From: Brevibacillus laterosporus DSM 25
GTDB lineage: Bacteria > Bacillota > Bacilli > Brevibacillales > Brevibacillaceae
NCBI RefSeq assembly: GCF_002706795.1
Contig: NZ_CP017705.1
Span: 1-64,000, forward strand
Direction: 5' to 3'
DNA: 64,000 nucleotides
A model generated the notes under the pieces. That model saw only the letters and a program-made list of their open reading frames with translations. It searched no databases and had not been told where the DNA came from. Made by a program: the position numbers and the translations under genes. The first letter of the stretch is position 1. The number at the start of each line of letters is the position of its first letter. Of this stretch, positions 1 through 64,000 are shown in pieces.

Positions 1-414
1 TTAACCTATCACTAATTTCTGTGGTTACCGGAACGTCTTGTAAACTAGACGGATGATTTTGGATAGATTTCCATCTACAAATGACCATATGTATGTGCTA
101 AACGATCCAAATTCATCTACAATAGCAAAATACGCCTTCGCGTTGGTAATAACGGCTTGTATTTTAAGCTTGTTTCTCACAATTCCTTCATTATTCATCA
201 GCTCTGCTATTTTCTTGTCATCGTAGGCAATAATTTTGGATGGCTCGAATTGATCGAAAGCTAGACGATAGTTCTCTCTTTTTTTTAAGATGGTGTACCA
301 ACTAAGTCCTGCTTGAGACCTTCCATTTTATATATTCAAAGAGTAACCGATCATCGTAGACTGGTACGCCCCATTCCCATGATAATCGATGTACAAATCT
401 TGATTACCCCACAT
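1..414 (-). pseudogene. tag: DNA-3-methyladenine glycosylase I (tag), frameshifted and cut by the window edge
   Basis: Tag removes 3-methyladenine from alkylated DNA. The minus strand has a good ribosome binding site (AAGGAGG about 9 bases before ATG at 414), but no single frame stays open. Read across frames, the family is clear: a start like WGNQDLYIDYH, then EWGVPVYDDRLLFEYIK, then LKKRENYRLAFDQFEPSKI and a long stretch to AYFAIVDEFGSFSTYIWSFVDG, then NHPSSLQDVPVTTEISDRL in another frame. At least three or four frame changes are needed. The usual N-terminal Cys zinc ligand (RCxW) is also missing. I conclude it is dead unless these are sequencing errors. The 3' end lies outside the window. 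Confidence 0.8.
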
Positions 415-490
415 CTTTACTTTTCCTCCTTACGAAAACGTTCTTTTGTTATCATATCGAATGTTAAACCGGTAAGCAAGAATTAATACT

Positions 491-530
491 AAAAAAGCAC
501 CTATGCTTCATGATAAGCAAAGGTGCTTTT
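491..530 (-). terminator. Intrinsic terminator after ridA
   Basis: An inverted repeat built on AAAAGCACCT...AGGTGCTTTT forms a strong hairpin, with A/T runs on both sides so it could work in both directions. It sits 30 bases past the ridA stop on the minus strand and before the decayed tag gene, so it most likely ends ridA transcription. Confidence 0.8.
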
Positions 531-558
531 CCTAAAAACCTAACCTACTACTCTGCTC

Positions 559-939
559 TTACTCAACGACTGCAATCGCTTCAATCTCTACTAGCGCACC
601 TTTAGGCAAGGCAGCAACTTGTACGCAACTACGTGCAGGAGCAGCTTGTTGAAAATATGTATGATAGGCTTCATTTACTTTGGCAAAGTCGTTCAAATCC
701 TGAACAAATACAGTCGTTTTCACTACATTCTTCAAGCTTGTACCCGCTTCTTCTAAGATAGCCTGCAAATTCTTCATCGCTTGATGAGTCTGTTCTTCTA
801 CTGTTTCAAATAGGTCTGCGGTACCTGGCTTAAACCCTAATTGACCTGAAGTATAAGCCATGCCATTTACTACAATAGCTTGTGAGTATGGTCCAATAGC
901 TTGAGGTGCTTTTTCGGTATGAATAACCTGTCTGTTCAT
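559..939 (-). CDS. ridA: RidA family enamine/imine deaminase
   Basis: RidA proteins hydrolyse reactive 2-aminoacrylate and related enamines or imines made by PLP enzymes to ketoacids and ammonia, in the cytosol as trimers. The 126-residue product is the normal family length and carries the N-terminal APQAIGPYSQA signature, the GQLGF segment and the C-terminal block PARSCVQVAALPKGALVEIE, whose Arg is the conserved substrate-carboxylate ligand. The start is supported by GGGGAGGATC eight bases upstream. It stands alone, with a terminator behind it. The nearby frameshifted UPF0597 gene belongs to a family that can generate 2-aminoacrylate, which makes a functional link possible but unproven. Confidence 0.93.
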   Translation of the reverse strand: MNRQVIHTEKAPQAIGPYSQAIVVNGMAYTSGQLGFKPGTADLFETVEEQTHQAMKNLQAILEEAGTSLKNVVKTTVFVQDLNDFAKVNEAYHTYFQQAAPARSCVQVAALPKGALVEIEAIAVVE

Positions 940-972
940 TATTGATCCTCCCCTAGATTCTTTACTCTTCGA

Positions 973-2296
973 TCATTTTGCTACATTCCCCGCTATATTA
1001 AGCACATCCCATGTTCGGGAAAATGGTGGAGAGTAGCATAGATCAAGCATTCCTAAATCTTCAGTTGTCATCTTGTTGTGAATGCAGCTGCGAGCACATC
1101 AACCCGTAAGACAGCCCCTTGTTTCCCAATGATTTGTCCACCAAGAATGACCTTTGTCTTTGCATCATAATCAGTTTCACATGAATGTCTACCTGACCCG
1201 GATAATAATTGTCTGATTTTGTCAGAATATGATTGTGTTATAGGAAAGCCCCAGCTCCTTTGCTTCCTTTCTGAAAGTCCTGTACGACCTGCTTCCAAAT
1301 CTAGTACCTTATGCAGGCAGAGCCTAATGTTCCGGGAAAATGGCTGTTATGACCCACAAGATTTTCTCCTACAATGCGCCCTAGTTTATTGGCTGTGGTG
1401 GCTAACGGGATGTAGACTGATTGCTTTTTTTACCAAATGATAGACCGTGGCACAATCCCCAGCGGCATAGACATCTGGAAGAGATCTCTCCATGCCCATT
1501 AATTACAAGCGCTCCATTTCCAGCATAGTAATCCCTGTCTCTTTAAGAAATTGCGTGTTCGGACGCACACCGGTAGCTATCACTACGATATCAGCTGGAT
1601 ATTGACCCTGATCCGTTATTCACGCTCTACTCTCATTTCTCCGACAAAACCCTGCACACGCTCTTCCGTATGTAAAAGTACACCTTTACGAAGAATTCCT
1701 TCGGACATGATCTCGGTGATTTCTTCATCGAATGTTTCAGGAAGCACACGGCTATCTGCTTGGATCAATCGTACCTCTTTCCCTAGATTTTGCATAGCTT
1801 CCACGACTTCCATCCCGATATAACCCCCACCGATGACCACTACTCGTTTATAATCAGGCTTCATTGCTATTTCTTTTAAGGCTACACCATCCTGCATACT
1901 CTTTAGCGTGAAAATGTTCACAAGGTCTTTGTTATCAAACGGAGGTACAACCGCAGACGCTCCCGTAGCAATCATAACCTTGTCATATTGATCATCAAAC
2001 TCTTGATCGGTTTTTAACGATTTACTCGAATGGTTTTCGTCTGTGGATGAAGCGAAGTCACTTGATGCTTCGTATGGACCAAAATCCCCGAATCTGCAAA
2101 TTGCTCTTTTGTACGGGCTATCATTTGGTTAGGGTTCTCAAAGAAATTTCCCACGAAATAAGGCAACCCACATGCACCAAACGATACCTCTTCCGTCATT
2201 TCATAGACAATAATCTCTGGCGTCTTTATGCATTCGCTTTGCTTTAGCTGCCGCACTCATACCGGCTGCAACGCCACCAATAATAATAATTTTCAT
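973..2296 (-). pseudogene. Decayed CoA-disulfide reductase / NADH oxidase-like flavoprotein
   Basis: This is a class of FAD-dependent pyridine nucleotide-disulfide oxidoreductase of about 440 residues. Starting at ATG 2296 (AAGGAGAG ribosome binding site) the minus strand reads MKIIIIGGVAAGMSAAAKAK, the FAD-binding GxGxxG region. It then jumps frame to EIIVYEMTEEVSFGACGLPY, which keeps the redox Cys position. Later frames give the NADH-binding segment RVVVIGGGYIGMEVVEAM, then PADIVVIATGVRPNTQF, DVYAAGDCATVYHLVKK, and the dimerisation region KTKVILGGQIIGKQGAVLRV, ending in GNVAK and a stop at 973. At least five or six small indels are spread over the whole length. No continuous product can be made, so it is called a pseudogene; dense sequencing error is the only alternative. 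Confidence 0.85.
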
Positions 2297-2522
2297 CCGC
2301 TGCTCTCCTTTTGTATGCTATAATATGCTATTTACCCCAATCAAAGGGATTCTAACAGCTAGCATTGCCACCGCAGGACGAGTGCATCCATGTTATTTCT
2401 ATTGTTATCGAGTTTTGCAGAATATTTCATTTTTTGATTCATAATTCCATTTTTTAAAAATAACAAAATAAAAAATGCTATACTAAAAAACAAAACAACA
2501 AGTAAGAAAATGAGGGAGAGCT

Positions 2523-3227
2523 TTGAAAAATTATCAAACCTTATTATTTGATGTAGATGATACACTTTTAGATTTTGGTGCAGCAGAAAACTTAGCGTTA
2601 CACTTCCTTTTCAAGGATCAAAACATTCTCTTAACCCCTGAAATTGAAGCACGTTATAAAAGCATAAACCAAGGTCTATGGAGAGACTTTGAGGAAGGAA
2701 AAATAGATCGAGATGAGGTAATAAATACACGCTTTTCCATTCTACTTAAGGAATATGATCAAGAGGTTGATGGAGCCTTATTGGAGAAAAACTATCGTAG
2801 CTACCTAGAAGAGGGACATCAGCTGGTTACTGGGGCCTTTGAATTAATAACAAGCCTTCACAGTCATTATGATATATATATTGTTACGAATGGTGTTTCC
2901 AAGACTCAGTATAAACGCTTACGTGATTCAGGATTATATCCGTTATGTAAGGATATTTTTGTTTCGGAGGATACTGGGTTTCAGAAGCCAATGAAGGAAT
3001 ATTTTGATTACGTCTTTGCCCGAATTCCTAATTTCTCCGTAGAAAAAGGCTTACTGATCGGAGATTCCCTAAGCGCGGATATAAAAGGCGGACAGCTAGC
3101 CGGTCTAGACACCTGTTGGTTCAATCCCGAATTGAAACCTAATGACACTGATATTGTGCCAACCTATCAAATACAAAAGCTTGATGAGCTTTATCGAATG
3201 TTAAAAATCAACTCAACAATCCTTTAA
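2523..3227 (+). CDS. yfnB: YjjG/YfnB-type HAD pyrimidine nucleotidase
   Basis: A HAD-superfamily phosphatase of the YjjG/YfnB subfamily, which dephosphorylates pyrimidine 5'-monophosphates including noncanonical ones. The 234-residue product has motif I FDVDDTLLDF near the N terminus with both catalytic Asp residues, motif II TNG in the middle (IVTNGVSKTQ), motif III Lys in FQKPMKEYF, and motif IV GDSLSADIKGG with the Mg-binding acids. The start is TTG, chosen because GAGGGAGAG lies just upstream and the protein begins directly with the family's first strand. It is a single-gene unit, convergent with the UPF0597 gene. Confidence 0.88.
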   Translation: MKNYQTLLFDVDDTLLDFGAAENLALHFLFKDQNILLTPEIEARYKSINQGLWRDFEEGKIDRDEVINTRFSILLKEYDQEVDGALLEKNYRSYLEEGHQLVTGAFELITSLHSHYDIYIVTNGVSKTQYKRLRDSGLYPLCKDIFVSEDTGFQKPMKEYFDYVFARIPNFSVEKGLLIGDSLSADIKGGQLAGLDTCWFNPELKPNDTDIVPTYQIQKLDELYRMLKINSTIL

Positions 3228-3250
3228 ATTTCATTTATACCGAAAATTTT

Positions 3251-3318
3251 TTACATGATCTTACCTATCATGTAATCCATAAATTGCCACAATTGACCCA
3301 CTTATAGATTACATGATA
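3251..3318. repeat. Three copies of TTACATGAT forming inverted repeats
   Basis: TTACATGAT occurs at 3251-3259 (+), 3267-3275 (-) and 3309-3317 (+). The second and third are part of a perfect 12-base inverted repeat, 3266-3277 with 3307-3318. It lies between two convergent genes, so a bidirectional transcription end is the simplest role. The outer stem-loop lacks a strong U tract. Confidence 0.5.
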
Positions 3319-3326
3319 GTCCTTGT

Positions 3327-4623
3327 TTATTTCTTTTGCTTCTTAACCATCATCTCAAGCATCAGCTCATCCATTTTGCCAGAGCCTTCATTCCCTAGTC
3401 GGCAGAAGTTATCAATGGTTTTTTCTAATCCTTCATCAATAATCCCATTTGTTCCCGGTACCCCCATCCCCTGTGACGCCAGCAGAGCTGATTGTACGGC
3501 TGCTCCTGTACAGGTAGACACCTTCATAGCACAGCCTGCTTTTGCCCCATCACAAAGCATACCTGTTACATTTCCAATCGTATTTTGAATGGCAAAAGAG
3601 ATTTGATTGAGATTACCGCCGAGTAGATACGTAATCGCCGCAGCCGCGCTAGCTCCCGCAACAGTCACCCCACACAATGCAGATAATCTACCGAATTTTG
3701 ATTTAATCCAAATGGCTACTAAATGACTAAAGGTAACGGCTCGAATCATCTGTTCATCGGATGATCCCAATTTGTCTGCAACAGCTACCACCGGCATGGT
3801 TACAGAGATTCCCTGATTCCCGCTACCCGAATTTGACATAACCGGTAGCATGATTCCTGCCATCCGTGCATCTGAACCTGCGGCAGTTAATGACATGGCA
3901 TGAGTAATTAAGTCATCAGACAATAATCCCTTGGCAACATTATCCTTGAGGATTTTACCGACTTGTAAACCGTAGTTGTTTTTCAGACCCTCGTTGCAAA
4001 TTGCTCTATTTAGCTCAATACTTTGTTTGACCAGAGTCAGATCATCAAGAGGTATTTCCATAACAAATTGATAGATACTATCTAGTGTCAGGGTTTCACA
4101 TATGTCTTTTTCTTTTCCGCCCTGCTCATGATAGTAATCGCATTCCTTTTCAAATACAGTGGCTCCACTCACTTCAATCCGTCTGATCTCTGTATGCATA
4201 TCTTCTATGATCACTTTGGCGTAATCAGAGGCTGTGTGGACAGTTACTTCAATGTATAGTTTTTTGGGAGTGTCCGCTAATTGGATCGTGACATTACCAG
4301 CTTCAACGAATTCGAGCGCCTGTTGTTCAGCTTCAGGTACGACATTCTTCAATACTTCCAGCTTTCGCTCATGATCGCCTGCCAAAAGCACCTAATGCAG
4401 ACACAAAATCTATGCCGGTTTGTTGCATACCGGGTATTCCAACTGCCATAGCATTTTTCATCACATTAGCACTAATTGTTACATCAATAGAGGTAATGGC
4501 GGCTTCCAGATAACTTTTGGCGACAGAGGCTGCCCAAGCAATCGCTACAGGCTCCGTGCACCCAAGAGCAACAACCAATTCTTTTTCTAATAGCTGTACA
4601 ATCTTTTTGCTCATATCTCTCAT
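3327..4623 (-). pseudogene. UPF0597 / CyuA-type L-cysteine desulfidase or serine dehydratase-like protein, one frameshift
   Basis: The family is related to the alpha subunit of iron-sulfur L-serine dehydratase and includes the E. coli cysteine desulfidase CyuA (YhaM). The first 75 residues (MRDMSKKIV to ALGAF, from ATG 4623 behind GGAAGA) contain the ALGCTEP signature. The remaining ~350 residues, from AGDHERKLEVLKNV to the stop at 3327, are in the next frame and carry the Gly/Ser-rich core with PVMSNSGSGNQG and the Cys-containing segments. Removing one T from the TTTT run around 4382-4386 restores GALAGDHERKLEVLKN, matching the family. The rest is intact, so this is either a very recent mutation or a sequencing error. 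The adjacent upstream regulator probably controls it. Confidence 0.8.
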
Positions 4624-4640
4624 AGCCGTCTTCCTTTTCG

Positions 4641-5330
4641 TTAAAATAAGTCCTTCTCTTCTTCTTTGATTTTGTGTAAATACCGATAAATAGTAGGTTC
4701 TGAGGATTTTAATTGCTTAGAGATCGCATGTACCCCGCCTTTTAACTGAAAAGCACCCTGATGGTACAATTTTTTCACAATCTCCATTTTCTCTTGCACC
4801 GTCATCCGTTCCGGTGGAGTTGGTATATCCATCATCGTTTGATGGATCATGCTAGCAAGTACATCCTCCGCCTGACCATGCAGGTGCTCCGGCAGGTGTT
4901 CTGTATCTCTACGTCCTGTTTGATCTACCTCCTGCTGTTGCTCCCCGATGTGTAAAAAGCTATCGATCCACTCTTTTGCTTTTTCAAAATGTTCCACATC
5001 CGAATTGACACAAAGCACACCGATTAGTTCATTTGCTGGATTTTTAATGAAATAGCTCCATGAACGAAAAACCTTCCCATTTTTACCGTATGCCTTATAG
5101 TTTGCAATAAATTCCTTTTTTAAATAGGTCTTATCCTGTAGCACCTGTAAGACCAGATTCGTCGGTGCATCCCCTATTTTTCTCCCACTAATATGTCCAT
5201 TCTCAATCGCGATAATAGAGGTTTCCTGCTGTGATAAGTCGTGTAATACAACCTCTGAGTGCTTGCCGAGAATGGAGGCGATAAAGGAGACGAGTGGAAC
5301 ATACATCTGTAATACTGTTTTATTCTGCAT
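4641..5330 (-). CDS. YheO-like PAS/HTH transcriptional regulator
   Basis: A 229-residue regulator with an N-terminal PAS-like (YheO) domain, roughly residues 5-115 (LVSFIASILGKHSEVVLHDL, then the VLCVNSDVEHF strand), and a C-terminal helix-turn-helix at about 175-222 (KLYHQGAFQLKGGVHAISKQL, then SEPTIYRYLHKI). Family members such as DauR regulate amino-acid catabolism genes. The start ATG has GGAGAA spaced normally. It lies 17 bases upstream of the UPF0597 gene on the same strand, so the two probably form an operon and the ligand is likely an amino acid such as cysteine or serine. That last point is inferred from position. Confidence 0.85.
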   Translation of the reverse strand: MQNKTVLQMYVPLVSFIASILGKHSEVVLHDLSQQETSIIAIENGHISGRKIGDAPTNLVLQVLQDKTYLKKEFIANYKAYGKNGKVFRSWSYFIKNPANELIGVLCVNSDVEHFEKAKEWIDSFLHIGEQQQEVDQTGRRDTEHLPEHLHGQAEDVLASMIHQTMMDIPTPPERMTVQEKMEIVKKLYHQGAFQLKGGVHAISKQLKSSEPTIYRYLHKIKEEEKDLF

Positions 5331-5536
5331 GCTGTATTTCTCCGTTTTCCATCATTGTTAGCGATAAAAAAGATAATAAGATTTTATCATCACAATAATA
5401 TTTTTTCTACATGTTTTGGTCCCTAAAACTGTTTGAAGATGATGTCAATCCAGCCTATCTCTTCTTCCCTACATCCCCCTCCCTACTTCCCTTCTCCCTT
5501 TTGTACAAAATAAAATGGATGGATTGCGTTTGTCCA
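5331..5536. other. Divergent intergenic region, upstream part
   Basis: The 5331-5633 gap separates the minus-strand PAS/HTH regulator from the plus-strand iron lipoprotein. This part is A/T-rich with a C/T-rich tract at 5460-5500. I see no ORF or hairpin in it; the regulator's own promoter must lie here but cannot be fixed. Confidence 0.4.
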
Positions 5537-5596
5537 TTGAGTTACTGAAAATCATCCTTTATTATTCATTTAGTTGCTGATAATGATAATCATTAC
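5537..5596 (+). promoter_or_regulatory. SigA promoter with Fur box for the siderophore-binding lipoprotein
   Basis: TTGAGT (5537-5542) and TATTAT (5560-5565) are separated by 17 bases. Immediately downstream, 5578-5596 reads TGATAATGATAATCATTAC, almost the full 19-base Fur consensus. A repressor there would cover the transcription start. Iron-repressed transcription is therefore expected. Confidence 0.85.
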
Positions 5597-5633
5597 TTTA
5601 AAATAACATGAGCATGCTGGAGGAACGTGTACA

Positions 5634-6656
5634 ATGATTCAAATCCGAAAATATATCGTTAATTTTTGTATGATTGCAATGATTGGAGCAGTGTCAGTGG
5701 GCTGTGGTAGCCCTTCAGAAGAGCAGAAAAGCAGCACAGAAAAAATTTCGATACAAACCATTCCCAAAAATACACCTACCCCTTCTGAGAACGCAAAACC
5801 AGATATGAAGGATACAACTGTTTCTACACAAAAATATACAGATTATAAAGGGCATTCTGTAGTGATTCCTGTTGCACCACAACGCATCATTTTTGCTGGC
5901 GAAACATTTAGTGATTTAGTAGCCCTACAGATAAATGCTGTCGGTACGTCCTCCAATTGGATTACAGACACAGTTTATGAAGATAAAGTCAAACAACACA
6001 CTGTAGATGTCGGCTTTCCAATCAACCTTGAAAAAGCGTTGGGTCTTGAACCAGACTTAATTATTATTGGAAGTACAGATGAAAAGGAATACGAACAGCT
6101 TTCTAAAATTGCACCTACGATTATGTTCGATACCTTTGCACCGATGGACGAACGTATCACTTTATTAGGTAGCATTGTTGGGAAAGAGCAACAAGCAAAG
6201 GAGTGGCTGGCTGGTTACCATGCCAAGGATAACAAGATGTGGGATGAGTTACATGCAGCAGGGATAGGAAATGACGAGACTGCTTCTGTGTTCACCTATT
6301 ATCCTGGAAATCGGTTATTTGTCATGGCAAGCACAGGGCTTTCACAAGTGCTATACCAGCCAAATGGCTTTAAACCAACCGCACCTATTCAAGAAATATT
6401 GAACAATAATACAGGATTTAAAGAAATATCCATGGAGCTTCTGCCAAAATATGCCGGTGATCGGATTTTTATCCTCGTTCCTATCGCTGATGAAGCGAAG
6501 AGATCTACAGATGATTTACTAAAAACAGCAATTTGGAAGGAGCTACCTGGCGTAAAACAGGGACATGTCTATTCCCTTGATATCGTTAAATCTGGTAGTG
6601 ATGCTTTAACAAGAGAATGGCTGATAGAGGAATTACCTAAGCTACTTAAAAAATAA
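5634..6656 (+). CDS. Iron-siderophore ABC transporter substrate-binding lipoprotein
   Basis: A 340-residue extracytoplasmic solute-binding protein of the FepB/FeuA/YfiY type. The N terminus is a lipoprotein signal with lipobox Val-Gly-Cys (Cys24), followed by a Ser/Thr/Pro/Lys-rich linker to about residue 60. The TroA-like fold then starts with HSVVIPVAPQRIIFAGETF and ends in TREWLIEELPKLLKK. It should deliver a ferric siderophore to the two FecCD permeases encoded at 11.5-13.6 kb on the other strand. The closest relative visible in the window is the C-terminal half of the next gene. A strong Fur box upstream fits iron control. The siderophore cannot be named from sequence. Confidence 0.9.
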   Translation: MIQIRKYIVNFCMIAMIGAVSVGCGSPSEEQKSSTEKISIQTIPKNTPTPSENAKPDMKDTTVSTQKYTDYKGHSVVIPVAPQRIIFAGETFSDLVALQINAVGTSSNWITDTVYEDKVKQHTVDVGFPINLEKALGLEPDLIIIGSTDEKEYEQLSKIAPTIMFDTFAPMDERITLLGSIVGKEQQAKEWLAGYHAKDNKMWDELHAAGIGNDETASVFTYYPGNRLFVMASTGLSQVLYQPNGFKPTAPIQEILNNNTGFKEISMELLPKYAGDRIFILVPIADEAKRSTDDLLKTAIWKELPGVKQGHVYSLDIVKSGSDALTREWLIEELPKLLKK

Positions 6657-6692
6657 GCTGGTTATCCCTTACAAAATATGTGAATAGAATAC

Positions 6693-6736
6693 AAAAGAAG
6701 CTTTTCAAAGATTATTGAAAAGCTTCTTTTCTTTTT
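6693..6736 (+). terminator. Intrinsic terminator after the binding lipoprotein
   Basis: AAAAGAAGCTTTTCAA pairs perfectly with TTGAAAAGCTTCTTTT across a 6-base loop, followed by CTTTTTAT. The right arm also contains the -35 of the next promoter. Confidence 0.88.
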
Positions 6737-6767
6737 ATACAATGAACAGAACTGATAATAATTCTCA
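6715..6767 (+). promoter_or_regulatory. Promoter and Fur box for the AraC-type regulator
   Basis: TTGAAA (6715-6720) and TACAAT (6738-6743) are 17 bases apart. Ten bases on, 6753-6767 reads TGATAATAATTCTCA, 14 of 15 matches to the 7-1-7 Fur palindrome. The promoter overlaps the preceding terminator's right arm. Confidence 0.78.
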
Positions 6768-6787
6768 CCAATGAGGAGGAGAACAGA

Positions 6788-8440
6788 TTGACTCAGCTAA
6801 AATCTACTTGTGTTCCACTCCGTTCCTTGCTTTTTCATCTATCAACTATTGAAATGATCATTAAGCCAGTAGGATGGAAGTCCGAAATTGAAACTTCTCA
6901 ATACCATACCCTGTTCATTTTTAATAAGGGAAAGGGCACTATACATATCGACACGGACGTCTTTCAATTATTGCCTGAAAAATGCTATTCACTTCCCCCG
7001 GGAAGTACGCTTCAGATTGAAAATGGATACGATAGTGAAATTCAATTCTATCAGATTACGTTTACCGTAATCCAAATAGGTGAATCCCAGCATACCTCAT
7101 ATTCTGGAAACATCTTGCCTGACAAGCAGGAAATAGCGGTATACCCGTTCTCACGGTTAAATCGTCTTACCGAAGCATTATATGCGGGAAACAACTATAA
7201 TTCAGAGCTTGAATGGTTTAAACAGCATCTTCATTTTCAGGACTTACTAGGCTTTCTGTTTGAACATAATCTTCATTACAATCAGTCGTTTCATTCAACT
7301 CTCTCAGTAGAAAACACGATTCATTATATGAAAAAAAACTATATGTACAACATTACAGTTAAACAGCTTGCACACCTAGCTAATGTAGCTCCCTGGAAAT
7401 ACACAACGATCTTTCAAGAATTAACGGGGAAAAAACCGCTGGACTTTTTGACCGAGCTACGCATTAACCATTCGAAGGAATTATTAATCCATTCGAACAG
7501 TCCCCTGCGGGAAATTGCTTGCCAAGTCGGATTTTCAGATGAATATTATTTCAACCGCCGCTTTCGTCAAATGACAGGGATTGCTCCTAAGCAGTATGCA
7601 CTTTTGATGCGTCGTGGAAAGGCAGTTAAGGACTGGACAGGTCATGAGGTTAAAATTCCCTCGCATCCCAAACGCATCATTTATCATGGAGAAACATATG
7701 GGGATTTGCTGGCTTTAGGTGTGAAGGCCGTCGGTGGCGGATATGCTTTGATGGATCACCCTATCTATAAAGATCGGGGAATTGAAGTACAAGATATCGG
7801 CTTACCTATTAATCCGGAAAAAACGATGGCTCTCAAACCAGATTTGATTATTTTCGCTAATGCTGACGAAAATGAATATAAAAAGATTTCAAGGATTGCC
7901 CCTACGGTTACATTTAATTCATTTGCACCTCTTGCTGAACGTATTCAAACACTTGGCAGAATACTAGATAAGAGAAAAGAGGCAAAAAAATGGTTAGACG
8001 GGTATGATACAAAAGCTACTAGCATGTGGCAGCAGCTACGTTCCAAAATAAAACCCGGAGAAACCGCCTCCGTCTTTATCTATGAACATGGCAAGCATTT
8101 GTATGTCATGGGTACTACAGGTCTATCATCGGCACTTTATCATCCGCTGGGTTTTCAACCTGTACCCAAAATACAAGAAATCCTGGATTCAGGTTCAGGT
8201 TTTATTGAAATCTCGGAGGAAGCTTTGCCACTATATGCTGGTGATCGGATTTTCATGCTTTTATCAGCTAATGTGGAATCTAAACAAGCGACCGATAAAC
8301 TAATGGACACCCCCTCGTGGAAAAACCTTCCAGCCGTTCGCGATGGATACGTATATCTGATAGAAGCAGAGATATGGAATTATGCGGATGCAATGACCAG
8401 AGAGTGGTTACTTGAATCTCTCCCCCAGCTCATCGTCTAG
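6788..8440 (+). CDS. Btr-like AraC regulator fused to a siderophore-binding domain
   Basis: The 550-residue product has an N-terminal cupin-like sensing region (to about 165), an AraC double helix-turn-helix at about 175-277 (ITVKQLAHLANVAPWKYT and SPLREIACQVGFSDEYYFNR), and a C-terminal TroA-like periplasmic-binding domain at about 285-550 with no signal peptide. B. subtilis Btr has this same layout and activates siderophore uptake genes when it binds the ferric siderophore. The start is TTG with AGGAGGAG upstream. The binding domain is strikingly similar along its whole length to the neighbouring lipoprotein, for example RIIYHGETYGDLLALG versus RIIFAGETFSDLVALQ. It probably senses the same siderophore inside the cell. 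Confidence 0.9.
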   Translation: MTQLKSTCVPLRSLLFHLSTIEMIIKPVGWKSEIETSQYHTLFIFNKGKGTIHIDTDVFQLLPEKCYSLPPGSTLQIENGYDSEIQFYQITFTVIQIGESQHTSYSGNILPDKQEIAVYPFSRLNRLTEALYAGNNYNSELEWFKQHLHFQDLLGFLFEHNLHYNQSFHSTLSVENTIHYMKKNYMYNITVKQLAHLANVAPWKYTTIFQELTGKKPLDFLTELRINHSKELLIHSNSPLREIACQVGFSDEYYFNRRFRQMTGIAPKQYALLMRRGKAVKDWTGHEVKIPSHPKRIIYHGETYGDLLALGVKAVGGGYALMDHPIYKDRGIEVQDIGLPINPEKTMALKPDLIIFANADENEYKKISRIAPTVTFNSFAPLAERIQTLGRILDKRKEAKKWLDGYDTKATSMWQQLRSKIKPGETASVFIYEHGKHLYVMGTTGLSSALYHPLGFQPVPKIQEILDSGSGFIEISEEALPLYAGDRIFMLLSANVESKQATDKLMDTPSWKNLPAVRDGYVYLIEAEIWNYADAMTREWLLESLPQLIV

Positions 8441-8524
8441 TTAGCCTAGCGCCCTTTCAGCCGTATTACAAAAAAACGAATTGGTCCTGCTAGCTAAGCA
8501 AATATTTTTCTATCAAGACATGAA

Positions 8525-8577
8525 AAAGCAGACAGACACTCCCTATTTGGACTTGTGTCTATCTGCTTTCTTTTTGA
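8525..8577 (+). terminator. Intrinsic terminator after the Btr-like gene
   Basis: AAAGCAGACAGACAC pairs with GTGTCTATCTGCTTT (one mismatch), followed by CTTTTTG. It lies between convergent genes and may serve both. Confidence 0.82.
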
Positions 8578-8636
8578 AAGATGATCACGATGTTTACTGC
8601 ATAATTACCATACGAGCATGGCTGAAAATCCTCTTA

Positions 8637-9686
8637 TCATACGTTGCGGTAATCATCATCATCCAATCCCAGTTGCTTGTTCTTTTCTTTAAAGCGAATA
8701 TTGTGCGAAGAAACGTATGCTACTTTTGGCGCCTCAGGGTCTAGATATAGCTTCGCACTGTTCAAAGCAAGTGCCCCGTCCGTAAACGCTCCAGCAATTA
8801 ATCGAACCTTACTATCATAATCGACAAAATCACCCGCAGCAAAAATACCAGGTATATTCGTTTCCAGCTTTCCATTCACAACGGCTAGCTCATCTTTCAT
8901 TTCTAGCCCCCATTCGACGAGTGGACCATAATCACATTTTAGTCCATGATTAACAATCACAGCATCCACCTCGATGAGCTCAGTTTCGTCTGTTTCCATA
9001 TGGGTGATCGTTACCTGTTCTATACTCTGTCCATTACTATGGAGCTGTGTTACAGCATAAGGTGTCCGTATATCTACAGAAGATTCTCTCATCATTGAGA
9101 CGTTTTTCTCATGTCCGCCAAATTGATCTCGTCTGTGGACAATCGTTACTTTTTCAGCAATTGGTTCTAATTCATTAGCCCAGTCAACCGCAGAGTTACC
9201 ACCACCTGAAATAAGCACTCGTTTGCCTCGGAACACCTCCAGCTCTTGAACGGTATAATGTAGGTTTGTGACTTCGTAACGATCAGCACCCTCAATCCCT
9301 AGCTTTTGCATGGTCAATATTCCGTACCCAATTGCTAAAATAATGGTTCGCGTATGGTGCTTCTCACCAGTTGCCGCAGTAAGAATAAATGTTCCATCTT
9401 CTTGTCGAGAAAGTCCTGTGATTTGTTGGCCTAGTACGATTGTTGGATCGAATGTTCTAGCCTGCTGTTCCAATTGTCCGATTAATTTTTCACATAGAAT
9501 CGGGGTCACACCACCAACATCCCAGATCATTTTCTCTGGATAAATGAGCATCCGTCCCCCAAGCTCCGGCTTTGCCTCGATCAATTTCGTTTTTAGATCA
9601 CGCATACCACTGTAAAAAGCGGTATACATGCCAGCCGGGCCACCCCCTATAATCGTCACATCAAATAGCTCTAGCTGTTCAGTCAT
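8637..9686 (-). CDS. TrxB-like ferredoxin/flavodoxin-NADP+ reductase
   Basis: A 349-residue flavoprotein of the YumC/YcgT type, which moves electrons between NADPH and ferredoxin or flavodoxin. The FAD motif GGGPAG is at about residues 14-19, the NADP-binding [10 protein letters not shown] at about 160, and [21 protein letters not shown] near the C terminus. There is no thioredoxin-reductase CxxC between the two nucleotide domains, which distinguishes it from TrxB. It is the last gene of the minus-strand iron operon, 78 bases after the ABC exporter. A likely job there is supplying electrons for reducing imported ferric siderophores, an inference from position and from iron control of such genes in Bacillus. 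Confidence 0.9.
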
Positions 9687-9764
9687 ATTCCTATCTCCAA
9701 CTTTCTAATCATTTTCGTAATACACACAAGTAGAGAAACAAGCATGTAGCATCAATTAATAGAA

Positions 9765-11489
9765 TTAGGTACCAAATTGTGCTTCATGCAATCTACTGTA
9801 TATGCCTCCTACAGATAGTAGCTGTTGATGACTTCCCTGTTCTATAATTCCTTGGTCTGCTACTACAACGATTCGATCCGCATTTTTAATGGTTGCTAAG
9901 CGATGGGCAATCACAAGCGTAGTTCTTCCTTCTGACAGCTCGGTCAACGCCTGCTGAATAGCGACCTCTGTCTCCGTATCCAGTGCTGAAGTGGCTTCGT
10001 CAAGAATAAGAATTGGTGGATTTTTTATAAAAATTCGGGCAATAGAGAGCCTTTGCTTCTGTCCCCCTGACAGCTTAACGCCCCTCTCACCAATAACCGT
10101 ATCCAATCCATCTGGTTGAGCAAGAATAAATTCATCCAGTCTTGCTCTTTTGACTGCCTCCCATATCTCATTCTCTGTAGCATGTAGCTTCCCGTAAAGA
10201 ATATTTTCGCGGATTGTCCCCGAAAACAGGAATACGTCCTGCTGTACAATCCCGATCTGTCTTCGCAAGGATTCCTGTTTCAACTCACGAATGTCCACAT
10301 TATCAATCATAATTTTTCCAGCTTGTACTTCATAAAAACGCGGAAGCAGGCTGCACAAAGTCGTTTTACCCGCCCCAGATGGACCCACAAAGGCCACTGT
10401 TTCTCCCTTGTTAATCGTTAACTGAACGTTATTTAGTACCTTCGTTTCATTCTCATATCCAAATGAAACATTTTCAAAACGAATTGCCTTTGTAAATACC
10501 CCCATTTCAACTGCATGAGGTGCATCCGCAATGTCTGGTTCTGTATCTAGTAATTCCACATACCGTTTGAACCCGGCAAATCCTTGCGGGTAGCTCTCTA
10601 TGATAGAGTTAATTTTCTCAATAGGTCGGAAAAAGACATTTGTTAATAGCAAGAAGCCGATAAACTCACCGTATGTAAGCTCATTATTAATGACGTACCA
10701 CGTGCCGCACACCATCACAAAAACCGTTACAAAACGCATCATCATATAACTAATTGACCCATTTTTGGCAATAAGCTTATAGGAAACCAGCTTCGTTAAA
10801 CGAAATCTACTATTATTTACTGCGAACTTCGTTTTCTCATGCTCCTCATTTGAAAAAGCCTTCACAACACGAATGCCACCAACATTATCCTCCACTCGCG
10901 CATTGAAATCTCCAATATCAGTAAATAATTGGTGAATGGCTTCGGTCATTTTTTTATTAAAGTAGACAACAAACCAAATAATCACAGGAATGACCACAAA
11001 GGTAAATACCGCAAGTTTCCAATGAATGAACAACATCAGTGTAAAGGAACCTGTCAAAGTCATCAGCGCTATGAATAAATCTTCTGGTCCATGATGAGCC
11101 ATCTCACCAATTTGATTCATGTCGTTTGTTAATCTCGACATCAGATGACCTGTTTTGTTGTTATCAAAAAAGCGGAATGACAGCTTCTGTATATGATCGA
11201 ATAGTTTCTTGCGCATATCAGTCTCAATGTTTATTCCCAGCATATGTCCCCAATAGTTGACAATATAAAGTAAAAATGTATTCAGGGCATAAATAAATAG
11301 TAAGCCAAGCGATGCCCATAAAATGATATCCCATTTCCCGCCTGGCAACAGATCGTCAACAAAATAATTAACAGCAAGTGGGAAACAAAGCTCCAATAGA
11401 CCTGCAAAGACTGCGCAGCCAAAATCCAGCATAAACAATCTCTTGTAAGGAACATAATAGGCAAAGAAACGTTTTATCATGTTTTTCAA
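9765..11489 (-). CDS. ABC exporter, fused membrane and ATPase domains
   Basis: A half-size type IV ABC exporter: six-helix membrane domain (about residues 1-310, with DMRKKLFDHIQKLSFRFFD coupling region) followed by an ATPase with Walker A GPSGAGKTT, the Q loop, signature LSGGQKQR, Walker B ILILDEATSALD and the H-loop IAHRLAT. It would work as a homodimer. I place the start at TTG 11489 because GGGGG lies five bases upstream; ATG 11480 and an upstream TTG at 11519 are alternatives. It follows the second FecCD permease closely in a Fur-controlled operon, so export of the siderophore or of an iron-related toxic compound is plausible. Sequence alone only supports a multidrug-exporter-type transporter. 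Confidence 0.88.
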   Translation of the reverse strand: MKNMIKRFFAYYVPYKRLFMLDFGCAVFAGLLELCFPLAVNYFVDDLLPGGKWDIILWASLGLLFIYALNTFLLYIVNYWGHMLGINIETDMRKKLFDHIQKLSFRFFDNNKTGHLMSRLTNDMNQIGEMAHHGPEDLFIALMTLTGSFTLMLFIHWKLAVFTFVVIPVIIWFVVYFNKKMTEAIHQLFTDIGDFNARVEDNVGGIRVVKAFSNEEHEKTKFAVNNSRFRLTKLVSYKLIAKNGSISYMMMRFVTVFVMVCGTWYVINNELTYGEFIGFLLLTNVFFRPIEKINSIIESYPQGFAGFKRYVELLDTEPDIADAPHAVEMGVFTKAIRFENVSFGYENETKVLNNVQLTINKGETVAFVGPSGAGKTTLCSLLPRFYEVQAGKIMIDNVDIRELKQESLRRQIGIVQQDVFLFSGTIRENILYGKLHATENEIWEAVKRARLDEFILAQPDGLDTVIGERGVKLSGGQKQRLSIARIFIKNPPILILDEATSALDTETEVAIQQALTELSEGRTTLVIAHRLATIKNADRIVVVADQGIIEQGSHQQLLSVGGIYSRLHEAQFGT

Positions 11490-11537
11490 TAAAGCCCCCT
11501 TTTTTGTATTTCCAACCAATGTATATAGACAGTCATG

Positions 11538-12572
11538 CTATGCTTTCGATCGTGCCAACAGATAGAGGAAATAGGGAGCACCAATAACAGCTACCACTAT
11601 TCCAGTCGGAATTTCTGATGGCTGTAACATCCATCGACCAATCGTATCTGCCGTGATGACAAGCAATGCCCCAGCTAGAGCTGCCGTTGGGATCAATATT
11701 TGATGTCGTGGTCCAACCAATCGCCGTGCTAGATGCGGTCCAATTAGTCCTACAAAGCCAATTCCCCCACTAACTGCGACACAAGCGCCAGCAAGTCCAA
11801 CTGCTGCTGCTATCAAAGCCAGTTGTTCTCTTGATACAGACACGCCAAGTCCGATGGCAGCCTGCTCTCCAAGATTTAGTACGTTCATGATTCGTGCCTT
11901 ATAGTACACGTATGGTAGTAAGATCAAGATCCATGGAAGTAATGACAAAACAAAATTCCAATTGGTTCCCCATATACTCCCAGCTAACCATGTTGCTACA
12001 AATTGGTATTTCTCCGGGCTGATTTTAAGTGTCAAAACGATCATGGCAGCACTTATCCCTGCTGCAACAGCAATCCCGCTAAGTAAAAGTCTCGTTGGTG
12101 AAAGTCCCTCGTATCGTTTGTAGGCAAGTGAGTAGATAAGAGCTGCAGTCAAGCCTGCACCAATCAAAGCTAAAACAGGCAATAAAAAGATCGGTGCAGC
12201 TGCTGTTGTTGGATAAAAAGAAATGAATAGCATTACCATTAAACCAGCACCTGCATTTATACCGAGAATACCAGGATCAGCTAATGCGTTCCGGGAAATT
12301 CCCTGCATCACACAACCTGATACGGCTAAGCCAGCACCAATCAAGATTGAGATCACGATGCGTGGAAGGCGAAATTCAAACAAGATTAAATTCTGCTTGT
12401 CTGTACCTGCTCCAAACAGCGTTTGTAACAATTCCAGTGGAGACAATCGAATAAATCCCGTATTCATACTTAAAATAAAAGCAATGATAATCAGAATGCT
12501 AAATATAAATATCACCGTGAAGCCACGTTTTAATCTAAGCCGTTCTGTTTTCGTAGTCGTTACACTTTCCAT
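11538..12572 (-). CDS. FecCD-family iron-siderophore ABC permease (second subunit)
   Basis: A 344-residue BtuC/FecCD-type permease with about ten membrane helices. Recognisable blocks are the FRLPRIVISILIGAGLAVSG entry, QGISRNALADPGILGINAGA, and the cytoplasmic coupling segment GFVGLIGPHLARRLVGPRH that contacts the ATPase. The start is ATG with AGGAGG upstream, three bases after the preceding permease gene, so translation is probably coupled. It should pair with the first permease as a heterodimer. No ATPase gene for this importer is in the window; a shared ATPase such as YusV serves this role in B. subtilis. Confidence 0.92.
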   Translation of the reverse strand: MESVTTTKTERLRLKRGFTVIFIFSILIIIAFILSMNTGFIRLSPLELLQTLFGAGTDKQNLILFEFRLPRIVISILIGAGLAVSGCVMQGISRNALADPGILGINAGAGLMVMLFISFYPTTAAAPIFLLPVLALIGAGLTAALIYSLAYKRYEGLSPTRLLLSGIAVAAGISAAMIVLTLKISPEKYQFVATWLAGSIWGTNWNFVLSLLPWILILLPYVYYKARIMNVLNLGEQAAIGLGVSVSREQLALIAAAVGLAGACVAVSGGIGFVGLIGPHLARRLVGPRHQILIPTAALAGALLVITADTIGRWMLQPSEIPTGIVVAVIGAPYFLYLLARSKA

Positions 12573-12575
12573 AAC

Positions 12576-13634
12576 CTACAGCTCCCTCCTTTCCTTACGT
12601 GCCAGATATAGAAAGAACGGAACACCTATGAGTGCTATTAATGCCCCAATCGGTGTCTCAAAGGGAGGGTTAATCATTCTGGCAGCTAAATCAGCGAAAA
12701 CCACCAGTAAACTTCCAAGTATAGCTGAGCAGGGAATGATGTACCGATAATCGACCCCCACTACATAACGGGTTAAATGGGGGATAATAAGCCCCACAAA
12801 GCCTACTGCACCAACTACCGAAACCGCTGCACCGGCTAAAATTAAAACAAGAAGAGTCCCAACCAGCTTTACCAATAAGGTTTTCTGACCAAGTCCTCTT
12901 GCGATGTCCTCACCAAGACTAAGCATGGTAATCGAACGAGATAAAGCAATCGCTCCTATGATCGAAACAGCAATCCAAGGAAACATGATCTGAAGCTGAA
13001 TCCACTTCGTCCCTGCCACGCCCCCAGCATACCAAAATGCTAAATCCTGACCGATGCGAAAATAAAGGGCTATTCCTTCGCTTAGTGCTGATAATAAAGC
13101 ACTCAGTGCTGCACCGGCTAACACGAGACGAACTGGTGTTAATCCGCCTTTAGCCAGCGAGCCAATTCCGTATACCATTCCTGCTCCTACACCTGCACCA
13201 AGAAACGACCACAAGATCAAATACATAAATGGCAGTCCTGGAAAAAAGGCAAAACAAAGTGCCAGAGCAAAACCAGCTCCGGCATTTATTCCTAGCAAGC
13301 CGGAATCTGCTAACGGATTTCGGGTCATTCCTTGCATAATTGCTCCTGCAACAGCAAAACAAGCCCCAACCATAGCTCCTCCAAGAACACGTGGTAAGCG
13401 AAGCTCTTGTATAATTTGGTGTTGAGTACTATCTGGATTAAATGAGAAAATAGCTTCCCAGACAACAAGGAAATGAATATCGGCTGCCCCAAAGGAAACG
13501 GATAAAATAATAGCTAGTACTAGCAAGCTAAGACCACCGATTACTATCAATGTCACTGCCCACGGACGAGAACTCACATTGATGTTATGGATGTCTGTAA
13601 CTGCTACTTTACTTACATTGGCCTTTTGACTCAT
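12576..13634 (-). CDS. FecCD-family iron-siderophore ABC permease (first subunit)
   Basis: A 352-residue permease of the same family as its neighbour, with QGMTRNPLADSGLLGINAGA and GFVGLIIPHLTRYVVGVDYR as signature segments. The N-terminal ~25 residues are a polar leader before the first helix. ATG 13634 is preferred over GTG 13643 because AAGGTGG then sits at the right distance. It is the first gene of the four-gene iron operon, directly behind a promoter overlapped by a Fur box. Confidence 0.92.
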   Translation of the reverse strand: MSQKANVSKVAVTDIHNINVSSRPWAVTLIVIGGLSLLVLAIILSVSFGAADIHFLVVWEAIFSFNPDSTQHQIIQELRLPRVLGGAMVGACFAVAGAIMQGMTRNPLADSGLLGINAGAGFALALCFAFFPGLPFMYLILWSFLGAGVGAGMVYGIGSLAKGGLTPVRLVLAGAALSALLSALSEGIALYFRIGQDLAFWYAGGVAGTKWIQLQIMFPWIAVSIIGAIALSRSITMLSLGEDIARGLGQKTLLVKLVGTLLVLILAGAAVSVVGAVGFVGLIIPHLTRYVVGVDYRYIIPCSAILGSLLVVFADLAARMINPPFETPIGALIALIGVPFFLYLARKERREL

Positions 13635-13755
13635 TCGTGCCACCTTTTCATCAATGTAATATGTAAGTTGTTCTGGTGTTTAGACAACTTCATGATCAAA
13701 TGGTCTCTTCCACGTGATCATGTGAAAAAAAATCCCTCCTGATCTCACCATTTAA

Positions 13756-13814
13756 TGAAAGTGATTCTCATTTTCACTTTAATGATTATAGATCACTGCC
13801 ATCATTCATGACAA
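13756..13814 (-). promoter_or_regulatory. SigA promoter and Fur box for the iron permease operon
   Basis: Read on the minus strand, TTGTCA (13809-13814) and TATAAT (13785-13790) are 18 bases apart. The Fur-like palindrome TGAAAATGAGAATCACTTTCA occupies 13756-13776, right over the expected start of transcription. This gives the third iron-responsive operator in the island. Confidence 0.82.
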
Positions 13815-13870
13815 TGGACAAACTGAAGGATTTTTTTGTACAAAATGAATAATTGATATCATGTCTCGGC

Positions 13871-13909
13871 AAAAAAAAGACTCGATCGTTCAAAACGACC
13901 AAGCCTTTT
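13871..13909 (-). terminator. Intrinsic terminator after the DUF779 gene
   Basis: On the minus strand AAAAGGCTTGGTCGTT pairs imperfectly with AACGATCGAGTCTTTT and is followed by a run of T. It lies about 55 bases past the DUF779 stop. Confidence 0.65.
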
Positions 13910-13964
13910 ACTATCTATATTCTGATTATCAATCACCTAACATCTATCAATTTCACTCACAAGT

Positions 13965-14306
13965 TTACTCTTCTGTAAACAATCTCGAGCGTGTTAAGAA
14001 TCGAACACCCTCTGGTCCCTCCAGCGAAAACATTCCTCCGCGTCCTGGAACCACATCAATAATCAGTTGGGTATGCTTCCAATATTCATACTGAGCTTCA
14101 CTCATATAAAAAGGAGTATTGCCGATCTCTCCAAGCAGTACATCATGATCGCCAATTAACAATTCTCCCGCAGGATAACACATCGGAGAACTACCATCAC
14201 AACAGCCCCCAGATTGATGAAACAGGAGGGGACCATATTTGGCTGTAAGCTTTTCAATTAAAGCGAGCGCTGCATCTGTTGCCAACACCTTTGGCTGTAC
14301 CCCCAT
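13965..14306 (-). CDS. DUF779 family protein, partner of aldehyde dehydrogenase
   Basis: A 113-residue protein of the DUF779 family. The family carries a Cys-rich segment, here FHQSGGCCDGSSPMCYPAGE at about residues 29-48, which could bind metal. The rest is a small beta-rich domain ending in EGPEGVRFLTRSRLF. DUF779 genes are commonly found beside acetaldehyde dehydrogenases, as here, 38 bases downstream on the same strand. The function is unknown; a role in maturing or assisting the dehydrogenase is inference. The start has GAGGGGATAAC immediately upstream. Confidence 0.85.
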   Translation of the reverse strand: MGVQPKVLATDAALALIEKLTAKYGPLLFHQSGGCCDGSSPMCYPAGELLIGDHDVLLGEIGNTPFYMSEAQYEYWKHTQLIIDVVPGRGGMFSLEGPEGVRFLTRSRLFTEE

Positions 14307-14344
14307 GTTATCCCCTCATCCCATGTTGTTTGGCTACTGCCTGT

Positions 14345-15865
14345 TTAAAAGAATCCTAATGCTTGATCACTATAGCTTACCAGAAGATTTTTTGTTTGCT
14401 GATAATGTGACAGCATCATTTTATGGTTTTCTCGCCCAATTCCAGATACTTTATAACCACCAAAGGCGGCATGTGCTGGATAAGCATGATAGCAGTTAGT
14501 CCATACACGTCCTGCTTCAATAGAACGTCCAAAGCGGTAGGCTTGATTGATATCCCTTGTCCATACACCTGCCCCTAGTCCATATAGCGTGTCGTTTGCG
14601 ATAGACAAGGCTTCTTCTGGATCAGAGAACGTCGTCACGCTCACTACTGGGCCAAATATTTCTTCTTGGAAGATTCTCATTCGATTGTGTCCTTTAAACA
14701 CAGTCGGCTTGACGTAATATCCTCCTTCCAATTCACCTCCCAGCTGATTTCGTTCTCCACCAATCAAGCACTCTGCCCCTTCAGCTTTTCCAATTTCTAA
14801 ATAGGACAGGATTTTTTCAATTTGTTCGGATGAAGCCTGAGCACCAATCATGGTTTCTGTGTCCAGAGGATTCCCTTGTTTGATGGAGGCAACCCGTGCC
14901 AGTGCCTTCTCCATAAATTGATCATAGATGGATTCCTGAATAAGCGCACGGGATGGGCATGTGCATACCTCTCCTTGGTTGAGTGCAAACAAGACAAATC
15001 CTTCAATCGCCTTGTTTAAAAAGGCATCATCTTTCGCACATACATTTTCAAAGAATATATTTGGCGATTTACCACCTAGCTCCAATGTCACAGGAATAAT
15101 ATTTTGCGATGCATATTGCATGATAAGTCTTCCTGTAGTCGTTTCACCTGTAAAAGCAATTTTAGCAATACGATTACTCGATGCAAGCGGTTTACCTGCT
15201 TCTAACCCAAAACCATTGACCACATTAACTACCCCTGGAGGTAATAAATCACCGATTAGTTCCATGAGCACTAGGATTGAAACCGGTGTTTGTTCTGCTG
15301 GCTTCAGCACCACGCAATTACCGGCTGCAAGCGCTGGTGCTAGCTTCCACGTAGCCATTAACAACGGGAAGTTCCACGGTATAATTTGCCCAACGACGCC
15401 AAGTGGCTCATGAAAATGATAGGCAACTGTATCCTGATCAATTTGACTAATTGAACTTTCCTGCGAGCGTAAACAACCTGCGAAATAACGGAAGTGATCA
15501 ACCGCAAGTGGAATATCCGCTGCTAGGGTTTCTCTCACAGGTTTTCCATTTTCCCATGTCTCAGCCACCGCAAGCATCTCTAGGTTAGCTTCAATTCGAT
15601 CGGCAATTCTATTTAGGATCGTTGCGCGTTCCGCTGGGGAAGTCCTGCCCCACGCATCTTTGGCTTCATGAGCTGCATCAAGTGCCAGTTCAACATCCTC
15701 GGCACTTGATCTGGCTATTTCACAAAATGTTTTTCCAGTAATCGGAGTAACATTATCAAAATATTCTCCATGAATAGGTGCTACCCATTTACCACCAATA
15801 TAATTGTCGTATCTAGTTTTAAACGTTACCTTGGCTCCTGATTGATTCGGATTTGCATAAATCAT
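14345..15865 (-). CDS. NAD-dependent aldehyde dehydrogenase (acetaldehyde type)
   Basis: A 506-residue aldehyde dehydrogenase of the ExaC/AcoD type that oxidises acetaldehyde and related aldehydes to acids. It has the Rossmann-type NAD region ([29 protein letters not shown]-like [11 protein letters not shown]), the general-base Glu in LELGGKSP at about 260, and the nucleophile Cys at about 300 in [10 protein letters not shown], with the adjacent second Cys seen in this subgroup. The start is ATG behind GGAGGTTTTCCC. It forms a two-gene unit with the DUF779 gene. No alcohol dehydrogenase is adjacent. Confidence 0.93.
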
Positions 15866-15991
15866 GGGAAAACCTCCTTCACATCCTACAAATAGGGTTG
15901 ATAGTTTTACCTTATGCTCATTCTCTATAAATAGTATCGTAATTTTCAGAACTTTGTAAACAAAAACAGAGAGTTTGAGACTTTATTCGAC

Positions 15992-16028
15992 AAAAAAGGG
16001 CTATCCCATAAACATGTGATAACCCTTT
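15992..16028 (-). terminator. Intrinsic terminator after the Sfp-type gene
   Basis: On the minus strand AAAGGGTTATC pairs with GATAGCCCTTT (with a G-U pair and an inner CAT/ATG pair) and is followed by TTTTTG. It ends the ABC-F-downstream cluster Snf2-SWIM-Sfp. Confidence 0.82.
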
Positions 16029-16044
16029 CGTTTCGTCTTTCCAC

Positions 16045-16737
16045 CTATGTTTGTAAGAGCTTGCTTGCCAACTCTTCCATTTCTACAATTGTAATCTGCT
16101 CACAAAACTGATCCTTTTTTGTACACACGGCTATTTTATACATCTCGTCCACATGAAAAGCCCGACAATGATAACCAGTAGGCATTTGATCAGCGTATAC
16201 CGTAGCTCTATTTGGGGACTTATACTGAATCGTAAAAGAATCAAGCGGTAAAGAAAGTCCCTTCCCCACTGCTTTAATATAGCTCTCTTTATACGCCCAA
16301 TATCTAAAAAAACATTCTAGTTGATCAGCTTCAGGTAACAAGAATAAGTCTTGGCGCTCTTGTTCAGAAAAAAATCGGTCAGCAATTTGTAAGTTAATTG
16401 GTTTGATTTGTTGGACATCAATACCAATTGGGTAAGCACTTAAAGCAGTCACTACCCAGCTAGCAGAATGCGATACATTAAATTCGCACGCACCCTCCCC
16501 CGTAACAAATGGCTTGCCATATGCATTTGTCTCATATCGAATCTCTTTCGGCAAAAGACGCATCCGTTGAGCCAATTGCACGCGCACCAGTACCTCCCCA
16601 AGCAAGGAACGCCATTTATCCTCCGTTTTAAGATAGCGATTCACTTTTTCTTGACGGTCAAACGGAAGCAGAGAAAGCAACTCCCGATACAACTCTTCTG
16701 TATACGTATCGGGTACTTTTATCGCAAACACTTTCAT
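16045..16737 (-). CDS. Sfp-type 4'-phosphopantetheinyl transferase
   Basis: It transfers phosphopantetheine from CoA to carrier-protein domains of peptide or polyketide synthases, possibly also fatty acid ACP. The 230-residue length and the motifs fit the Sfp group: NVSHSASWVV, Mg-binding GIDVQ at about 103, and FRYWAYKESYIKAVGKGL at about 145-162. The gene overlaps the SWIM gene by four bases (ATGA), so it is cotranslated with the SNF2/SWIM pair, although no functional link is known. Brevibacillus-type organisms make many nonribosomal peptides and would need such an enzyme; no synthetase lies in this window. Confidence 0.92.
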   Translation of the reverse strand: MKVFAIKVPDTYTEELYRELLSLLPFDRQEKVNRYLKTEDKWRSLLGEVLVRVQLAQRMRLLPKEIRYETNAYGKPFVTGEGACEFNVSHSASWVVTALSAYPIGIDVQQIKPINLQIADRFFSEQERQDLFLLPEADQLECFFRYWAYKESYIKAVGKGLSLPLDSFTIQYKSPNRATVYADQMPTGYHCRAFHVDEMYKIAVCTKKDQFCEQITIVEMEELASKLLQT

Positions 16738-17609
16738 GGCAATGTAGCTATCTCCTCTCCAGCTTTCTTACTTACAATCCGATACACTTCTTGTAGGACT
16801 CCAATCATCGCAGCTTCTTTTCGGACAGCAAATGCAGGTGGTCCCCAGATTAAAAGCAGTTGCTCAGGTAGAATATTCTCTTGCGCAAAAGAAATAGTCA
16901 TCGCTGAAAAATGAGGGGCTGTCTGAAAAAAGGAGCCGTGGTCAACCGCTCTACGCAAAAACACTGCCCCCACTTCCTCATCGATACCTGTATCCAATAG
17001 TTCAGGTAAAGGGGATTGCTCTAGTAGGCTCGATTTTTCTTGGTGTACCACGCCTTCTCCCGCAAAGGGTACGCTTTCTGGCAACCACTGCTCCCGAAAA
17101 CCACCTATAATATCAGAACGCTGTAGCCCAAGAAATGCTAAAAAGACAAATGGGTCATCTTCCGCTTCCGCTAGCAGTTGATAATACAACGCGTATACAT
17201 GTTTGCAATAACCAACCATATCGGGGCAACTACAATGAGCATTCCATTCCTCTAGCGAATCTGGAAGAACTTCTAATCCTTGATCAACTAGAGTAGTAGC
17301 GAGTTCTTCGGAAAATGTCCCGCCTAATAACTGAGCTGTAAAAAGAGGAGATTGTCTAATCATATATAAAGCTTTATCGCGGCTTACATGCATCGATTTT
17401 TTGGGGCTAAGTGAGACCGTGTAATGTGCCTGATTCGCCCCTGTTACCTTTGCTTTTATGCCAGCATCAAAGGCTTCCCATTCTAGTACTCCGCCTTCTT
17501 TTGCTTTTGTACGTCCACGCTGATTCCGCTGTGCCCCACCCGCCTTTCGAATCAATTCTTTTAAGCGGGCGACCCACTCAATCTGTACGCTCGATTTTTG
17601 CGGTTTCAC
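16734..17609 (-). CDS. SWIM zinc-finger protein (YwqB-like)
   Basis: A 291-residue protein with a SWIM zinc finger, CxCx(n)CxH, at about residues 124-135 (CSCPDMVGYCKH). The N-terminal ~30 residues are basic. The C-terminal half is not recognisable beyond the family. Bacterial SWIM proteins of this kind sit beside SNF2 helicases, as YwqB beside YwqA in B. subtilis, and are thought to help the helicase recognise nucleic acid or protein. The start is GTG overlapping the helicase stop (GTGA), which implies tight coupling. Confidence 0.88.
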   Translation of the reverse strand: MKPQKSSVQIEWVARLKELIRKAGGAQRNQRGRTKAKEGGVLEWEAFDAGIKAKVTGANQAHYTVSLSPKKSMHVSRDKALYMIRQSPLFTAQLLGGTFSEELATTLVDQGLEVLPDSLEEWNAHCSCPDMVGYCKHVYALYYQLLAEAEDDPFVFLAFLGLQRSDIIGGFREQWLPESVPFAGEGVVHQEKSSLLEQSPLPELLDTGIDEEVGAVFLRRAVDHGSFFQTAPHFSAMTISFAQENILPEQLLLIWGPPAFAVRKEAAMIGVLQEVYRIVSKKAGEEIATLP

Positions 17610-20600
17610 AACAAATCATCCTCCTCTTGGCAGATCAAATCCTCACGTAGCTCAAATAAGGAGTGTAACTCATTTGCAGATAACTCGGTAATCCACTGTT
17701 CCCCAGAATGAATGACCTGTTCTGCCAATTCCCGTTTCGATTCCATCAGCTGATCAATGCGCTCCTCTAGCGTTCCCTGACAAATTAACCTGTGCACATG
17801 CACATTTTTCTTTTGACCGATGCGATATGCCCGATCGGTCGCCTGATTTTCGACGGCAGGGTTCCACCAACGATCAAAATGAATAACGTGATTTGCTCTG
17901 GTTAAGTTCAGACCGACACCGCCAGCTTTTAGTGACAAAATAAAGATACGCGGTCCCATACCAGACTGGAAGCGATCTATCATATCATCACGCTCTTGTT
18001 TACTGACCCCTCCATGCAAGAAGAGAACTTCCTCTTGTAAAACCTCACGAAAATGCTTGGCAAGCATGTTTCCCATGTCTACATATTGCGTAAATAGTAA
18101 CACAGCCTCTTGTTGCTCCATTATATCGTGAACAAGTTCAGTCACACGCCGTACTTTACCAGAACGACGATCTAAATGATCGGCAGACTGGTGTAAATAA
18201 AGGGCTGGATGGTCACAAATTTGTTTAAGATGAGTTAAAGTAGCAAGGACATACCCACGACGTTGCATTCCTTCTACCGAATTGATTTTTTGCATCATAT
18301 GATTAACGGCTGCTTGATATAAGGTAGCCTGTTCCTCTGACAGTGTGCAATATGTTTTACTTTCGATTTTTTCTGGTAAATCCACAATAATGCTAGGATC
18401 TGTTTTTAAACGCCGCAAGATAAACGGTTTTACCAATTTCCGTAGAGATTCCATACGTTCCTGCTCACGATATCTTTCAATAGGTAACGTGAATTGAGTG
18501 CGAAATTGCGTTAAAGTTCCTAAGTAACCCGGGTTTAAAAAATGGAAGATCGACCAAAGCTCACTTAGCCGATTTTCAATTGGTGTACCTGTCATCGCAA
18601 TTCGATGTTGAGCATGTATTTTCATGGCGCTTCTCGCCTGTTTACTTTTACTGTTTTTGATATTCTGAGCCTCATCTAACACCAAATAGGACCATTTGAT
18701 TTCCATTAAATCATCTAAATCACGATTGACTAAGGAATAAGAAGTAATCACAACATCATGTTCAGCTACTTTTGCTTGCAGGTCTTTTTGATGCAAGCGT
18801 TCTGGTCCATGGTGCGTATACACCCGTAGTGTTGGGGCAAATCTTTCAATTTCTTTACTCCAATTATTCATCAATGAGGTCGGGCACACGATTATAGCCG
18901 GTGCTGATAGCTTCTCTGCCATTAAAACTGTAATCATCTGTATCGTTTTTCCCAGCCCCATATCATCTGCCAAACAGACGCCAAAGCCTAATTTTGACAT
19001 GAGCTGTAGCCATGCATACCCACGTTTTTGATAGGGGCGCAACACTCCTTGCAGACCCTGTGGGGTGTCAATATGGTCTAAATTCTGTTCTAGTCGTCCA
19101 TGTAATAAATCATCAAGCGCTATAGGAAGTTCGAAATCAACAACGGGAATATCTTGCCATTCATCACTTGCTTCCATCTCGGCCATCAAATAGAGCATAT
19201 CGTGAAGCGTGATTTCATCTTGCTCTGCTCGTTTTAAATATTGCAACATCCGCTTAACTGATTCTTGATTTACTTCTGTCCATTCCCCTCTTAATTGGAT
19301 AAAAGGGAGTTTAGAATCTGCAATTTTTTCTAACTCGGCCAAGCTTATTTCTTGGTCCCCCAAAGCTGCTTTAGCATCAAAACGGATGATTTCATGTAAA
19401 CCTAAACGATGAATTACAGCTGATGAATCCGCTGCGTAAAGGGAGTGATCCTGCATGACTCTAAGCTTTAAGCCTAACCGTTTGCGTCCACGCTTTAACC
19501 ACCAAGAAGGTAATTGAACACCAACTCCTTCTGCTTGCAGGCGTGGGGCTATCTCTTGTAGAAAATGAAAAGCCTCGTGTACAGGCAACTGTATTTGTTC
19601 CACCAATCCTTGGCGCAGCACTGCTGCTAACGCTGGCATGTGTAAAGACGCACATCCCAATTGTTCCAACAAAAATTCTTGGGCTCTACCTAACCACTTT
19701 CCAAAAAAGGCTACAGCCTCACCAGATCCCAACCAAATATCCTTAACTGAAATAAGACGAGAAGGTTCTGTCACAGGTTGTAGATACACATGCAATGTAA
19801 AAATAGACTCTCCTACTTCTAATTCGAGCTGTTGAGGAGGTTCCAGACGTAAGTACAGACGCATTGCATACTGCCCCACACAATCCCGTTTATTCCGTCC
19901 TTCTCCTTTTGTCCACATATCTACTTGCTGCTTAAAGCTTTGCAGCTCTTTCGTTGTTCCCTCAATGGGTTCCATAGCCCGAGTGAGTAATCCTCGTAGC
20001 CACTGTAAAGAGAAATCTCCCTTACCTTTGCTGAGCTGTTGACGTAACTCTTCGCTTTCCAAATCCAGCCAGTCAAGTACGGTAGTTTGTATTGCATTTT
20101 GTAAAAAATCCGATTGTATGTGGTGCGGATCTGTCATGATGTCGCTTCCACCTGTCTTTTGTGGGTCATACGCTCGACAGATGGCAGGCATAGTAAGCGC
20201 CAAAGTATGCGAAAATGTGCGCACTTCTTCCTTGGTCAGGTCTATATCCCAACTGGCGTCTGCCACTGCATAGCCGTACCGTTTTCCTTTACGTACCTGT
20301 ACACCTGGTCGAATATTTGCATGCCATAGCATATGTAGGACAAATTGAGCTACTTTTTGGTAGTAGCGCAGGCTATCACCTTGAATAAAACCGCTATGCT
20401 GTAACATTGCTTCATCCGTCTGCCACAGGAATGGTAAAGCTTCCTTCATGGTAATACTTAGTCCATTAATCTGTTGTACCATCAATTTTGGTTTATTGGA
20501 CGGGTAATACTCACCTTGATCAAACCAATATGGAACTTGAAAAGTACGGATGCCCACTTTTCCAGACTTCATCAATTTCATCTGTTGTTCGGTCGACAAT

Positions 20601-20695
20601 TGTTCCATCCAATTACTGACGGGTACAATCTCGCCGCCGCGCAAACAGAAAAGAAAAAAAGCATCTGGTAACCAGATACCGTGCAACGTCGTCAT
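17606..20695 (-). CDS. SNF2-family DNA helicase/translocase (YwqA-like)
   Basis: A 1029-residue SNF2 ATPase. About 480 N-terminal residues form the bacterial SNF2-associated region. The motor follows: motif I DDMGLGKT at about 575, motif II DEAQ at about 668, motif III MTGTPIENRLSELWSI, and the second RecA domain with LLFTQYVDMG, LHGGVSKQERD and motif VI HFDRWWNPAVENQATDRAYR at about 938-957. It belongs to the RapA/YwqA type with a separate SWIM partner, unlike enzymes that carry the SWIM finger at their own N terminus. The start is ATG behind GGAGGGCATCA. A role in transcription recycling or DNA repair is usual for the family, not shown here. Confidence 0.92.
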   Translation of the reverse strand: MTTLHGIWLPDAFFLFCLRGGEIVPVSNWMEQLSTEQQMKLMKSGKVGIRTFQVPYWFDQGEYYPSNKPKLMVQQINGLSITMKEALPFLWQTDEAMLQHSGFIQGDSLRYYQKVAQFVLHMLWHANIRPGVQVRKGKRYGYAVADASWDIDLTKEEVRTFSHTLALTMPAICRAYDPQKTGGSDIMTDPHHIQSDFLQNAIQTTVLDWLDLESEELRQQLSKGKGDFSLQWLRGLLTRAMEPIEGTTKELQSFKQQVDMWTKGEGRNKRDCVGQYAMRLYLRLEPPQQLELEVGESIFTLHVYLQPVTEPSRLISVKDIWLGSGEAVAFFGKWLGRAQEFLLEQLGCASLHMPALAAVLRQGLVEQIQLPVHEAFHFLQEIAPRLQAEGVGVQLPSWWLKRGRKRLGLKLRVMQDHSLYAADSSAVIHRLGLHEIIRFDAKAALGDQEISLAELEKIADSKLPFIQLRGEWTEVNQESVKRMLQYLKRAEQDEITLHDMLYLMAEMEASDEWQDIPVVDFELPIALDDLLHGRLEQNLDHIDTPQGLQGVLRPYQKRGYAWLQLMSKLGFGVCLADDMGLGKTIQMITVLMAEKLSAPAIIVCPTSLMNNWSKEIERFAPTLRVYTHHGPERLHQKDLQAKVAEHDVVITSYSLVNRDLDDLMEIKWSYLVLDEAQNIKNSKSKQARSAMKIHAQHRIAMTGTPIENRLSELWSIFHFLNPGYLGTLTQFRTQFTLPIERYREQERMESLRKLVKPFILRRLKTDPSIIVDLPEKIESKTYCTLSEEQATLYQAAVNHMMQKINSVEGMQRRGYVLATLTHLKQICDHPALYLHQSADHLDRRSGKVRRVTELVHDIMEQQEAVLLFTQYVDMGNMLAKHFREVLQEEVLFLHGGVSKQERDDMIDRFQSGMGPRIFILSLKAGGVGLNLTRANHVIHFDRWWNPAVENQATDRAYRIGQKKNVHVHRLICQGTLEERIDQLMESKRELAEQVIHSGEQWITELSANELHSLFELREDLICQEEDDLL

Positions 20696-20716
20696 TGATG
20701 CCCTCCAGCTTTTAGT

Positions 20717-20755
20717 AAAAGGGTTAGCCTTAACCGGTTAACCCTCTTTTCTTTT
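20717..20755 (-). terminator. Terminator-like hairpin between ABC-F and SNF2 genes
   Basis: On the minus strand AGGGTTAACCGGTTAAGGCTAACCCT folds into a hairpin and is followed by TTTTACT. It lies after the ABC-F stop and before the SNF2 start, so it probably separates the two transcription units, though the U tract is short. Confidence 0.6.
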
Positions 20756-20758
20756 TCA

Positions 20759-22378
<1,620 letters not shown>

Positions 22379-22641
22379 TCAATCTCATCCTTTAATATAC
22401 ATTTTCTTCTTCAAACGTATATTTTACTACATTTACATCTAAAAATTAACCCCTTCTATTTATTAACACCTAACACAGCAAATTTTAGCATGTGAATCCT
22501 TCCTTTTTTTAATTAAAAATTCATGTAAGCGACCAATAGTACTCAAGTAGAACACAGTTTTTTTTACTTTCTCATAATAAAAAACCATCCACAGACATAC
22601 TCCTTTTTAGAAGGAAATACCGCAGATGATTTTTTGATTTT

Positions 22642-24321
22642 TTACCAGGTTATAAACGGTTTTGAGCCAGGAGGTGCATGGTCAATCAATTGATAGATCG
22701 GATATGCATAGGCCACGATAATCAGGAATACGGCAACACCGAGCCATAAAGACCAGCGCTCTAAAATTTTTGGAGTACGCTCAACTGCTTCTTGGGATTC
22801 AGCAATAGGATAATCTTCCTCGCCTTTTGGTGCCTTAAAGATGAGATAGAATAAAATCCCTACCATAAGTATCCCTGCAAAGAATAGAATCGCACCACCA
22901 AAACCCATTAGCTGTTGTGGAGGTATCCAGCTTAGAGCCTCCGCATTGTTAAAGTAAGTGGTGTAATCGGTACGACGTGGCACACCTTGCAAACCAAGAT
23001 AATGCATTGCTCCTGACATCAGTAACATACCAACCGACCACATGACAGCTTGCAAAATTCCCACTCGATGTAGGGCAGGGGTCATTTTCCGGCCTGTTAA
23101 ATTTGGCAATAACCAATACGTAATTCCAAAGAATGTAAGCGCTATACTAGTTCCGACCGTTAAATGGAAGTGCCCCGTAACCCAGATTGTATTATGCACA
23201 ACTGCGTTCATCTGGTTACTCGCATTAATAATTCCACCTGCACCTGCTGGAATAAAAGCTAGCATACCCAGCATTGGAGCAAAGAAGCGAGCATCCTTCC
23301 AAGGCAATTTCCAAAACCAGCCAAACAAACCTTTTGCACCCTTTTTACGTCCAGATGTTTCAAATACGGCAAATAGCGAAAATGCCGTCATAAGCGATGG
23401 GAATACTACGGTTAAAGTCAAGATAACATGTAGCATTTTCCATTTATCTGAAATACCTGGCTCCATTAACTGGTGATGAAACCCTACCGGAATGGAGAAA
23501 AGAATAAGTAGGATAAATGATAAACGTGCAAGCGAATCACTAAATACTTTACCACCGATTATTTTTGGAATATTAACATACCAGCACACATAAGCAGGCA
23601 TTAACCAGAAATAGACAAGTGGGTGACCGAAGTACCAAAATAGCGTACGACTTAGCAATACATTAACTTCTGGTACCCAGCCAAGAGACCATGGAATGAG
23701 CTGTAGCAAAACTTCTGCTGCTACCCCTAGCGTTGCAATCTGCCACAAAATCATCGTAGAAACAGCCATGAATTGAAATAAGGGAGATGTTTTTCCTTTA
23801 TTTGTTTTTCTCCAATGAATATAATTAGCAAAAATCGAATATCCACCCATCCAGCTACCTACGACTAGCAAAGCTGCCCCAATATAGAACAGTGGAGATG
23901 CTTTCATCGGTGCATAGAACGTATACAGAACGGATGCCTCATTCGTTAGAATGGCTACTGTTGCCATTGCTGTACCGACCGTCATGAGGAGCCAGCCAAT
24001 CCATCCGAGCTTCAAAGCTAAAGGCGTCAGCTTTCCCTCTGATGTACGAGCACAGCCTGATATGAAAAATCCTATAATAAAGAATGTTGTAAAAACTAGA
24101 CCCAGCAATACCCCGTGCGCTGTTAACACCTGATAATACCCTAACCAAGATGGCAAGGTTATAACTCCACCGCGTACCAGCCCTTGAAGTAAGCCACACA
24201 ATATGGCGATAGCAAAGCCAATATACGCTACATAAATATGTGCCAATGAAAGCTTTGCAGCGGCGGCGTTTACCTTTACCACCGGTTGCGTATTATTATA
24301 TTCCTTTAATTCCGCTACCAT
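22642..24321 (-). CDS. cbaA: ba3-type cytochrome c oxidase subunit I
   Basis: The catalytic subunit of a B-family haem-copper oxidase, 559 residues with about 13 membrane helices. The expected ligands are visible: low-spin haem His in LTAHGVLLG, the CuB His with its cross-linked Tyr position in FGHPLVYFWLMPAY, the CuB pair in GFHHQLMEP, and the two haem His in VTGHFHLTVG. It lacks the A-family K/D-channel sequence features. It is cotranscribed with subunit II (25 bases upstream) and a small subunit IIa. This type of oxidase has high oxygen affinity and accepts electrons from cytochrome c. Confidence 0.92.
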   Translation of the reverse strand: MVAELKEYNNTQPVVKVNAAAAKLSLAHIYVAYIGFAIAILCGLLQGLVRGGVITLPSWLGYYQVLTAHGVLLGLVFTTFFIIGFFISGCARTSEGKLTPLALKLGWIGWLLMTVGTAMATVAILTNEASVLYTFYAPMKASPLFYIGAALLVVGSWMGGYSIFANYIHWRKTNKGKTSPLFQFMAVSTMILWQIATLGVAAEVLLQLIPWSLGWVPEVNVLLSRTLFWYFGHPLVYFWLMPAYVCWYVNIPKIIGGKVFSDSLARLSFILLILFSIPVGFHHQLMEPGISDKWKMLHVILTLTVVFPSLMTAFSLFAVFETSGRKKGAKGLFGWFWKLPWKDARFFAPMLGMLAFIPAGAGGIINASNQMNAVVHNTIWVTGHFHLTVGTSIALTFFGITYWLLPNLTGRKMTPALHRVGILQAVMWSVGMLLMSGAMHYLGLQGVPRRTDYTTYFNNAEALSWIPPQQLMGFGGAILFFAGILMVGILFYLIFKAPKGEEDYPIAESQEAVERTPKILERWSLWLGVAVFLIIVAYAYPIYQLIDHAPPGSKPFITW

Positions 24322-24346
24322 ACTTTATCGTCACTACCTTTCCGAA

Positions 24347-24814
24347 TCACTTCACAACAATTGTAGCTGCCATTAACTGGTGACCAGCACCACAATATTC
24401 ATTACAGAGAATTAAGTACGTTCCTGGCTTGTCAAATGTGTGAGTGACTTCGCTGATGTGACCAGGTAACACCATGATATTTACATTTGTTTTTGGTATC
24501 TCGAAGCCGTGTACCACGTCTTTACTCGTTACAACAAATTTAACTTTGGCACCGACTGGAACTTCAATCTGATTGGGTTGGAAAGTAAAAATAAATGATG
24601 TCATGACAAGATCGTATTCGTTATCGCCTGTTTTATGAAGTCCTAGATTATCAAATGGAGCCGTTTCATCAACCTTTTTTGGGTCTATCATTTTCATATG
24701 GCTTGGTGGCATCATGCCCATTGCATAGGCATTGACAGATAAGACGATCAAAAAAAGTACCAGCGTCGCGCCCCCAACCATCAGCCAAATCTTTTCAAAG
24801 CGGTGTAAATGCAT
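24347..24814 (-). CDS. cbaB: ba3-type cytochrome c oxidase subunit II
   Basis: A 155-residue CuA subunit with a single N-terminal membrane helix (about 10-32) and an extracellular cupredoxin domain. The CuA ligands are complete: His in DVVHGFEI, Cys and Cys in CNEYCGAGHQ, the second His, and Met in QLMAA. The length and single helix are typical of ba3 enzymes rather than aa3 enzymes. The start is ATG behind GGGAGGGT. Confidence 0.92.
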   Translation of the reverse strand: MHLHRFEKIWLMVGGATLVLFLIVLSVNAYAMGMMPPSHMKMIDPKKVDETAPFDNLGLHKTGDNEYDLVMTSFIFTFQPNQIEVPVGAKVKFVVTSKDVVHGFEIPKTNVNIMVLPGHISEVTHTFDKPGTYLILCNEYCGAGHQLMAATIVVK

Positions 24815-24849
24815 AAAATACCCTCCCGTTCATTCCCTCTCTATACCAA

Positions 24850-25011
24850 CTACCCTCTACTTAGAAAAACTCCAAATACAGCAAACCAAGTCACTGCGAT
24901 AAACATACCTACTAGAAAGACCGAAGCCAAAGTCCCTTTTAAATTTAGTTCACCTTCCTGATGCTGCTCGTTCTCTTCCTTTTGATTAGGTTGAGTATGG
25001 GAACCGTTCAT
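24850..25011 (-). CDS. Cytochrome c oxidase subunit IIa (small one-helix subunit)
   Basis: A 53-residue protein with a polar Gln/Glu-rich N terminus and one membrane helix near the C terminus (ASVFLVGMFIAVTWFAVFGV). Such subunit IIa proteins precede cbaBA operons and supply the helix that ba3 subunit II lacks. I start at ATG 25011 because GAGGAGGT is correctly spaced; the longer upstream reading (KKKRGGHR) runs through that ribosome binding site. It is the first gene of the oxidase operon. Confidence 0.82.
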   Translation of the reverse strand: MNGSHTQPNQKEENEQHQEGELNLKGTLASVFLVGMFIAVTWFAVFGVFLSRG

Positions 25012-25086
25012 CCGATGACCTCCTCTCTTTTTCTTCCTTGTCATCCAATTTTTCCGTAAAAAGGAATTTGCATTGTTTACGATTTG

Positions 25087-25130
25087 ATTAAACCATTCTC
25101 ACAATTGTAAAGGGTGTGAGATTTATCACT
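25087..25130 (-). promoter_or_regulatory. FNR/CRP-like box and -10 for the ba3 oxidase operon
   Basis: The palindrome TGTGAGATTTATCACT at 25115-25130 matches the TGTGA-N6-TCAC(A/T) FNR/CRP consensus. On the minus strand a TTTAAT -10 lies at 25087-25092, putting the box centre about 42 bases before the predicted start, the classic position for activation by this family. A further CTCACA...TGTGAG pair surrounds it. Low-oxygen control by FNR is the likely meaning. Confidence 0.65.
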
Positions 25131-25336
25131 TTTAGCCCTTTAGAGCTATTCGCTTTTAGTCATTGTCAAGGTTTTGACAAAATTCTATTTATTTAAAAAT
25201 CATCCCATAAAAAACAGGCATTTTGTGAGAAAAATGATTACTTTCTATTTTCATAATTTTACATTTCATTTTCTGTTTTTTACCTTTTATAAACATCTCT
25301 TTTGGTACATGCTAAGAAAAATCATAATAAATAATG
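25131..25336. other. A/T-rich intergenic DNA between oxidase operon and tRNA cluster
   Basis: The stretch is dominated by T-rich runs such as the one at 25190-25310. I see no ORF with a ribosome binding site and no further hairpin before the tRNA terminator at 25337. Confidence 0.4.
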
Positions 25337-25380
25337 AAAAAAGCGGAATTTACGCATCTAACGTAAATTCCGCTTTTTTA
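25337..25380 (-). terminator. Terminator of the tRNA operon
   Basis: AAAAAAGCGGAATTTACG pairs perfectly with CGTAAATTCCGCTTTTTT across a 7-base loop. It follows the last tRNA on the minus strand and has U tracts in both directions. Confidence 0.9.
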
Positions 25381-25386
25381 TTGTAG

Positions 25387-25466
25387 TGCCGGTAGAGGGA
25401 CTTGAACCCCCACGGTTTCCCTCACGATTTTGAGTCGCGCGCGTCTGCCAATTCCGCCATACCGGC
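25387..25466 (-). tRNA. tRNA-Leu (CAA)
   Basis: The minus strand gives acceptor GCCGGTA/TACCGGC, a long variable arm typical of Leu, and the anticodon loop CTCAAAA with CAA. The CCA end is not encoded. It is the last tRNA before the terminator. Confidence 0.93.
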
Positions 25467-25477
25467 AAATATAAAGT

Positions 25478-25552
25478 TGGCTGGGGTACCAGGATTTGAA
25501 CCTAGGAGTGACGGAGTCAAAGTCCGTTGCCTTACCGCTTGGCTATACCCCA
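25478..25552 (-). tRNA. tRNA-Gln (UUG)
   Basis: Acceptor TGGGGTA/TACCCCA with G73 and an encoded CCA. The anticodon loop CTTTGAC gives TTG. The U1-A72 start is usual for tRNA-Gln. Confidence 0.93.
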
Positions 25553-25556
25553 AAAG

Positions 25557-25641
25557 TGGTGGGGAGAGACGGATTCGAACCGCCGAACCCGGAGGGAGCA
25601 GATTTACAGTCTGCCGTGTTTAGCCACTTCACTATCTCCCC
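25557..25641 (-). tRNA. tRNA-Tyr (GUA)
   Basis: A class II tRNA of 85 bases with encoded CCA and a long variable arm. The anticodon loop CTGTAAA gives GTA. It abuts the Gln gene with only four bases between. Confidence 0.93.
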
Positions 25642-25648
25642 ATAAAAA

Positions 25649-25724
25649 TGGTGCCGGCGATAGGACTTGAACCCACAACCCCCTGATTACAAGTCAGGTG
25701 CTCTACCAATTGAGCTACACCGGC
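25649..25724 (-). tRNA. tRNA-Thr (UGU)
   Basis: A 76-base class I tRNA with acceptor GCCGGTG/CGCCGGC (one G-U pair), encoded CCA and anticodon TGT in loop CTTGTAA. Confidence 0.93.
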
Positions 25725-25766
25725 ATTTTCATATAGAAAGCTTGTCTTACTCTTATGTATGTAAAA

Positions 25767-25849
25767 TGGTGCGGGTGGAGGGACTTGAACCCCCACGGTC
25801 GCCCGCCAGAACCTAAATCTGGTGCGTCTGCCAATTCCGCCACACCCGC
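25767..25849 (-). tRNA. tRNA-Leu (UAG)
   Basis: An 83-base class II tRNA with acceptor GCGGGTG/CACCCGC, encoded CCA, and anticodon TAG in loop TTTAGGT. It is the first gene of the five-tRNA operon in the direction of transcription. No rRNA gene accompanies the cluster. Confidence 0.93.
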
Positions 25850-26053
25850 ATGTGAACTAAACGGTCAATAACTCGCTCTCAAGCGGGTTGTTTTTCTCAG
25901 TACAGTTTCGACTTTTTTAATATAGCATACTATCAAAATAAAAAGCAAGACTTTTTTACAAAAAATTTGATAGCCACAAGTAATAAACAGAAATCAATTG
26001 TAGCTATCTGATTATTATGCCTTCAAAAGCGTTGTACTTCATGCATTCTCTCA

Positions 26054-26368
26054 TTATGCAAATAAGCTTTGTAATTGTAGAGCTAGTGATATATCTCCCT
26101 TTATCTTTATTTTTCCCAGAATGAAAGCAGTAGCAGGATTTAATTGTTTTTGTAAGAGTTTTGTAAAATTAGTATCGGATAGCTGGAGCGTACATTGTGC
26201 CTGATTTGGCTTTCCTTCCGTCACTTGAACATGATTGTTACAAAATTGAACCTGAAAAGTACCTCCCCGTTCTCCACTCACATCAAATTGATAAACGGCC
26301 AGCCATCCCTCAATGGCAGAAGGGTTTTGATTTATTAGATCAGCAAGTGTCTCAAGTTCTTGTAACAT
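26054..26368 (-). CDS. SCP-2 sterol-transfer-fold protein
   Basis: A 104-residue single-domain SCP2-like protein. Typical features are the early GWLAVYQFDV strand, the VTEGKPNQAQCTLQLSDTNF segment, and the helix with NPATAFILGKIKIKGDISLA, the family's gkikvkGd motif. SCP2 domains make a hydrophobic pocket for lipids; the ligand here is unknown. The start is ATG 26368, since an all-G ribosome binding site (8 G at 26375-26382) lies directly upstream. That homopolymer makes expression potentially sensitive to slippage. It is transcribed alone. Confidence 0.82.
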   Translation of the reverse strand: MLQELETLADLINQNPSAIEGWLAVYQFDVSGERGGTFQVQFCNNHVQVTEGKPNQAQCTLQLSDTNFTKLLQKQLNPATAFILGKIKIKGDISLALQLQSLFA

Positions 26369-26470
26369 AAGAGACCCCCCCCTTTCCCAACCTGAACCTA
26401 TATTTTTCACCATAATATCCTATTCTAAAACTATCCTATATATGCCCATCTTACAATTTTCGATCATATA

Positions 26471-26498
26471 AAAAAGGTGCCCTCATAGGCACCCTTTG
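26471..26498 (-). terminator. Terminator of the YycC-like gene
   Basis: On the minus strand AAAGGGTGCC pairs with GGCACCTTTTTT across a 6-base loop, with a run of six T. It lies 43 bases past the stop of the 57-residue gene. Confidence 0.85.
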
Positions 26499-26540
26499 CA
26501 AGTGTATACGATTATTATTGCTCCTCAAAAGGTGGCAGCT

Positions 26541-26714
26541 TTATTCCTTATCCCTGCCATCCGGTGCTGTCTGTTCTGTCGCTTCCTGCTTAGAAATCTC
26601 CATAAGCTTTTGCATCAAAATATGTTGGGGCATGTGCATTAATCTTTCCAAGGGTACCCCAAGCTGTTCAGCCAACTTAACGGCTGTTTCCGCTGAAATC
26701 TGTAACGGTCTCAT
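26541..26714 (-). CDS. YycC-like small protein
   Basis: A 57-residue protein read on the minus strand. It starts MRPLQISAETAVKLAEQLGV and continues with LMHMPQHILMQKLMEI before a charged tail. The N-terminal part looks like the YycC family of Bacillales, a small helical protein with a helix-turn-helix feel but no known function. An AGGTG element precedes the ATG by eight bases, and a good terminator follows, which supports a real gene despite its size. The family match is from memory. Confidence 0.75.
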   Translation of the reverse strand: MRPLQISAETAVKLAEQLGVPLERLMHMPQHILMQKLMEISKQEATEQTAPDGRDKE

Positions 26715-26768
26715 TTTTTCACCTCTTGCTGTCCTTATCCATTTTTCACATTATACCATGCTAGCTAC

Positions 26769-27341
26769 TTATGAGTGTATCTGGCGGAATAAGTCGGATA
26801 ATTCTCGCACAATGACCTGCTGATAGCCTGTATCCTCTCCATATTGGGTAAGCATCTCTTGACGAGCGACCATGATTTTATCTTTATAATCGTGTGCCCC
26901 CCGGTCAGGGTTCTCTTGTTTAAACTGAATCATAATCTTCTGAACATGTGCTGGGCGTGGTCCCCATGTGCCAAGCACATCTCCTGCTTCGTTGCAAATG
27001 ATCAAAACCGGAATAGCTCGCCCCCCCATTGTCAGAAATTGATCCATCACATCCAGATGATCCTCCATCACCAATACTTCCACGGGTAATGTAACTGCTT
27101 CTGCTACACGAAACAATACCGGCACATTTCGAACCACATCTCCACACCATTGCGCACACAATAAGAAGGCTTGCAATCCTCCTCGCTGAACAGTCGCTTC
27201 AATTTGTGAACGCTCCTCATCTGTTTCCCACGCAAATCGTTGATACCAATCGTAAAATTCCTCTTTATTCTTCTCCATTGTTTCCATGAATTGCTGCATG
27301 GTAATTCCTGTTCCTATTTTTGAATGCAAATTTATCGTCAT
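26769..27341 (-). CDS. Thioredoxin-fold protein with a single active-site Cys
   Basis: A 190-residue cytosolic protein with a thioredoxin-like domain at about 45-150. The position of the CxxC motif reads WCGDV (Cys66, second Cys replaced by Val69), while the cis-Pro region RAIPVLIICN is kept. There is no signal peptide. Proteins like this occur in Bacillales as thioredoxin-family members of unknown function; with one Cys it cannot work as an ordinary dithiol oxidoreductase and may form mixed disulfides instead. The start follows GGAGGAGCTATC. It is not obviously in an operon. Confidence 0.82.
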   Translation of the reverse strand: MTINLHSKIGTGITMQQFMETMEKNKEEFYDWYQRFAWETDEERSQIEATVQRGGLQAFLLCAQWCGDVVRNVPVLFRVAEAVTLPVEVLVMEDHLDVMDQFLTMGGRAIPVLIICNEAGDVLGTWGPRPAHVQKIMIQFKQENPDRGAHDYKDKIMVARQEMLTQYGEDTGYQQVIVRELSDLFRQIHS

Positions 27342-27492
27342 GATAGCTCCTCCTTATGCATTGATTATCTTCTGTTTCAATTCGCTAGGATGTGATCATC
27401 TCCTTTTTATGATCGCTTATGTAAGTGTTTTACGTGATCGCGTATAACATCAAAAAACCTGTGTACTACTGCCACAGGTTTCCTTATTTTCA

Positions 27493-28452
27493 TCAATTTG
27501 CGGATACATTTCGTTTGATTTGTTGAGTTATTTCTGTTGCCAATCGCAATGCTTGCAGACCTGACTCAGCTGTGACCAAAGCTGGTTTTTTCGTGGTAAT
27601 GCTTTGTAAAAAATCTAATAATTCTGCGCGTAACGGCTCAATTCCTGGTACAACCACTTTCTCCAAAATGTTCTGCTGGCTATATCCATCACTTTGTTTC
27701 TCTAAATAGAAATTAGTAGAACGGGAAATGACCACTTTTCTATCAAGAAGATCTACTTGAACAAATGCCTGTCTGGTTACTACTCGTAAGGTGCGCACTT
27801 TTTCTTCTGTTAAATGACTAGCTGTGATTTGTGCGATAACTCCTGAATCAAATTGAAACAATGCTACAGCATGCTTGATTGCTCCTTGGTAATATTTACC
27901 TACTGCATGCATTCTGTCTAATGAACCCGGTTGTAAATGTTGCAAAATATATATGTCATGAAGCATAGCATCCAATACCACATCAATCCCTTGAATACGT
28001 GGTTCCATTGGACTCATGCGGTGCATATCGATGGCGACAATCTCTTCATCCTCCAAAATAGAGCGTAATACGGCAATAGCTGGATTAAACAATTCGATAT
28101 GCCCCACCTGCAAATGAAGCTTAGCTTCTTTGGCTCGATCAATCAACTCATCGGCTTCCGCTATCGTAGCGGTGATCGGTTTTTCCATTAGCATATGAAC
28201 CCCATGACGAATGCAAGCCATCCCTACCTCAAAATGAGCAGATATGGGAACAGCAATACTTACTGCGTCTACTTGTGCCAATAATTCGTCTAGCGTAGGA
28301 AACGAAAGTATATCATATTCCTGTGCGACCTCTTGTGCTCGCTTTTGATCTGCATCATAAACGCCTACCAATTGGCAATGGTCGTTGAGCGAGGAGTAGA
28401 CACGTACATGATGTTTACCCATTACACCGGTCCCAATTACTCCTACCTTCAC
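27493..28452 (-). CDS. Gfo/Idh/MocA family NAD(P)-dependent oxidoreductase
   Basis: A 319-residue enzyme with the N-terminal Rossmann fold GTGVMGKHHVRVYSSL, the EKPITATIAEADELI block carrying the conserved EKP Lys, and the C-terminal alpha/beta substrate domain with MLHDIYILQHL. The family oxidises or reduces sugars, inositols and related polyols; the substrate is not clear. GTG 28452 is taken as start because GAAGGGA lies just upstream and the fold begins at once; an in-frame reading upstream to 28533 has no ribosome binding site. It lies about 100 bases after the glycosyltransferase on the same strand, so a sugar-related pathway is plausible. Confidence 0.87.
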   Translation of the reverse strand: MKVGVIGTGVMGKHHVRVYSSLNDHCQLVGVYDADQKRAQEVAQEYDILSFPTLDELLAQVDAVSIAVPISAHFEVGMACIRHGVHMLMEKPITATIAEADELIDRAKEAKLHLQVGHIELFNPAIAVLRSILEDEEIVAIDMHRMSPMEPRIQGIDVVLDAMLHDIYILQHLQPGSLDRMHAVGKYYQGAIKHAVALFQFDSGVIAQITASHLTEEKVRTLRVVTRQAFVQVDLLDRKVVISRSTNFYLEKQSDGYSQQNILEKVVVPGIEPLRAELLDFLQSITTKKPALVTAESGLQALRLATEITQQIKRNVSAN

Positions 28453-28550
28453 TCCACATCCCTTCTTTCCATCCAAAAACTTACAAATAATCTTAACTCT
28501 CACATTGTATGAAGCGGATGGAAAGAAGGTCACTTTTCTTGTGAAAGAAG

Positions 28551-29645
28551 TTAGTTACCTGAATCCTCTTTATTCATCAAGCCTTCCAGTAGCTCTTTGT
28601 TGAACAGGTATTTCGGATCTTTTGGTCGGTACTTCCCTACTTCTTCGTTATGCTCATAGGCTTTTTCATTTTGCCCAATCCGATTGTAGCAGACACATAA
28701 CTGTATATGCGGAAGCCACGTCCAGCATGCTTCTGTAAAGAATCCCCATGTATCTGGTTTTTTCACCTTGGTAGCTAGGTCATACCAAAAAATTGCTTTT
28801 AGATATTCCTTTCTGGTGAAAAAGATATGACCAATTCGGCAGCAAGCCTCGGCCCGCGGAGTGTCGTACGTAAAGGCTTTGATTGCATATTCCAATTCCT
28901 TCTCTTTATTACCTAAGGCAAGATAACACTCTGCGATTTTGTAGCACGCATTGATCTCATCTTCGATCCAGCCCTGTTTAGAATCGAGCATTTTGATGTA
29001 ATATTCAATCGCTTTCTCATGAAAAGAATGATCGCGCAACTCATTTGCGTAATAATACAAATCTCTTATGGTAAATTCTTCACCGCGCTCCAGCTTTTTT
29101 TCATAGATGCATAGATTGCGTGTTGAATAACCTTCGTTTTGATGAATCTTTTTATGAGTAACTGCCACATCACTATCGATAATTTTCCCCCAGACAGACA
29201 AATACTCGTGGACAGCACCATACCATTGGAAATTATTACTTCGCTTCACCATACGGTTCCGGCGGAAGGACATAATAGGATTATCGTACTCATCAAATGC
29301 TGTGTGGTATTTCATCGTAACAGAGTCAACAGCAGGATCTAATGTTTCCTTCAAAGTTCGCAAACGTTCACGGTCGATCTCCAAAAGAAAATCATCTGCA
29401 TCAAGATGCAAGATATATTCTTGTGTTGCTTTCGTAAAGGCAAAGTTACGAGCGGCTGAGAAATCATCAATCCATTCAAAATGAAAGATCCGATCCGTGT
29501 ACTTCTTCGCGAGCTCTACAGTCCCATCCGTCGATCCTGTATCGATAATATTAATTTCATCTACCAAATCCTTTACAGAATCCAAGCATCTCGATAAACT
29601 ATCTTCCTCATTTTTCACGATCATGCATAAACTAATTGTGATCAT
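28551..29645 (-). CDS. Family 2 glycosyltransferase with TPR-like C-terminal domain
   Basis: A 364-residue protein with a GT-A fold (about 1-200): SLCMIVKNEEDSLSRCLDSV at the start, DTGSTDGT, and the metal-binding HLDADDFLLEID. The C-terminal ~160 residues are helical repeats (FHEKAIEYYIKML, LGNKEKELEYAIKAF, RKEYLKAIFWYDLA), TPR-like, often used to hold a peptide or protein acceptor. The ATG follows GAGGTGAC. It is divergent from the CotH gene 147 bases away. Glycosylation of a surface or spore component, or of a secreted peptide, is possible but not shown. Confidence 0.88.
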   Translation of the reverse strand: MITISLCMIVKNEEDSLSRCLDSVKDLVDEINIIDTGSTDGTVELAKKYTDRIFHFEWIDDFSAARNFAFTKATQEYILHLDADDFLLEIDRERLRTLKETLDPAVDSVTMKYHTAFDEYDNPIMSFRRNRMVKRSNNFQWYGAVHEYLSVWGKIIDSDVAVTHKKIHQNEGYSTRNLCIYEKKLERGEEFTIRDLYYYANELRDHSFHEKAIEYYIKMLDSKQGWIEDEINACYKIAECYLALGNKEKELEYAIKAFTYDTPRAEACCRIGHIFFTRKEYLKAIFWYDLATKVKKPDTWGFFTEACWTWLPHIQLCVCYNRIGQNEKAYEHNEEVGKYRPKDPKYLFNKELLEGLMNKEDSGN

Positions 29646-29792
29646 GTTGTCACCTCATGTCGCTAATTTTGCTCACTTTTGTATGTATATTCCCGCAAAC
29701 AAAAAGGTGAACTATTTCAGTTATCTATTCTCAATAAAAAATAGCGCAAATAGCTGTATTCCTCATAAGATGAAGCAGAAAGGAAGGGTTCT

Positions 29793-30887
29793 ATGGATAT
29801 TTCGTCGCACGATTTACCACAAGTCTATTATGTAACGGTCACGGACGAAGGTATTGCTTACTTGGATCAACACATAAGATCGGATGTTCGCATAGATGCT
29901 TTCCTCTCCATTCACCAGAAAGCGTACCCCGTTCAGGTTTCCTATCGAGGTGCCCATACACGCGAATTGGCAAAAAAGTCTTATACGCTCTACTTCCCTG
30001 ACGACAATCGATTTCATGGACAGCGAGAAATTCATCTTAATGCAGAAATGCTGGACCCCTCTTTGATGCGAAATGCCCTGTCATTTGCCTTTTTTGAACT
30101 TCTCGATGTCTTAGTACCAACGACTTCCTATGTAGTGCTGTGCCGAAATGGAGTTTGTGAAGGTCTCTATCTCCAATTAGAATCCGTTGATGAATTATTT
30201 TTACAAAAACGTCAGCTACCACTAGGCCCGATTTACTACGCAGTCAGTGGAAACGCTAATTTTTCCTTGTTAAGTCCTAAAACCGAGGAGGTAAAACCAA
30301 GACTGGATGCAGGATATCGGTGTAAATATGGCCAAGAAGAAGATATGAAGCTCCTACGTGAATTGATTTATATCATAAATACAACACCAAGAGCTGATTT
30401 TGAAGAGATTATCGGACGATATCTCAATGTCAACCAATATTTAAGTTGGCTAGTAGGGGTTGTATGTACCCAAAATTTTGACGGTTTTATTCATAATTAC
30501 GCTTTATACCGGAATACGAAGACAGGTTTATTTGAGATTATTCCATGGGATTATGATGCCACTTGGGGAAGAGATTGTAATGGAAAAGAAATGGCCTATG
30601 ACTTTGTTGATATAGACGGATACAATACCTTGAGCGCTCGCCTACTAGACACTTCTACATACAAACGTCTCTATAAAGATAGGATGGCAGAAACACTAAA
30701 CTCCTGGTTTACACCCGATTATATGAGCCCACGAATAGATTATCTCCATCGCCTGCTACGACCCTACCTTCAAATTGATCCGTACAAAAAAGAAAAGCTC
30801 AACGTCTTTGACGCCGAGCCTGATTATATCTGTCGTTTTATTAAAGATCGAAATCATTTTTTAAAAGGACAGCTTGATACTTTTTAA
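29793..30887 (+). CDS. cotH: CotH-family spore coat protein kinase
   Basis: A 364-residue member of the CotH family, atypical protein kinases that phosphorylate coat proteins in the mother cell during sporulation. Family features are the N-terminal RGAHTRELAKKSYTLYF (glycine loop and Lys), the LNAEMLDPSLMRNALSF region, and the C-terminal catalytic IIPWDYDATWGRDCNG with the metal-binding Asp residues. The length fits B. subtilis CotH. ATG 29793 is preceded by GAAAGGAAGG. I see no obvious partner coat substrate with Ser-rich repeats next to it. Expression in sporulation is expected from the family, not from a promoter I could identify. Confidence 0.88.
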   Translation: MDISSHDLPQVYYVTVTDEGIAYLDQHIRSDVRIDAFLSIHQKAYPVQVSYRGAHTRELAKKSYTLYFPDDNRFHGQREIHLNAEMLDPSLMRNALSFAFFELLDVLVPTTSYVVLCRNGVCEGLYLQLESVDELFLQKRQLPLGPIYYAVSGNANFSLLSPKTEEVKPRLDAGYRCKYGQEEDMKLLRELIYIINTTPRADFEEIIGRYLNVNQYLSWLVGVVCTQNFDGFIHNYALYRNTKTGLFEIIPWDYDATWGRDCNGKEMAYDFVDIDGYNTLSARLLDTSTYKRLYKDRMAETLNSWFTPDYMSPRIDYLHRLLRPYLQIDPYKKEKLNVFDAEPDYICRFIKDRNHFLKGQLDTF

Positions 30888-30949
30888 TAGATATGATTAC
30901 CGCTATTTCTTGTAAGGCAATCGTCCCGATAGCAGACTGACAGACTTCG

Positions 30950-31597
30950 TTACTTTTTAGCTTTGATTACCTTATCTATTTCAGACTGAAACACGCCCTG
31001 CTCAATTGGTCCCATCACCTTATATGTAACGACCCCATTTTGATCAATAATAAATGTCGTTGGGATAGCGAGGATTTGGTACAGTTTTGCTACTGTCTCA
31101 TCTTGATCGTATAGAATAGGCATCGTTAGCTTATAAGTATCTACAAAAGCTTTGACGGAATCTAAATCATCAGTTTTCGTCAGATTAATAGCATATAAAT
31201 CTACGTTGTCTTTATTTTTCTCATATATCTTTTGTAAATCTGCAGCCTCCATCTTACATGGACCACACCAGCTTGCCCAAAAGTTTAGAATCAGTGGCTT
31301 CTGTCTTTGTCCCGAAAACTTGTAAGTAGTTCCCCCCATGCTAGGTAGTTCAAAGGCAGGAGCTTTGGCTCCCAACGCAATCGTTGGGTTTACTTTTTGC
31401 TCTATCTGACCAGAAACCTCTTGTGCTGCTGGTTTTTTTAACTTCTCTTTGTCCTGATTCATTCCCTTTTGCTCAGTTTTTATAGACTGTTCAATCGTTG
31501 GTTGAGGAGCATGCTGCAAATTACTCTTAACCTCGCTTTGGTAAATCGCTCCTCCACCCATAACAAGTAAACTGAGAATGATAAACACCTGCCGCAT
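30950..31597 (-). CDS. ResA/TlpA-like membrane-anchored thiol-disulfide oxidoreductase
   Basis: A 215-residue protein with an N-terminal hydrophobic anchor (about 1-20), a charged linker to about residue 70, and an extracellular thioredoxin domain with WCGPC at about 109-113 and the cis-Pro IPTTFIID. ResA-type proteins reduce the haem-binding Cys pair of apocytochrome c outside the membrane, fed by CcdA. The ccdA gene lies 15 bases upstream on the same strand. An FNR/CRP-like operator precedes the pair. The ATG follows AAGGAGC. Confidence 0.9.
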   Translation of the reverse strand: MRQVFIILSLLVMGGGAIYQSEVKSNLQHAPQPTIEQSIKTEQKGMNQDKEKLKKPAAQEVSGQIEQKVNPTIALGAKAPAFELPSMGGTTYKFSGQRQKPLILNFWASWCGPCKMEAADLQKIYEKNKDNVDLYAINLTKTDDLDSVKAFVDTYKLTMPILYDQDETVAKLYQILAIPTTFIIDQNGVVTYKVMGPIEQGVFQSEIDKVIKAKK

Positions 31598-31612
31598 TCT
31601 TTTCCAGCTCCT

Positions 31613-32320
31613 TTATAAACTAGGCTGTCCAAAAATTTTAATTAAGTAGATGGAGATATCTGTAAGCTTATCAAAATACAACAAAATCCCGAACAGAACC
31701 ATGATTCCTCCGCCAATTTTCATCAATTTATCCGAGTATTTCATGATCCATCCTATCTTACTAATGAAGAACGTCATCACGAAGAATGGCAGGGCAAACC
31801 CTAACGTATAAGCAAGTGTATAAGTAAGGGCACTCTCTGGATTCACCATCCCAAGCGTAATGATCCCTGACATAATTGGCCCTACACAGGGAGTCCAGCC
31901 AGCAGCATAGGTAATTCCCACCAAGATAGAACCAGTATACCCAAGCGGTCTATTATTTATGTCCTTCTTCCATGTTTTCATCATAAAATCAAGCTTAAAT
32001 ACCCCTGTAATTACTAATCCCATAAAAATTAATAAAATAGCACCCAGTTGCCTAATTAAGTCCTTTTTGGATGCAAACAAGCTTCCAATCCATGATGTTG
32101 ACAATCCTAGCGCGATAAATACAAGAGAGAATCCTAGAATAAAAAACAATGTGTGTAACAATGCCTGACGCTGAAATACAGTTTTTCCTTGCTTCATCTC
32201 TGAAACCGAAACCCCAGTAATATAAGATAAAAAGGATGGGTATAACGGCAAACAACAAGGTGAAATAAACGAGAGGAATCCTGCTGCTAATGCCAGCCAT
32301 ACTGTAATTTGCGTATCCAT
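31613..32320 (-). CDS. ccdA: CcdA-type thiol reductant transporter
   Basis: A 235-residue membrane protein with six helices that passes reducing equivalents from cytosolic thioredoxin to the outside. The two catalytic Cys are visible in FISPCCLPLYPSFL at the first helix and AAGWTPCVGPIMSG in the fourth. The ATG follows GGGGGC. With the downstream ResA-like protein it makes a cytochrome c maturation unit, which matches the presence of a cytochrome c oxidase at 22.6-25 kb. Confidence 0.92.
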   Translation of the reverse strand: MDTQITVWLALAAGFLSFISPCCLPLYPSFLSYITGVSVSEMKQGKTVFQRQALLHTLFFILGFSLVFIALGLSTSWIGSLFASKKDLIRQLGAILLIFMGLVITGVFKLDFMMKTWKKDINNRPLGYTGSILVGITYAAGWTPCVGPIMSGIITLGMVNPESALTYTLAYTLGFALPFFVMTFFISKIGWIMKYSDKLMKIGGGIMVLFGILLYFDKLTDISIYLIKIFGQPSL

Positions 32321-32414
32321 ACTTTGCCCCCATTTCCTAAACGTCTCTTTCTGTTATGTATTCTAGTTCACAAAGATTCATTCATGCTCCATTCTGCGTA
32401 TTAGGTGAACGAAG

Positions 32415-32443
32415 TGTGACAAAGCTCACAACAGGATTGTGAG
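32415..32443 (-). promoter_or_regulatory. FNR/CRP-like operator upstream of ccdA-resA
   Basis: 32415-32430 reads TGTGACAAAGCTCACA, a perfect TGTGA-N6-TCACA palindrome, about 95 bases before the ccdA start. It overlaps a second palindrome, CTCACA-N7-TGTGAG (32425-32443). A similar box lies upstream of the ba3 oxidase. No convincing -10 sits at the ideal distance, so direction of control is open. Confidence 0.6.
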
Positions 32444-32523
32444 TCGTTCCTACTCTATTCTATTAAATAGCTGGCAAAATACCAAGGACTGCTAAGGATT
32501 TTATAATTGATAAATTTCTCACA

Positions 32524-32697
32524 ATGAAGAGAGCTCCAGCACTTTCTTTTCTTATCAAAACGGGATATTTGATACCCCTCATTATTTCAGGAAAAGGTAG
32601 GCTTCCACCATCAGAACGGATTGTTGATATGAAGCCAGATAATTTCTCTCCATACAAGGTACAAGCAACCTTACAATCAGCTCTTGGCATTTCATAA
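32524..32697 (+). CDS. Possible small protein of unknown function
   Basis: An open frame of 57 codons on the plus strand, beginning MKRAPALSFLIKTGYLIPLI and ending in SPYKVQATLQSALGIS. It has a hydrophobic patch and then a polar part. A hairpin with GTTTTT tail follows within 5 bases of its stop, which argues for plus-strand transcription. Against it, there is no ribosome binding site in front of the ATG. The opposite strand is also open over most of the same stretch (32463-32690). I recognise no family. It may be a gene remnant. Confidence 0.3.
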   Translation: MKRAPALSFLIKTGYLIPLIISGKGRLPPSERIVDMKPDNFSPYKVQATLQSALGIS

Positions 32698-32698
32698 C

Positions 32699-32741
32699 AA
32701 AGACCGCCTGATAAAGCAAAGCCCCGGCGGTCTTGTTTTTG
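32699..32741 (+). terminator. Intrinsic terminator
   Basis: AAGACCGCC pairs with GGCGGTCTT, followed by GTTTTTGTT on the plus strand. It abuts the hydroxylase stop on the other strand, where the U tract is weaker, so it may serve both directions. Confidence 0.65.
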
Positions 32742-34508
32742 TTACCTATTTTCCAGTAATGATAGTCCGTTCGCAATTAAAATAGCTAATTCATGATCAG
32801 TGTCACCAATTGTCTTTATTTCGGAGTTCAGTCGCTGGCAGTCCGCCTCTGGAAAATGATGACGCAACATCATTTCCAGAATTTCTAATCTCAGTAGCCA
32901 ATCGTTCGGATAAGAGGCATCTAGTTCTTGCCTAATCGCTTGCAAACTCTCTGGTAGTTCCTCTTCAGCCCCTTCTTCTGTCCGCAAATTACGAACAATT
33001 TGATATAATTGTTGCTGTCTTTTTTGCTCCTTTGTGTAGATGGGACGACGGGTTTGTGTCTCTGAGGGTTGATGTGTACCTGATTGAAATTTTTCACGAT
33101 CAGCGACTCCTGCATAGACAGAGATGATCTCAGCTCCCACTGCCATATCATAGATACCCCATTCAGCTTGGAACAATACACGCTCTTGATAGCGTACGGT
33201 ACATTCATCGAACCCAATTAACACCACTTTATCCTGCTTTCGATCAATATAGGAAACACGCCCTACAACTTCAACTCCAGAAGCAAAACAGACCACCGTT
33301 TTTTTACCTACAACTAAACCATAGGCCTCAAGCTCTGCATCAGTCCAATTTTCTAATGGCTTCTCGATCCCTTTTATTTTACCAATTGGAGAAGAAAAGC
33401 CATGACTATGATAGGATTTATCATGCCCAACCAACTCGATATCCTGGAGCGCAAGGGAAGTAGGTCCTTCTGTTGCTAAATAAATGGCTTCCCCCTGTTC
33501 ATCCGAGATAGTATGATGCAGGGTGCCGCTTACTTGTAGACCAGAGCTGTACACGCTGGTGGTGGTTTGACCACTATTAACCGCCTTATGCAAACTTTCC
33601 GTGCCACCAAGATGCAACGCCATTCTCTCTTTCATTTCAAGTACGGCTTCAATTAACTGATCAAAATCACAACAAACAAACAATTGAGGCTGAGGTTTGG
33701 TGATATCAAAATCAGTTTCAATACACGCATCGAGTGAAAATGGGATTTTTTTAACTCCATCTGTTAAGCAACTCATGCTTTCCCCAACAGAGGACAATAA
33801 CCCAGCTCCATAGATTTGCAGATTATTAACATCTCCAATTAAACCGTATTCGACTGTCCACCAGTAGAGACGGGATAATTGAGTAGCTTCCGAAACCTCC
33901 GTGACCGCCGCTGTTTTCTTAACTAGTTCTTCTTCTGCTGCAAGCACTTGTTCCTCAGTTGCATTGATATCCTCTTTTACGATCGATAAATAGCGGATGG
34001 CTTCATATAATTCATAATCTGCTCTTGATGAGATGGCTTTGGAACCAATTGCTCCAAAGATTTTGAGATATTCACGATATTTTTCATCTTTAATGATCGG
34101 TGCATGCCCGGCTGCTTCATGAATGATATCAGGTGCAGGTGTATAAGCCACATGATCGTAAGTACGAATGTCGCAAGCGATTGGGAGGATATTATGAGCC
34201 TGGAAGTCAAAGAAGGCTACCGCTGGTATAAAACCGTCAATACTTACTGCTCCCCACCCAATTTCCGATAGGCATCGGTTCATTTCCCGAATATTCGGTA
34301 TTTTTTCAATACTGATACCAGATGCTTGTAAGCCTTCCAAGTACGCGGTATGGGCTCTTTTGCCTAGAAAATTATAATTTTGACGCATAACGTATCGCCA
34401 AACTGCTTGATCTATCGGTGTATACTTGTCATAATCCTGGTCGACAACAAATTGCTTTAAATGAATAGGTATGTTGACCAATGAAAAATCAGATTCAATT
34501 TGACTCAT
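32742..34508 (-). CDS. Pterin-dependent aromatic amino acid hydroxylase with long C-terminal extension
   Basis: The N-terminal ~300 residues are an iron- and tetrahydropterin-dependent hydroxylase, most like phenylalanine 4-hydroxylase. The iron ligands are the two His of HEAAGH at about 129-134 and the Glu in TVEYGLIG at about 218. The remaining ~290 residues have no clear domain I can name; relatives of about 580 residues with such a tail are known from Bacillus. The start is ATG 34508 with GGGGAGGT upstream; 14 extra in-frame codons before it lack support. No pterin dehydratase or regulator is adjacent. Confidence 0.85.
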   Translation of the reverse strand: MSQIESDFSLVNIPIHLKQFVVDQDYDKYTPIDQAVWRYVMRQNYNFLGKRAHTAYLEGLQASGISIEKIPNIREMNRCLSEIGWGAVSIDGFIPAVAFFDFQAHNILPIACDIRTYDHVAYTPAPDIIHEAAGHAPIIKDEKYREYLKIFGAIGSKAISSRADYELYEAIRYLSIVKEDINATEEQVLAAEEELVKKTAAVTEVSEATQLSRLYWWTVEYGLIGDVNNLQIYGAGLLSSVGESMSCLTDGVKKIPFSLDACIETDFDITKPQPQLFVCCDFDQLIEAVLEMKERMALHLGGTESLHKAVNSGQTTTSVYSSGLQVSGTLHHTISDEQGEAIYLATEGPTSLALQDIELVGHDKSYHSHGFSSPIGKIKGIEKPLENWTDAELEAYGLVVGKKTVVCFASGVEVVGRVSYIDRKQDKVVLIGFDECTVRYQERVLFQAEWGIYDMAVGAEIISVYAGVADREKFQSGTHQPSETQTRRPIYTKEQKRQQQLYQIVRNLRTEEGAEEELPESLQAIRQELDASYPNDWLLRLEILEMMLRHHFPEADCQRLNSEIKTIGDTDHELAILIANGLSLLENR

Positions 34509-34765
34509 AACTCTGTACCTCCCCTTAGAAAATAACGGTACTTCCGGCAATAGAAAGCGCTATCATTAAGGTTTACTATATCATCTTTTTGTAAGAAATG
34601 GTGTAAAAAAGTTTGCCTATCAAAAGCCCAATTCCTATGTAACTGTAACGCGTCGACGTATATATAATGAAAGATGTTACTATCCATTTTTAGGAACATT
34701 TTTTCATTTCTAAACGGTATAGTTTTTATGTTACAGATCAATTAGTTTAGGAGGACGTTAAAATA

Positions 34766-34822
34766 ATGAGGCCAGAAATATTTCCTTTTCCAAAAACATG
34801 TTACGTCTATCCAACGAAATGA
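34766..34822 (+). CDS. Candidate 18-residue peptide
   Basis: A very short ORF, MRPEIFPFPKTCYVYPTK, behind an excellent ribosome binding site (TAGGAGGACG, 8-9 bases before ATG) and closed by a strong terminator 22 bases after its stop. That makes a compact stand-alone transcript. The peptide is rich in Pro and aromatic residues with one Cys and has no signal sequence. It lies in the divergent gap upstream of the hydroxylase. Leader peptide, signalling peptide precursor or degraded gene start are all possible. Confidence 0.4.
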   Translation: MRPEIFPFPKTCYVYPTK

Positions 34823-34843
34823 CCGTAAAAGTTGGAAACAAAT

Positions 34844-34882
34844 AGACCCCAATCCAAAAATAAGATTGGGGTCTGTTTTGTT
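34844..34882 (+). terminator. Intrinsic terminator after the 18-residue ORF
   Basis: AGACCCCAATC pairs perfectly with GATTGGGGTCT, followed by GTTTTGTTG. Its orientation fits the small plus-strand ORF. Confidence 0.82.
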
Positions 34883-34921
34883 GTGACCACTAAGCTTCCT
34901 ATATGAATTCTTCCCAACATG

Positions 34922-35830
34922 TTATTCCTTAGAGGAACGCCGACTCTGTTGTTGCTCTAACATAACATCCATCAATAAATGATCTTGTAATTGATCCATC
35001 GGGTCGATTGTTAGCAAGGCGGAGACAGCTGCAAGCGCTGCACGCACCGTCTGATAAGAAAAAAAGGCATCCCGTTCCTCTTCACTGTAACTGGAAATAT
35101 CCGCACTTCTAACCGGGTAGGGAAAATCAGCCTCCACTCCCGCCCTATCCATTACTACCAGCGCCTGTTTAATAGCTAAGATCGCTGCGCTCACACTTAA
35201 AGAGTATTCCTTACGCAGATCATCCCAAACCTCAAAAGCAGTTCGCTCTGTATGCTCACCATTTAAACGTGTTATCATGCCACGTTTCCTTCCCTCCTGC
35301 AACAGCCAGTCCACCAAAATGTCTGGATGGGGTGGGAACGAGTAGTATTGCAATCGCATCTCTAGCTCTGTAGGAAAATTACGAGCAAATCTGGCATCCT
35401 CCAGCTTCATCTCATATCGCCTGGACGGATGATTTGGTACCATAACATATACAATCCCATCACGAATAGCCGTAATTTGTAGCTTCGTCCGGGCTGGTAC
35501 TCGAGCTTGTGGTGCTTTTTCTCGACGATAATTACCCGGAATTAATTGCTCACCAAATAAATGATATTCTATAGGGGCATCAATCCATGGGATTGGTTCT
35601 CTTGTTTGAATTTGATACGTACCGCTAAAAGTTATCCATTCGCTTGGTCGATGCTGATATCGAACCAATATCTGATGTTGCTCACACTCCGGCGCCACTT
35701 CTTCTTTATCTGTATGAACAGGATGGAGGCGATCATGTTGCAACATGAATCCATCTTCTATGTTTAGACGCTCCAGTAATTCGCGTCTGGATACTCGCTC
35801 ATAGCCGATGTGATAGATGTTTTTTTTCAA
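34922..35830 (-). CDS. Protein of unknown function
   Basis: About 302 residues, soluble, with no membrane segment or signal. The first half is beta-rich (HQILVRYQHRPSEWITFSGT; RVPARTKLQITAIRDGIVYV), the second half helical with many charged residues (EVWDDLRKEYSLSVSAAILA; SYSEEERDAFFSYQTVRAAL). I do not recognise a family. TTG 35830 is preferred as start because GGGGGG lies nine bases upstream. ATG 35857 or 35923 would lengthen it, but the latter would read through the terminator of the upstream operon. The gene follows the thiamine operon on the same strand after that terminator. Confidence 0.65.
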   Translation of the reverse strand: MKKNIYHIGYERVSRRELLERLNIEDGFMLQHDRLHPVHTDKEEVAPECEQHQILVRYQHRPSEWITFSGTYQIQTREPIPWIDAPIEYHLFGEQLIPGNYRREKAPQARVPARTKLQITAIRDGIVYVMVPNHPSRRYEMKLEDARFARNFPTELEMRLQYYSFPPHPDILVDWLLQEGRKRGMITRLNGEHTERTAFEVWDDLRKEYSLSVSAAILAIKQALVVMDRAGVEADFPYPVRSADISSYSEEERDAFFSYQTVRAALAAVSALLTIDPMDQLQDHLLMDVMLEQQQSRRSSKE

Positions 35831-35887
35831 AATGATGTACCCCCCATAATTACTCATATTCCTTGGAAAATCCATATTGAACAGACT

Positions 35888-35914
35888 AGAAAAAGCGCCA
35901 TGAACAGGCGCTTT
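35888..35914 (-). terminator. Terminator of the tenI-thi operon
   Basis: On the minus strand AAAGCGCC pairs with GGCGCTTT across a 7-base loop and is followed by TTTCTAG. It lies just after the thiX/thiY remnant. Confidence 0.78.
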
Positions 35915-35939
35915 CTCCTTCATTTCTTCTTATTATACA

Positions 35940-36646
35940 TCATTTTGCTACAGGAAGAATCTCCTGGGCTGAGAAAGTCTTTGGAATCAGCTTCTTAGCT
36001 GCCATCCAATTAATGACCTGTTGCCATTGGGCTGTATCCTGGCTCCCAAAAGGTTGGCCCTTAGCATCCATCAAGGAAGGCAACGCACTAGGCACCTCTA
36101 ATTTGCAAAAAATTTGCCAACGGTTTGCTCCAATCATGCGAAAATAGTTACGCTGTTCGGTATCCGTAATAAGCAATCCGTCATACGTGCTTACTACGAT
36201 TGGAAAAAAGGTGAACAGTACGACAATTGCTACTTTTCCCGGTAGCTCATAGCAAACCACATCATAAAAACGGGCGAGAGAGCCAAAATAGGAATGGTTT
36301 GCGAGATAATAACATGAGGGTACACTACCTTTTTCACTCCCTCATGTAGATGCATACATATGGCAATTCCCGTTCCTACGAATATCGAGATTACTAGGCC
36401 TACCAACGCTTCCTGTAACGTAATCCACAGATGTATAGTCAACAGCTGACTGCGTATCTCCCAGAAAGCAACAGCAATAACAGAAGGTGGTGGTAAGATG
36501 AATCTAGGTAGCTCAAGTAAGCGACACCCGCCTTCCCATAACAAGAGGAAAGTGCATAAGGAAGCGAAAAACCATCCCACATTCCAGTTCTTTTGCCAGA
36601 CCTTTTTTTTGATCTTTTGACCACCTTGCCTTTGTATTACGGCCAT
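35940..36646 (-). pseudogene. Remnant of thiamine-precursor importer: thiX permease fused by deletion to the tail of thiY
   Basis: From ATG 36646 (overlapping the end of the fused thiE-tenA gene) the reading is an ABC permease with WEGGCRLLELPRFILPPPSV and the helix SQTIPILALSPVFMMWF. At about 36245 a base is lost: restoring GGC gives MMWFGYELPGKVAIVVLFTF and returns to the family, as in the intact ThiX at 60.5 kb. After KLEVPSALPSL the frame runs directly into DAKGQPFGSQDTAQWQQVIN and ends in QEILPVAK, which is the C terminus of a ThiY-type binding protein. A deletion has therefore removed the rest of thiX, any ATPase and most of thiY. Confidence 0.82.
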
Positions 36647-38034
36647 ATCTGTTCCAAATAAGCCATATCCCAAAACAAATACTCCATTTTGCATGTGGCG
36701 ATAAAATGTTGTTTCATTCGAGCAAGCTCCTGTTCGTTACTGTCACGGGCAATCTCATCAAGTACACCTTTGAGCCAGTCTGTCGAGACAGCAAATTCAT
36801 CCGAGCTATACATCCGCACCCACTCTCCATATTTCGGATGATCGATTACTCCCGATTTTTGCGCTAATCTTTTACCGATTTCTTGGTAGCTCCACATGCA
36901 CGGAAGCAAGGCACTCACTACTTCTCCCAAGCTTCCTTGATGAGCTATCTGTAGCATATAGCTTGTATAGGCAAGCATGACGAATGACGGTTCTGCCGTT
37001 TCTAATTCATTGTGGGAAATGCCTAGTCGTTGAGCATATCCGCGATGCAAGGACATCTCCTCTTGTAATGTTGATGTCATGAGCTGAGCAAATCGACCGC
37101 TCCAGTCGATCCGATTGGCCTTCACGCTCGCGATCGCGAACAGTTTTGCATATTCCTGTAAAAAGAGATAATCCTGCTTCATGTAGTGGATAAACGCAGA
37201 GCCCGGTAGATTACCATTAGCAATGCCAGTAATGAAAGGGTGAAGATGTGTCTTTTCCCAAATCGGCTTGGCTTCTGTGTATAAAAGCTCTGTAAAAGAA
37301 GCTACTTCTATTTCTCGCGTACTCATCTGCTTACAGCCCCCTTTTTGAACTCGTGTATAACGGTGATTTTTATGAAAATGATAAATGAAATCCTGCACGG
37401 CTTTTTTCGTATTAGGTGCCTGCGTGATCGCTGAAATGACCGCGATAGCATCTGCTCCACTTTTTCGCAAGTAGCTAGCATGTTCTGGCCTAATTCCGCC
37501 TATAGCTACAATGGGATACCCACCCACAAATTTGCGAATAGACGTAAGTCCATTCGGACCAATTGGCTCCCCAGCGTCCACTTTACTTTTAGATGTATAC
37601 ATAGGACCTACCCCTAAATAGTCAGCTCCATGCGTAAGAGCGATCCGAGCCTCCTCTAAATTACCGGCTGATATTCCAATGATCATCTCAGGAGGAACCA
37701 ATTGTTTAACTTGAGCAAACGGCATATCCTCATGTCCTACGTGAACCCCGTCAGCCTGAACCTTGCAGGCCAAGCTCACATCGTCGTTAATCAGAAAAAT
37801 GGCATTGTATGTATGACATAGCACTTTCATACGGATCGCAATTTTCTCTCTTTGAGTAGCATCGGTGATGGAAACAGCTCCCTTTTCTCGCCACTGAACA
37901 CATCCGACTCCTGCTTGAAGAGCATCTGTCAAAATACGAAACATGTTTTCAACGGAGTTCCCGCAGTCTTGACTACCTATTACCAAATAGATACTCCACC
38001 TTTGATATAAGGTAGCTAGGCGAGCTAGCTTCAT
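36637..38034 (-). CDS. ThiE-TenA fusion: thiamine-phosphate synthase and aminopyrimidine aminohydrolase
   Basis: Residues 1 to about 225 are ThiE, which joins HMP pyrophosphate and thiazole phosphate: [46 protein letters not shown] and PIVAIGGI. From about 240 ([11 protein letters not shown]) to 465 is TenA (thiaminase II), which salvages amino-HMP from thiamine breakdown: [26 protein letters not shown] and the final [10 protein letters not shown]. The joint reads VQKGGCKQM, and its DNA still contains AAGGGGG ten bases before an ATG, a ribosome binding site for a separate tenA. Thus TenA may also be made alone. The gene start overlaps the thiG stop by four bases. Confidence 0.88.
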
Positions 38035-38807
38035 GTCAACATGCCTTCTTTCGGACTGCTGGCAGAAGCATAGCGTTTACGGGGAATGCGACCTGCTAAA
38101 AAACCTTTGCGGCCAGCCTGAATTCCTAGCTTCATCGCTTCAGCCATTCGTACAGGGTCGTTTGCTAACGCTACTGCTGTATTTAATAATACGCCGTCAG
38201 CTCCTAGCTCCATCGCTTGGGTCGCATCTGATGGTGAACCAATTCCAGCATCTACAATGATAGGAACTGTCGCCTCTTCCATCATGATGCTAAGATGCAA
38301 GGGATTAAGAATACCTTGGCCAGAGCCAATCGGTGATGCACCTGGCATTACGGCATGAACTCCTACTTCTTGTAATTTCCGCGCGAGAATAGGATCATCA
38401 TTGGTGTAGGTTAAGACAGTGAAACCTTCTTCCACCAATAAAGCAGATGCTCGCAGGGTTTCTATTGGGTCTGGCAATAATGTTTTTTGGTCTGCAATTA
38501 CTTCTACTTTAATCATGTCGCATAAGCCACTTGCTTTTGCTAAACGCGCAATGCGTACTGCCTCCTCTGCGGTTGTTGCTCCTGCCGTATTGGGAAGCAG
38601 TGTATACGCTGAGAGGTCAAGGGATTCTAAAAAAGTGGGCTCATTTACTTTCTCCAAATTTAATCGACGAACTGCAAAAGTAATAATTTGTGCTTCAGAG
38701 ATCGTCACTGCTGCTCGCTGAATTTCCAAATCACGAAATTTCCCCGTACCAATTAAAAAACGTGAGGTAAATTCATACTGTCCAATTCGTAAAGTTGTAT
38801 CTGTCAT
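38031..38807 (-). CDS. thiG: Thiazole synthase
   Basis: ThiG builds the thiazole phosphate ring from deoxyxylulose phosphate, dehydroglycine and ThiS thiocarboxylate. The 258-residue product is standard length: [12 protein letters not shown] near the start, the Schiff-base Lys in [16 protein letters not shown], and the phosphate-binding [20 protein letters not shown] and [15 protein letters not shown] 38807 has GGAGGAGG upstream that overlaps the thiS stop, indicating coupled translation. ThiF and a glycine oxidase, its usual helpers, are not in this operon. Confidence 0.93.
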
Positions 38808-38811
38808 CGTT

Positions 38812-39027
38812 TTATCCTCCTCCAACAAAATGAACGATTTCTATTCGATCGTCATCCATAATGGTTGTTTGGGCATAGCTGGAACGATCAAGGATGATCT
38901 GATTGTGTTCAACTACCACAATTCTTTGCTCCAATCCATAATGAATAAGCAATTGTTCCACAGTTGAATTTTTCTCTATACTAGTTGTTTTCCCATTAAC
39001 TTGAATCTGTACAGTGTTAGCTTGCAA
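38812..39027 (-). CDS. thiS: Sulfur-carrier protein ThiS
   Basis: A 71-residue ubiquitin-fold carrier beginning [20 protein letters not shown] and ending in the required Gly-Gly (HFVGGG with stop). It brings sulfur as a C-terminal thiocarboxylate to ThiG. TTG 39027 is chosen because GAGGTGG lies six bases upstream and the fold begins two residues later; the longer in-frame ORF to 39165 overlaps tenI and adds unrelated residues. Confidence 0.88.
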
Positions 39028-39124
39028 GGGTATCCACCTCGTTTTAATTCGTGAATGTTTTTCCTCTTCATCCTTTTTCAATCGTTTGGTCCACTGAATT
39101 GAAAAAAGGAATGGATAGGAACAA

Positions 39125-39820
39125 CTACCGGATAAAATATCCTGCTGATTCATCAAGCTGTTCACGATACTCTTTTATCCTGTTTTGTGGTTGTGTTGAC
39201 CGCATGATACCCGACATAACAGCGATGCCATCCGCTCCAGCTTCTATTACTTCCTTTACACGCTGAGGAGTTATTCCGCCTATCCCGATCAGTGATATGT
39301 TAGAAGCTAGCAGTTTTCTCATTCGTGTTACAAAAGCAAGACCACGCGCTTCTACACCGGGCTTGCATTCTGTTACATAGACATGACCTGCTAAAACAAA
39401 GATTGGAGTACGTCTTGGGCAGAAGACATTCCCTGACGATGAACCATGCTGGTCAGAAGTTTGCTGTAAATCCGCCTGTACAGACAAACATTCTTGTTCG
39501 TTATGAATCGAACACCCCAGCAATTGATCTAAGGACAGTATGCGACTTGCCAAGCTGGCCCTCATGCTATGCTGTCCTAGCTGAACACCGCCACAATGAT
39601 AAGCAATTGCTAAATCGACACGATCATTCACGATGATTCGTTCCCTTGGAAATACATCCGACAGGAGTTTGATCCATTCTTCTATTTCACGTGCTGTGCG
39701 CTGTTTTTCCCTGATGTGTAGATAATCAACTCCTGCCTGCTCTGCCTTCTGAATAATAGGCAACGTTTCTCCGAGCGTTTGGCACCCTGTGGTAATGAGA
39801 TGAAGTGATCGTGCTCGCAA
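39125..39820 (-). CDS. tenI: TenI-type thiazole tautomerase
   Basis: A ThiE-like TIM barrel of 231 residues. TenI isomerises the thiazole product of ThiG. Family blocks are SLHLITTG, DYLHIREKQRTAREIEEWI, IIVNDRVDLAIAYHCGGVQL, GCSIHNEQE and LIGIGGITPQRVKEVIEAGA. It has an extra segment of about 20 residues with two Cys-free Ser/Gly stretches and one Cys (TSDQHGSSSGNVFCPRRTP) just before the GHVYVTECKPG loop, longer than usual. It is the first gene of the riboswitch-controlled operon. Confidence 0.85.
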   Translation of the reverse strand: MRARSLHLITTGCQTLGETLPIIQKAEQAGVDYLHIREKQRTAREIEEWIKLLSDVFPRERIIVNDRVDLAIAYHCGGVQLGQHSMRASLASRILSLDQLLGCSIHNEQECLSVQADLQQTSDQHGSSSGNVFCPRRTPIFVLAGHVYVTECKPGVEARGLAFVTRMRKLLASNISLIGIGGITPQRVKEVIEAGADGIAVMSGIMRSTQPQNRIKEYREQLDESAGYFIR

Positions 39821-39929
39821 AAATTCAACTCCCTTCGCAAAAATATTTTCACATGCATGTCTCTTGTGCTGTTACACTAACCTCCATACTCCATACCGAT
39901 CCTAACTGGGAACAGGCATGAAAAGACGT

Positions 39930-39985
39930 AAAAAAAGCCTCTGCTTCTTTTTCGGATGGTATCGAATAGATAGCGGAGGCTAAGC
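39930..39985 (-). terminator. Second terminator in the tenI leader
   Basis: On the minus strand AGCCTCCGC pairs with GCAGAGGCT across a long 30-base loop and is followed by seven T. It lies about 85 bases after the riboswitch terminator and 110 before tenI. Confidence 0.6.
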
Positions 39986-40069
39986 TGAACTGGCTGATAG
40001 GAAGTTGGTTACGTTTTCCAACTTACTGCTTTTGCTGATGTACTATAAATCAGCTACGGGTTGTGTTTT

Positions 40070-40103
40070 TACAAAAAGAAAAACCACCCGTAGCGGATGG
40101 TTT
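40070..40103 (-). terminator. TPP riboswitch expression-platform terminator
   Basis: On the minus strand AAACCATCCGC pairs with the GGGTGGTTT side across a short loop and ends in TTTTTCTTTTTG. It is placed about 40 bases after the aptamer, as expected for attenuation. Confidence 0.82.
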
Positions 40104-40143
40104 CGTATGCATCTGAAAGAACAAAGGTATCTTCACTCTGTTC

Positions 40144-40247
40144 TCGCGCCCTCTTCCTCCGCTGGTATTAACCAGATCAGGTTCAACGGTCAGTAACGCA
40201 TCTCGTTACAATCTCAGCCGACAGCTCGGCCCCCGCTCGGTACAACG
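40144..40247 (-). ncRNA. TPP riboswitch (THI element) of the tenI-thiSG-thiE/tenA operon
   Basis: The minus strand carries the conserved aptamer cores GGGGGCC...GGCTGAGA and ACCTGATCTGG with AATACCAGCGGAGGAA. Binding of thiamine pyrophosphate should favour the terminator downstream and switch the operon off. Confidence 0.95.
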
Positions 40248-40364
40248 TTATTAAGTTTTGAATTCGCTCTTACAGTACCACGTCACTACTTATTTGTAAA
40301 CAGATAGATTTTCTTCACAAAAAATTCTGCGTCCTTTATCCATACCAAGTGATTCACCGCCACA

Positions 40365-40721
40365 TTAATGTGTGATCATTCCCTTATTCATTGCCTGCAT
40401 ACACTCTTCTAACCATCCCAGAGCCTTGGCTTGCTCTGGTACTTCTCTTACTTCTCGGTATGCTTGTTCTACCAGCTTTTTCACTAAAAATAAACTGGAG
40501 AAGTCTAACGCCATCACCACTTGTTTAGGCGGTTGCGTCTGTTCTTTTAAAGCTTCAACGCCATCTAATAAAACCGCCGCCGTCTTTTCAGCCACCTCAT
40601 TTAGTTGTTCATGCTGTCTTAATTCATCGTAAAAACTATCATACAAACGGCACAAGATTAAAAATGCTTGTGTACTAAGAACCACTTCGTTTGCATGTAG
40701 GTGCATCATTGAGTCTTCCAC
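40365..40721 (-). CDS. Small helical protein of unknown function
   Basis: A 118-residue, mostly helical protein, with ANEVVLSTQAFLILCRLYDS and the amphipathic FLVKKLVEQAYREVREVPEQ. No membrane helix or known motif is visible. GTG 40721 is preferred because CGGAGG lies seven bases upstream; ATG 40745 precedes that element. It is a single gene next to the thiamine riboswitch, in the opposite direction to nothing relevant. I cannot name a family. Confidence 0.65.
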   Translation of the reverse strand: MEDSMMHLHANEVVLSTQAFLILCRLYDSFYDELRQHEQLNEVAEKTAAVLLDGVEALKEQTQPPKQVVMALDFSSLFLVKKLVEQAYREVREVPEQAKALGWLEECMQAMNKGMITH

Positions 40722-40893
40722 AAGTATGCCTCCGTCTCTTCCCATCTATCTGCCGTAGATTTATTTTTATTATACCATGAATGTTTCCTCTAGGTGGCAT
40801 TTTGCCCAGTTCTAGCCTGCTATTGCTGTACATCCATTCCAAATTATAATAATCTCATTATTACAAAAACAAATGATAGTAATGATGATTTAT

Positions 40894-40930
40894 AAAAGTC
40901 CCCTCCTATTTTGCTAAAAAGGGGACTTTC
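40894..40930 (-). terminator. Terminator of the 37-residue gene
   Basis: AAAAGTCCCC pairs with GGGGACTTT across an A/T-rich loop. On the minus strand it follows the small gene by 20 bases; the U tract is TTTTATAAA, so moderate. Confidence 0.6.
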
Positions 40931-40948
40931 TCGTGTTCTACAAGCCTT

Positions 40949-41062
40949 CTATTCTTTATGGGTGTTTCCATTATCACGAATGTTACTGTTTTGATCGTTG
41001 GTATCTAGCGTTTTACCTCTGTTTTTTGCCTTATTTTGCGACTTGTTATTCTTGCTGGACAT
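40949..41062 (-). CDS. Small hydrophilic protein, possibly spore-associated
   Basis: A 37-residue protein, MSSKNNKSQNKAKNRGKTLD and then a further Asn/Asp-rich tail ending in THKE. It has a strong ribosome binding site (GGGAGGTGAG) and a hairpin after it, so it is likely real. The Lys/Asn/Gln-rich, hydrophobic-poor make-up resembles minor small acid-soluble spore proteins of Bacillales, but I cannot assign it to a named Ssp family. Its own promoter was not identified. Confidence 0.65.
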   Translation of the reverse strand: MSSKNNKSQNKAKNRGKTLDTNDQNSNIRDNGNTHKE

Positions 41063-41109
41063 CGTTTTTACTCACCTCCCGATTAATCGGCTTAGTTTCC
41101 CCGATGTGA

Positions 41110-41319
41110 GTGAAAGTTACACATGAAGGTGCACTATCCTTCGCTAAAAAGCTCCTTCTGCAAATGTACAGTACTCTAGGTGCCACCTATGAGGGAACGC
41201 TACGCAAGCATATGCGTCTGGCCAATAGCTATGTCCGTGATACTGTTATGTTTTCCATTATTGATTCAGAATGGCCTCAAGTAAAAGATAAGCTAGCCAT
41301 TATGTTGCAACGCCCATAG
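41110..41319 (+). pseudogene. C-terminal fragment of a GNAT acetyltransferase
   Basis: The 69-codon frame ends with the last part of a RimJ/RimL-like N-acetyltransferase: LGATYEGTLRKHMRLANSYV and RDTVMFSIIDSEWPQVK. The acetyl-CoA-binding core that should precede it (about 110 residues) is absent, replaced by a short unrelated start. There is no ribosome binding site at the GTG. It is a truncated relic. Confidence 0.75.
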
Positions 41320-41458
41320 GAAAAGTACATTCTTCTTCGAAAAACCTCCCTATTTCGCTCATTTTGTGCAATCTTAGGCTAGATCAATGCATCCAGTTCG
41401 TGTACAGTTAGGAATAGATATCAACAAGCGATGATAGATTATGAGGTGACCTCTTTTC

Positions 41459-43222
41459 ATGCATACAAATTTACGAACTTTTATCCAACAACTGCGCGAT
41501 GAAGGACAACTAGTGCAAATTGACACTCCTGTCGATCCTTATTTGGAACTGGCAGAAATTCATCGTCGTGTGATTGATGAGCAAGGACCAGCCCTTTTGT
41601 TTACGAATGTTAAAGGTAAAAGCTTTCCTATTGTAACCAATCTCTTCGGAACCCGTGAGCGGGTCGATATGGCATTCGGTCCAAAACCGGAAAAGATTAT
41701 TCAACAATTAGTAAGTAATATGGACAAACTAATGCCCCCTAAGCTCTCTGCTCTTTGGGGATTGCGTGATCCCTTGCTAAGTGTCATGAAGACAGGTACA
41801 AAAAACGTATCTCTGAAAAATGCACCTGTCGCTCAGGTACATACAACAGATGTAAATTTAAACGAATTACCTGCTATTACTAGCTGGCATGAAGATGGGG
41901 GACCATTTGTTACATTGCCACTTGTCTACACAGAGCATCCTGTCAATAAAGAGCACAACCTGGGAATGTATCGCATTCAGCTATATGATGAAAATACAAC
42001 CGGTATTCATTGGCAGATTCATAAAGGTGGTGGCTTCCACTATTACGAGGCGGAAAAACGTAATCGGGCTTTGCCGGTAACTCTGACAGTAGGAGGACCA
42101 CCTGCTCTGATTGTTTCTGCTATCGCTCCATTACCAGAAATGGTACCGGAACTTATTTTCTCCTCCCTCTTAATGGGAGAAAAACTAGGAATGACCGAAG
42201 TAGATAATCATCCACATAAAATTATTTCGGAAGCAGAATTCGTGTTTGGTGGTATTGTCCCTCCACATGTTCGCCGACCCGAGGGACCGTTTGGCGACCA
42301 TTTTGGCTATTATTCCCTAGCTCACGACTTCCCTGTCTTCCATGTGCAACAAATGTGGCGCAGAGAAGATGCGATCTATCCAGCTACTGTGGTTGGTAAA
42401 CCGCGCCAGGAGGATTTCTTCATTGGTGAATACCTTCAAAGCCTGCTGTCACCACTTTTCCCTGTCGTTATGCCTGGAGTTAAAGCTCTTTGGACATATG
42501 GGGAAACTGGCTTTCATGCATTAGCAGGTGCAATCGTGCGCGAAAGCTACTATAAAGAAGCAATGGCCCATGCTTTTAGAATTTTAGGTGAGGGTCAGCT
42601 CACATTAACTAAGTTTTTGATGGTAACGGATGTACATTGTGACCTGTCTCAGTTCAGTAAGTTCTTAGAGATCGTGTTAGCTCGTTTCCAACCCGAACGT
42701 GATCTATTGATTGTCAACGATACCTCCAACGATACACTTGATTATACGGGACGAAAATTTAACCATGGTAGCAAAGGGGTTATGCTCGGTATTGGTGATC
42801 CTGTTCGTGACCTTTTACACACATACAATGGACCAGATATCCCGCGTTTTCCGCATGTGGAAGTCTTTTGCCCCGGTTGTCTCGTGATTTCAGGACCAAA
42901 ATTTGAAGAAGATCCGCAAATAGGTGAAGGGTTAATAGCCTATGCGAATGAACATTTAGCTGACTGGCCGATGATTTGTATCGTTGATGACGCTGCTATT
43001 TCCCGCAAGGAAAGTAGCTTCCTCTGGACCGTCTTTACTCGATTCGATCCAGCAAACGATCTATATGCCAAATCAACTATTGTACGCAATAAAATCCGTT
43101 ATGAGGGCCCATTAATCGTAGATGCTCGTATGAAGCCGTTCTACCCAGCGGAAGTAGAGACACGTCCAGACATTGACAAATTGGTCAGTAGTCGATGGAA
43201 GGAATACTTTCCGCATTTATAA
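41459..43222 (+). CDS. UbiD-family decarboxylase
   Basis: A 587-residue prenylated-FMN-dependent decarboxylase. Family features include GMYRIQLYDENTTGIHWQIH in the N-terminal domain, the PEGPFGDHFGYYS motif near 277-289, and the C-terminal FNHGSKGVMLGIGDP and FPHVEVFCPGCLVISGPKF. At this length it resembles the menaquinone-type (MqnL-like) UbiD group more than UbiD of ubiquinone synthesis, but other aromatic acids are possible substrates. No UbiX partner that makes prenylated FMN is adjacent. The ATG has GAGGTGACC upstream. It is a single-gene unit with its own terminator. Confidence 0.86.
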   Translation: MHTNLRTFIQQLRDEGQLVQIDTPVDPYLELAEIHRRVIDEQGPALLFTNVKGKSFPIVTNLFGTRERVDMAFGPKPEKIIQQLVSNMDKLMPPKLSALWGLRDPLLSVMKTGTKNVSLKNAPVAQVHTTDVNLNELPAITSWHEDGGPFVTLPLVYTEHPVNKEHNLGMYRIQLYDENTTGIHWQIHKGGGFHYYEAEKRNRALPVTLTVGGPPALIVSAIAPLPEMVPELIFSSLLMGEKLGMTEVDNHPHKIISEAEFVFGGIVPPHVRRPEGPFGDHFGYYSLAHDFPVFHVQQMWRREDAIYPATVVGKPRQEDFFIGEYLQSLLSPLFPVVMPGVKALWTYGETGFHALAGAIVRESYYKEAMAHAFRILGEGQLTLTKFLMVTDVHCDLSQFSKFLEIVLARFQPERDLLIVNDTSNDTLDYTGRKFNHGSKGVMLGIGDPVRDLLHTYNGPDIPRFPHVEVFCPGCLVISGPKFEEDPQIGEGLIAYANEHLADWPMICIVDDAAISRKESSFLWTVFTRFDPANDLYAKSTIVRNKIRYEGPLIVDARMKPFYPAEVETRPDIDKLVSSRWKEYFPHL

Positions 43223-43270
43223 GCGATGATCTTTATGTGCGACTTATTCATCCGCGTACATGAATTAGAC

Positions 43271-43308
43271 AACCTCCTGCCCCAGTTGACGGGTAAGGAG
43301 GTTTTTCT
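43271..43308 (+). terminator. Terminator of the UbiD-family gene
   Basis: AACCTCCT pairs with AGGAGGTT, followed by TTTCTG; an inner CCCCAGTTGACGGG adds to the structure. Confidence 0.75.
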
Positions 43309-43380
43309 GTTGCCAGATTTACTTTGCAAACAAACCCATATAATATAAAAGAAGAGAGTCGGAGCAATGGAGGGATAAGC

Positions 43381-44208
43381 ATGCGACAAAAACAAATTCA
43401 AGCGGAACTGGATGTGCAACCGACCATCGATCCGCAACAAGAGATACGATCACGAGTAGAATTTTTAAAAGAATATCTACTTGCGACACACACCAAAGGC
43501 TATGTACTTGGTATTAGTGGCGGACAAGATTCTTCGCTAGCAGGTCGTCTCGCCCAATTAGCTGTGGAAGAGATTCGACAAGAGACTGGCAAGGATTATA
43601 GCTTTATCGCTGTTCGTTTGCCATATGGAGTTCAACAGGATGAAGATGACGCCCAGCGTGCTCTAGATTTTATTAAGCCTGATCGCACGGTAACGGTTAA
43701 TATAAAACCAGCTGTAGATGCTTCCGTGCAAGCCTTTGAGGAAGCCACTAGGGAGCAATTATCTCATTTTCTTAAAGGAAACATTAAAGCACGCGAACGT
43801 ATGAAAGTTCAATATGATCTAGGTGCCCACTATCAACTATTAGTTATTGGAACAGATCATGCGGCTGAAGCTGTTACTGGCTTTTTCACTAAATTTGGAG
43901 ATGGTGGTTGTGATGTAACACCGCTCACAGGCCTAAGTAAACGACAGGGTAAACAGTTACTACAGGCTCTTGGTGCAGAAGAAGCCCTCTATGTCAAGAT
44001 ACCTACAGCAGATCTTGAAGATGATAAGCCGCTTTTACCTGATGAAACAGCTCTTGGTATGTCCTATGACCAATTAGATGATTACTTGGAGGGGAAATCC
44101 GTTCCAGGTGATATTGCTGAAAAAATTGATCAACGTTTCCTACGCACAGCTCACAAGCGACATCTTCCAGTTACTCCATTTGATACATGGTGGAAGGAAC
44201 AAAAATAA
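43381..44208 (+). CDS. nadE: Ammonia-dependent NAD+ synthetase
   Basis: NadE amidates nicotinate adenine dinucleotide to NAD with ammonia. The 275-residue product has the PP-loop [13 protein letters not shown] at about 41-53, the [16 protein letters not shown] segment and the C-terminal [16 protein letters not shown]-like block (here [16 protein letters not shown]). The ATG at 43381 follows GGAGGG; 19 extra codons upstream are in frame but lack support. There is no glutaminase domain, so it depends on free ammonia or an external source. Confidence 0.93.
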
Positions 44209-44277
44209 AGGCCGGTACATAGCTAGTAAGGTAAGATCATCCTTATCTTACCACGTATACAAGAAATCTCGCTATCA

Positions 44278-44318
44278 AGCAGGTTAGCAAGTTAGTGTCG
44301 CTAACCTGCTTTTTATTT
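44278..44318 (+). terminator. Terminator of nadE
   Basis: AGCAGGTTAGC pairs perfectly with GCTAACCTGCT, followed by TTTTATTT. A weaker hairpin (GGTAAGAT/TTATCTTACC) lies before it at 44229-44253. Confidence 0.88.
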
Positions 44319-44325
44319 ACATGGC

Positions 44326-44359
44326 AAAAAACAAGGTGAAATACAACACCTTGTTTTTT
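44326..44359 (-). terminator. Terminator of the lipoate ligase gene
   Basis: AAAAAACAAGGTG pairs with CACCTTGTTTTTT across an 8-base loop. It lies on the minus-strand side of the convergent pair, just past the lplA stop, and can act in both directions. Confidence 0.88.
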
Positions 44360-44416
44360 ATACAAGCCTTCTCATAAGACCGTGGTTTATATCAATTCTA
44401 CTCCCTCACACGTTCG

Positions 44417-45418
44417 CTATTCCTGTTCATGATCAAAAAACAGCGTCAATAGCTCATCGACAGTAATGGTCCCAAAATAGGTCGGTAAATGAAGCGACTC
44501 CAACACCTCACGGATAGCTTTCTTCTCCATCGGAATATCAGCGAGCTTTTGCTCAATATCAGCTACTTCCCCTACTCCGAAGAAATCACCATAAATCTTA
44601 GCATGTTTGATTTTTCCCTTTTCCACATCGAGGCGAAGCTCAATCGTTCCTACCGGAAAGCGTTTGGTTTGTTGAAAATTACTCTTAGGTGATTTACCAT
44701 AATTCCACTCCCAATTTTGGTAGCGTTCCTTAGATAGCTCATGGATGTTTTTCCAATCCTCTTTTGTCAACACATATTCACTCACTTCACCTTGAGCAAA
44801 TATGGATTGTAAAATTTGTTGTTTAAACTCTTCAATCGTCATTGGTTTCTGTAAAAATTCTGTGATATTGGCAACTCTACTACGTATTGACTTAATGCCC
44901 TTTGATTCAATTTTAGCCGCATTCACCCTCAGTGCTGCTACAACATTCTCCATTTCAGAGTGAAACAGGAGAGTTCCGTGGCTAAACATACGTCCTTTTG
45001 TGGAGTATTGTGCATTACCAGAAATTTTGCGTTCACCTACTTGAATATCGTTACGCCCACTTAATTCAGCCTCCACACCCATTTCCTTTAGAGCTATTAC
45101 GACTGGTTCCGTAAATTTTTTAAAGTTATGAAATGACTTTCCGTCGTCATTGGTAATAAAACTAAAGTTTAAGTTGCCTAGATCATGATAAACCGCACCA
45201 CCGCCTGATAAACGACGCACAATGTGAATATGATGCTCGTCCACATAGTCTGCGTTAATTTCCTCAATTGTGTTTTGGTTTTTACCAATAATAATAGATG
45301 GTTCATTTATGTAAAATAACAGATAATCGTCATCTGCCGGCAGGTGTTTTAAGGCATATTCCTCAATAGCTAGATTAATTTGTGGGTCAGTGATGCCTTG
45401 ATTGTCAATGAATTTCAT
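44417..45418 (-). CDS. lplA: Lipoate-protein ligase
   Basis: A 333-residue LplA/LplJ-type ligase that activates free lipoate with ATP and attaches it to lipoyl domains. The N-terminal catalytic domain shows EPSIIIGKNQNTIEEINADY, the RRLSGGGAVYHDLGN lipoate-binding loop and the catalytic Lys segment RKISGNAQY; a C-terminal accessory domain follows. The ATG has GGAGGGC upstream. It is a single gene between convergent nadE and a LysR gene. Confidence 0.92.
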   Translation of the reverse strand: MKFIDNQGITDPQINLAIEEYALKHLPADDDYLLFYINEPSIIIGKNQNTIEEINADYVDEHHIHIVRRLSGGGAVYHDLGNLNFSFITNDDGKSFHNFKKFTEPVVIALKEMGVEAELSGRNDIQVGERKISGNAQYSTKGRMFSHGTLLFHSEMENVVAALRVNAAKIESKGIKSIRSRVANITEFLQKPMTIEEFKQQILQSIFAQGEVSEYVLTKEDWKNIHELSKERYQNWEWNYGKSPKSNFQQTKRFPVGTIELRLDVEKGKIKHAKIYGDFFGVGEVADIEQKLADIPMEKKAIREVLESLHLPTYFGTITVDELLTLFFDHEQE

Positions 45419-45471
45419 GTAGATGCCCTCCAGTGCCAGTTATCAGTAAGAATGATTTTCACTCTATTATC

Positions 45472-46377
45472 TCATCTCTTACTCTGTTGCTCAAGCTCTG
45501 GAGATTGCAATATCATGTCTTCGAAAAGGAGAGCCGCCCTGCTTTTGGGCCTATCTTTTTTGGTAATAAGCGAAAAAAGACGTTTGTGTGGCTTTGAACT
45601 GATAGCTAGCGCTTTACATTCTTTCAAAAAAACTTCACGTTTCGCAATCAATCCAGAAACAATTGAAATACCTAATCCGGCCATTACTGCTTCCTTAACT
45701 GCTTGGCTACTACTAAACTCATAATAACGCTTTACATGTATACCTAGCTCTTGAATAATGCTATCGCTTTGCTCACGTGTACCTGATCCAGACTCGCGAA
45801 AAATCCACACTTGATTCTCTAAATCTGCTAGGTTCGCAACTTTTTTTCGTGCCAAAGAGTGATCATTTGGAACAAGCAGCACCAATTGGTCTTCCATAAA
45901 AACTTGCACATCAACGTCTAAGCTATTGCTAGATCCTTCAATTAATCCTACATCAATTTTCTCATTTATTAATGCCTCAATTATTTCTCGAGTATTATTA
46001 ATTTTTACCTGCGTCTGTACCTTTGGATACTCCTTTGTATACATAACCAATTGCTGAGGCAAAAAATACTCCCCAATCGTATAACTTGCACCAAGAGAAA
46101 GGGGACCGCTTACTTCCTGCTTAAGGGCTTGTAGTTCCAGGCGTGTTTCATCTACTGCATATAGAATCTGCTTTGCTTTCTGATAAAATAGTTCTCCTGC
46201 TCTAGTTACCCTCACATGTTTTGGGGAACGAATAATAAAGCTGGTATCGTATTCTTCTTCTAAGTGACGAATATGTAGACTGACCGCTGGTTGCGACAGA
46301 TTAAGCTCCTCGGCAGCACGGGAGAAGTTTTGCTTTTCTACTACTTTTACAAAAATCCGTAGAGAATCGAAATTCAT
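45472..46377 (-). CDS. LysR-type transcriptional regulator (CysL-like)
   Basis: A 301-residue LysR regulator. The winged helix-turn-helix is at 1-60 (SRAAEELNLSQPAVSLHIRH), followed by the linker helix and the ligand-binding domain from about 90 (LSLGASYTIGEYFLPQQLVM; IDVGLIEGSS; VKEAVMAGLGISIVSG). By general resemblance it is closest to the CysL/YeiE group, associated with sulfur or selenium metabolism, but the target is unknown. It is not divergent from any metabolic gene here. The adjacent lipoate ligase and T7SS kinase are on the same strand. Confidence 0.85.
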   Translation of the reverse strand: MNFDSLRIFVKVVEKQNFSRAAEELNLSQPAVSLHIRHLEEEYDTSFIIRSPKHVRVTRAGELFYQKAKQILYAVDETRLELQALKQEVSGPLSLGASYTIGEYFLPQQLVMYTKEYPKVQTQVKINNTREIIEALINEKIDVGLIEGSSNSLDVDVQVFMEDQLVLLVPNDHSLARKKVANLADLENQVWIFRESGSGTREQSDSIIQELGIHVKRYYEFSSSQAVKEAVMAGLGISIVSGLIAKREVFLKECKALAISSKPHKRLFSLITKKDRPKSRAALLFEDMILQSPELEQQSKR

Positions 46378-46529
46378 GGCTCAGAAGTCCTCCTCTGGCT
46401 TGTTTATTCTCTTCCTTATTCAATATCAGTACCAATTCCCCTCCTAAGCACTTACAGGAAGGAGTATAGGATCATTTTCTTATGCCAGATAGCTAACTAG
46501 ATTAGGGCTTTTGAAACCGATAAGAATGA

Positions 46530-48647
46530 CTATTCTATATGTAATTCTATCCCCTGAGGATTAATTACTACATTCTCTCCGTCTTTCTTTACCGTAGCTT
46601 TCCCATTTTGAAAGCTAGATGCCCAATCGTAGTTTAACGGAATGACTACCTGACCTGAAGTATTCACATAGCCAAATTTACCATTCTGCTTAACTACAGC
46701 AAAGCCTTCCGAAAAAGCCAATGCATAATCATACTGATAATCAATCACGATGTTCGTAGCTCCAACTGAATCTAACTCGACAAATCCCCATTTCCCTGCT
46801 CTCTCTCTTGGGATAAGTGTAGGTTGTTTCGGTTTTGAAGTGCTACTTTTAGGCTGAACCCCTACCTTGTCTTTCTCTTGTGTATGTAACGATATTTTAG
46901 TAGGTGTCTCTTTCTCTGCTCTCGTTTTTCGCTGTGCTTCTTCCTTTACTTGCAAATCTTTCTTGTTCTTTTCTGTTTTTACGATAGTTGCTATTTTTTG
47001 AGTTTGTTGCTCATTCGTCTGTTCTTTCTTCCCTTGTTCTGCTTTTGCTTTGGTATCACCCTCAGCTTTCGCTTGCTGCTCTTGCTGTAGGGCTACCTCT
47101 TGTAGTTTTTTAGTAACCTTCCCCTGTTCCAAGGTCTCTTTTTCCAAACGCTCCCGAGCTTCCTTGTCTTGTTTTTCTTTTTCTACATGTTGTTCCATCT
47201 GCATTGCAATGACTGCTTGCGTCTTATTCCTTTCATGGACCCACATAAGCCCACTTACTGCTACGAGGGAAAGGGCAACAGCCATTCCTATTACAAGCTG
47301 TTTTTTACCAATGTTGCTCTGAAATTCCGTTCTATTTGCAGCTGTAGATTGGGATGCTTTCTCCTCTCTAAGAGGCTGTGTTGATTTTATTCTTGTTTCA
47401 AGCTCAGCAATTATCATCCATAAATCTTGAGCTAGAGCATGTTGAGGTTCTAGTTGCTTCTGCACAGTTCGATAGATTTCGATCGCACGTTCCCATTCCC
47501 CTTGTTCTTCCCATTGCTTAGCTAGTTCCATTTTTTTGTATATAACAGGTAAATTCGCAAAATCACCTTGAGCGTTCTCTCCTGCTTTCAAGACTTCTGG
47601 AGCAAGCATTCGTTCAGTTTCAAGGTCAGTTAGAGGAATCACCACTTGCGGTATGGTCGTCTGTATCAGTGATTTATTAGTTATCCTCTGTTTTTGGGAC
47701 CCTGATTCTCCCTCTTCTTCAACATCCATTAATGCGAGTAACCATTCCCCAAATGTTGGGCATTCGTTTAATTCCTTACTATTCCAAGCGCGATCAAGCA
47801 AGGAAGCAATCTCTCCCCCCCAATAATTACGAATAGAATCTAACAATAACGGATATCTTTTTGTGCTGTGAGGAATTTCTTCCGGATTGAAATAACTTTC
47901 TCCCCAAGCTGCCTCCCTGACAGTTTCATCATACCAGCCTACTATCTCCGCTAACAAAATAGCTCCGGAGAAACGATCCGCATATTTACTCCATAAACCT
48001 GTCTGAGAGATTTGTGGGAGAGAATAGCCAGGAGATGCTGCAAATAAGACATCAGGCCGCTCCAACCCCGGTCCAAATAATTGCTCTACGTCCACCAGCT
48101 CTACATAGGAAAAGTCATCTTCTATATGATCCTTGATTAGACCTGGCAAAATTAAGTTGGGACCAGATAAATCACAATGAGCCAATCCTTGTTGTTCCAT
48201 CGTCGATAAAACTTTAGCTAGTGAACGTGCTAAAGTTAAGCAGTCTGCTCGACTTAATGCCCGTTTATCTAATATGACATCCATCCAAGTAGGGCCTTCT
48301 ATCCAGGGCATGACCACAGCATACATCAGATCGCGATGCTTACTTAACATCTCCCCATGTTGCTGAGGTGTTAATATAACTCGATCACATACAGATAGCC
48401 CGGGGAAAGTAGCAAAATCCCTGATTTGTTCAGATAGATAAACCTGCTTCGGATCTTTATATTGATGACGAAACACCTTTAATGCTTTCCACCTAGACGC
48501 TGCTTCTTTTTGGGAAATCAATTGATAGACAATTCCTTGACGCCCTTCCTGACCATAGGGAACATGAGGAGCGACTGGGTGCTCGCCGATTGTATATGTA
48601 GTACTGTGTAGATGAAGCTCTTCCTCTACTCTCGGCTGAAATACCAT
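46530..48647 (-). CDS. Membrane-anchored protein kinase with WG repeats
   Basis: A 705-residue protein. About 1-330 is a protein-kinase-like domain: a Lys in WKALKVFRH (about 57), HCDLSGPN (His about 156) like the HxDxxxxN catalytic loop, and VDVEQLFGP (about 185) in the place of DFG. One membrane helix sits at about 445-468 (LVIGMAVALSLVAVSGLMWV), followed by a highly charged Lys/Glu/Gln coil of about 150 residues. The C terminus (about 617-705) has WG repeats, KWGFVEL and KFGYVNTSG. The kinase faces the cytosol and the WG repeats the outside. It lies next to a WXG100 gene in the T7SS-like locus. The ATG 48647 has GGGAGGAG upstream. Confidence 0.83.
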   Translation of the reverse strand: MVFQPRVEEELHLHSTTYTIGEHPVAPHVPYGQEGRQGIVYQLISQKEAASRWKALKVFRHQYKDPKQVYLSEQIRDFATFPGLSVCDRVILTPQQHGEMLSKHRDLMYAVVMPWIEGPTWMDVILDKRALSRADCLTLARSLAKVLSTMEQQGLAHCDLSGPNLILPGLIKDHIEDDFSYVELVDVEQLFGPGLERPDVLFAASPGYSLPQISQTGLWSKYADRFSGAILLAEIVGWYDETVREAAWGESYFNPEEIPHSTKRYPLLLDSIRNYWGGEIASLLDRAWNSKELNECPTFGEWLLALMDVEEEGESGSQKQRITNKSLIQTTIPQVVIPLTDLETERMLAPEVLKAGENAQGDFANLPVIYKKMELAKQWEEQGEWERAIEIYRTVQKQLEPQHALAQDLWMIIAELETRIKSTQPLREEKASQSTAANRTEFQSNIGKKQLVIGMAVALSLVAVSGLMWVHERNKTQAVIAMQMEQHVEKEKQDKEARERLEKETLEQGKVTKKLQEVALQQEQQAKAEGDTKAKAEQGKKEQTNEQQTQKIATIVKTEKNKKDLQVKEEAQRKTRAEKETPTKISLHTQEKDKVGVQPKSSTSKPKQPTLIPRERAGKWGFVELDSVGATNIVIDYQYDYALAFSEGFAVVKQNGKFGYVNTSGQVVIPLNYDWASSFQNGKATVKKDGENVVINPQGIELHIE

Positions 48648-48776
48648 GAGGGGCTCCTCCCTTTCTTGCATCGTAATATAAAGTAGACAATAGACCTTGG
48701 AACGCAGAAAACAACAACGGCGCGTTCAAAGGAAAATGAACTATTGATTTCAGTGTTAGGTTTTGTCTCACTGAGA

Positions 48777-48813
48777 AAAGGACTAGGCTATCTTTCCCAC
48801 CTAGTCCTTTTTT
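48777..48813 (-). terminator. Hairpin between the WXG100 and kinase genes
   Basis: AAAAGGACTAGG pairs perfectly with CCTAGTCCTTTT. On the minus strand the T tail after it is short (TTTTC), so it may be a partial terminator that raises the WXG100 transcript over the downstream kinase. Confidence 0.65.
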
Positions 48814-48828
48814 GCTTCTGTTGCTTTA

Positions 48829-49095
48829 TTAAGAATCCGCCTGACGGAACTTCGTCGCAATAGCATGTAACTCATGTGATATACTTTCAAGCAGTAGTAC
48901 AAAACCAGTCATTTGCCTGTTCGCTTCCTGAAATTCTTGGAAGAATTTTTGCTTCGCCATCCCGTCCCACTGGCCTTCCATTTGGTGAATTTGTTGGTTT
49001 AGACGATCAATCACCTGCTGACTTTGTTCCTTGCTTTGCTGAAATTGATTAGCTACTTCATCCACTTGATCAGGCGAAATTAAAATGCGTGACAT
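48829..49095 (-). CDS. WXG100-family secreted protein (EsxA-like)
   Basis: An 88-residue all-helical protein with the WXG turn as WDG at residues 43-45 and helices on both sides rich in Gln and Glu (EVANQFQQSKEQSQQVIDRL). It has no signal peptide, as expected for substrates of type VII secretion. The C terminus LHAIATKFRQADS keeps the general YxxxD/E-like position only loosely, with no Tyr. The ATG has GGGGGGAAAAGG upstream. It follows the large ATPase gene by 150 bases, with a hairpin between. Confidence 0.9.
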   Translation of the reverse strand: MSRILISPDQVDEVANQFQQSKEQSQQVIDRLNQQIHQMEGQWDGMAKQKFFQEFQEANRQMTGFVLLLESISHELHAIATKFRQADS

Positions 49096-49215
49096 GTTCC
49101 TTTTCCCCCCAAGTCGTTCACATTCTCTTTTGTCCTATTGTAGCCTAGAGTATTTTTAGAAACAATTCCCAATTTTTCAGTAAGCCGATTTAGAAAGAAA
49201 CACCTATGTTCACTT

Positions 49216-49254
49216 GTAGTTAAAAAGGACTTTCGTCTTAGTTTTTAACTATAA
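49216..49254 (-). terminator. Hairpin overlapping the end of the T7SS ATPase gene
   Basis: TAGTTAAAAAGGAC pairs with GTC...GTTTTTAACTA. On the minus strand it overlaps the ATPase stop at 49245 and has a T-rich descending arm, so it may end or attenuate the long upstream transcript. Confidence 0.5.
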
Positions 49255-52200
49255 ATATTATTGTATAAATCTCTAGGCCTACAAACATCCTCCCGTAACC
49301 ATTTTTGATTGATCGTTACAATGAAATCTTGTAGGGATCGCTCCTCATCAAAGGGCACAGCAGCTTTGACCCGATGATAACGCCTTTTAGCAAAGTAACC
49401 TTGACCCGGTGGCAACATTTTGTTGAAGGTAGCATGTGGGTAATGACTAGCTTCAGTCGATGGGATTTTAAAAAAGGCTAGATCACTTGCATCAATACTG
49501 CCAAATAAAAAACCTGTTTGCATGTTTTTAATCTCGGATAACCAATCGTTACTGCTAAATGGAAAATCAGCTGGTACCCCAGAGATAATTACATACAGAT
49601 CACGGTTTCTGCCTTGTCGAATTAACTGGGCCAATTGATCCTTTATCTGATAATCAGTTGTCTCTTTAAAAAATAAATCTGCATCATCAATTACCAGCAA
49701 AAGAGCTGGCTCCTTATCGTTTGAAAGTTGTAATGCCTCAACTGTTTTTGATGATTCTACCTGTTTAAGCAATTCATCTTTCCACATCTGATTAGAAATC
49801 TGTTGTTCTCTCACAGGAGATTGATTTTTTAGATGCTCACCATGATGCTGACGCATTTTTATTTTAGCGCTTAAAGTAGTAAGCAACTCTCCAAGCTCGC
49901 TCTCTCTAGTGGCTCTCCCCTGTATGTGTGGCAAATTATTTAGAGACATCAAGTTCATGGAAGAAGCTCGGTAATCAATGAAGTAAATTTCCAGGTCTTG
50001 TGGAGAAACCTGATGGCATAGAGATAATACCCATGTCATCAAAAAGGAGGTCTTTCCCCCCTCCATCGGACTACCTACCACAAAAAAAGGGCCTTCTTTT
50101 AAATCTACTTCAAAGGGAGTTAAATCATCTACATAAATACCAACAGGTACTCTGAGTGAACGAGAAGGTGAGGATATCGTAATATCCGGTATCGTAGAGA
50201 TAGAGGATTTATTACTAGTGACAGGTTCTATATCAAATAACTCCTCCAATAAAACCACTTCTGGTAGGGACACAATTTCTTTTGGACGCTCCCCTTTCCA
50301 AGCAATGCTCATCTGCTCCATTACGTTACGAAGTCGAACGGAGCGTTGCATATCGTCTTCGCCAGCTATAGGAAAAGCAGTCTGAAACTCCAGTGGTGGT
50401 AATTGCCCTTTCACTAGCCCTCTTCCTACTGGTAAATGGACAGGTGGTTTTGTGGGACGACCCACCGCAAAATAATAGTCGCTTGGATCAGATAGCTCAA
50501 AGGCAACTCCCAGAGAAAAGTTACTTCGTATTTTCTCCAAAATATCAGTAATCCGATTAGCCGTCACTACGAAGGAAAGACCTACGCTTCCCCCTTCTCT
50601 TAACAGCTGCTCCAGTTGATCATTCTCATAGGCATACTGATTTCGGAAGTTTAAATAACCATCTATGTACACGACAATTCTAGGCACGGTAATCCCCGTA
50701 GACATTTGATACGCTCGGAGTGTTTTCACGCCGCTATTTGCAAGTAACTCACGGCGCCTACTTACTTCCTGAAGCAAATAATGAAATAACCGTTTGATTT
50801 TATCTGATTCATTGTCCAAAATGACGGAGCCAACATGAGGTAAGTACGAAAAATCTCGCAACGATCGTCCAAAATCCAACAAATATAAGTGAAGGTGTTC
50901 CGGAGAATGACGAGTCGTCAAAGAAAATAGGAAGGTCTGCAAAAAAGTAGTCTTCCCTGTTCCTGGCATACCATAGATAGGTAAATGCCCATCCTCTAGT
51001 GATACCAGCAATGGCTCTTGCCGCTGGTTCGCCAAATCGTCTACCAAGCCTACAATCGCTGAAAGATTTGGTACACCGGCTACCCACTCCCTGCCATTCC
51101 AGCCATATGTACAATCAGAAATATCCTCCAAAGAAAGCTGTTGAGGTAATGGAGGAAGCCACGGGCCGGGCAAGCGACTGATCCCTTCTTGCTCTGCTAT
51201 TCCTGCCAGATATTCCATCAGGGCCTGAAGTTGCTTTTTTTGTTTTCTGGTACGATGTATGTTTACATTTTCTTTTATCTCACATTTCGTACGTTTTCCA
51301 CTTAATGAAATCGCATAAATCTCCAGCTCATTTTCGTTACGCTTTTGATCTGCATGATAAGGCGCACCACTCCAAGCAAACTGGAGCAAATCAAATTCCT
51401 CATTACTGCCCACCTGTAAGTAGCCACGCCCAGGCGTTGTGATCCATGCTGCATCCGGTATCTTTAGCATTTCCCGACTGTCTGCATCATCCTGAACTCT
51501 TAGACAAATACGAAAACGGGCATTACTCCATATCTTATCATCGACAACACCACCGGGTTTCTGAGTAGCTAGGATTAAATGGACTCCTAGTGTTCTACCA
51601 ATGGTTGCAATTGATATTAATTCATTCATAAACTCCGGGTGCTCTTTTTTTAGTTGAGCAAACTCGTCAATAATAATAACCAAGTGAGGCAGAGGATGAG
51701 TCGTTCGCCATGCTGTTTCATAATACTCATCAATGTGCTGAAGATCTCCCGCTTCATTCAAGATTTTTTGCCTACGAATTAACTCGGCTCGTAACGAAAC
51801 CATTGCTCTTTCTAAGAGTCGGTCATCCAGATTGGTAATAGAGCCAACTACATGTGGTAAATCTCTAAACGTGTTAGACATTCCCCCGCCTTTATAGTCA
51901 ATCAATAAAAAAGCCATCTCATGAGGATGATAGTGAACTGCTAGTGACGCCACGATGGATTGAATAACCTCGCTTTTTCCAGAACCTGTTGTACCAGCTA
52001 TTAATCCATGTGGACCATGTCCACGTCGCTCTATTTTGTCATGTAGATTTAGTAGAATTTTTTTCCCACCCGTTCGCACTCCAACTGGAACTGGTAATGA
52101 TTCAGGGAACCGATTCCCTCGCCAGAGAGCAGCTACATCCAAATCTTCTATTTTTTCAATACCCAAAAGGTCAAACAACGGTAATAGCTGAGGAATTTCT

Positions 52201-53465
52201 GCTGCCGTAGAACGCTTTACCTTCATACTTGCCATCATTCGCGCAGCATGCTCCACTGTATCTAAAGGGAGAGCGTCTACTGTAAATGCAATCTCTCCAT
52301 CTCCAATGCCAGTAGCATCACCTGTCACAGTTTCCTTACAGGTACCACGGTCACCCTGCACTTCAACAATTAACTGACACTGCATAGGCAACGAGTCTTT
52401 ACTATCCGCCAGTAAAATCGTACATGCACCAATTGCTTCTGCCTCTTTTAAAAGTAATGGCAAAATAGGCTCGTCCTCAATTAGATGGGGAGCTGACAGG
52501 ATAAACACCCAACAAGGTAGCTCTACCGCTTTACGAAAATCAGTAGCCCTCGTCATTTTTCGTCGGTTTAACTGACTGTACAAAAAGTCTAGTAGTTGAT
52601 GAGCGTAGCCTTTTTCCTGGGCAACAAACCGCAATGTCTGTTCATCATTCCAAGTATGCGGTAACCAGCGTAGCCATTTCCATTGCTCCTCTTCCCATTC
52701 TGGATAAAAGGTAGCGATTTTCACTTCATCAGGAGAGTGGTGTGTAACCATCTGCAATACCATAACCCTGATAGCATTCAGAACGGCTTCCTGCTCACCT
52801 ACCACGCCTATGACTTTAGATTGAAAGAGGGGGAGTTGGATAGGAACCGACTCAACCCTTCCAAAGGTTCGAGACAAATTTTGAGCTTCTTCAACTAACG
52901 GATCTGTCTCATAGCCTTCCTGTTTTGGCACTATAATCTGATAGGTAGCTGGTAGCGTTCCTTCTCCCATACGCAAACGTAAAAAATCCTCGTCACGTGT
53001 GGATCTCTCCCATAAAGAGCTGCTTCTCTCTTCTATTCGCTGTATACACTTCCGTACAGACGGGTTCAATTCGTGCATAATGGTTCGCTGTTCCTCTTGT
53101 AACTCTATTAACTCCCGTCTATGTTTCTCCAACACTTCTTGGTACTGATTGGTTCGTGTTTCTACCTGTCTACGATAATTCCTCTTGTTATAAAGATAGG
53201 TAAAGACCGGAACCGTATATGAAACAATCATAGCGCTCATAAAAATCATCTGAAATACGAAAAAATTCTTGTTTCCCGTATTCATTCTCGATCCGATATA
53301 TAAATAAGCAAAAAGCGAAATTCCCGTTATAATGATGGGAATTAAGATAGAAATGATAGAGAAAGCAGGCGGTTGGGGAACAAGAGGTGGTCGATGGATT
53401 TCTACTGTTTGTTTGGGTAATGTACGCTTTAAGCGTGGTGATCGCTGAAAATAGTCATAGGCCAT
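49245..53465 (-). CDS. EccC/EssC-type T7SS ATPase (three FtsK/SpoIIIE domains)
   Basis: A 1406-residue membrane-bound motor. Two helices near the N terminus (about 35-58 and 68-92) precede a coiled segment, then three ATPase modules. Their Walker A motifs are GTTGSGKS (about 490), GMPGTGKT (about 832) and GSPMEGGKTS (about 1130). Walker B motifs are VIIIDEFAQL (about 600), VVYIDG (about 930) and LLVIDDADLF (about 1255). There is no FHA region before the first helix, unlike YukBA/EssC of Bacillus and Staphylococcus, so it resembles actinobacterial EccC in layout. It should drive export of WXG100 proteins. The ATG follows GGGGAGGGGG. Confidence 0.92.
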   Translation of the reverse strand: MAYDYFQRSPRLKRTLPKQTVEIHRPPLVPQPPAFSIISILIPIIITGISLFAYLYIGSRMNTGNKNFFVFQMIFMSAMIVSYTVPVFTYLYNKRNYRRQVETRTNQYQEVLEKHRRELIELQEEQRTIMHELNPSVRKCIQRIEERSSSLWERSTRDEDFLRLRMGEGTLPATYQIIVPKQEGYETDPLVEEAQNLSRTFGRVESVPIQLPLFQSKVIGVVGEQEAVLNAIRVMVLQMVTHHSPDEVKIATFYPEWEEEQWKWLRWLPHTWNDEQTLRFVAQEKGYAHQLLDFLYSQLNRRKMTRATDFRKAVELPCWVFILSAPHLIEDEPILPLLLKEAEAIGACTILLADSKDSLPMQCQLIVEVQGDRGTCKETVTGDATGIGDGEIAFTVDALPLDTVEHAARMMASMKVKRSTAAEIPQLLPLFDLLGIEKIEDLDVAALWRGNRFPESLPVPVGVRTGGKKILLNLHDKIERRGHGPHGLIAGTTGSGKSEVIQSIVASLAVHYHPHEMAFLLIDYKGGGMSNTFRDLPHVVGSITNLDDRLLERAMVSLRAELIRRQKILNEAGDLQHIDEYYETAWRTTHPLPHLVIIIDEFAQLKKEHPEFMNELISIATIGRTLGVHLILATQKPGGVVDDKIWSNARFRICLRVQDDADSREMLKIPDAAWITTPGRGYLQVGSNEEFDLLQFAWSGAPYHADQKRNENELEIYAISLSGKRTKCEIKENVNIHRTRKQKKQLQALMEYLAGIAEQEGISRLPGPWLPPLPQQLSLEDISDCTYGWNGREWVAGVPNLSAIVGLVDDLANQRQEPLLVSLEDGHLPIYGMPGTGKTTFLQTFLFSLTTRHSPEHLHLYLLDFGRSLRDFSYLPHVGSVILDNESDKIKRLFHYLLQEVSRRRELLANSGVKTLRAYQMSTGITVPRIVVYIDGYLNFRNQYAYENDQLEQLLREGGSVGLSFVVTANRITDILEKIRSNFSLGVAFELSDPSDYYFAVGRPTKPPVHLPVGRGLVKGQLPPLEFQTAFPIAGEDDMQRSVRLRNVMEQMSIAWKGERPKEIVSLPEVVLLEELFDIEPVTSNKSSISTIPDITISSPSRSLRVPVGIYVDDLTPFEVDLKEGPFFVVGSPMEGGKTSFLMTWVLSLCHQVSPQDLEIYFIDYRASSMNLMSLNNLPHIQGRATRESELGELLTTLSAKIKMRQHHGEHLKNQSPVREQQISNQMWKDELLKQVESSKTVEALQLSNDKEPALLLVIDDADLFFKETTDYQIKDQLAQLIRQGRNRDLYVIISGVPADFPFSSNDWLSEIKNMQTGFLFGSIDASDLAFFKIPSTEASHYPHATFNKMLPPGQGYFAKRRYHRVKAAVPFDEERSLQDFIVTINQKWLREDVCRPRDLYNNIYS

Positions 53466-53491
53466 TCCTGCTCCCCCTCCCCTGTATTAGT

Positions 53492-53905
53492 TTATAAGGT
53501 CTTCCACACATACCCTTTTGACTCGCTCTTGTTTTTGTCTTTTTTCTCATTTCGAGTGTGTACATGTTCATCTTCAGGTATTTGTTGTTGGTATAAAGAA
53601 CGCCAACCTTCAATTGTTTGGCCTTTGTTACCAGTAGAAAAGTTACGCTGTACTCTCAGATATGCTCCAGACCTGACACCTAGCTCGAACAATGTGGCCT
53701 CCGATGAAAGAATTTTCCATTCATGTTCTCCCACTTTCACTTCCAGCATATAGGTTACGTCAGTCACTCTTTGAGACTCTCCCTCTTTTATCATGCGAGA
53801 AATCTTTTCAGCAATCATTTGACAAGGAATATGAGTCGGCAATTCAAAATCCGGCCACTTACTCTTATCAGCATTTGTTACAATTGTCACAATGATTTTA
53901 TCCAT
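53492..53905 (-). CDS. YukD/EsaB-like ubiquitin-fold protein with basic tail
   Basis: A 137-residue protein. The first ~85 residues look like the YukD/EsaB ubiquitin-like domain of type VII systems (IIVTIVTNADKSKWPDFELP; LFELGVRSGAYLRVQ). The last ~50 residues are a charged tail (HVHTRNEKKDKNKSESKG) not present in YukD, which is only about 80 residues. Position between the ATPase and the next gene supports the call; sequence similarity is weak. The gene follows its neighbour closely, with GGTGGG before the ATG. Confidence 0.7.
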   Translation of the reverse strand: MDKIIVTIVTNADKSKWPDFELPTHIPCQMIAEKISRMIKEGESQRVTDVTYMLEVKVGEHEWKILSSEATLFELGVRSGAYLRVQRNFSTGNKGQTIEGWRSLYQQQIPEDEHVHTRNEKKDKNKSESKGYVWKTL

Positions 53906-53921
53906 TTTCCCACCATTTTTA

Positions 53922-54737
53922 CTAGATCGTCTGAACGACTAGCTTTTCTAAAATGATCTCCTGTAAAACCTCATCCATTTCCATATGAGAGCTAGGAGAA
54001 ATACATACCCAGTCCTCTCGTTCCTTAACAAATAGACGGATTAACCAATTTGCAATACTAGAAGTAAGAAACGTCATTCCATTTAAGCTCCATTCATTTT
54101 GATGCCATGACATTGTGATTAATTGCCCCTCGCACCATTGAGCTTTTAAGGAGTGAGCAAACGCCTCTGCTGCATCTTTATGGCACTCATAATCTAATAT
54201 AGTGGCACAAATCTCATTAATAGAAGCTGTTTCTACCGTTCCTCTAATTTGTTGAAAAATAGCATTTGGTAACTCAATAGATGGAACCATTACTTTTTCC
54301 TCAGGGTTTTTTCTGATTCGATTACACATTGTTTTACTGGCTTGTATGGGTTCACCTAAAGCTCGTAACTCATATACATTTTTACCACCCAATGCCGCTA
54401 TCTTCTCAACTACAACTTCTCGGTCGAAATGAAAGTACCCCTCATATGCTTCTTTATGTTTATCAGTGTAACGAAAGTAACAGCACGTTGTCGCATGTCC
54501 ACATGGGGCTACAAGTGAATTCACGATCTCATTTATGTACAGGCCTGTCTCATCCTCAAATATATACCCCTTTTGTAATAGCTCTGTCTTTATTAGGTCC
54601 CATTCCTCTTGCAAGTCTTCAGTTAGATATCCAGCATAAGGCTCTGCTATACCCAGTACTTGATCAGCACCAGTTAGGCATGCTAAAAAGTATAGCTGTT
54701 TATCCGTGATTGAAATAGATTCAATCGGATTTTTCAT
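53922..54737 (-). CDS. T7SS-locus protein, possibly EspG-like
   Basis: A 271-residue soluble protein without membrane segments. The N-terminal pattern SITDKQLYFLACLTGADQVL, then DLQEEWDLIKTELLQKGYIF and INEIVNSLV, recalls the start of EspG proteins, the chaperones of ESX secretion substrates; this is a resemblance of layout, not a firm match. A cluster of Cys/His (APCGHATTCCYF, about 78-89) is unusual. The C-terminal part (WLIRLFVKEREDWVCISPS) is also EspG-like in being a strand-rich domain. The ATG follows AAGGAGG. Confidence 0.5.
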   Translation of the reverse strand: MKNPIESISITDKQLYFLACLTGADQVLGIAEPYAGYLTEDLQEEWDLIKTELLQKGYIFEDETGLYINEIVNSLVAPCGHATTCCYFRYTDKHKEAYEGYFHFDREVVVEKIAALGGKNVYELRALGEPIQASKTMCNRIRKNPEEKVMVPSIELPNAIFQQIRGTVETASINEICATILDYECHKDAAEAFAHSLKAQWCEGQLITMSWHQNEWSLNGMTFLTSSIANWLIRLFVKEREDWVCISPSSHMEMDEVLQEIILEKLVVQTI

Positions 54738-54764
54738 ACTAGCCTCCTTACAATGCTATTGATT

Positions 54765-55649
54765 TTATCGCGCAAGCCAAGCGAACCACTCTCTTTTGTG
54801 TCCCGTCTTATCGTATGGGGTAAACGAGTCTGTCTGATTCCAGCTAACATCCAATAGTGCAATATCATCGCTAAGCGGACTGTCACTAGCTTGAAGAATC
54901 ATGGACTGTAGCTCGTTGTCTGTCGGGAGCGGATAGCATTTATCTAATGTGGCTAAGCCATCTGTATAGGCTATCATTCGTGTAAAACAATGTTGTCCAG
55001 CCAAACTGGATTGAAATAAATGTGGTTTTCCTCCCACAGGCCCATGTAATGTTGACCAACGCTCCTGTGTATTACAGGTTGCTTGTAAGCATTCTGTTAT
55101 TTCCTGTTCTTGACTAAATAATCGTAACCGCAAATCCCCCTGCCAAGCGAATAGAATTCTTCCTTTTGGAAAGGAATGCGAGGGTAAATCAATGCGTCCG
55201 CAAATATACATTGTTTCACTACCATGTGATCGCTTCGCTTCTAATACATCTCTGAGCAAGCCTTTAATATCTGAAGGTAATGGATGATTGACTACGATTC
55301 TATTGGTTACAGTGGTTAACGCTTGTAAATGTAATTCCAACTGTTGGAGAAGAAACTCTTCCTCCTGCTCTTTATTAATGACATCGGAAGCAAGCCAATC
55401 CAGAAGTGCATCCCCTAGCATTTTTGCTGCGAGTTCCCCACAGTAAGAAAGTGACACGCCATCACACAATGCAAATAAAAAAGATTGCTCGTTTCTAGCA
55501 AACGTAAGATAATCTTGCCCCTTCTCTTGGGCATGTTGCGTTTCCGTAGCACGGGCGTACGCGTATCTCCAGACAAATTGTTCCGATTCTCTCGTTACAG
55601 ACAGCTCTGTATGTTGATGTATTTTTCCATAACGATAGGCTTGTTTCAC
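54765..55649 (-). CDS. PP2C-family protein phosphatase
   Basis: A 294-residue PPM/PP2C phosphatase. Metal-binding motifs are visible: LCDGVSLSYCGELAAKML (Asp63), IAYTDGLATL (about 226) and SDDIALLDV (about 257). There is no membrane helix or extra domain. It would reverse phosphorylation by a Ser/Thr kinase, most simply the WG-repeat kinase at the other end of the locus. The start is GTG behind AGGTGATG, and the gene begins 16 bases after the vWA gene, so they are cotranscribed. Confidence 0.9.
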   Translation of the reverse strand: MKQAYRYGKIHQHTELSVTRESEQFVWRYAYARATETQHAQEKGQDYLTFARNEQSFLFALCDGVSLSYCGELAAKMLGDALLDWLASDVINKEQEEEFLLQQLELHLQALTTVTNRIVVNHPLPSDIKGLLRDVLEAKRSHGSETMYICGRIDLPSHSFPKGRILFAWQGDLRLRLFSQEQEITECLQATCNTQERWSTLHGPVGGKPHLFQSSLAGQHCFTRMIAYTDGLATLDKCYPLPTDNELQSMILQASDSPLSDDIALLDVSWNQTDSFTPYDKTGHKREWFAWLAR

Positions 55650-55665
55650 ATCGCATCACCTGTCT

Positions 55666-56418
55666 TTAACGAACGGGGGTTGCTGCCGACATTTGAAACC
55701 CTAAAGACACCAATTCTGGACTGGTAGCCGGAAACATTAGCAACGCACCCTTTTTTAATTGATACATGGACTCACTCATCATTTCACGATAGCTCTCCGG
55801 TAAAACAGAAGACATCGAACGTAGTCTATTGGCATGTTCATCTCTCATGATTGTATCTGGCATGATTCCATCCCAACGCTTCACATCGGCCATCTCATCA
55901 TCGCATACCTCTTCGGATATAAAAATATTTTCAACAAGCACATGTCCATCGGGAACTGCCATTTGCATGATTCGTTTCACCACAGGCTCGGGATCCTCCC
56001 CGGTTGCTGCACCATCAGTCATATGACAGATCAGAGGAGCCGGAGAATCTTGCAGAAATGGTAGCTCTTCTAGCAATAATTTTTCAACCTGTTTAAACGC
56101 TTTGGCCATGTCTGTCAATCTACGTGGGCTTATTTCAGGCAACTTCCCCAACCGGGCTACTTCATCTATTCCTCGGATTCCATCCAACAAATCATATACT
56201 TCATCGCTGTATGCTAATATTGCTATACGATAACGTGGCGACATACGAGTTCCTTTAGTAGAACGAAAAATCATCTGTCGAATGGTAGCAGATAATGCCT
56301 CCATCACCACATCAATCCTGCGTTTATCTCCCATTGGTAGACACATGGAACCACTCACATCAATCAGATAAATGATAAGAGCTGGGGTTCGATGTGTCGC
56401 TGGTAAATCATAACTCAT
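55666..56418 (-). CDS. vWA-domain protein (TerY-like)
   Basis: A 250-residue protein that is almost entirely one von Willebrand A domain. The MIDAS site is complete: DVSGS at residues 20-24, a Thr in the RRLTDMAKAF region, and the Asp of MTDGAATGED at about 132. Stand-alone vWA proteins of this kind (TerY type) occur with PP2C phosphatases and kinases in signalling triads. It is followed directly by the PP2C gene. The ATG has AAGGAG upstream. Confidence 0.88.
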   Translation of the reverse strand: MSYDLPATHRTPALIIYLIDVSGSMCLPMGDKRRIDVVMEALSATIRQMIFRSTKGTRMSPRYRIAILAYSDEVYDLLDGIRGIDEVARLGKLPEISPRRLTDMAKAFKQVEKLLLEELPFLQDSPAPLICHMTDGAATGEDPEPVVKRIMQMAVPDGHVLVENIFISEEVCDDEMADVKRWDGIMPDTIMRDEHANRLRSMSSVLPESYREMMSESMYQLKKGALLMFPATSPELVSLGFQMSAATPVR

Positions 56419-56532
56419 AACCGATTCTCCTTATCCTCCTGTTGTAAAAAAAACGGGGCAGAAGCAGTTTGTTTACTTTACTGCGTGTAGAGTCAAAATA
56501 ATCGGCTTCCGACTTAGTAGTAGTGGTAGTAT

Positions 56533-57096
56533 TTAGGACCGTGGAATTTTTTCACTTACCTTAACCAATCCAGATACAGAAGGCTCAACCTGATCCTCTT
56601 CATTTGTATCCACGCCATATCCATCATGTAAAGAAGCATCAAGAAATTGTATATTTTCCCGTACAAACTGAAAGCGTGCCATTGGCAACTGTTCATTTGT
56701 ACCCAATGTAGCTAAATGTCGTTGCATATCCTGCTGCGGAAAAAATCGTGATTCGCTTGTTACTGCCAGCACGGCTCCCTGTTCTCTCAATTGATGTCGA
56801 ATATGCTCCATTGTAATCGTTAATCGTTCTGCACTTTCTCTATCAATCTGTTGGAAGCGTTCGGCAGACTCTACCAGACGCTTAGCTAAATCGTTGGAGT
56901 GCGCTTGTAGTTGCTCCATTAGAGCACGGACCGCACGCCAATTATCCTCCAACTGTGATTGTTGCCTAACTTCCCAGGTAAGACTTTCCATTGCATGATG
57001 CAAACGTCCTTCTATTTCACTCCACTCCTGTGCAGCTCGTTTGTATTCATGCCCCAATTCTTGCAACAGATGCGGATGTACCAGTATTCGCGACAT
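56533..57096 (-). CDS. WXG100-like protein with C-terminal extension
   Basis: A 187-residue helical protein. The N-terminal ~100 residues form a WXG100-like hairpin with Trp41 in ESLTWEVRQQSQLEDNWRAV; the exact WXG is WEV. The remaining ~85 residues are a charged extension with no known domain (QQDMQRHLATLGTNEQLPMA; ENIQFLDASLHDGYGVD). It starts MSRILVHPHL, almost the same as the MSRILISPDQ of the other WXG protein. It is the first gene of the T7SS-like operon and may be a substrate or structural partner. The ATG has GAGGGGATAAG upstream. Confidence 0.75.
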   Translation of the reverse strand: MSRILVHPHLLQELGHEYKRAAQEWSEIEGRLHHAMESLTWEVRQQSQLEDNWRAVRALMEQLQAHSNDLAKRLVESAERFQQIDRESAERLTITMEHIRHQLREQGAVLAVTSESRFFPQQDMQRHLATLGTNEQLPMARFQFVRENIQFLDASLHDGYGVDTNEEDQVEPSVSGLVKVSEKIPRS

Positions 57097-57310
57097 CTCT
57101 TATCCCCTCTGATTTACTCATACTCTTTCTAACAGGCAGTACGAAATTTCATTACTCGTGACCTTGGAAATGAATCATGGTGCTTACTTGACAAGATTAT
57201 TTGGGAACAACATCAAAGATTTTCCCTATCTTTTTAGATTTACAGAACCAGGAACTTCATACTAGAGTAATTGGACCTGTTTTTTTCGCTACGTATAGGT
57301 AGATAGATAC
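57097..57310. other. Leader region of the T7SS-like operon
   Basis: About 210 bases upstream of the first T7SS-like gene. I see no ORF. A TTGTCA resembling a -35 lies on the minus strand near 57190, but no matching -10 is convincing. The operon promoter is presumably here. Confidence 0.35.
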
Positions 57311-57340
57311 AAAAAAAGTCTTTTTCAACGAAAAAGACTT
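57311..57340 (-). terminator. Terminator of the antiporter gene
   Basis: On the minus strand AAGTCTTTTT pairs perfectly with AAAAAGACTT and runs into a T tract. It separates the antiporter from the T7SS-like operon downstream. Confidence 0.85.
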
Positions 57341-57452
57341 ACCTATCATTTTAGGTATATTCACTACATTATTTAGGAGTTAGCCGAGAGCTTGTCATTA
57401 TAGGCATGGGTATTTCCACATTCCATGCGGTCTAGCTTCTGCCTTGCGAGAA

Positions 57453-58760
57453 TTACAGGAGAAAGGTAGCTAGTAATCCAAATAAAAACAAGGGTATATT
57501 ATAATGAAGAAACGTAGGGACACACGTATCCCAGATATGATGATGTTGCCCATCTGCATTCAATCCTGAGGTAGGTCCTAGGGTGCTATCGGAAGCTGGA
57601 GATCCCGCATCCCCCAAAGCACCTGCTGTACCGATTAACGCGGCCGTAGCTAGTACAGAGAAGCCCAGTCCAGCACAAAGCGGTACAAAAATAGCAGCAA
57701 TAATTGGGACTGTACCAAATGAAGAACCAATACCTATTGTAATCACTAAACCGATCAATAGCATGATAACGCTAGCTAAAAAACGGTTTTGACCAAAATA
57801 TTCCACTCCAGATCCTACTAGTTGCTGAACAGCTCCTGTTTCTTTTAACACTGTAGCATAGCCAGACGCAAGTAGGATAACAAAGGCGATAAACCCCATC
57901 ATAGCAACACCTCGTTGCACCACATCGTCCCCCAAATTCCATGGTACCACGCGGAAAACAAATAGACAGACAATTCCCGAAAGCGAACCGATAATAAGTG
58001 ACTTGGTCAATAATTGCACTGTCAAGGCTAAGAGAATGGCTACTAGGGTGAACGCATGCCGCTTCGTAAAACGTAATACTTGCTTCTTCTCCTCATTCTC
58101 AATATCCTTAGATATCATTTGGTATGTTCTGGATTTTCGATAACTAATGAATAATGCCACCAATAACCCAATAATCATCCCGATCCCTGGAATAAGCATC
58201 GCTTTTGGAAATTCAGTCACAGCGATCGTCATACCAGCTTTCCCCATTTCAGATACAACAATCTGATGATAGATCAAGCCAAAGCCCGCTGGAAGCATGA
58301 GATAAGGTGCTTGCAAACCAAATGTTAACGCACAAGCAACAGCACGCCGGTCTATTTGCATTTTAGTAAACAAGGTCAATAAGGGCGGGATTAGAATGGG
58401 AATAAAGGCAATATGCACTGGTACTACATTTTGAGACAAACAGGCTGCTGTAGCAATGGACATGAGCAAGATACCACGTTTTCCACGCAATACCACCAAT
58501 AATTTATTTACTAATAAGGATGTGATATCAGACTTGGCGATCATAACTGCAAACATCCCAAGTAAAATATAGCTGAGTGCTGTTTCTAATTGCCCACTCA
58601 TCCCCTGCACCATCAACTGGATGGTGTCAGTTAACGAAACACCGGCAACCAGACCTGCTGTTATGGAAGCGGCGATCAAACCAAATATGACATTTAATCG
58701 CAACAGCGACAATATAACAATCACAATTACCGAAAGTATAACTCCATTTAATAATAGCAT
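57453..58760 (-). CDS. Na+/H+ antiporter family protein (YuiF-like)
   Basis: A 435-residue membrane protein with about 11 helices. The C-terminal block GALGDAGSPASDSTLGPTSG and NADGQHHHIWDTCVPTFLHY is characteristic of the YuiF-type branch of the Na+/H+ antiporter family; the helix IGSSFGTVPIIAAIFVPLC is also typical. The transported ion or metabolite is not certain for this branch; some relatives may move amino acids. The ATG 58760 has TAGGTGA upstream. Single-gene unit. Confidence 0.82.
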   Translation of the reverse strand: MLLLNGVILSVIVIVILSLLRLNVIFGLIAASITAGLVAGVSLTDTIQLMVQGMSGQLETALSYILLGMFAVMIAKSDITSLLVNKLLVVLRGKRGILLMSIATAACLSQNVVPVHIAFIPILIPPLLTLFTKMQIDRRAVACALTFGLQAPYLMLPAGFGLIYHQIVVSEMGKAGMTIAVTEFPKAMLIPGIGMIIGLLVALFISYRKSRTYQMISKDIENEEKKQVLRFTKRHAFTLVAILLALTVQLLTKSLIIGSLSGIVCLFVFRVVPWNLGDDVVQRGVAMMGFIAFVILLASGYATVLKETGAVQQLVGSGVEYFGQNRFLASVIMLLIGLVITIGIGSSFGTVPIIAAIFVPLCAGLGFSVLATAALIGTAGALGDAGSPASDSTLGPTSGLNADGQHHHIWDTCVPTFLHYNIPLFLFGLLATFLL

Positions 58761-59003
58761 GACGTTCACCTACGCTTTAGTATATTAGCTAACTAAAGTT
58801 ATAACATAGTAAAGTATTTGTGACAAGCGCTTTTGTAGCTCGAAATACAGCGCATGTTCTTCTCATAATCATTCCATCAGCCTACATAAAATACAGAATT
58901 TTTTCATAACTAACAAAACGAATATGATCGATCATTGAATTGTATTGCTTTATAGACAAACGTTCCGATTGAGTATATGATGGCAGTAATGATAACAACT
59001 ACA

Positions 59004-59103
59004 AAACGCTTCGGGGAGCTGGAATTGGCCGGCTGAGAGTGTATTACCTTTAATACTGACCCATAACCTGATCTGGATAATGCCAGCGTAGGGAAGTAAG
59101 CTT
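59004..59103 (+). ncRNA. TPP riboswitch of the thiamine-precursor importer operon
   Basis: Conserved cores CGGGGAGC and GGCTGAGAG, then ACCTGATCTGG and AATGCCAGCGTAGGGAA, are all present on the plus strand. It precedes a terminator and the ThiY-like gene, so thiamine pyrophosphate should turn off uptake. Confidence 0.95.
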
Positions 59104-59121
59104 CTGATATCTTCTTACATG

Positions 59122-59152
59122 AACGCTTCCAGGACAGGTTGCGTTTTTTTGT
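59122..59152 (+). terminator. Riboswitch expression-platform terminator
   Basis: GAACGC with an inner CAGG/CAGG bulge pairs with GCGTT followed by TTTTTTG. It lies 20 bases after the aptamer and just before the ribosome binding site of the first gene. Confidence 0.72.
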
Positions 59153-59185
59153 TGTCTACCAAACAACATGGAGGTTTCGGGATTT

Positions 59186-60214
59186 ATGAGAAATGGTAAA
59201 CGTTTTACTGCTACTTTCCTTTCTGGTTTGCTCGTATTCGCTTTAACAGCTTGTGGACAATCTGCTACACCAGATACACCAAGCGACAAGAAGTCACCTG
59301 AAGCAGCCCCTGCCAAAACTCTAAGTAAGGTCGTCCTTGATTGGACACCTAATACGAATCACACCGGATTATATGTCGCTCTTGAAAAAGGCTACTTTGC
59401 CGAGCAAGGGCTGGATGTAGAAATTGTTCAACCCGGCATGAACGGGGCTGATACGATGGTGGCCACCGGTGAAATTCCGTTTGGAGTAAGCTATCAAGAG
59501 GGCGTCACGCAAGCACGAACTCAAAACGTACCTATCGTGTCGCTTGCAGCTGTCATTCAGCATAATACTTCTGGTTTTGCTTCACCTGTGGGCAAGAATA
59601 TTTTGTCTCCCAAAGATTTTGAAGGAAAAACCTACGGGGGCTATGGTGCTCCAAGTGAGAAAGCTGTTTTACAATCTCTAATGAGCCTAGAAAAAGCCGA
59701 TATAAATAAGCTAAACATTATTAATGTAGGCGAAGCGGATTACTTTACTGCTGTAAAACGCGATATTGACTTCTCTTGGATTTTTTACGCGTGGACGGGC
59801 ATTGAGGCAGAGTTACGCAATGAACCAATAAATATGATATACGTTAATAAATATTCGGATAAACTAGATTATTATACCCCTGTTCTCATTACTAATGAAA
59901 AAATGATTCAAGAGAAGCCAGAGATAGTTAAAGCCTTCATGGCAGCAACCTCCATGGGATATCAATATGCTGGTAAACATCCAGAAGAAGCGGCTAATAT
60001 CCTCCTTAAGCACGTTCCAGATTTGGACGAAAAATTGGTACAAGCAAGCCAAAAATGGTTAAGTCCACGTTATCAAGATGATGCACCACGTTGGGGAGAA
60101 CAAAAACGCGATGTATGGCAAGGCTACTCCGACTGGATGGTTGAACATCACTTATTGGAAAAACCGCTTGATGTAGACAAAGCATTTACCAATGACTTTT
60201 TACCAAAACCATAA
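59186..60214 (+). CDS. thiY: ThiY-like thiamine-precursor-binding lipoprotein
   Basis: A 342-residue NMT1/THI5-like binding protein that captures a pyrimidine precursor such as formyl-aminopyrimidine outside the cell. It has a lipoprotein signal with Leu-Thr-Ala-Cys, a short Ser/Pro-rich linker, and the family blocks LDWTPNTNHTGLYVALEKGY, GGYGAPSEKAVLQSLM and DYFTAVKRDIDFSWIFY. ATG 59186 has GGAGG ten bases upstream; the six-codon longer reading lacks one. First gene of the riboswitch operon. Confidence 0.92.
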   Translation: MRNGKRFTATFLSGLLVFALTACGQSATPDTPSDKKSPEAAPAKTLSKVVLDWTPNTNHTGLYVALEKGYFAEQGLDVEIVQPGMNGADTMVATGEIPFGVSYQEGVTQARTQNVPIVSLAAVIQHNTSGFASPVGKNILSPKDFEGKTYGGYGAPSEKAVLQSLMSLEKADINKLNIINVGEADYFTAVKRDIDFSWIFYAWTGIEAELRNEPINMIYVNKYSDKLDYYTPVLITNEKMIQEKPEIVKAFMAATSMGYQYAGKHPEEAANILLKHVPDLDEKLVQASQKWLSPRYQDDAPRWGEQKRDVWQGYSDWMVEHHLLEKPLDVDKAFTNDFLPKP

Positions 60215-60246
60215 GCGAGGCATATCACATAGAGGAGCGATTCCAG

Positions 60247-60543
60247 ATGGCAAACGCCTTAGTTAGCATTCAAATTATCCCTACTACACCTCAAGGTGAA
60301 GGGGTCATTCCCTTTGTAGACAAAGCAATTGAAGTCATTTCGCAATCAGGGGTAAAGTATTTAGTTAGCCCGTTAGAAACCACGATGGAGGGTGAGTTGG
60401 AAGAACTGCTTGCTATCGTAAAAAAGATGAATGATGTCATGGTTGAGGCTGGTTGCCCGTCCGTAATCTCCCAAATCAAAATTTATCACCGTGCTGATGG
60501 GTTAGCTTCTATGGATGTATTGACGGAGAAATATCGTCCATGA
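60247..60543 (+). CDS. MTH1187-family thiamine-binding protein
   Basis: A 98-residue DUF77/MTH1187 (YkoF-related) domain with the alternating pattern ALVSIQIIPTTPQGEGVIPF, VSPLETTMEGELEELLAI and a final IKIYHRADG. Members bind thiamine or a pyrimidine precursor in the cytosol. It is between the binding-protein and permease genes, overlapping the permease by four bases, which supports a role in handling the imported precursor. Ribosome binding site AGAGGAGC. Confidence 0.88.
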   Translation: MANALVSIQIIPTTPQGEGVIPFVDKAIEVISQSGVKYLVSPLETTMEGELEELLAIVKKMNDVMVEAGCPSVISQIKIYHRADGLASMDVLTEKYRP

Positions 60544-61304
60544 ATAAAAATCGTCGTCTATTTACAACAGGATGGCCGCCCGTTCTTGCGGTCTTCCTGT
60601 TTCTCTTTATCTGGCAGCTTGCGACGTTTATTTGGAAACCCGAAGCATGGTTTTTACCAAGTCCCCTTGTTATTTTCCAAGAAGGCTGGAATCAAGCGCC
60701 TCAACTCACGCAACATTTGTGGGCTACCTTACAAATCACCTTGCTTGGCTTTGCAATTGGGAGCACAGCTGGTCTTATTCTGGCCTTTTTATTACATGTG
60801 ACTCCGCCCATTAAGGCTGCCTTATATCCATTACTCATCCTAAGTCAAAACATACCGACCATTATTTTAGCTCCTCTTTTGATGATCTGGTTTGGCTTTG
60901 GTTTATTGCCAAAAATGATTTTGATTACGTTGGTCTGCTTTTTTCCCGTCACCTTATCTACAATGACTGGACTTGCGCAAACCGACCCTCAAATAAAACG
61001 ATATATGCTAATGATTGGAGCAACTCGTCAACAAATTTTCTGGAAGCTAGAGTTACCTCACTCGCTTGCTTCCATGTTTTCTGGACTAAAAATATCGGCA
61101 ACCTACAGTGTTATGGGTGCCGTCATTTCTGAATGGTTAGGATCGCAAAAAGGAATTGGCGTCTATATGCTGATGGCAAAAGCATCATTTCGTGCTGATC
61201 GTGTATTTGTAACGATGTTTCTCATTGTAATTGTTAGCTGCTTGTTATTTGGCTTGATTAGCCTCTTAGAACGCTGGACACTCCGATGGCAATCGAATAA
61301 GTAA
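60540..61304 (+). CDS. thiX: ThiX-like ABC permease
   Basis: A 254-residue permease with about six helices and the EAA-type coupling loop MIGATRQQIFWKLELPHSLA. Matching blocks (PEAWFLPSPLVIFQEGW; LLILSQNIPTIILAPLLMIW) line up with the decayed copy at 36 kb. It overlaps the preceding gene (ATGA). It should form the membrane pore of the precursor importer with the ThiZ-like ATPase downstream. Confidence 0.92.
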   Translation: MNKNRRLFTTGWPPVLAVFLFLFIWQLATFIWKPEAWFLPSPLVIFQEGWNQAPQLTQHLWATLQITLLGFAIGSTAGLILAFLLHVTPPIKAALYPLLILSQNIPTIILAPLLMIWFGFGLLPKMILITLVCFFPVTLSTMTGLAQTDPQIKRYMLMIGATRQQIFWKLELPHSLASMFSGLKISATYSVMGAVISEWLGSQKGIGVYMLMAKASFRADRVFVTMFLIVIVSCLLFGLISLLERWTLRWQSNK

Positions 61305-61346
61305 GGCTAGAGAATTTGAGGTCAATAAAAAAGGAAGTGAACAAGC

Positions 61347-62204
61347 GTGAGTAATGACATCCACACATCTATAAGTATGGACATGACTCCAGAGCAAAAT
61401 ATAGCGTCTACATCTACACTAAAATCTGCATATACTCCCGACTCTGCACTTGTCGTTAAGCAAGTCTCACACTCCTTTACAGATTCGGGATGCACTATTG
61501 AAGTGCTTCAACAGATTTCTTTAGAAGTAAAAAAAGGTGAGTTTGTTTCCTTAATCGGACCATCTGGCAGCGGAAAAAGCACATTATTTCATATTATTGG
61601 AGGTCTTTTATCACCAATACACGGTAGCATTACAATTGAAGGTAAACAGGTTACTGGTGAAACAGGTCACATTAGCTATATGCCGCAATCCTCTAGCTTA
61701 CTTCCTTGGCGTACAATAGAAGAAAACGTCGGACTAGCCTTAGAAATAGAAGGTGTATCACGTAAAGAAACGCTCAAGCTGGCACGTGAATGGTTGCCGA
61801 AGGTTGGATTAGACGGATATGAAAAAGCTTATCCTCACATGCTGTCCGGTGGAATGCAACAACGAGTCGCTTTCTTGCGCGCATTGTTAAGCAGGCAGGA
61901 ACTAATCTGCTTGGATGAGCCCTTTGGAGCCTTAGACGCACTTAGTCGTACTGACATGCAAAATTGGTTACTATCCATTTGGGAAAAGCATAAGCGCTCC
62001 GTGCTTTTAATCACACATAGCATTGACGAAGCCATTTTTTTATCCGATAAAATCTATGTACTCACAGCAAAGCCAGCCCAAGTAGCTGCCACAATTTCGG
62101 TACCATTTGAACGACCTCGTCGGGAAAAAATGCTGTTATCTCCAGAGTTTCTGCTTGTGAAGGAAGAAATCTTAACGCTGTTACGTCATTCTCAGCAAGC
62201 ATAA
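61347..62204 (+). CDS. thiZ: ThiZ-like ABC ATPase
   Basis: A 285-residue ATPase with Walker A GPSGSGKST (from Gly71), signature LSGGMQQR, Walker B ICLDEPFGALD and the H-loop LITHSIDEA. About 35 extra residues precede the domain, a Ser/Thr-rich leader. The start is GTG with AAGGAAGTG upstream. It closes the importer operon. Confidence 0.92.
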   Translation: MSNDIHTSISMDMTPEQNIASTSTLKSAYTPDSALVVKQVSHSFTDSGCTIEVLQQISLEVKKGEFVSLIGPSGSGKSTLFHIIGGLLSPIHGSITIEGKQVTGETGHISYMPQSSSLLPWRTIEENVGLALEIEGVSRKETLKLAREWLPKVGLDGYEKAYPHMLSGGMQQRVAFLRALLSRQELICLDEPFGALDALSRTDMQNWLLSIWEKHKRSVLLITHSIDEAIFLSDKIYVLTAKPAQVAATISVPFERPRREKMLLSPEFLLVKEEILTLLRHSQQA

Positions 62205-62212
62205 TGAAGTAT

Positions 62213-62256
62213 AACTCGGCTATTGCTACTCACATATGCGATAAGCCGAGTTTTTA
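62213..62256 (+). terminator. Terminator of the thiamine-precursor importer operon
   Basis: AACTCGGC pairs perfectly with GCCGAGTT, followed by TTTAC. It also faces the convergent methyltransferase gene. Confidence 0.82.
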
Positions 62257-62269
62257 CATTACAGCCCCA

Positions 62270-62842
62270 TCATTCTCTCTGTTTTCTCACTGGAAAAAAT
62301 CTCCCTTTCTCCTTCATCCATGCTTCATACTTATATGCTTTTTGCAAAGCTTGTTCCTCTGCTGAAATCCGAACGCTTACTATCATGGCGTTGGCTACTG
62401 TAAAGATTAATGCTGTTTTCCAAGCACCAAATGTAAGAGGGAGCATTCCTACTTCTATGAATACAACCAAGTAGTTTGGATGACGGATGTAGCGATAAGG
62501 ACCTCGAACAATCGGGTTTTTTCCGTCTAAAACAAAGATCCTTGTATTCCAAAAATGTCCCAAACTTCGAATGCTCCAGATTCTTAGTATCTGGGCGAGA
62601 CAAAATACGCAAAATGGCCAAAAGTAAAATGGAATAGAATCAGTAGATACTCGAAGCAGTACCTCACCAATCAAGCTAATGAAAAAACCTACATGTAAAC
62701 TCACAATCCATTTGTAATGCCCGGCAGCTACCTCATATCCTCCTGCTTCCTTCATATAGCGCGCATTTCTTCTTGCTATCACCAACTCGATACAACGTTG
62801 GAAAATTACGATCACAAGCACCAGCATAAAAACAGTTACCAT
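62270..62842 (-). CDS. bpsB: BpsB/YpbQ-like isoprenylcysteine methyltransferase-family protein
   Basis: A 190-residue membrane protein with about four helices and the ICMT-family C-terminal block GPYRYIRHPNYLVVFIEVGM that binds S-adenosylmethionine. In B. subtilis BpsB methylates the alkylpyrones made by the type III polyketide synthase BpsA. The gene overlaps the synthase gene by 7 bases (ATGGTAA), so they are translated together. The substrate is inferred from that pairing. Confidence 0.88.
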   Translation of the reverse strand: MVTVFMLVLVIVIFQRCIELVIARRNARYMKEAGGYEVAAGHYKWIVSLHVGFFISLIGEVLLRVSTDSIPFYFWPFCVFCLAQILRIWSIRSLGHFWNTRIFVLDGKNPIVRGPYRYIRHPNYLVVFIEVGMLPLTFGAWKTALIFTVANAMIVSVRISAEEQALQKAYKYEAWMKEKGRFFPVRKQRE

Positions 62843-63894
62843 TCCAACAACACCTGCTCACAAGAAAATCCAGGTCCAAGAGCTAAAAGCAATCCTATTT
62901 CTCCTCGCTGATGTTCTTCTCTCATCTCTCTTTCTAACACAAATAGGACGGTACAAGAAGACATATTCCCGTGATCTCGTAGTACCTCTTTTGCATGGCG
63001 CAACCTATCTGGTGGCAGTTGAAGGGCCTGCTCATAGGCTTGTAGAACCTTACTTCCCCCTGGGTGAGCAATTATGTGATCAATACGACAATGAGCCCGT
63101 CCTTCCCTTCTCAGGAAACTCTCCATCTCCGGCTTGATTTTATCTTTTACAAGTGACGGAATGTCTTTAGAAAAGACTACCCGCAAGCCTTCTTCCCTCA
63201 CATCCCATCCCATAACATCAACTGTATCCCGCCAGATAGTTGAATGTGTTGACAAAATAGCAGGTGAATGATCATGTACTTTTTGCTTATCTCCGTACAG
63301 CAATGCAGCAGCAGCCCCATCTGCAAACAAACTGGTGGCTATTAGGTTACTTTTACTTCGATCTCCATGTATAAAGGTTAAACCACACAATTCGACGCAA
63401 CAGACAAGTACACGTTCCGTTGGATGTGCTTTCGCAAACGCATATCCTTTGGCTAATCCTGCTGCTCCTCCTGCACATCCTAGTCCCCATACAGGTGTTC
63501 GCTTCAAATTTGAGCGAAACGGTAATCGATTGAATAAGAGTGCGTCTAGGCTAGGGCTAGCTATCCCTGTTGAGCTGACCATTACCACATGATCTATCGT
63601 GTCAGCTGAAACTCCAGCTTTCTCTAAACACTGTTCAATTGCACGCACACTTAATTCTAATGCTTGCTGCACGTATAACCGATTTTTTTCTGCCCAATCA
63701 TGCGGCTGTTCGAACCACTCTAGCGGAGTGGCGAAGCTTCTATTTTCAATTTCTGCTGATTCAAATACATGTAATAGACGATCGATATCAGAAAAATGCT
63801 CTTGAAAGAAACGACGCGAGAATTCCTTACTCTCCTGCTTCGTAATAATATAGTGTGGACTTGCTGTGCCGATTGATACGATTCGCGGCATCAT
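62836..63894 (-). CDS. bpsA: Type III polyketide synthase (BpsA-like)
   Basis: A 352-residue chalcone-synthase-fold enzyme. The catalytic triad is visible: Cys in GLGCAGGAAGL (about 138), His in IAHPGGSK (about 278) and Asn in DHGNMSSCT (about 309). BpsA-type enzymes extend fatty acyl-CoA with malonyl-CoA to alkylpyrones or alkylresorcinols, which are thought to sit in the membrane. The ATG has AGGAGAA upstream; 106 bases of A/T-rich leader lie between it and the window edge. With the methyltransferase it is a two-gene operon. Confidence 0.92.
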   Translation of the reverse strand: MMPRIVSIGTASPHYIITKQESKEFSRRFFQEHFSDIDRLLHVFESAEIENRSFATPLEWFEQPHDWAEKNRLYVQQALELSVRAIEQCLEKAGVSADTIDHVVMVSSTGIASPSLDALLFNRLPFRSNLKRTPVWGLGCAGGAAGLAKGYAFAKAHPTERVLVCCVELCGLTFIHGDRSKSNLIATSLFADGAAAALLYGDKQKVHDHSPAILSTHSTIWRDTVDVMGWDVREEGLRVVFSKDIPSLVKDKIKPEMESFLRREGRAHCRIDHIIAHPGGSKVLQAYEQALQLPPDRLRHAKEVLRDHGNMSSCTVLFVLEREMREEHQRGEIGLLLALGPGFSCEQVLLEW

Positions 63895-64000
63895 TTCTCC
63901 TACTTTCCGTTGTTTTCCTTTTATTCTTTCCCAAAGGCTTTCCCTTATGTAAATAAAGTGGTAACATCAGGAAAAACAACTCGAAACAATTCGTAATAGT

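What the first reader, a model, noticed from the sequence alone, without database searches (positions are those of the whole stretch)
46530..57096. Type VII-like secretion locus joined to a kinase / PP2C / vWA signalling triad
In one direction the locus encodes a long WXG-like protein, a vWA protein, a PP2C phosphatase, a possible EspG-like protein, a ubiquitin-fold protein, a triple-ATPase EccC/EssC, a WXG100 protein and a membrane kinase. Spacing is tight from vWA to ATPase. Type VII secretion in Bacillota normally uses EsaA, EssA, EssB and EsaB around EssC; none of EsaA, EssA or EssB is here. Stand-alone vWA, PP2C and kinase genes together are known as a signalling triad (TerY-P type), and type VI secretion uses a kinase/phosphatase pair for post-translational control. 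A type VII machine with a similar switch, in a spore-former, is to my knowledge poorly described. That part is inference.
Basis: partly seen in the sequence, partly recalled or inferred. Interest (0 to 1): 0.88.

Follow-up and report, generated by a model that had tools for sequence, protein, structure and literature searches.

The report
Type VIIc secretion with kinase switch
This is a protein-secretion machine of a kind described in 2024, with its own kinase, phosphatase and metal-binding scaffold protein; the comparison here ties part of that signalling set to a known bacterial stress-signalling module and points to one further recurrent, probably secreted, partner protein.

Summary
In detail: eight co-directional genes at 46530-57096 encode a kinase, WXG100, FHA-less EssC ATPase, YukD-like, EspG-like, PP2C, vWA and a longer WXG-like protein; the genome has no EssA or EssB and no convincing EsaA. 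It is not a new kind: it has all seven components of T7SSc (TscA-TscG; Garrett et al. 2024). The triad is no chance neighbour: in 398 Bacilli genomes, 30 of 30 matches to the vWA family lie beside an EssC-like ATPase; in loci read later 3 of 51 do not. Catalytic residues are kept in 49 of 50 kinase, 40 of 40 phosphatase and 51 of 51 vWA sequences. Beyond that paper's text: (1) the vWA (9 of 9 members) and, more weakly, the kinase resemble the TerY-P triad; the phosphatase is not shown to. (2) The first gene's 187-aa EspC-like product recurs, is present in 34 of 34 loci with TscG, and the same domain heads larger, toxin-like proteins in relatives. (3) Six genomes of one family keep the ATPase core without the module. 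(4) A related FHA-type system fuses a kinase to the vWA. The mechanism, a phosphorylation gate on secretion, is inference.

The parts
56533..57096 (-). EspC-like (long WXG-like) 187-aa protein; recurrent eighth component, probable secreted substrate or partner
   Evidence: PF10824 32.4 bits; a long protein with this domain in 24 of 24 clade-1 loci; same domain heads 354- to about 1690-aa proteins in relatives
55666..56418 (-). TscE, TerY-like vWA protein with intact MIDAS
   Evidence: VWA_2; PADLOC TerY E 2.5e-20; D20, S22, S24, T134, D135 in 51 of 51, T or S at 102
54765..55649 (-). TscF, PP2C phosphatase, GTG start
   Evidence: PP2C_2 E 0.0011, below cut-off; five Asp positions kept in 40 of 40
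53922..54737 (-). TscG, EspG-fold chaperone-like protein
   Evidence: fold search: first 13 hits EspG, model pLDDT 63
53492..53905 (-). TscB, YukD/EsaB-like ubiquitin-fold protein with C-terminal tail
   Evidence: PF08817 27.5 bits, cut-off 27
49245..53465 (-). TscC, EssC/EccC-type ATPase without N-terminal FHA
   Evidence: TIGR03928 1236 bits, cut-off 778; three FtsK/SpoIIIE stretches; in the T7SSc clade, SH-aLRT 100
48829..49095 (-). TscA, WXG100 protein
   Evidence: PF06013 71 bits, TIGR03930 77.9 bits
46530..48671 (-). TscD, Ser/Thr kinase domain, one hydrophobic segment near residues 459-478 (by eye), coiled region, two WG-repeat stretches
   Evidence: K65, H165, D167, N172, D194 in 49 of 50 relatives; PF14903 77.5 bits

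Best explanation
The locus is a T7SSc secretion system. Shown by sequence: ATPase TscC, WXG100 TscA and ubiquitin-fold TscB form the export core; TscG has the EspG chaperone fold (model of moderate confidence); TscD, TscF and TscE are a kinase, phosphatase and TerY-like metal-binding vWA with their catalytic or metal-site residues intact. Inferred: TscD senses the cell envelope through its outside part and phosphorylates a cytoplasmic target; TscE, the best kept accessory protein, is the scaffold or relay that touches the ATPase complex; TscF resets it; so secretion is gated by phosphorylation. Inferred: TscG delivers the EspC-like 187-aa protein, perhaps with TscA, to TscC for export.
For: Membership: all seven components of T7SSc, and EssA and EssB absent, EsaA not convincing. 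Link of triad and machine: 30 of 30 vWA-family places in 398 Bacilli genomes lie beside an EssC-like ATPase; over all loci read, 48 of 51 with the vWA also show the ATPase, on the same strand in 48 of 48, 329-7009 bp apart. Intact residues: kinase 49 of 50 (the gap falls to one of two pieces of a split gene in L041), phosphatase 40 of 40, vWA 51 of 51. TscE keeps 55-83% identity to the window's copy in the relatives aligned, TscG 17-61% in a similar set. A kinase is fused to the TscE-type vWA in a related system whose ATPase, where scanned (L057), bears an FHA domain. The part of TscD beyond the membrane segment differs by group (WG repeats, TPRs, coiled, none) while the kinase is kept, as expected of a sensor. 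TscG and a long EspC-like protein are both present in 34 of 82 loci, both absent in 46; 2 have only the latter.
Against: No FHA or other known phospho-reader was found in the eight proteins, and no phosphorylation target is known. Six genomes of one family have a 51-55% identical ATPase with no TscD, E, F or G match anywhere, so the module is not needed for every T7SSc core. Clade 2 has the kinase and vWA but no TscF in the stretch read (10 of 10 loci), and none in the one genome searched whole. TscG/EspC-like co-occurrence rests on only 3 independent contrasts and is not significant. The genome shows no other WXG100-like protein except a coiled-coil false match, so what it secretes besides TscA and the 187-aa protein is unknown; LXG proteins were not searched for. 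L083, L070 and L072 have the vWA without an ATPase in the 20-kb stretch.
Confidence: 0.6

Rival explanations
1. TscD replaces EssB: a bitopic kinase-fold hub that holds the ATPase complex together, where phosphorylation is secondary or only an assembly step.
For: Similar topology to EssB is stated in PMC11217815; PMC13037476 (passages) aligns TsxD models with the bitopic EssB/TraF arrangement. Clade 2 lacks the phosphatase in the stretches and the one genome searched, odd for a reversible switch.
Against: Catalytic residues kept in 49 of 50, whereas PMC11217815 calls EssB a pseudokinase; the PMC13037476 passage excepts one Paenibacillus TscD from the shared arrangement; six genomes keep the ATPase core with no TscD match.
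Confidence: 0.22
2. The triad is a resident stress or defence signalling module of TerY-P type that merely shares the operon and does not act on secretion.
For: TscE matches PADLOC TerY in 9 of 9 members; TerY-P sets occur with restriction systems (PMC11090510, passages; PMC4978471, passages). Three of 51 loci with TscE showed no ATPase in the stretch read.
Against: In the 398 Bacilli genomes the TscE family was not found away from the ATPase: 30 of 30 places; a mere passenger would be.
Confidence: 0.1
3. An ordinary T7SSb whose EsaA, EssA and EssB genes lie elsewhere in the genome.
For: One weak EsaA-model hit.
Against: No EssA, no EssB; the weak hit is below cut-off and the same model rings in three other control genomes; the ATPase lacks FHA and groups in a separate clade.
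Confidence: 0.02

Closest known systems
T7SSc (TscA-TscG), Garrett, Higginson and Palmer 2024, PMC11217815
   Same: All seven components, no FHA on the ATPase, no EsaA/EssA/EssB; B. brevis and Paenibacillus are named hosts (sections seen)
   Different: An extra EspC-like 187-aa gene not in the seven-component list; the words TerY, EspC and fusion do not occur in the paper's main text. Its figures and supplements were not seen.
TerY-P triad (TerY vWA, PP2C, kinase with zinc ribbon; Anantharaman et al. 2012, not read; described in PMC11090510 and PMC4978471, passages)
   Same: vWA homologous over 221 columns (hhalign E 1.1e-19), kinase over 186 columns (E 1.3e-10); vWA and PP2C genes adjacent in the same order (gene labels of 95 and 96 by eye). 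Both papers report WXG/FtsK-type genes next to TerY-P sets.
   Different: Kinase has a membrane segment and further part; no zinc ribbon found; PP2C not specifically related (E 0.068)
T7SSb (EsxA, EsaB, EssB, EssC, EsaA, EssA)
   Same: WXG100, YukD-like protein and EssC-type ATPase
   Different: No FHA on the ATPase, no EssA or EssB and no convincing EsaA
T7SSa / ESX chaperone EspG and the EspC family
   Same: TscG model matches EspG; first gene matches PF10824 EspC
   Different: No search was made for EccB, EccD, EccE or MycP; no sequence match of the TscG profile to any PDB chain

Membership tests
T7SSc | EssC/EccC-type ATPase without N-terminal FHA | tested here: met
   No FHA among the 25 of 42 Pfam families shown; TIGR03928 above cut-off; N-terminus read
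T7SSc | One WXG100 TscA and one YukD-like TscB | tested here: met
T7SSc | Membrane kinase TscD with conserved active site | tested here: met
   49 of 50 keep K, H, D, N, D; the membrane segment was read by eye, no predictor run
T7SSc | vWA TscE and PPM phosphatase TscF | tested here: met
   PP2C Pfam score below cut-off
T7SSc | EspG-like TscG | tested here: met
   Fold search; model confidence only moderate
T7SSc | No further T7SSa/T7SSb components in the genome | tested here: inconclusive
   EssA, EssB absent, EsaA not convincing; EccB/D/E, MycP not searched
T7SSc | ATPase phylogenetically nearer T7SSa EccC than T7SSb EssC | not tested
   No EccC rows in the tree; EccC-model scores 507 (cut-off 509) and 339 (cut-off 347)
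T7SSb | EssB, EssA, EsaA present | tested here: not met
T7SSb | FHA domains on EssC | tested here: not met
TerY-P triad | TerY-like vWA | tested here: met
   PADLOC TerY 9 of 9 members; in 398 Bacillota genomes the TerY model at E<=1e-8 matched 7: two at full length, five at their TscE (it rings in 0 of the 14 control genomes)
TerY-P triad | PP2C of the TerY-P branch | tested here: inconclusive
   hhalign E 0.068; PADLOC PP2C weak in 3 of 7
TerY-P triad | Kinase with C-terminal zinc ribbon | tested here: not met
   TscD continues into a hydrophobic segment, coil and WG repeats; no zinc ribbon in the Pfam scan

The most novel reading that the evidence does not exclude
T7SSc arose by joining a minimal type VII core to a TerY-P-type signalling module whose kinase exchanged its nucleic-acid or metal-binding tail for a membrane segment and a changeable outside sensor. 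The module sits on two distinct ATPase lineages (FHA-less T7SSc, and an FHA-bearing one with a kinase-vWA fusion, possibly an unnamed subtype) and was lost once with the core kept. TscG and the long EspC-like protein form an EspG-type chaperone/substrate pair in Bacillota.
Probability: 0.5. Interest if true: 0.62.

Novelty: new member of a known kind. Interest (0 to 1): 0.42.

Why it matters
How type VII secretion is switched on is an open question (general knowledge). Here a core with the switch, a close core that seems to have lost it, and a fused version exist in related genomes, so the role of phosphorylation can be tested by comparison and by gene removal. Linking the module to TerY-P would connect a secretion machine with stress and phage-defence signalling.

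Tried and rejected
Tried without use: the search for related loci with the single ATPase gave only 2 loci; an alignment would have served better. The TscD model was too poor to use (pLDDT 38). The TscE and TscG profiles match no PDB chain; the TscD profile matches mostly scattered kinases, weakly; the TscF profile matches one PP2C family weakly. The third WXG100 hit in the genome is an SbcC-like coiled coil (label by eye) and was dropped as a false match. (TscG in nine genomes) had no positive control; the question was asked again with three control genomes. My regular expression for the FHA motif found nothing because its spacing was too short; the motif (GR, SxxH, NG) was then read by eye in the sequences. 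Promoter matches are fewer than in shuffles (16 against a mean of 23.7) and say nothing.

Rejected: a chance cluster; T7SSb with parts elsewhere; 'a full TerY-P triad', since the PP2C link failed and no zinc ribbon was found. PADLOC does not favour the TerY-P kinase for TscD: its PD-T4-6 models score better in the window (E 1.3e-7 against 9.7e-5 for STK_OB) and match 8 of 8 members against 7 of 8.

Rows dropped or not read: the tree used 57 of 75 ATPase rows (18 dropped by hand before building, most as near-copies, judged by eye); ORFs under 880 aa and locus L008 were left out before that. Of the 93 ATPase places besides the window's, 60 were read, among them all 35 with a best match of 44% identity or more. 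Of 143 genomes with TscE, 20 places were read, chosen mainly for odd or low-scoring cases, so they are not a random sample; that call's own list of places was cut.
Full report
WHAT IS THERE. Eight genes on the - strand, 57096 down to 46530, in the order EspC-like, vWA, PP2C, EspG-like, YukD-like, ATPase, WXG100, kinase. The family scans bear out the labels, PP2C and kinase below the Pfam cut-off. The neighbours look unrelated (by eye: LysR-type regulator and lipoate-protein ligase downstream, a permease upstream); I recognised no toxin-like gene next to the locus. The genome is one contig of 5.4 Mb; the nearest named locus is Brevibacillus laterosporus, with an ATPase 84% identical. Profiles for EssA and EssB find nothing while B. 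subtilis rings; the EsaA profile gives one sub-threshold hit. A WXG100 search of the genome finds the two proteins of this locus and one coiled-coil false match.

IT IS T7SSc. PMC11217815 (Garrett et al. 2024; part 1 of section 6, sections 9, 12, 13, 15, 16 and found passages seen) names T7SSc in Paenibacillus, B. anthracis and B. brevis, with TscA (WXG100), B (YukD-like), C (ATPase without FHA), D (membrane kinase, active site kept), E (vWA), F (PPM phosphatase) and G (EspG-like). Each was found here. TscG was checked by a model made from three sequences (pLDDT 63): the first 13 PDB matches are EspG chains, E 1.6e-7 to 3.4e-4, and the next is E 0.16. Among the papers listed in my searches (two searches listed 20 of 37 and 15 of 23) the word T7SSc occurs in that paper only.

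THE TRIAD IS NOT A CHANCE NEIGHBOUR. In 398 Bacilli genomes, 88 have an EssC-like ATPase at E<=1e-60, at 94 places. A profile of nine TscE proteins matches 30 places in 27 genomes at E<=1e-10, and all 30 lie in loci whose ATPase was found (matched by me from the coordinates). Of the 36 T7SSc-grade ATPase places in that sample, window included, 25 have kinase, vWA and phosphatase, 4 have kinase and vWA only, 6 have none and 1 (L041) has a split kinase only. Over all loci read, 51 have TscE; 48 of these show the ATPase within the stretch, always on the same strand, 329-7009 bp apart; three (L070, L072, L083) do not. In Paenibacillaceae (family of G367; name from memory of the group) 143 of 394 genomes have TscE.

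THE ENZYMES LOOK ACTIVE. Across relatives the kinase keeps K65, H165, D167, N172 and D194 in 49 of 50 sequences; two of the 50 are the pieces of one split gene, to which the gap belongs. The phosphatase keeps its five Asp positions in 40 of 40, and the vWA its D-x-S-x-S and T, D in 51 of 51, with T or S at position 102. TscE is the best kept accessory protein: 55-83% identity to the window's copy against 17-61% for TscG over a similar, not identical, set. Beyond the membrane segment TscD differs by group: WG repeats in the window and L010, TPRs in L034 (Pfam), long coiled regions in Paenibacillus and nothing in L035 and L038 (by eye).

RELATION TO TerY-P. PADLOC's TerY model matches the window's TscE at E 2.5e-20 and all 9 members of the alignment. 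Searched in 398 Bacillota genomes at E<=1e-8, the same model matches 7 genomes: two at full length (320 and 366 bits), each followed by ORFs that read as PP2C and kinase (by eye), and five T7SSc genomes at their TscE (40-44 bits); no other protein reached that level. Profile comparison gives E 1.1e-19 over 221 columns for TscE/TerY and E 1.3e-10 over 186 columns for TscD/TerY-P kinase, against E 2.7e-6 over 59 columns for TscD and a PknB-like kinase domain (a single sequence, so not a like-for-like control). Against this reading: PADLOC gives TscD better scores with PD-T4-6 kinase models than with STK_OB; TscF and the TerY-P PP2C give E 0.068, worse than TscF with a PP2C of an FHA-type T7SS locus, E 1.4e-4; and no zinc ribbon was found on TscD. 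So the vWA is TerY-like, the kinase probably, the triad as a whole is not shown to be TerY-P. WXG/FtsK genes next to TerY-P sets have been reported in H. pylori and in type III-A CoCoNuTs (PMC4978471 and PMC11090510, passages).

AN EIGHTH COMPONENT. The 187-aa protein is an EspC-family protein. A profile of its first 105 residues, built from 11 proteins, finds a long protein (140 aa or more) of this kind in 24 of 24 clade-1 loci and, at the head of proteins of about 800 to 1690 aa (some cut by the end of the stretch), in 10 of 10 clade-2 loci; in 0 of 4 of family f12, 0 of 6 of family f18, 0 of 2 of L073/L078 and 0 of 11 loci of the kinase-vWA group. The L035 one carries RHS repeats. Over all 82 loci, 34 have both TscG and such a protein, none has TscG alone, 46 have neither, and two have only the latter: L041 (354 aa, with a nucleotidyltransferase domain) and L060 (two proteins, 19-20 bits only). 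The profile also scores TscA weakly, so the cut is partly one of length, and only 3 independent contrasts exist, not enough for significance. In L015 the tscG and EspC-like genes are 6 bp apart. The reading that TscG is its chaperone follows the known EspG role and is inference.

LOSS AND FUSION. On the ATPase tree (quick method, 57 rows, long-branch warnings printed) the T7SSc rows form one group of 30 with support 100; the six f18 rows without the module sit inside clade 1 (99), next to Brevibacillaceae (94), which argues for loss. In those six genomes TscE, TscG, TscF and TscD (control genomes ringing) gave no match. A separate group of 11 loci has a TscE fused to an N-terminal kinase: the fused ORF is 536-563 aa in 10 of 11, whose list was cut, shows ten open frames of 544-573 aa. 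TscF is found in 10 of these 11 and TscD in 8. In L057 the fused kinase is of the common Ser/Thr type (PF00069 E 1.1e-47) and the ATPase bears an FHA domain (PF00498 E 4.5e-15); L069 and L077 show the same motif by eye; the others were not scanned and four have only part or none of the ATPase in the stretch (L067, L068, L070, L072, with shorter ORFs also in L071, L074, L076). The six ATPase rows of this group join with support 89, and with L054/L056 at 100. In PMC11217815 the term vWA occurs twice in the main text, both in the T7SSc passage; its supplements could not be read, so I do not claim that the fused type is unnamed.

HOW IT PROBABLY WORKS. Inference from the above: envelope sensing by TscD, phosphorylation of TscE or of the ATPase complex, reset by TscF, giving gated export of TscA and of the EspC-like protein brought by TscG. 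The lack of a phospho-reader here, against the FHA domain on the ATPase of the fused type, suggests that TscE itself relays the signal in T7SSc. I saw no experiment on a T7SSc triad gene in what I read.

VERDICT. Observation correct; kind already published; the additions (TerY link, EspC-like partner, loss and fusion) are modest but testable.

Noticed in passing
L057, L067-L072, L074-L077: EssC-type systems with a Ser/Thr kinase fused to the TscE-type vWA (10 of 11 loci); FHA on the ATPase found by Pfam in L057, by eye in L069 and L077; possibly an unnamed T7SS subtype.
   Followed up: partly
L011-L014, L017, L032 (family f18): T7SSc-type ATPase with TscB and (in 5 of 6) TscA beside it; no match for kinase, vWA, phosphatase or TscG in the genome. 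L012 and L014 have a signal-peptide protein (weak lipase match for the L012 one) and lipoprotein-like genes downstream (by eye).
   Followed up: partly
L041 (genome G276, same family as the window): Decayed-looking T7SSc: kinase gene in two pieces, shortened ATPase, no TscB, E, F or G in the stretch; a WXG-headed nucleotidyltransferase protein is next to it.
   Followed up: partly
L083: Clade-2 T7SSc genes A, E, B, D, G and a 1689-aa EspC-headed gene without an ATPase in the 20-kb stretch; a lipoate-ligase-like gene is close by, as near the window locus (by eye).
   Followed up: partly
L035:315-8155: Clade-2 T7SSc with a run of membrane and pilin-like genes upstream, perhaps Tad-type (by eye).
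   Followed up: no
window 36637-38034: One ORF that reads as a thiamine-phosphate synthase (ThiE) fused to a TenA-like thiaminase II domain (by eye, recalled families).
   Followed up: no
window 6788-8440 and 5634-6656: AraC-type regulator fused to a FecB-like iron-siderophore binding domain beside a stand-alone binding protein; resembles B. subtilis Btr (recalled, by eye).
   Followed up: no
L009 (genome G329): The tool reports one in-frame TAG within the ATPase match of this same-genus relative.
   Followed up: no
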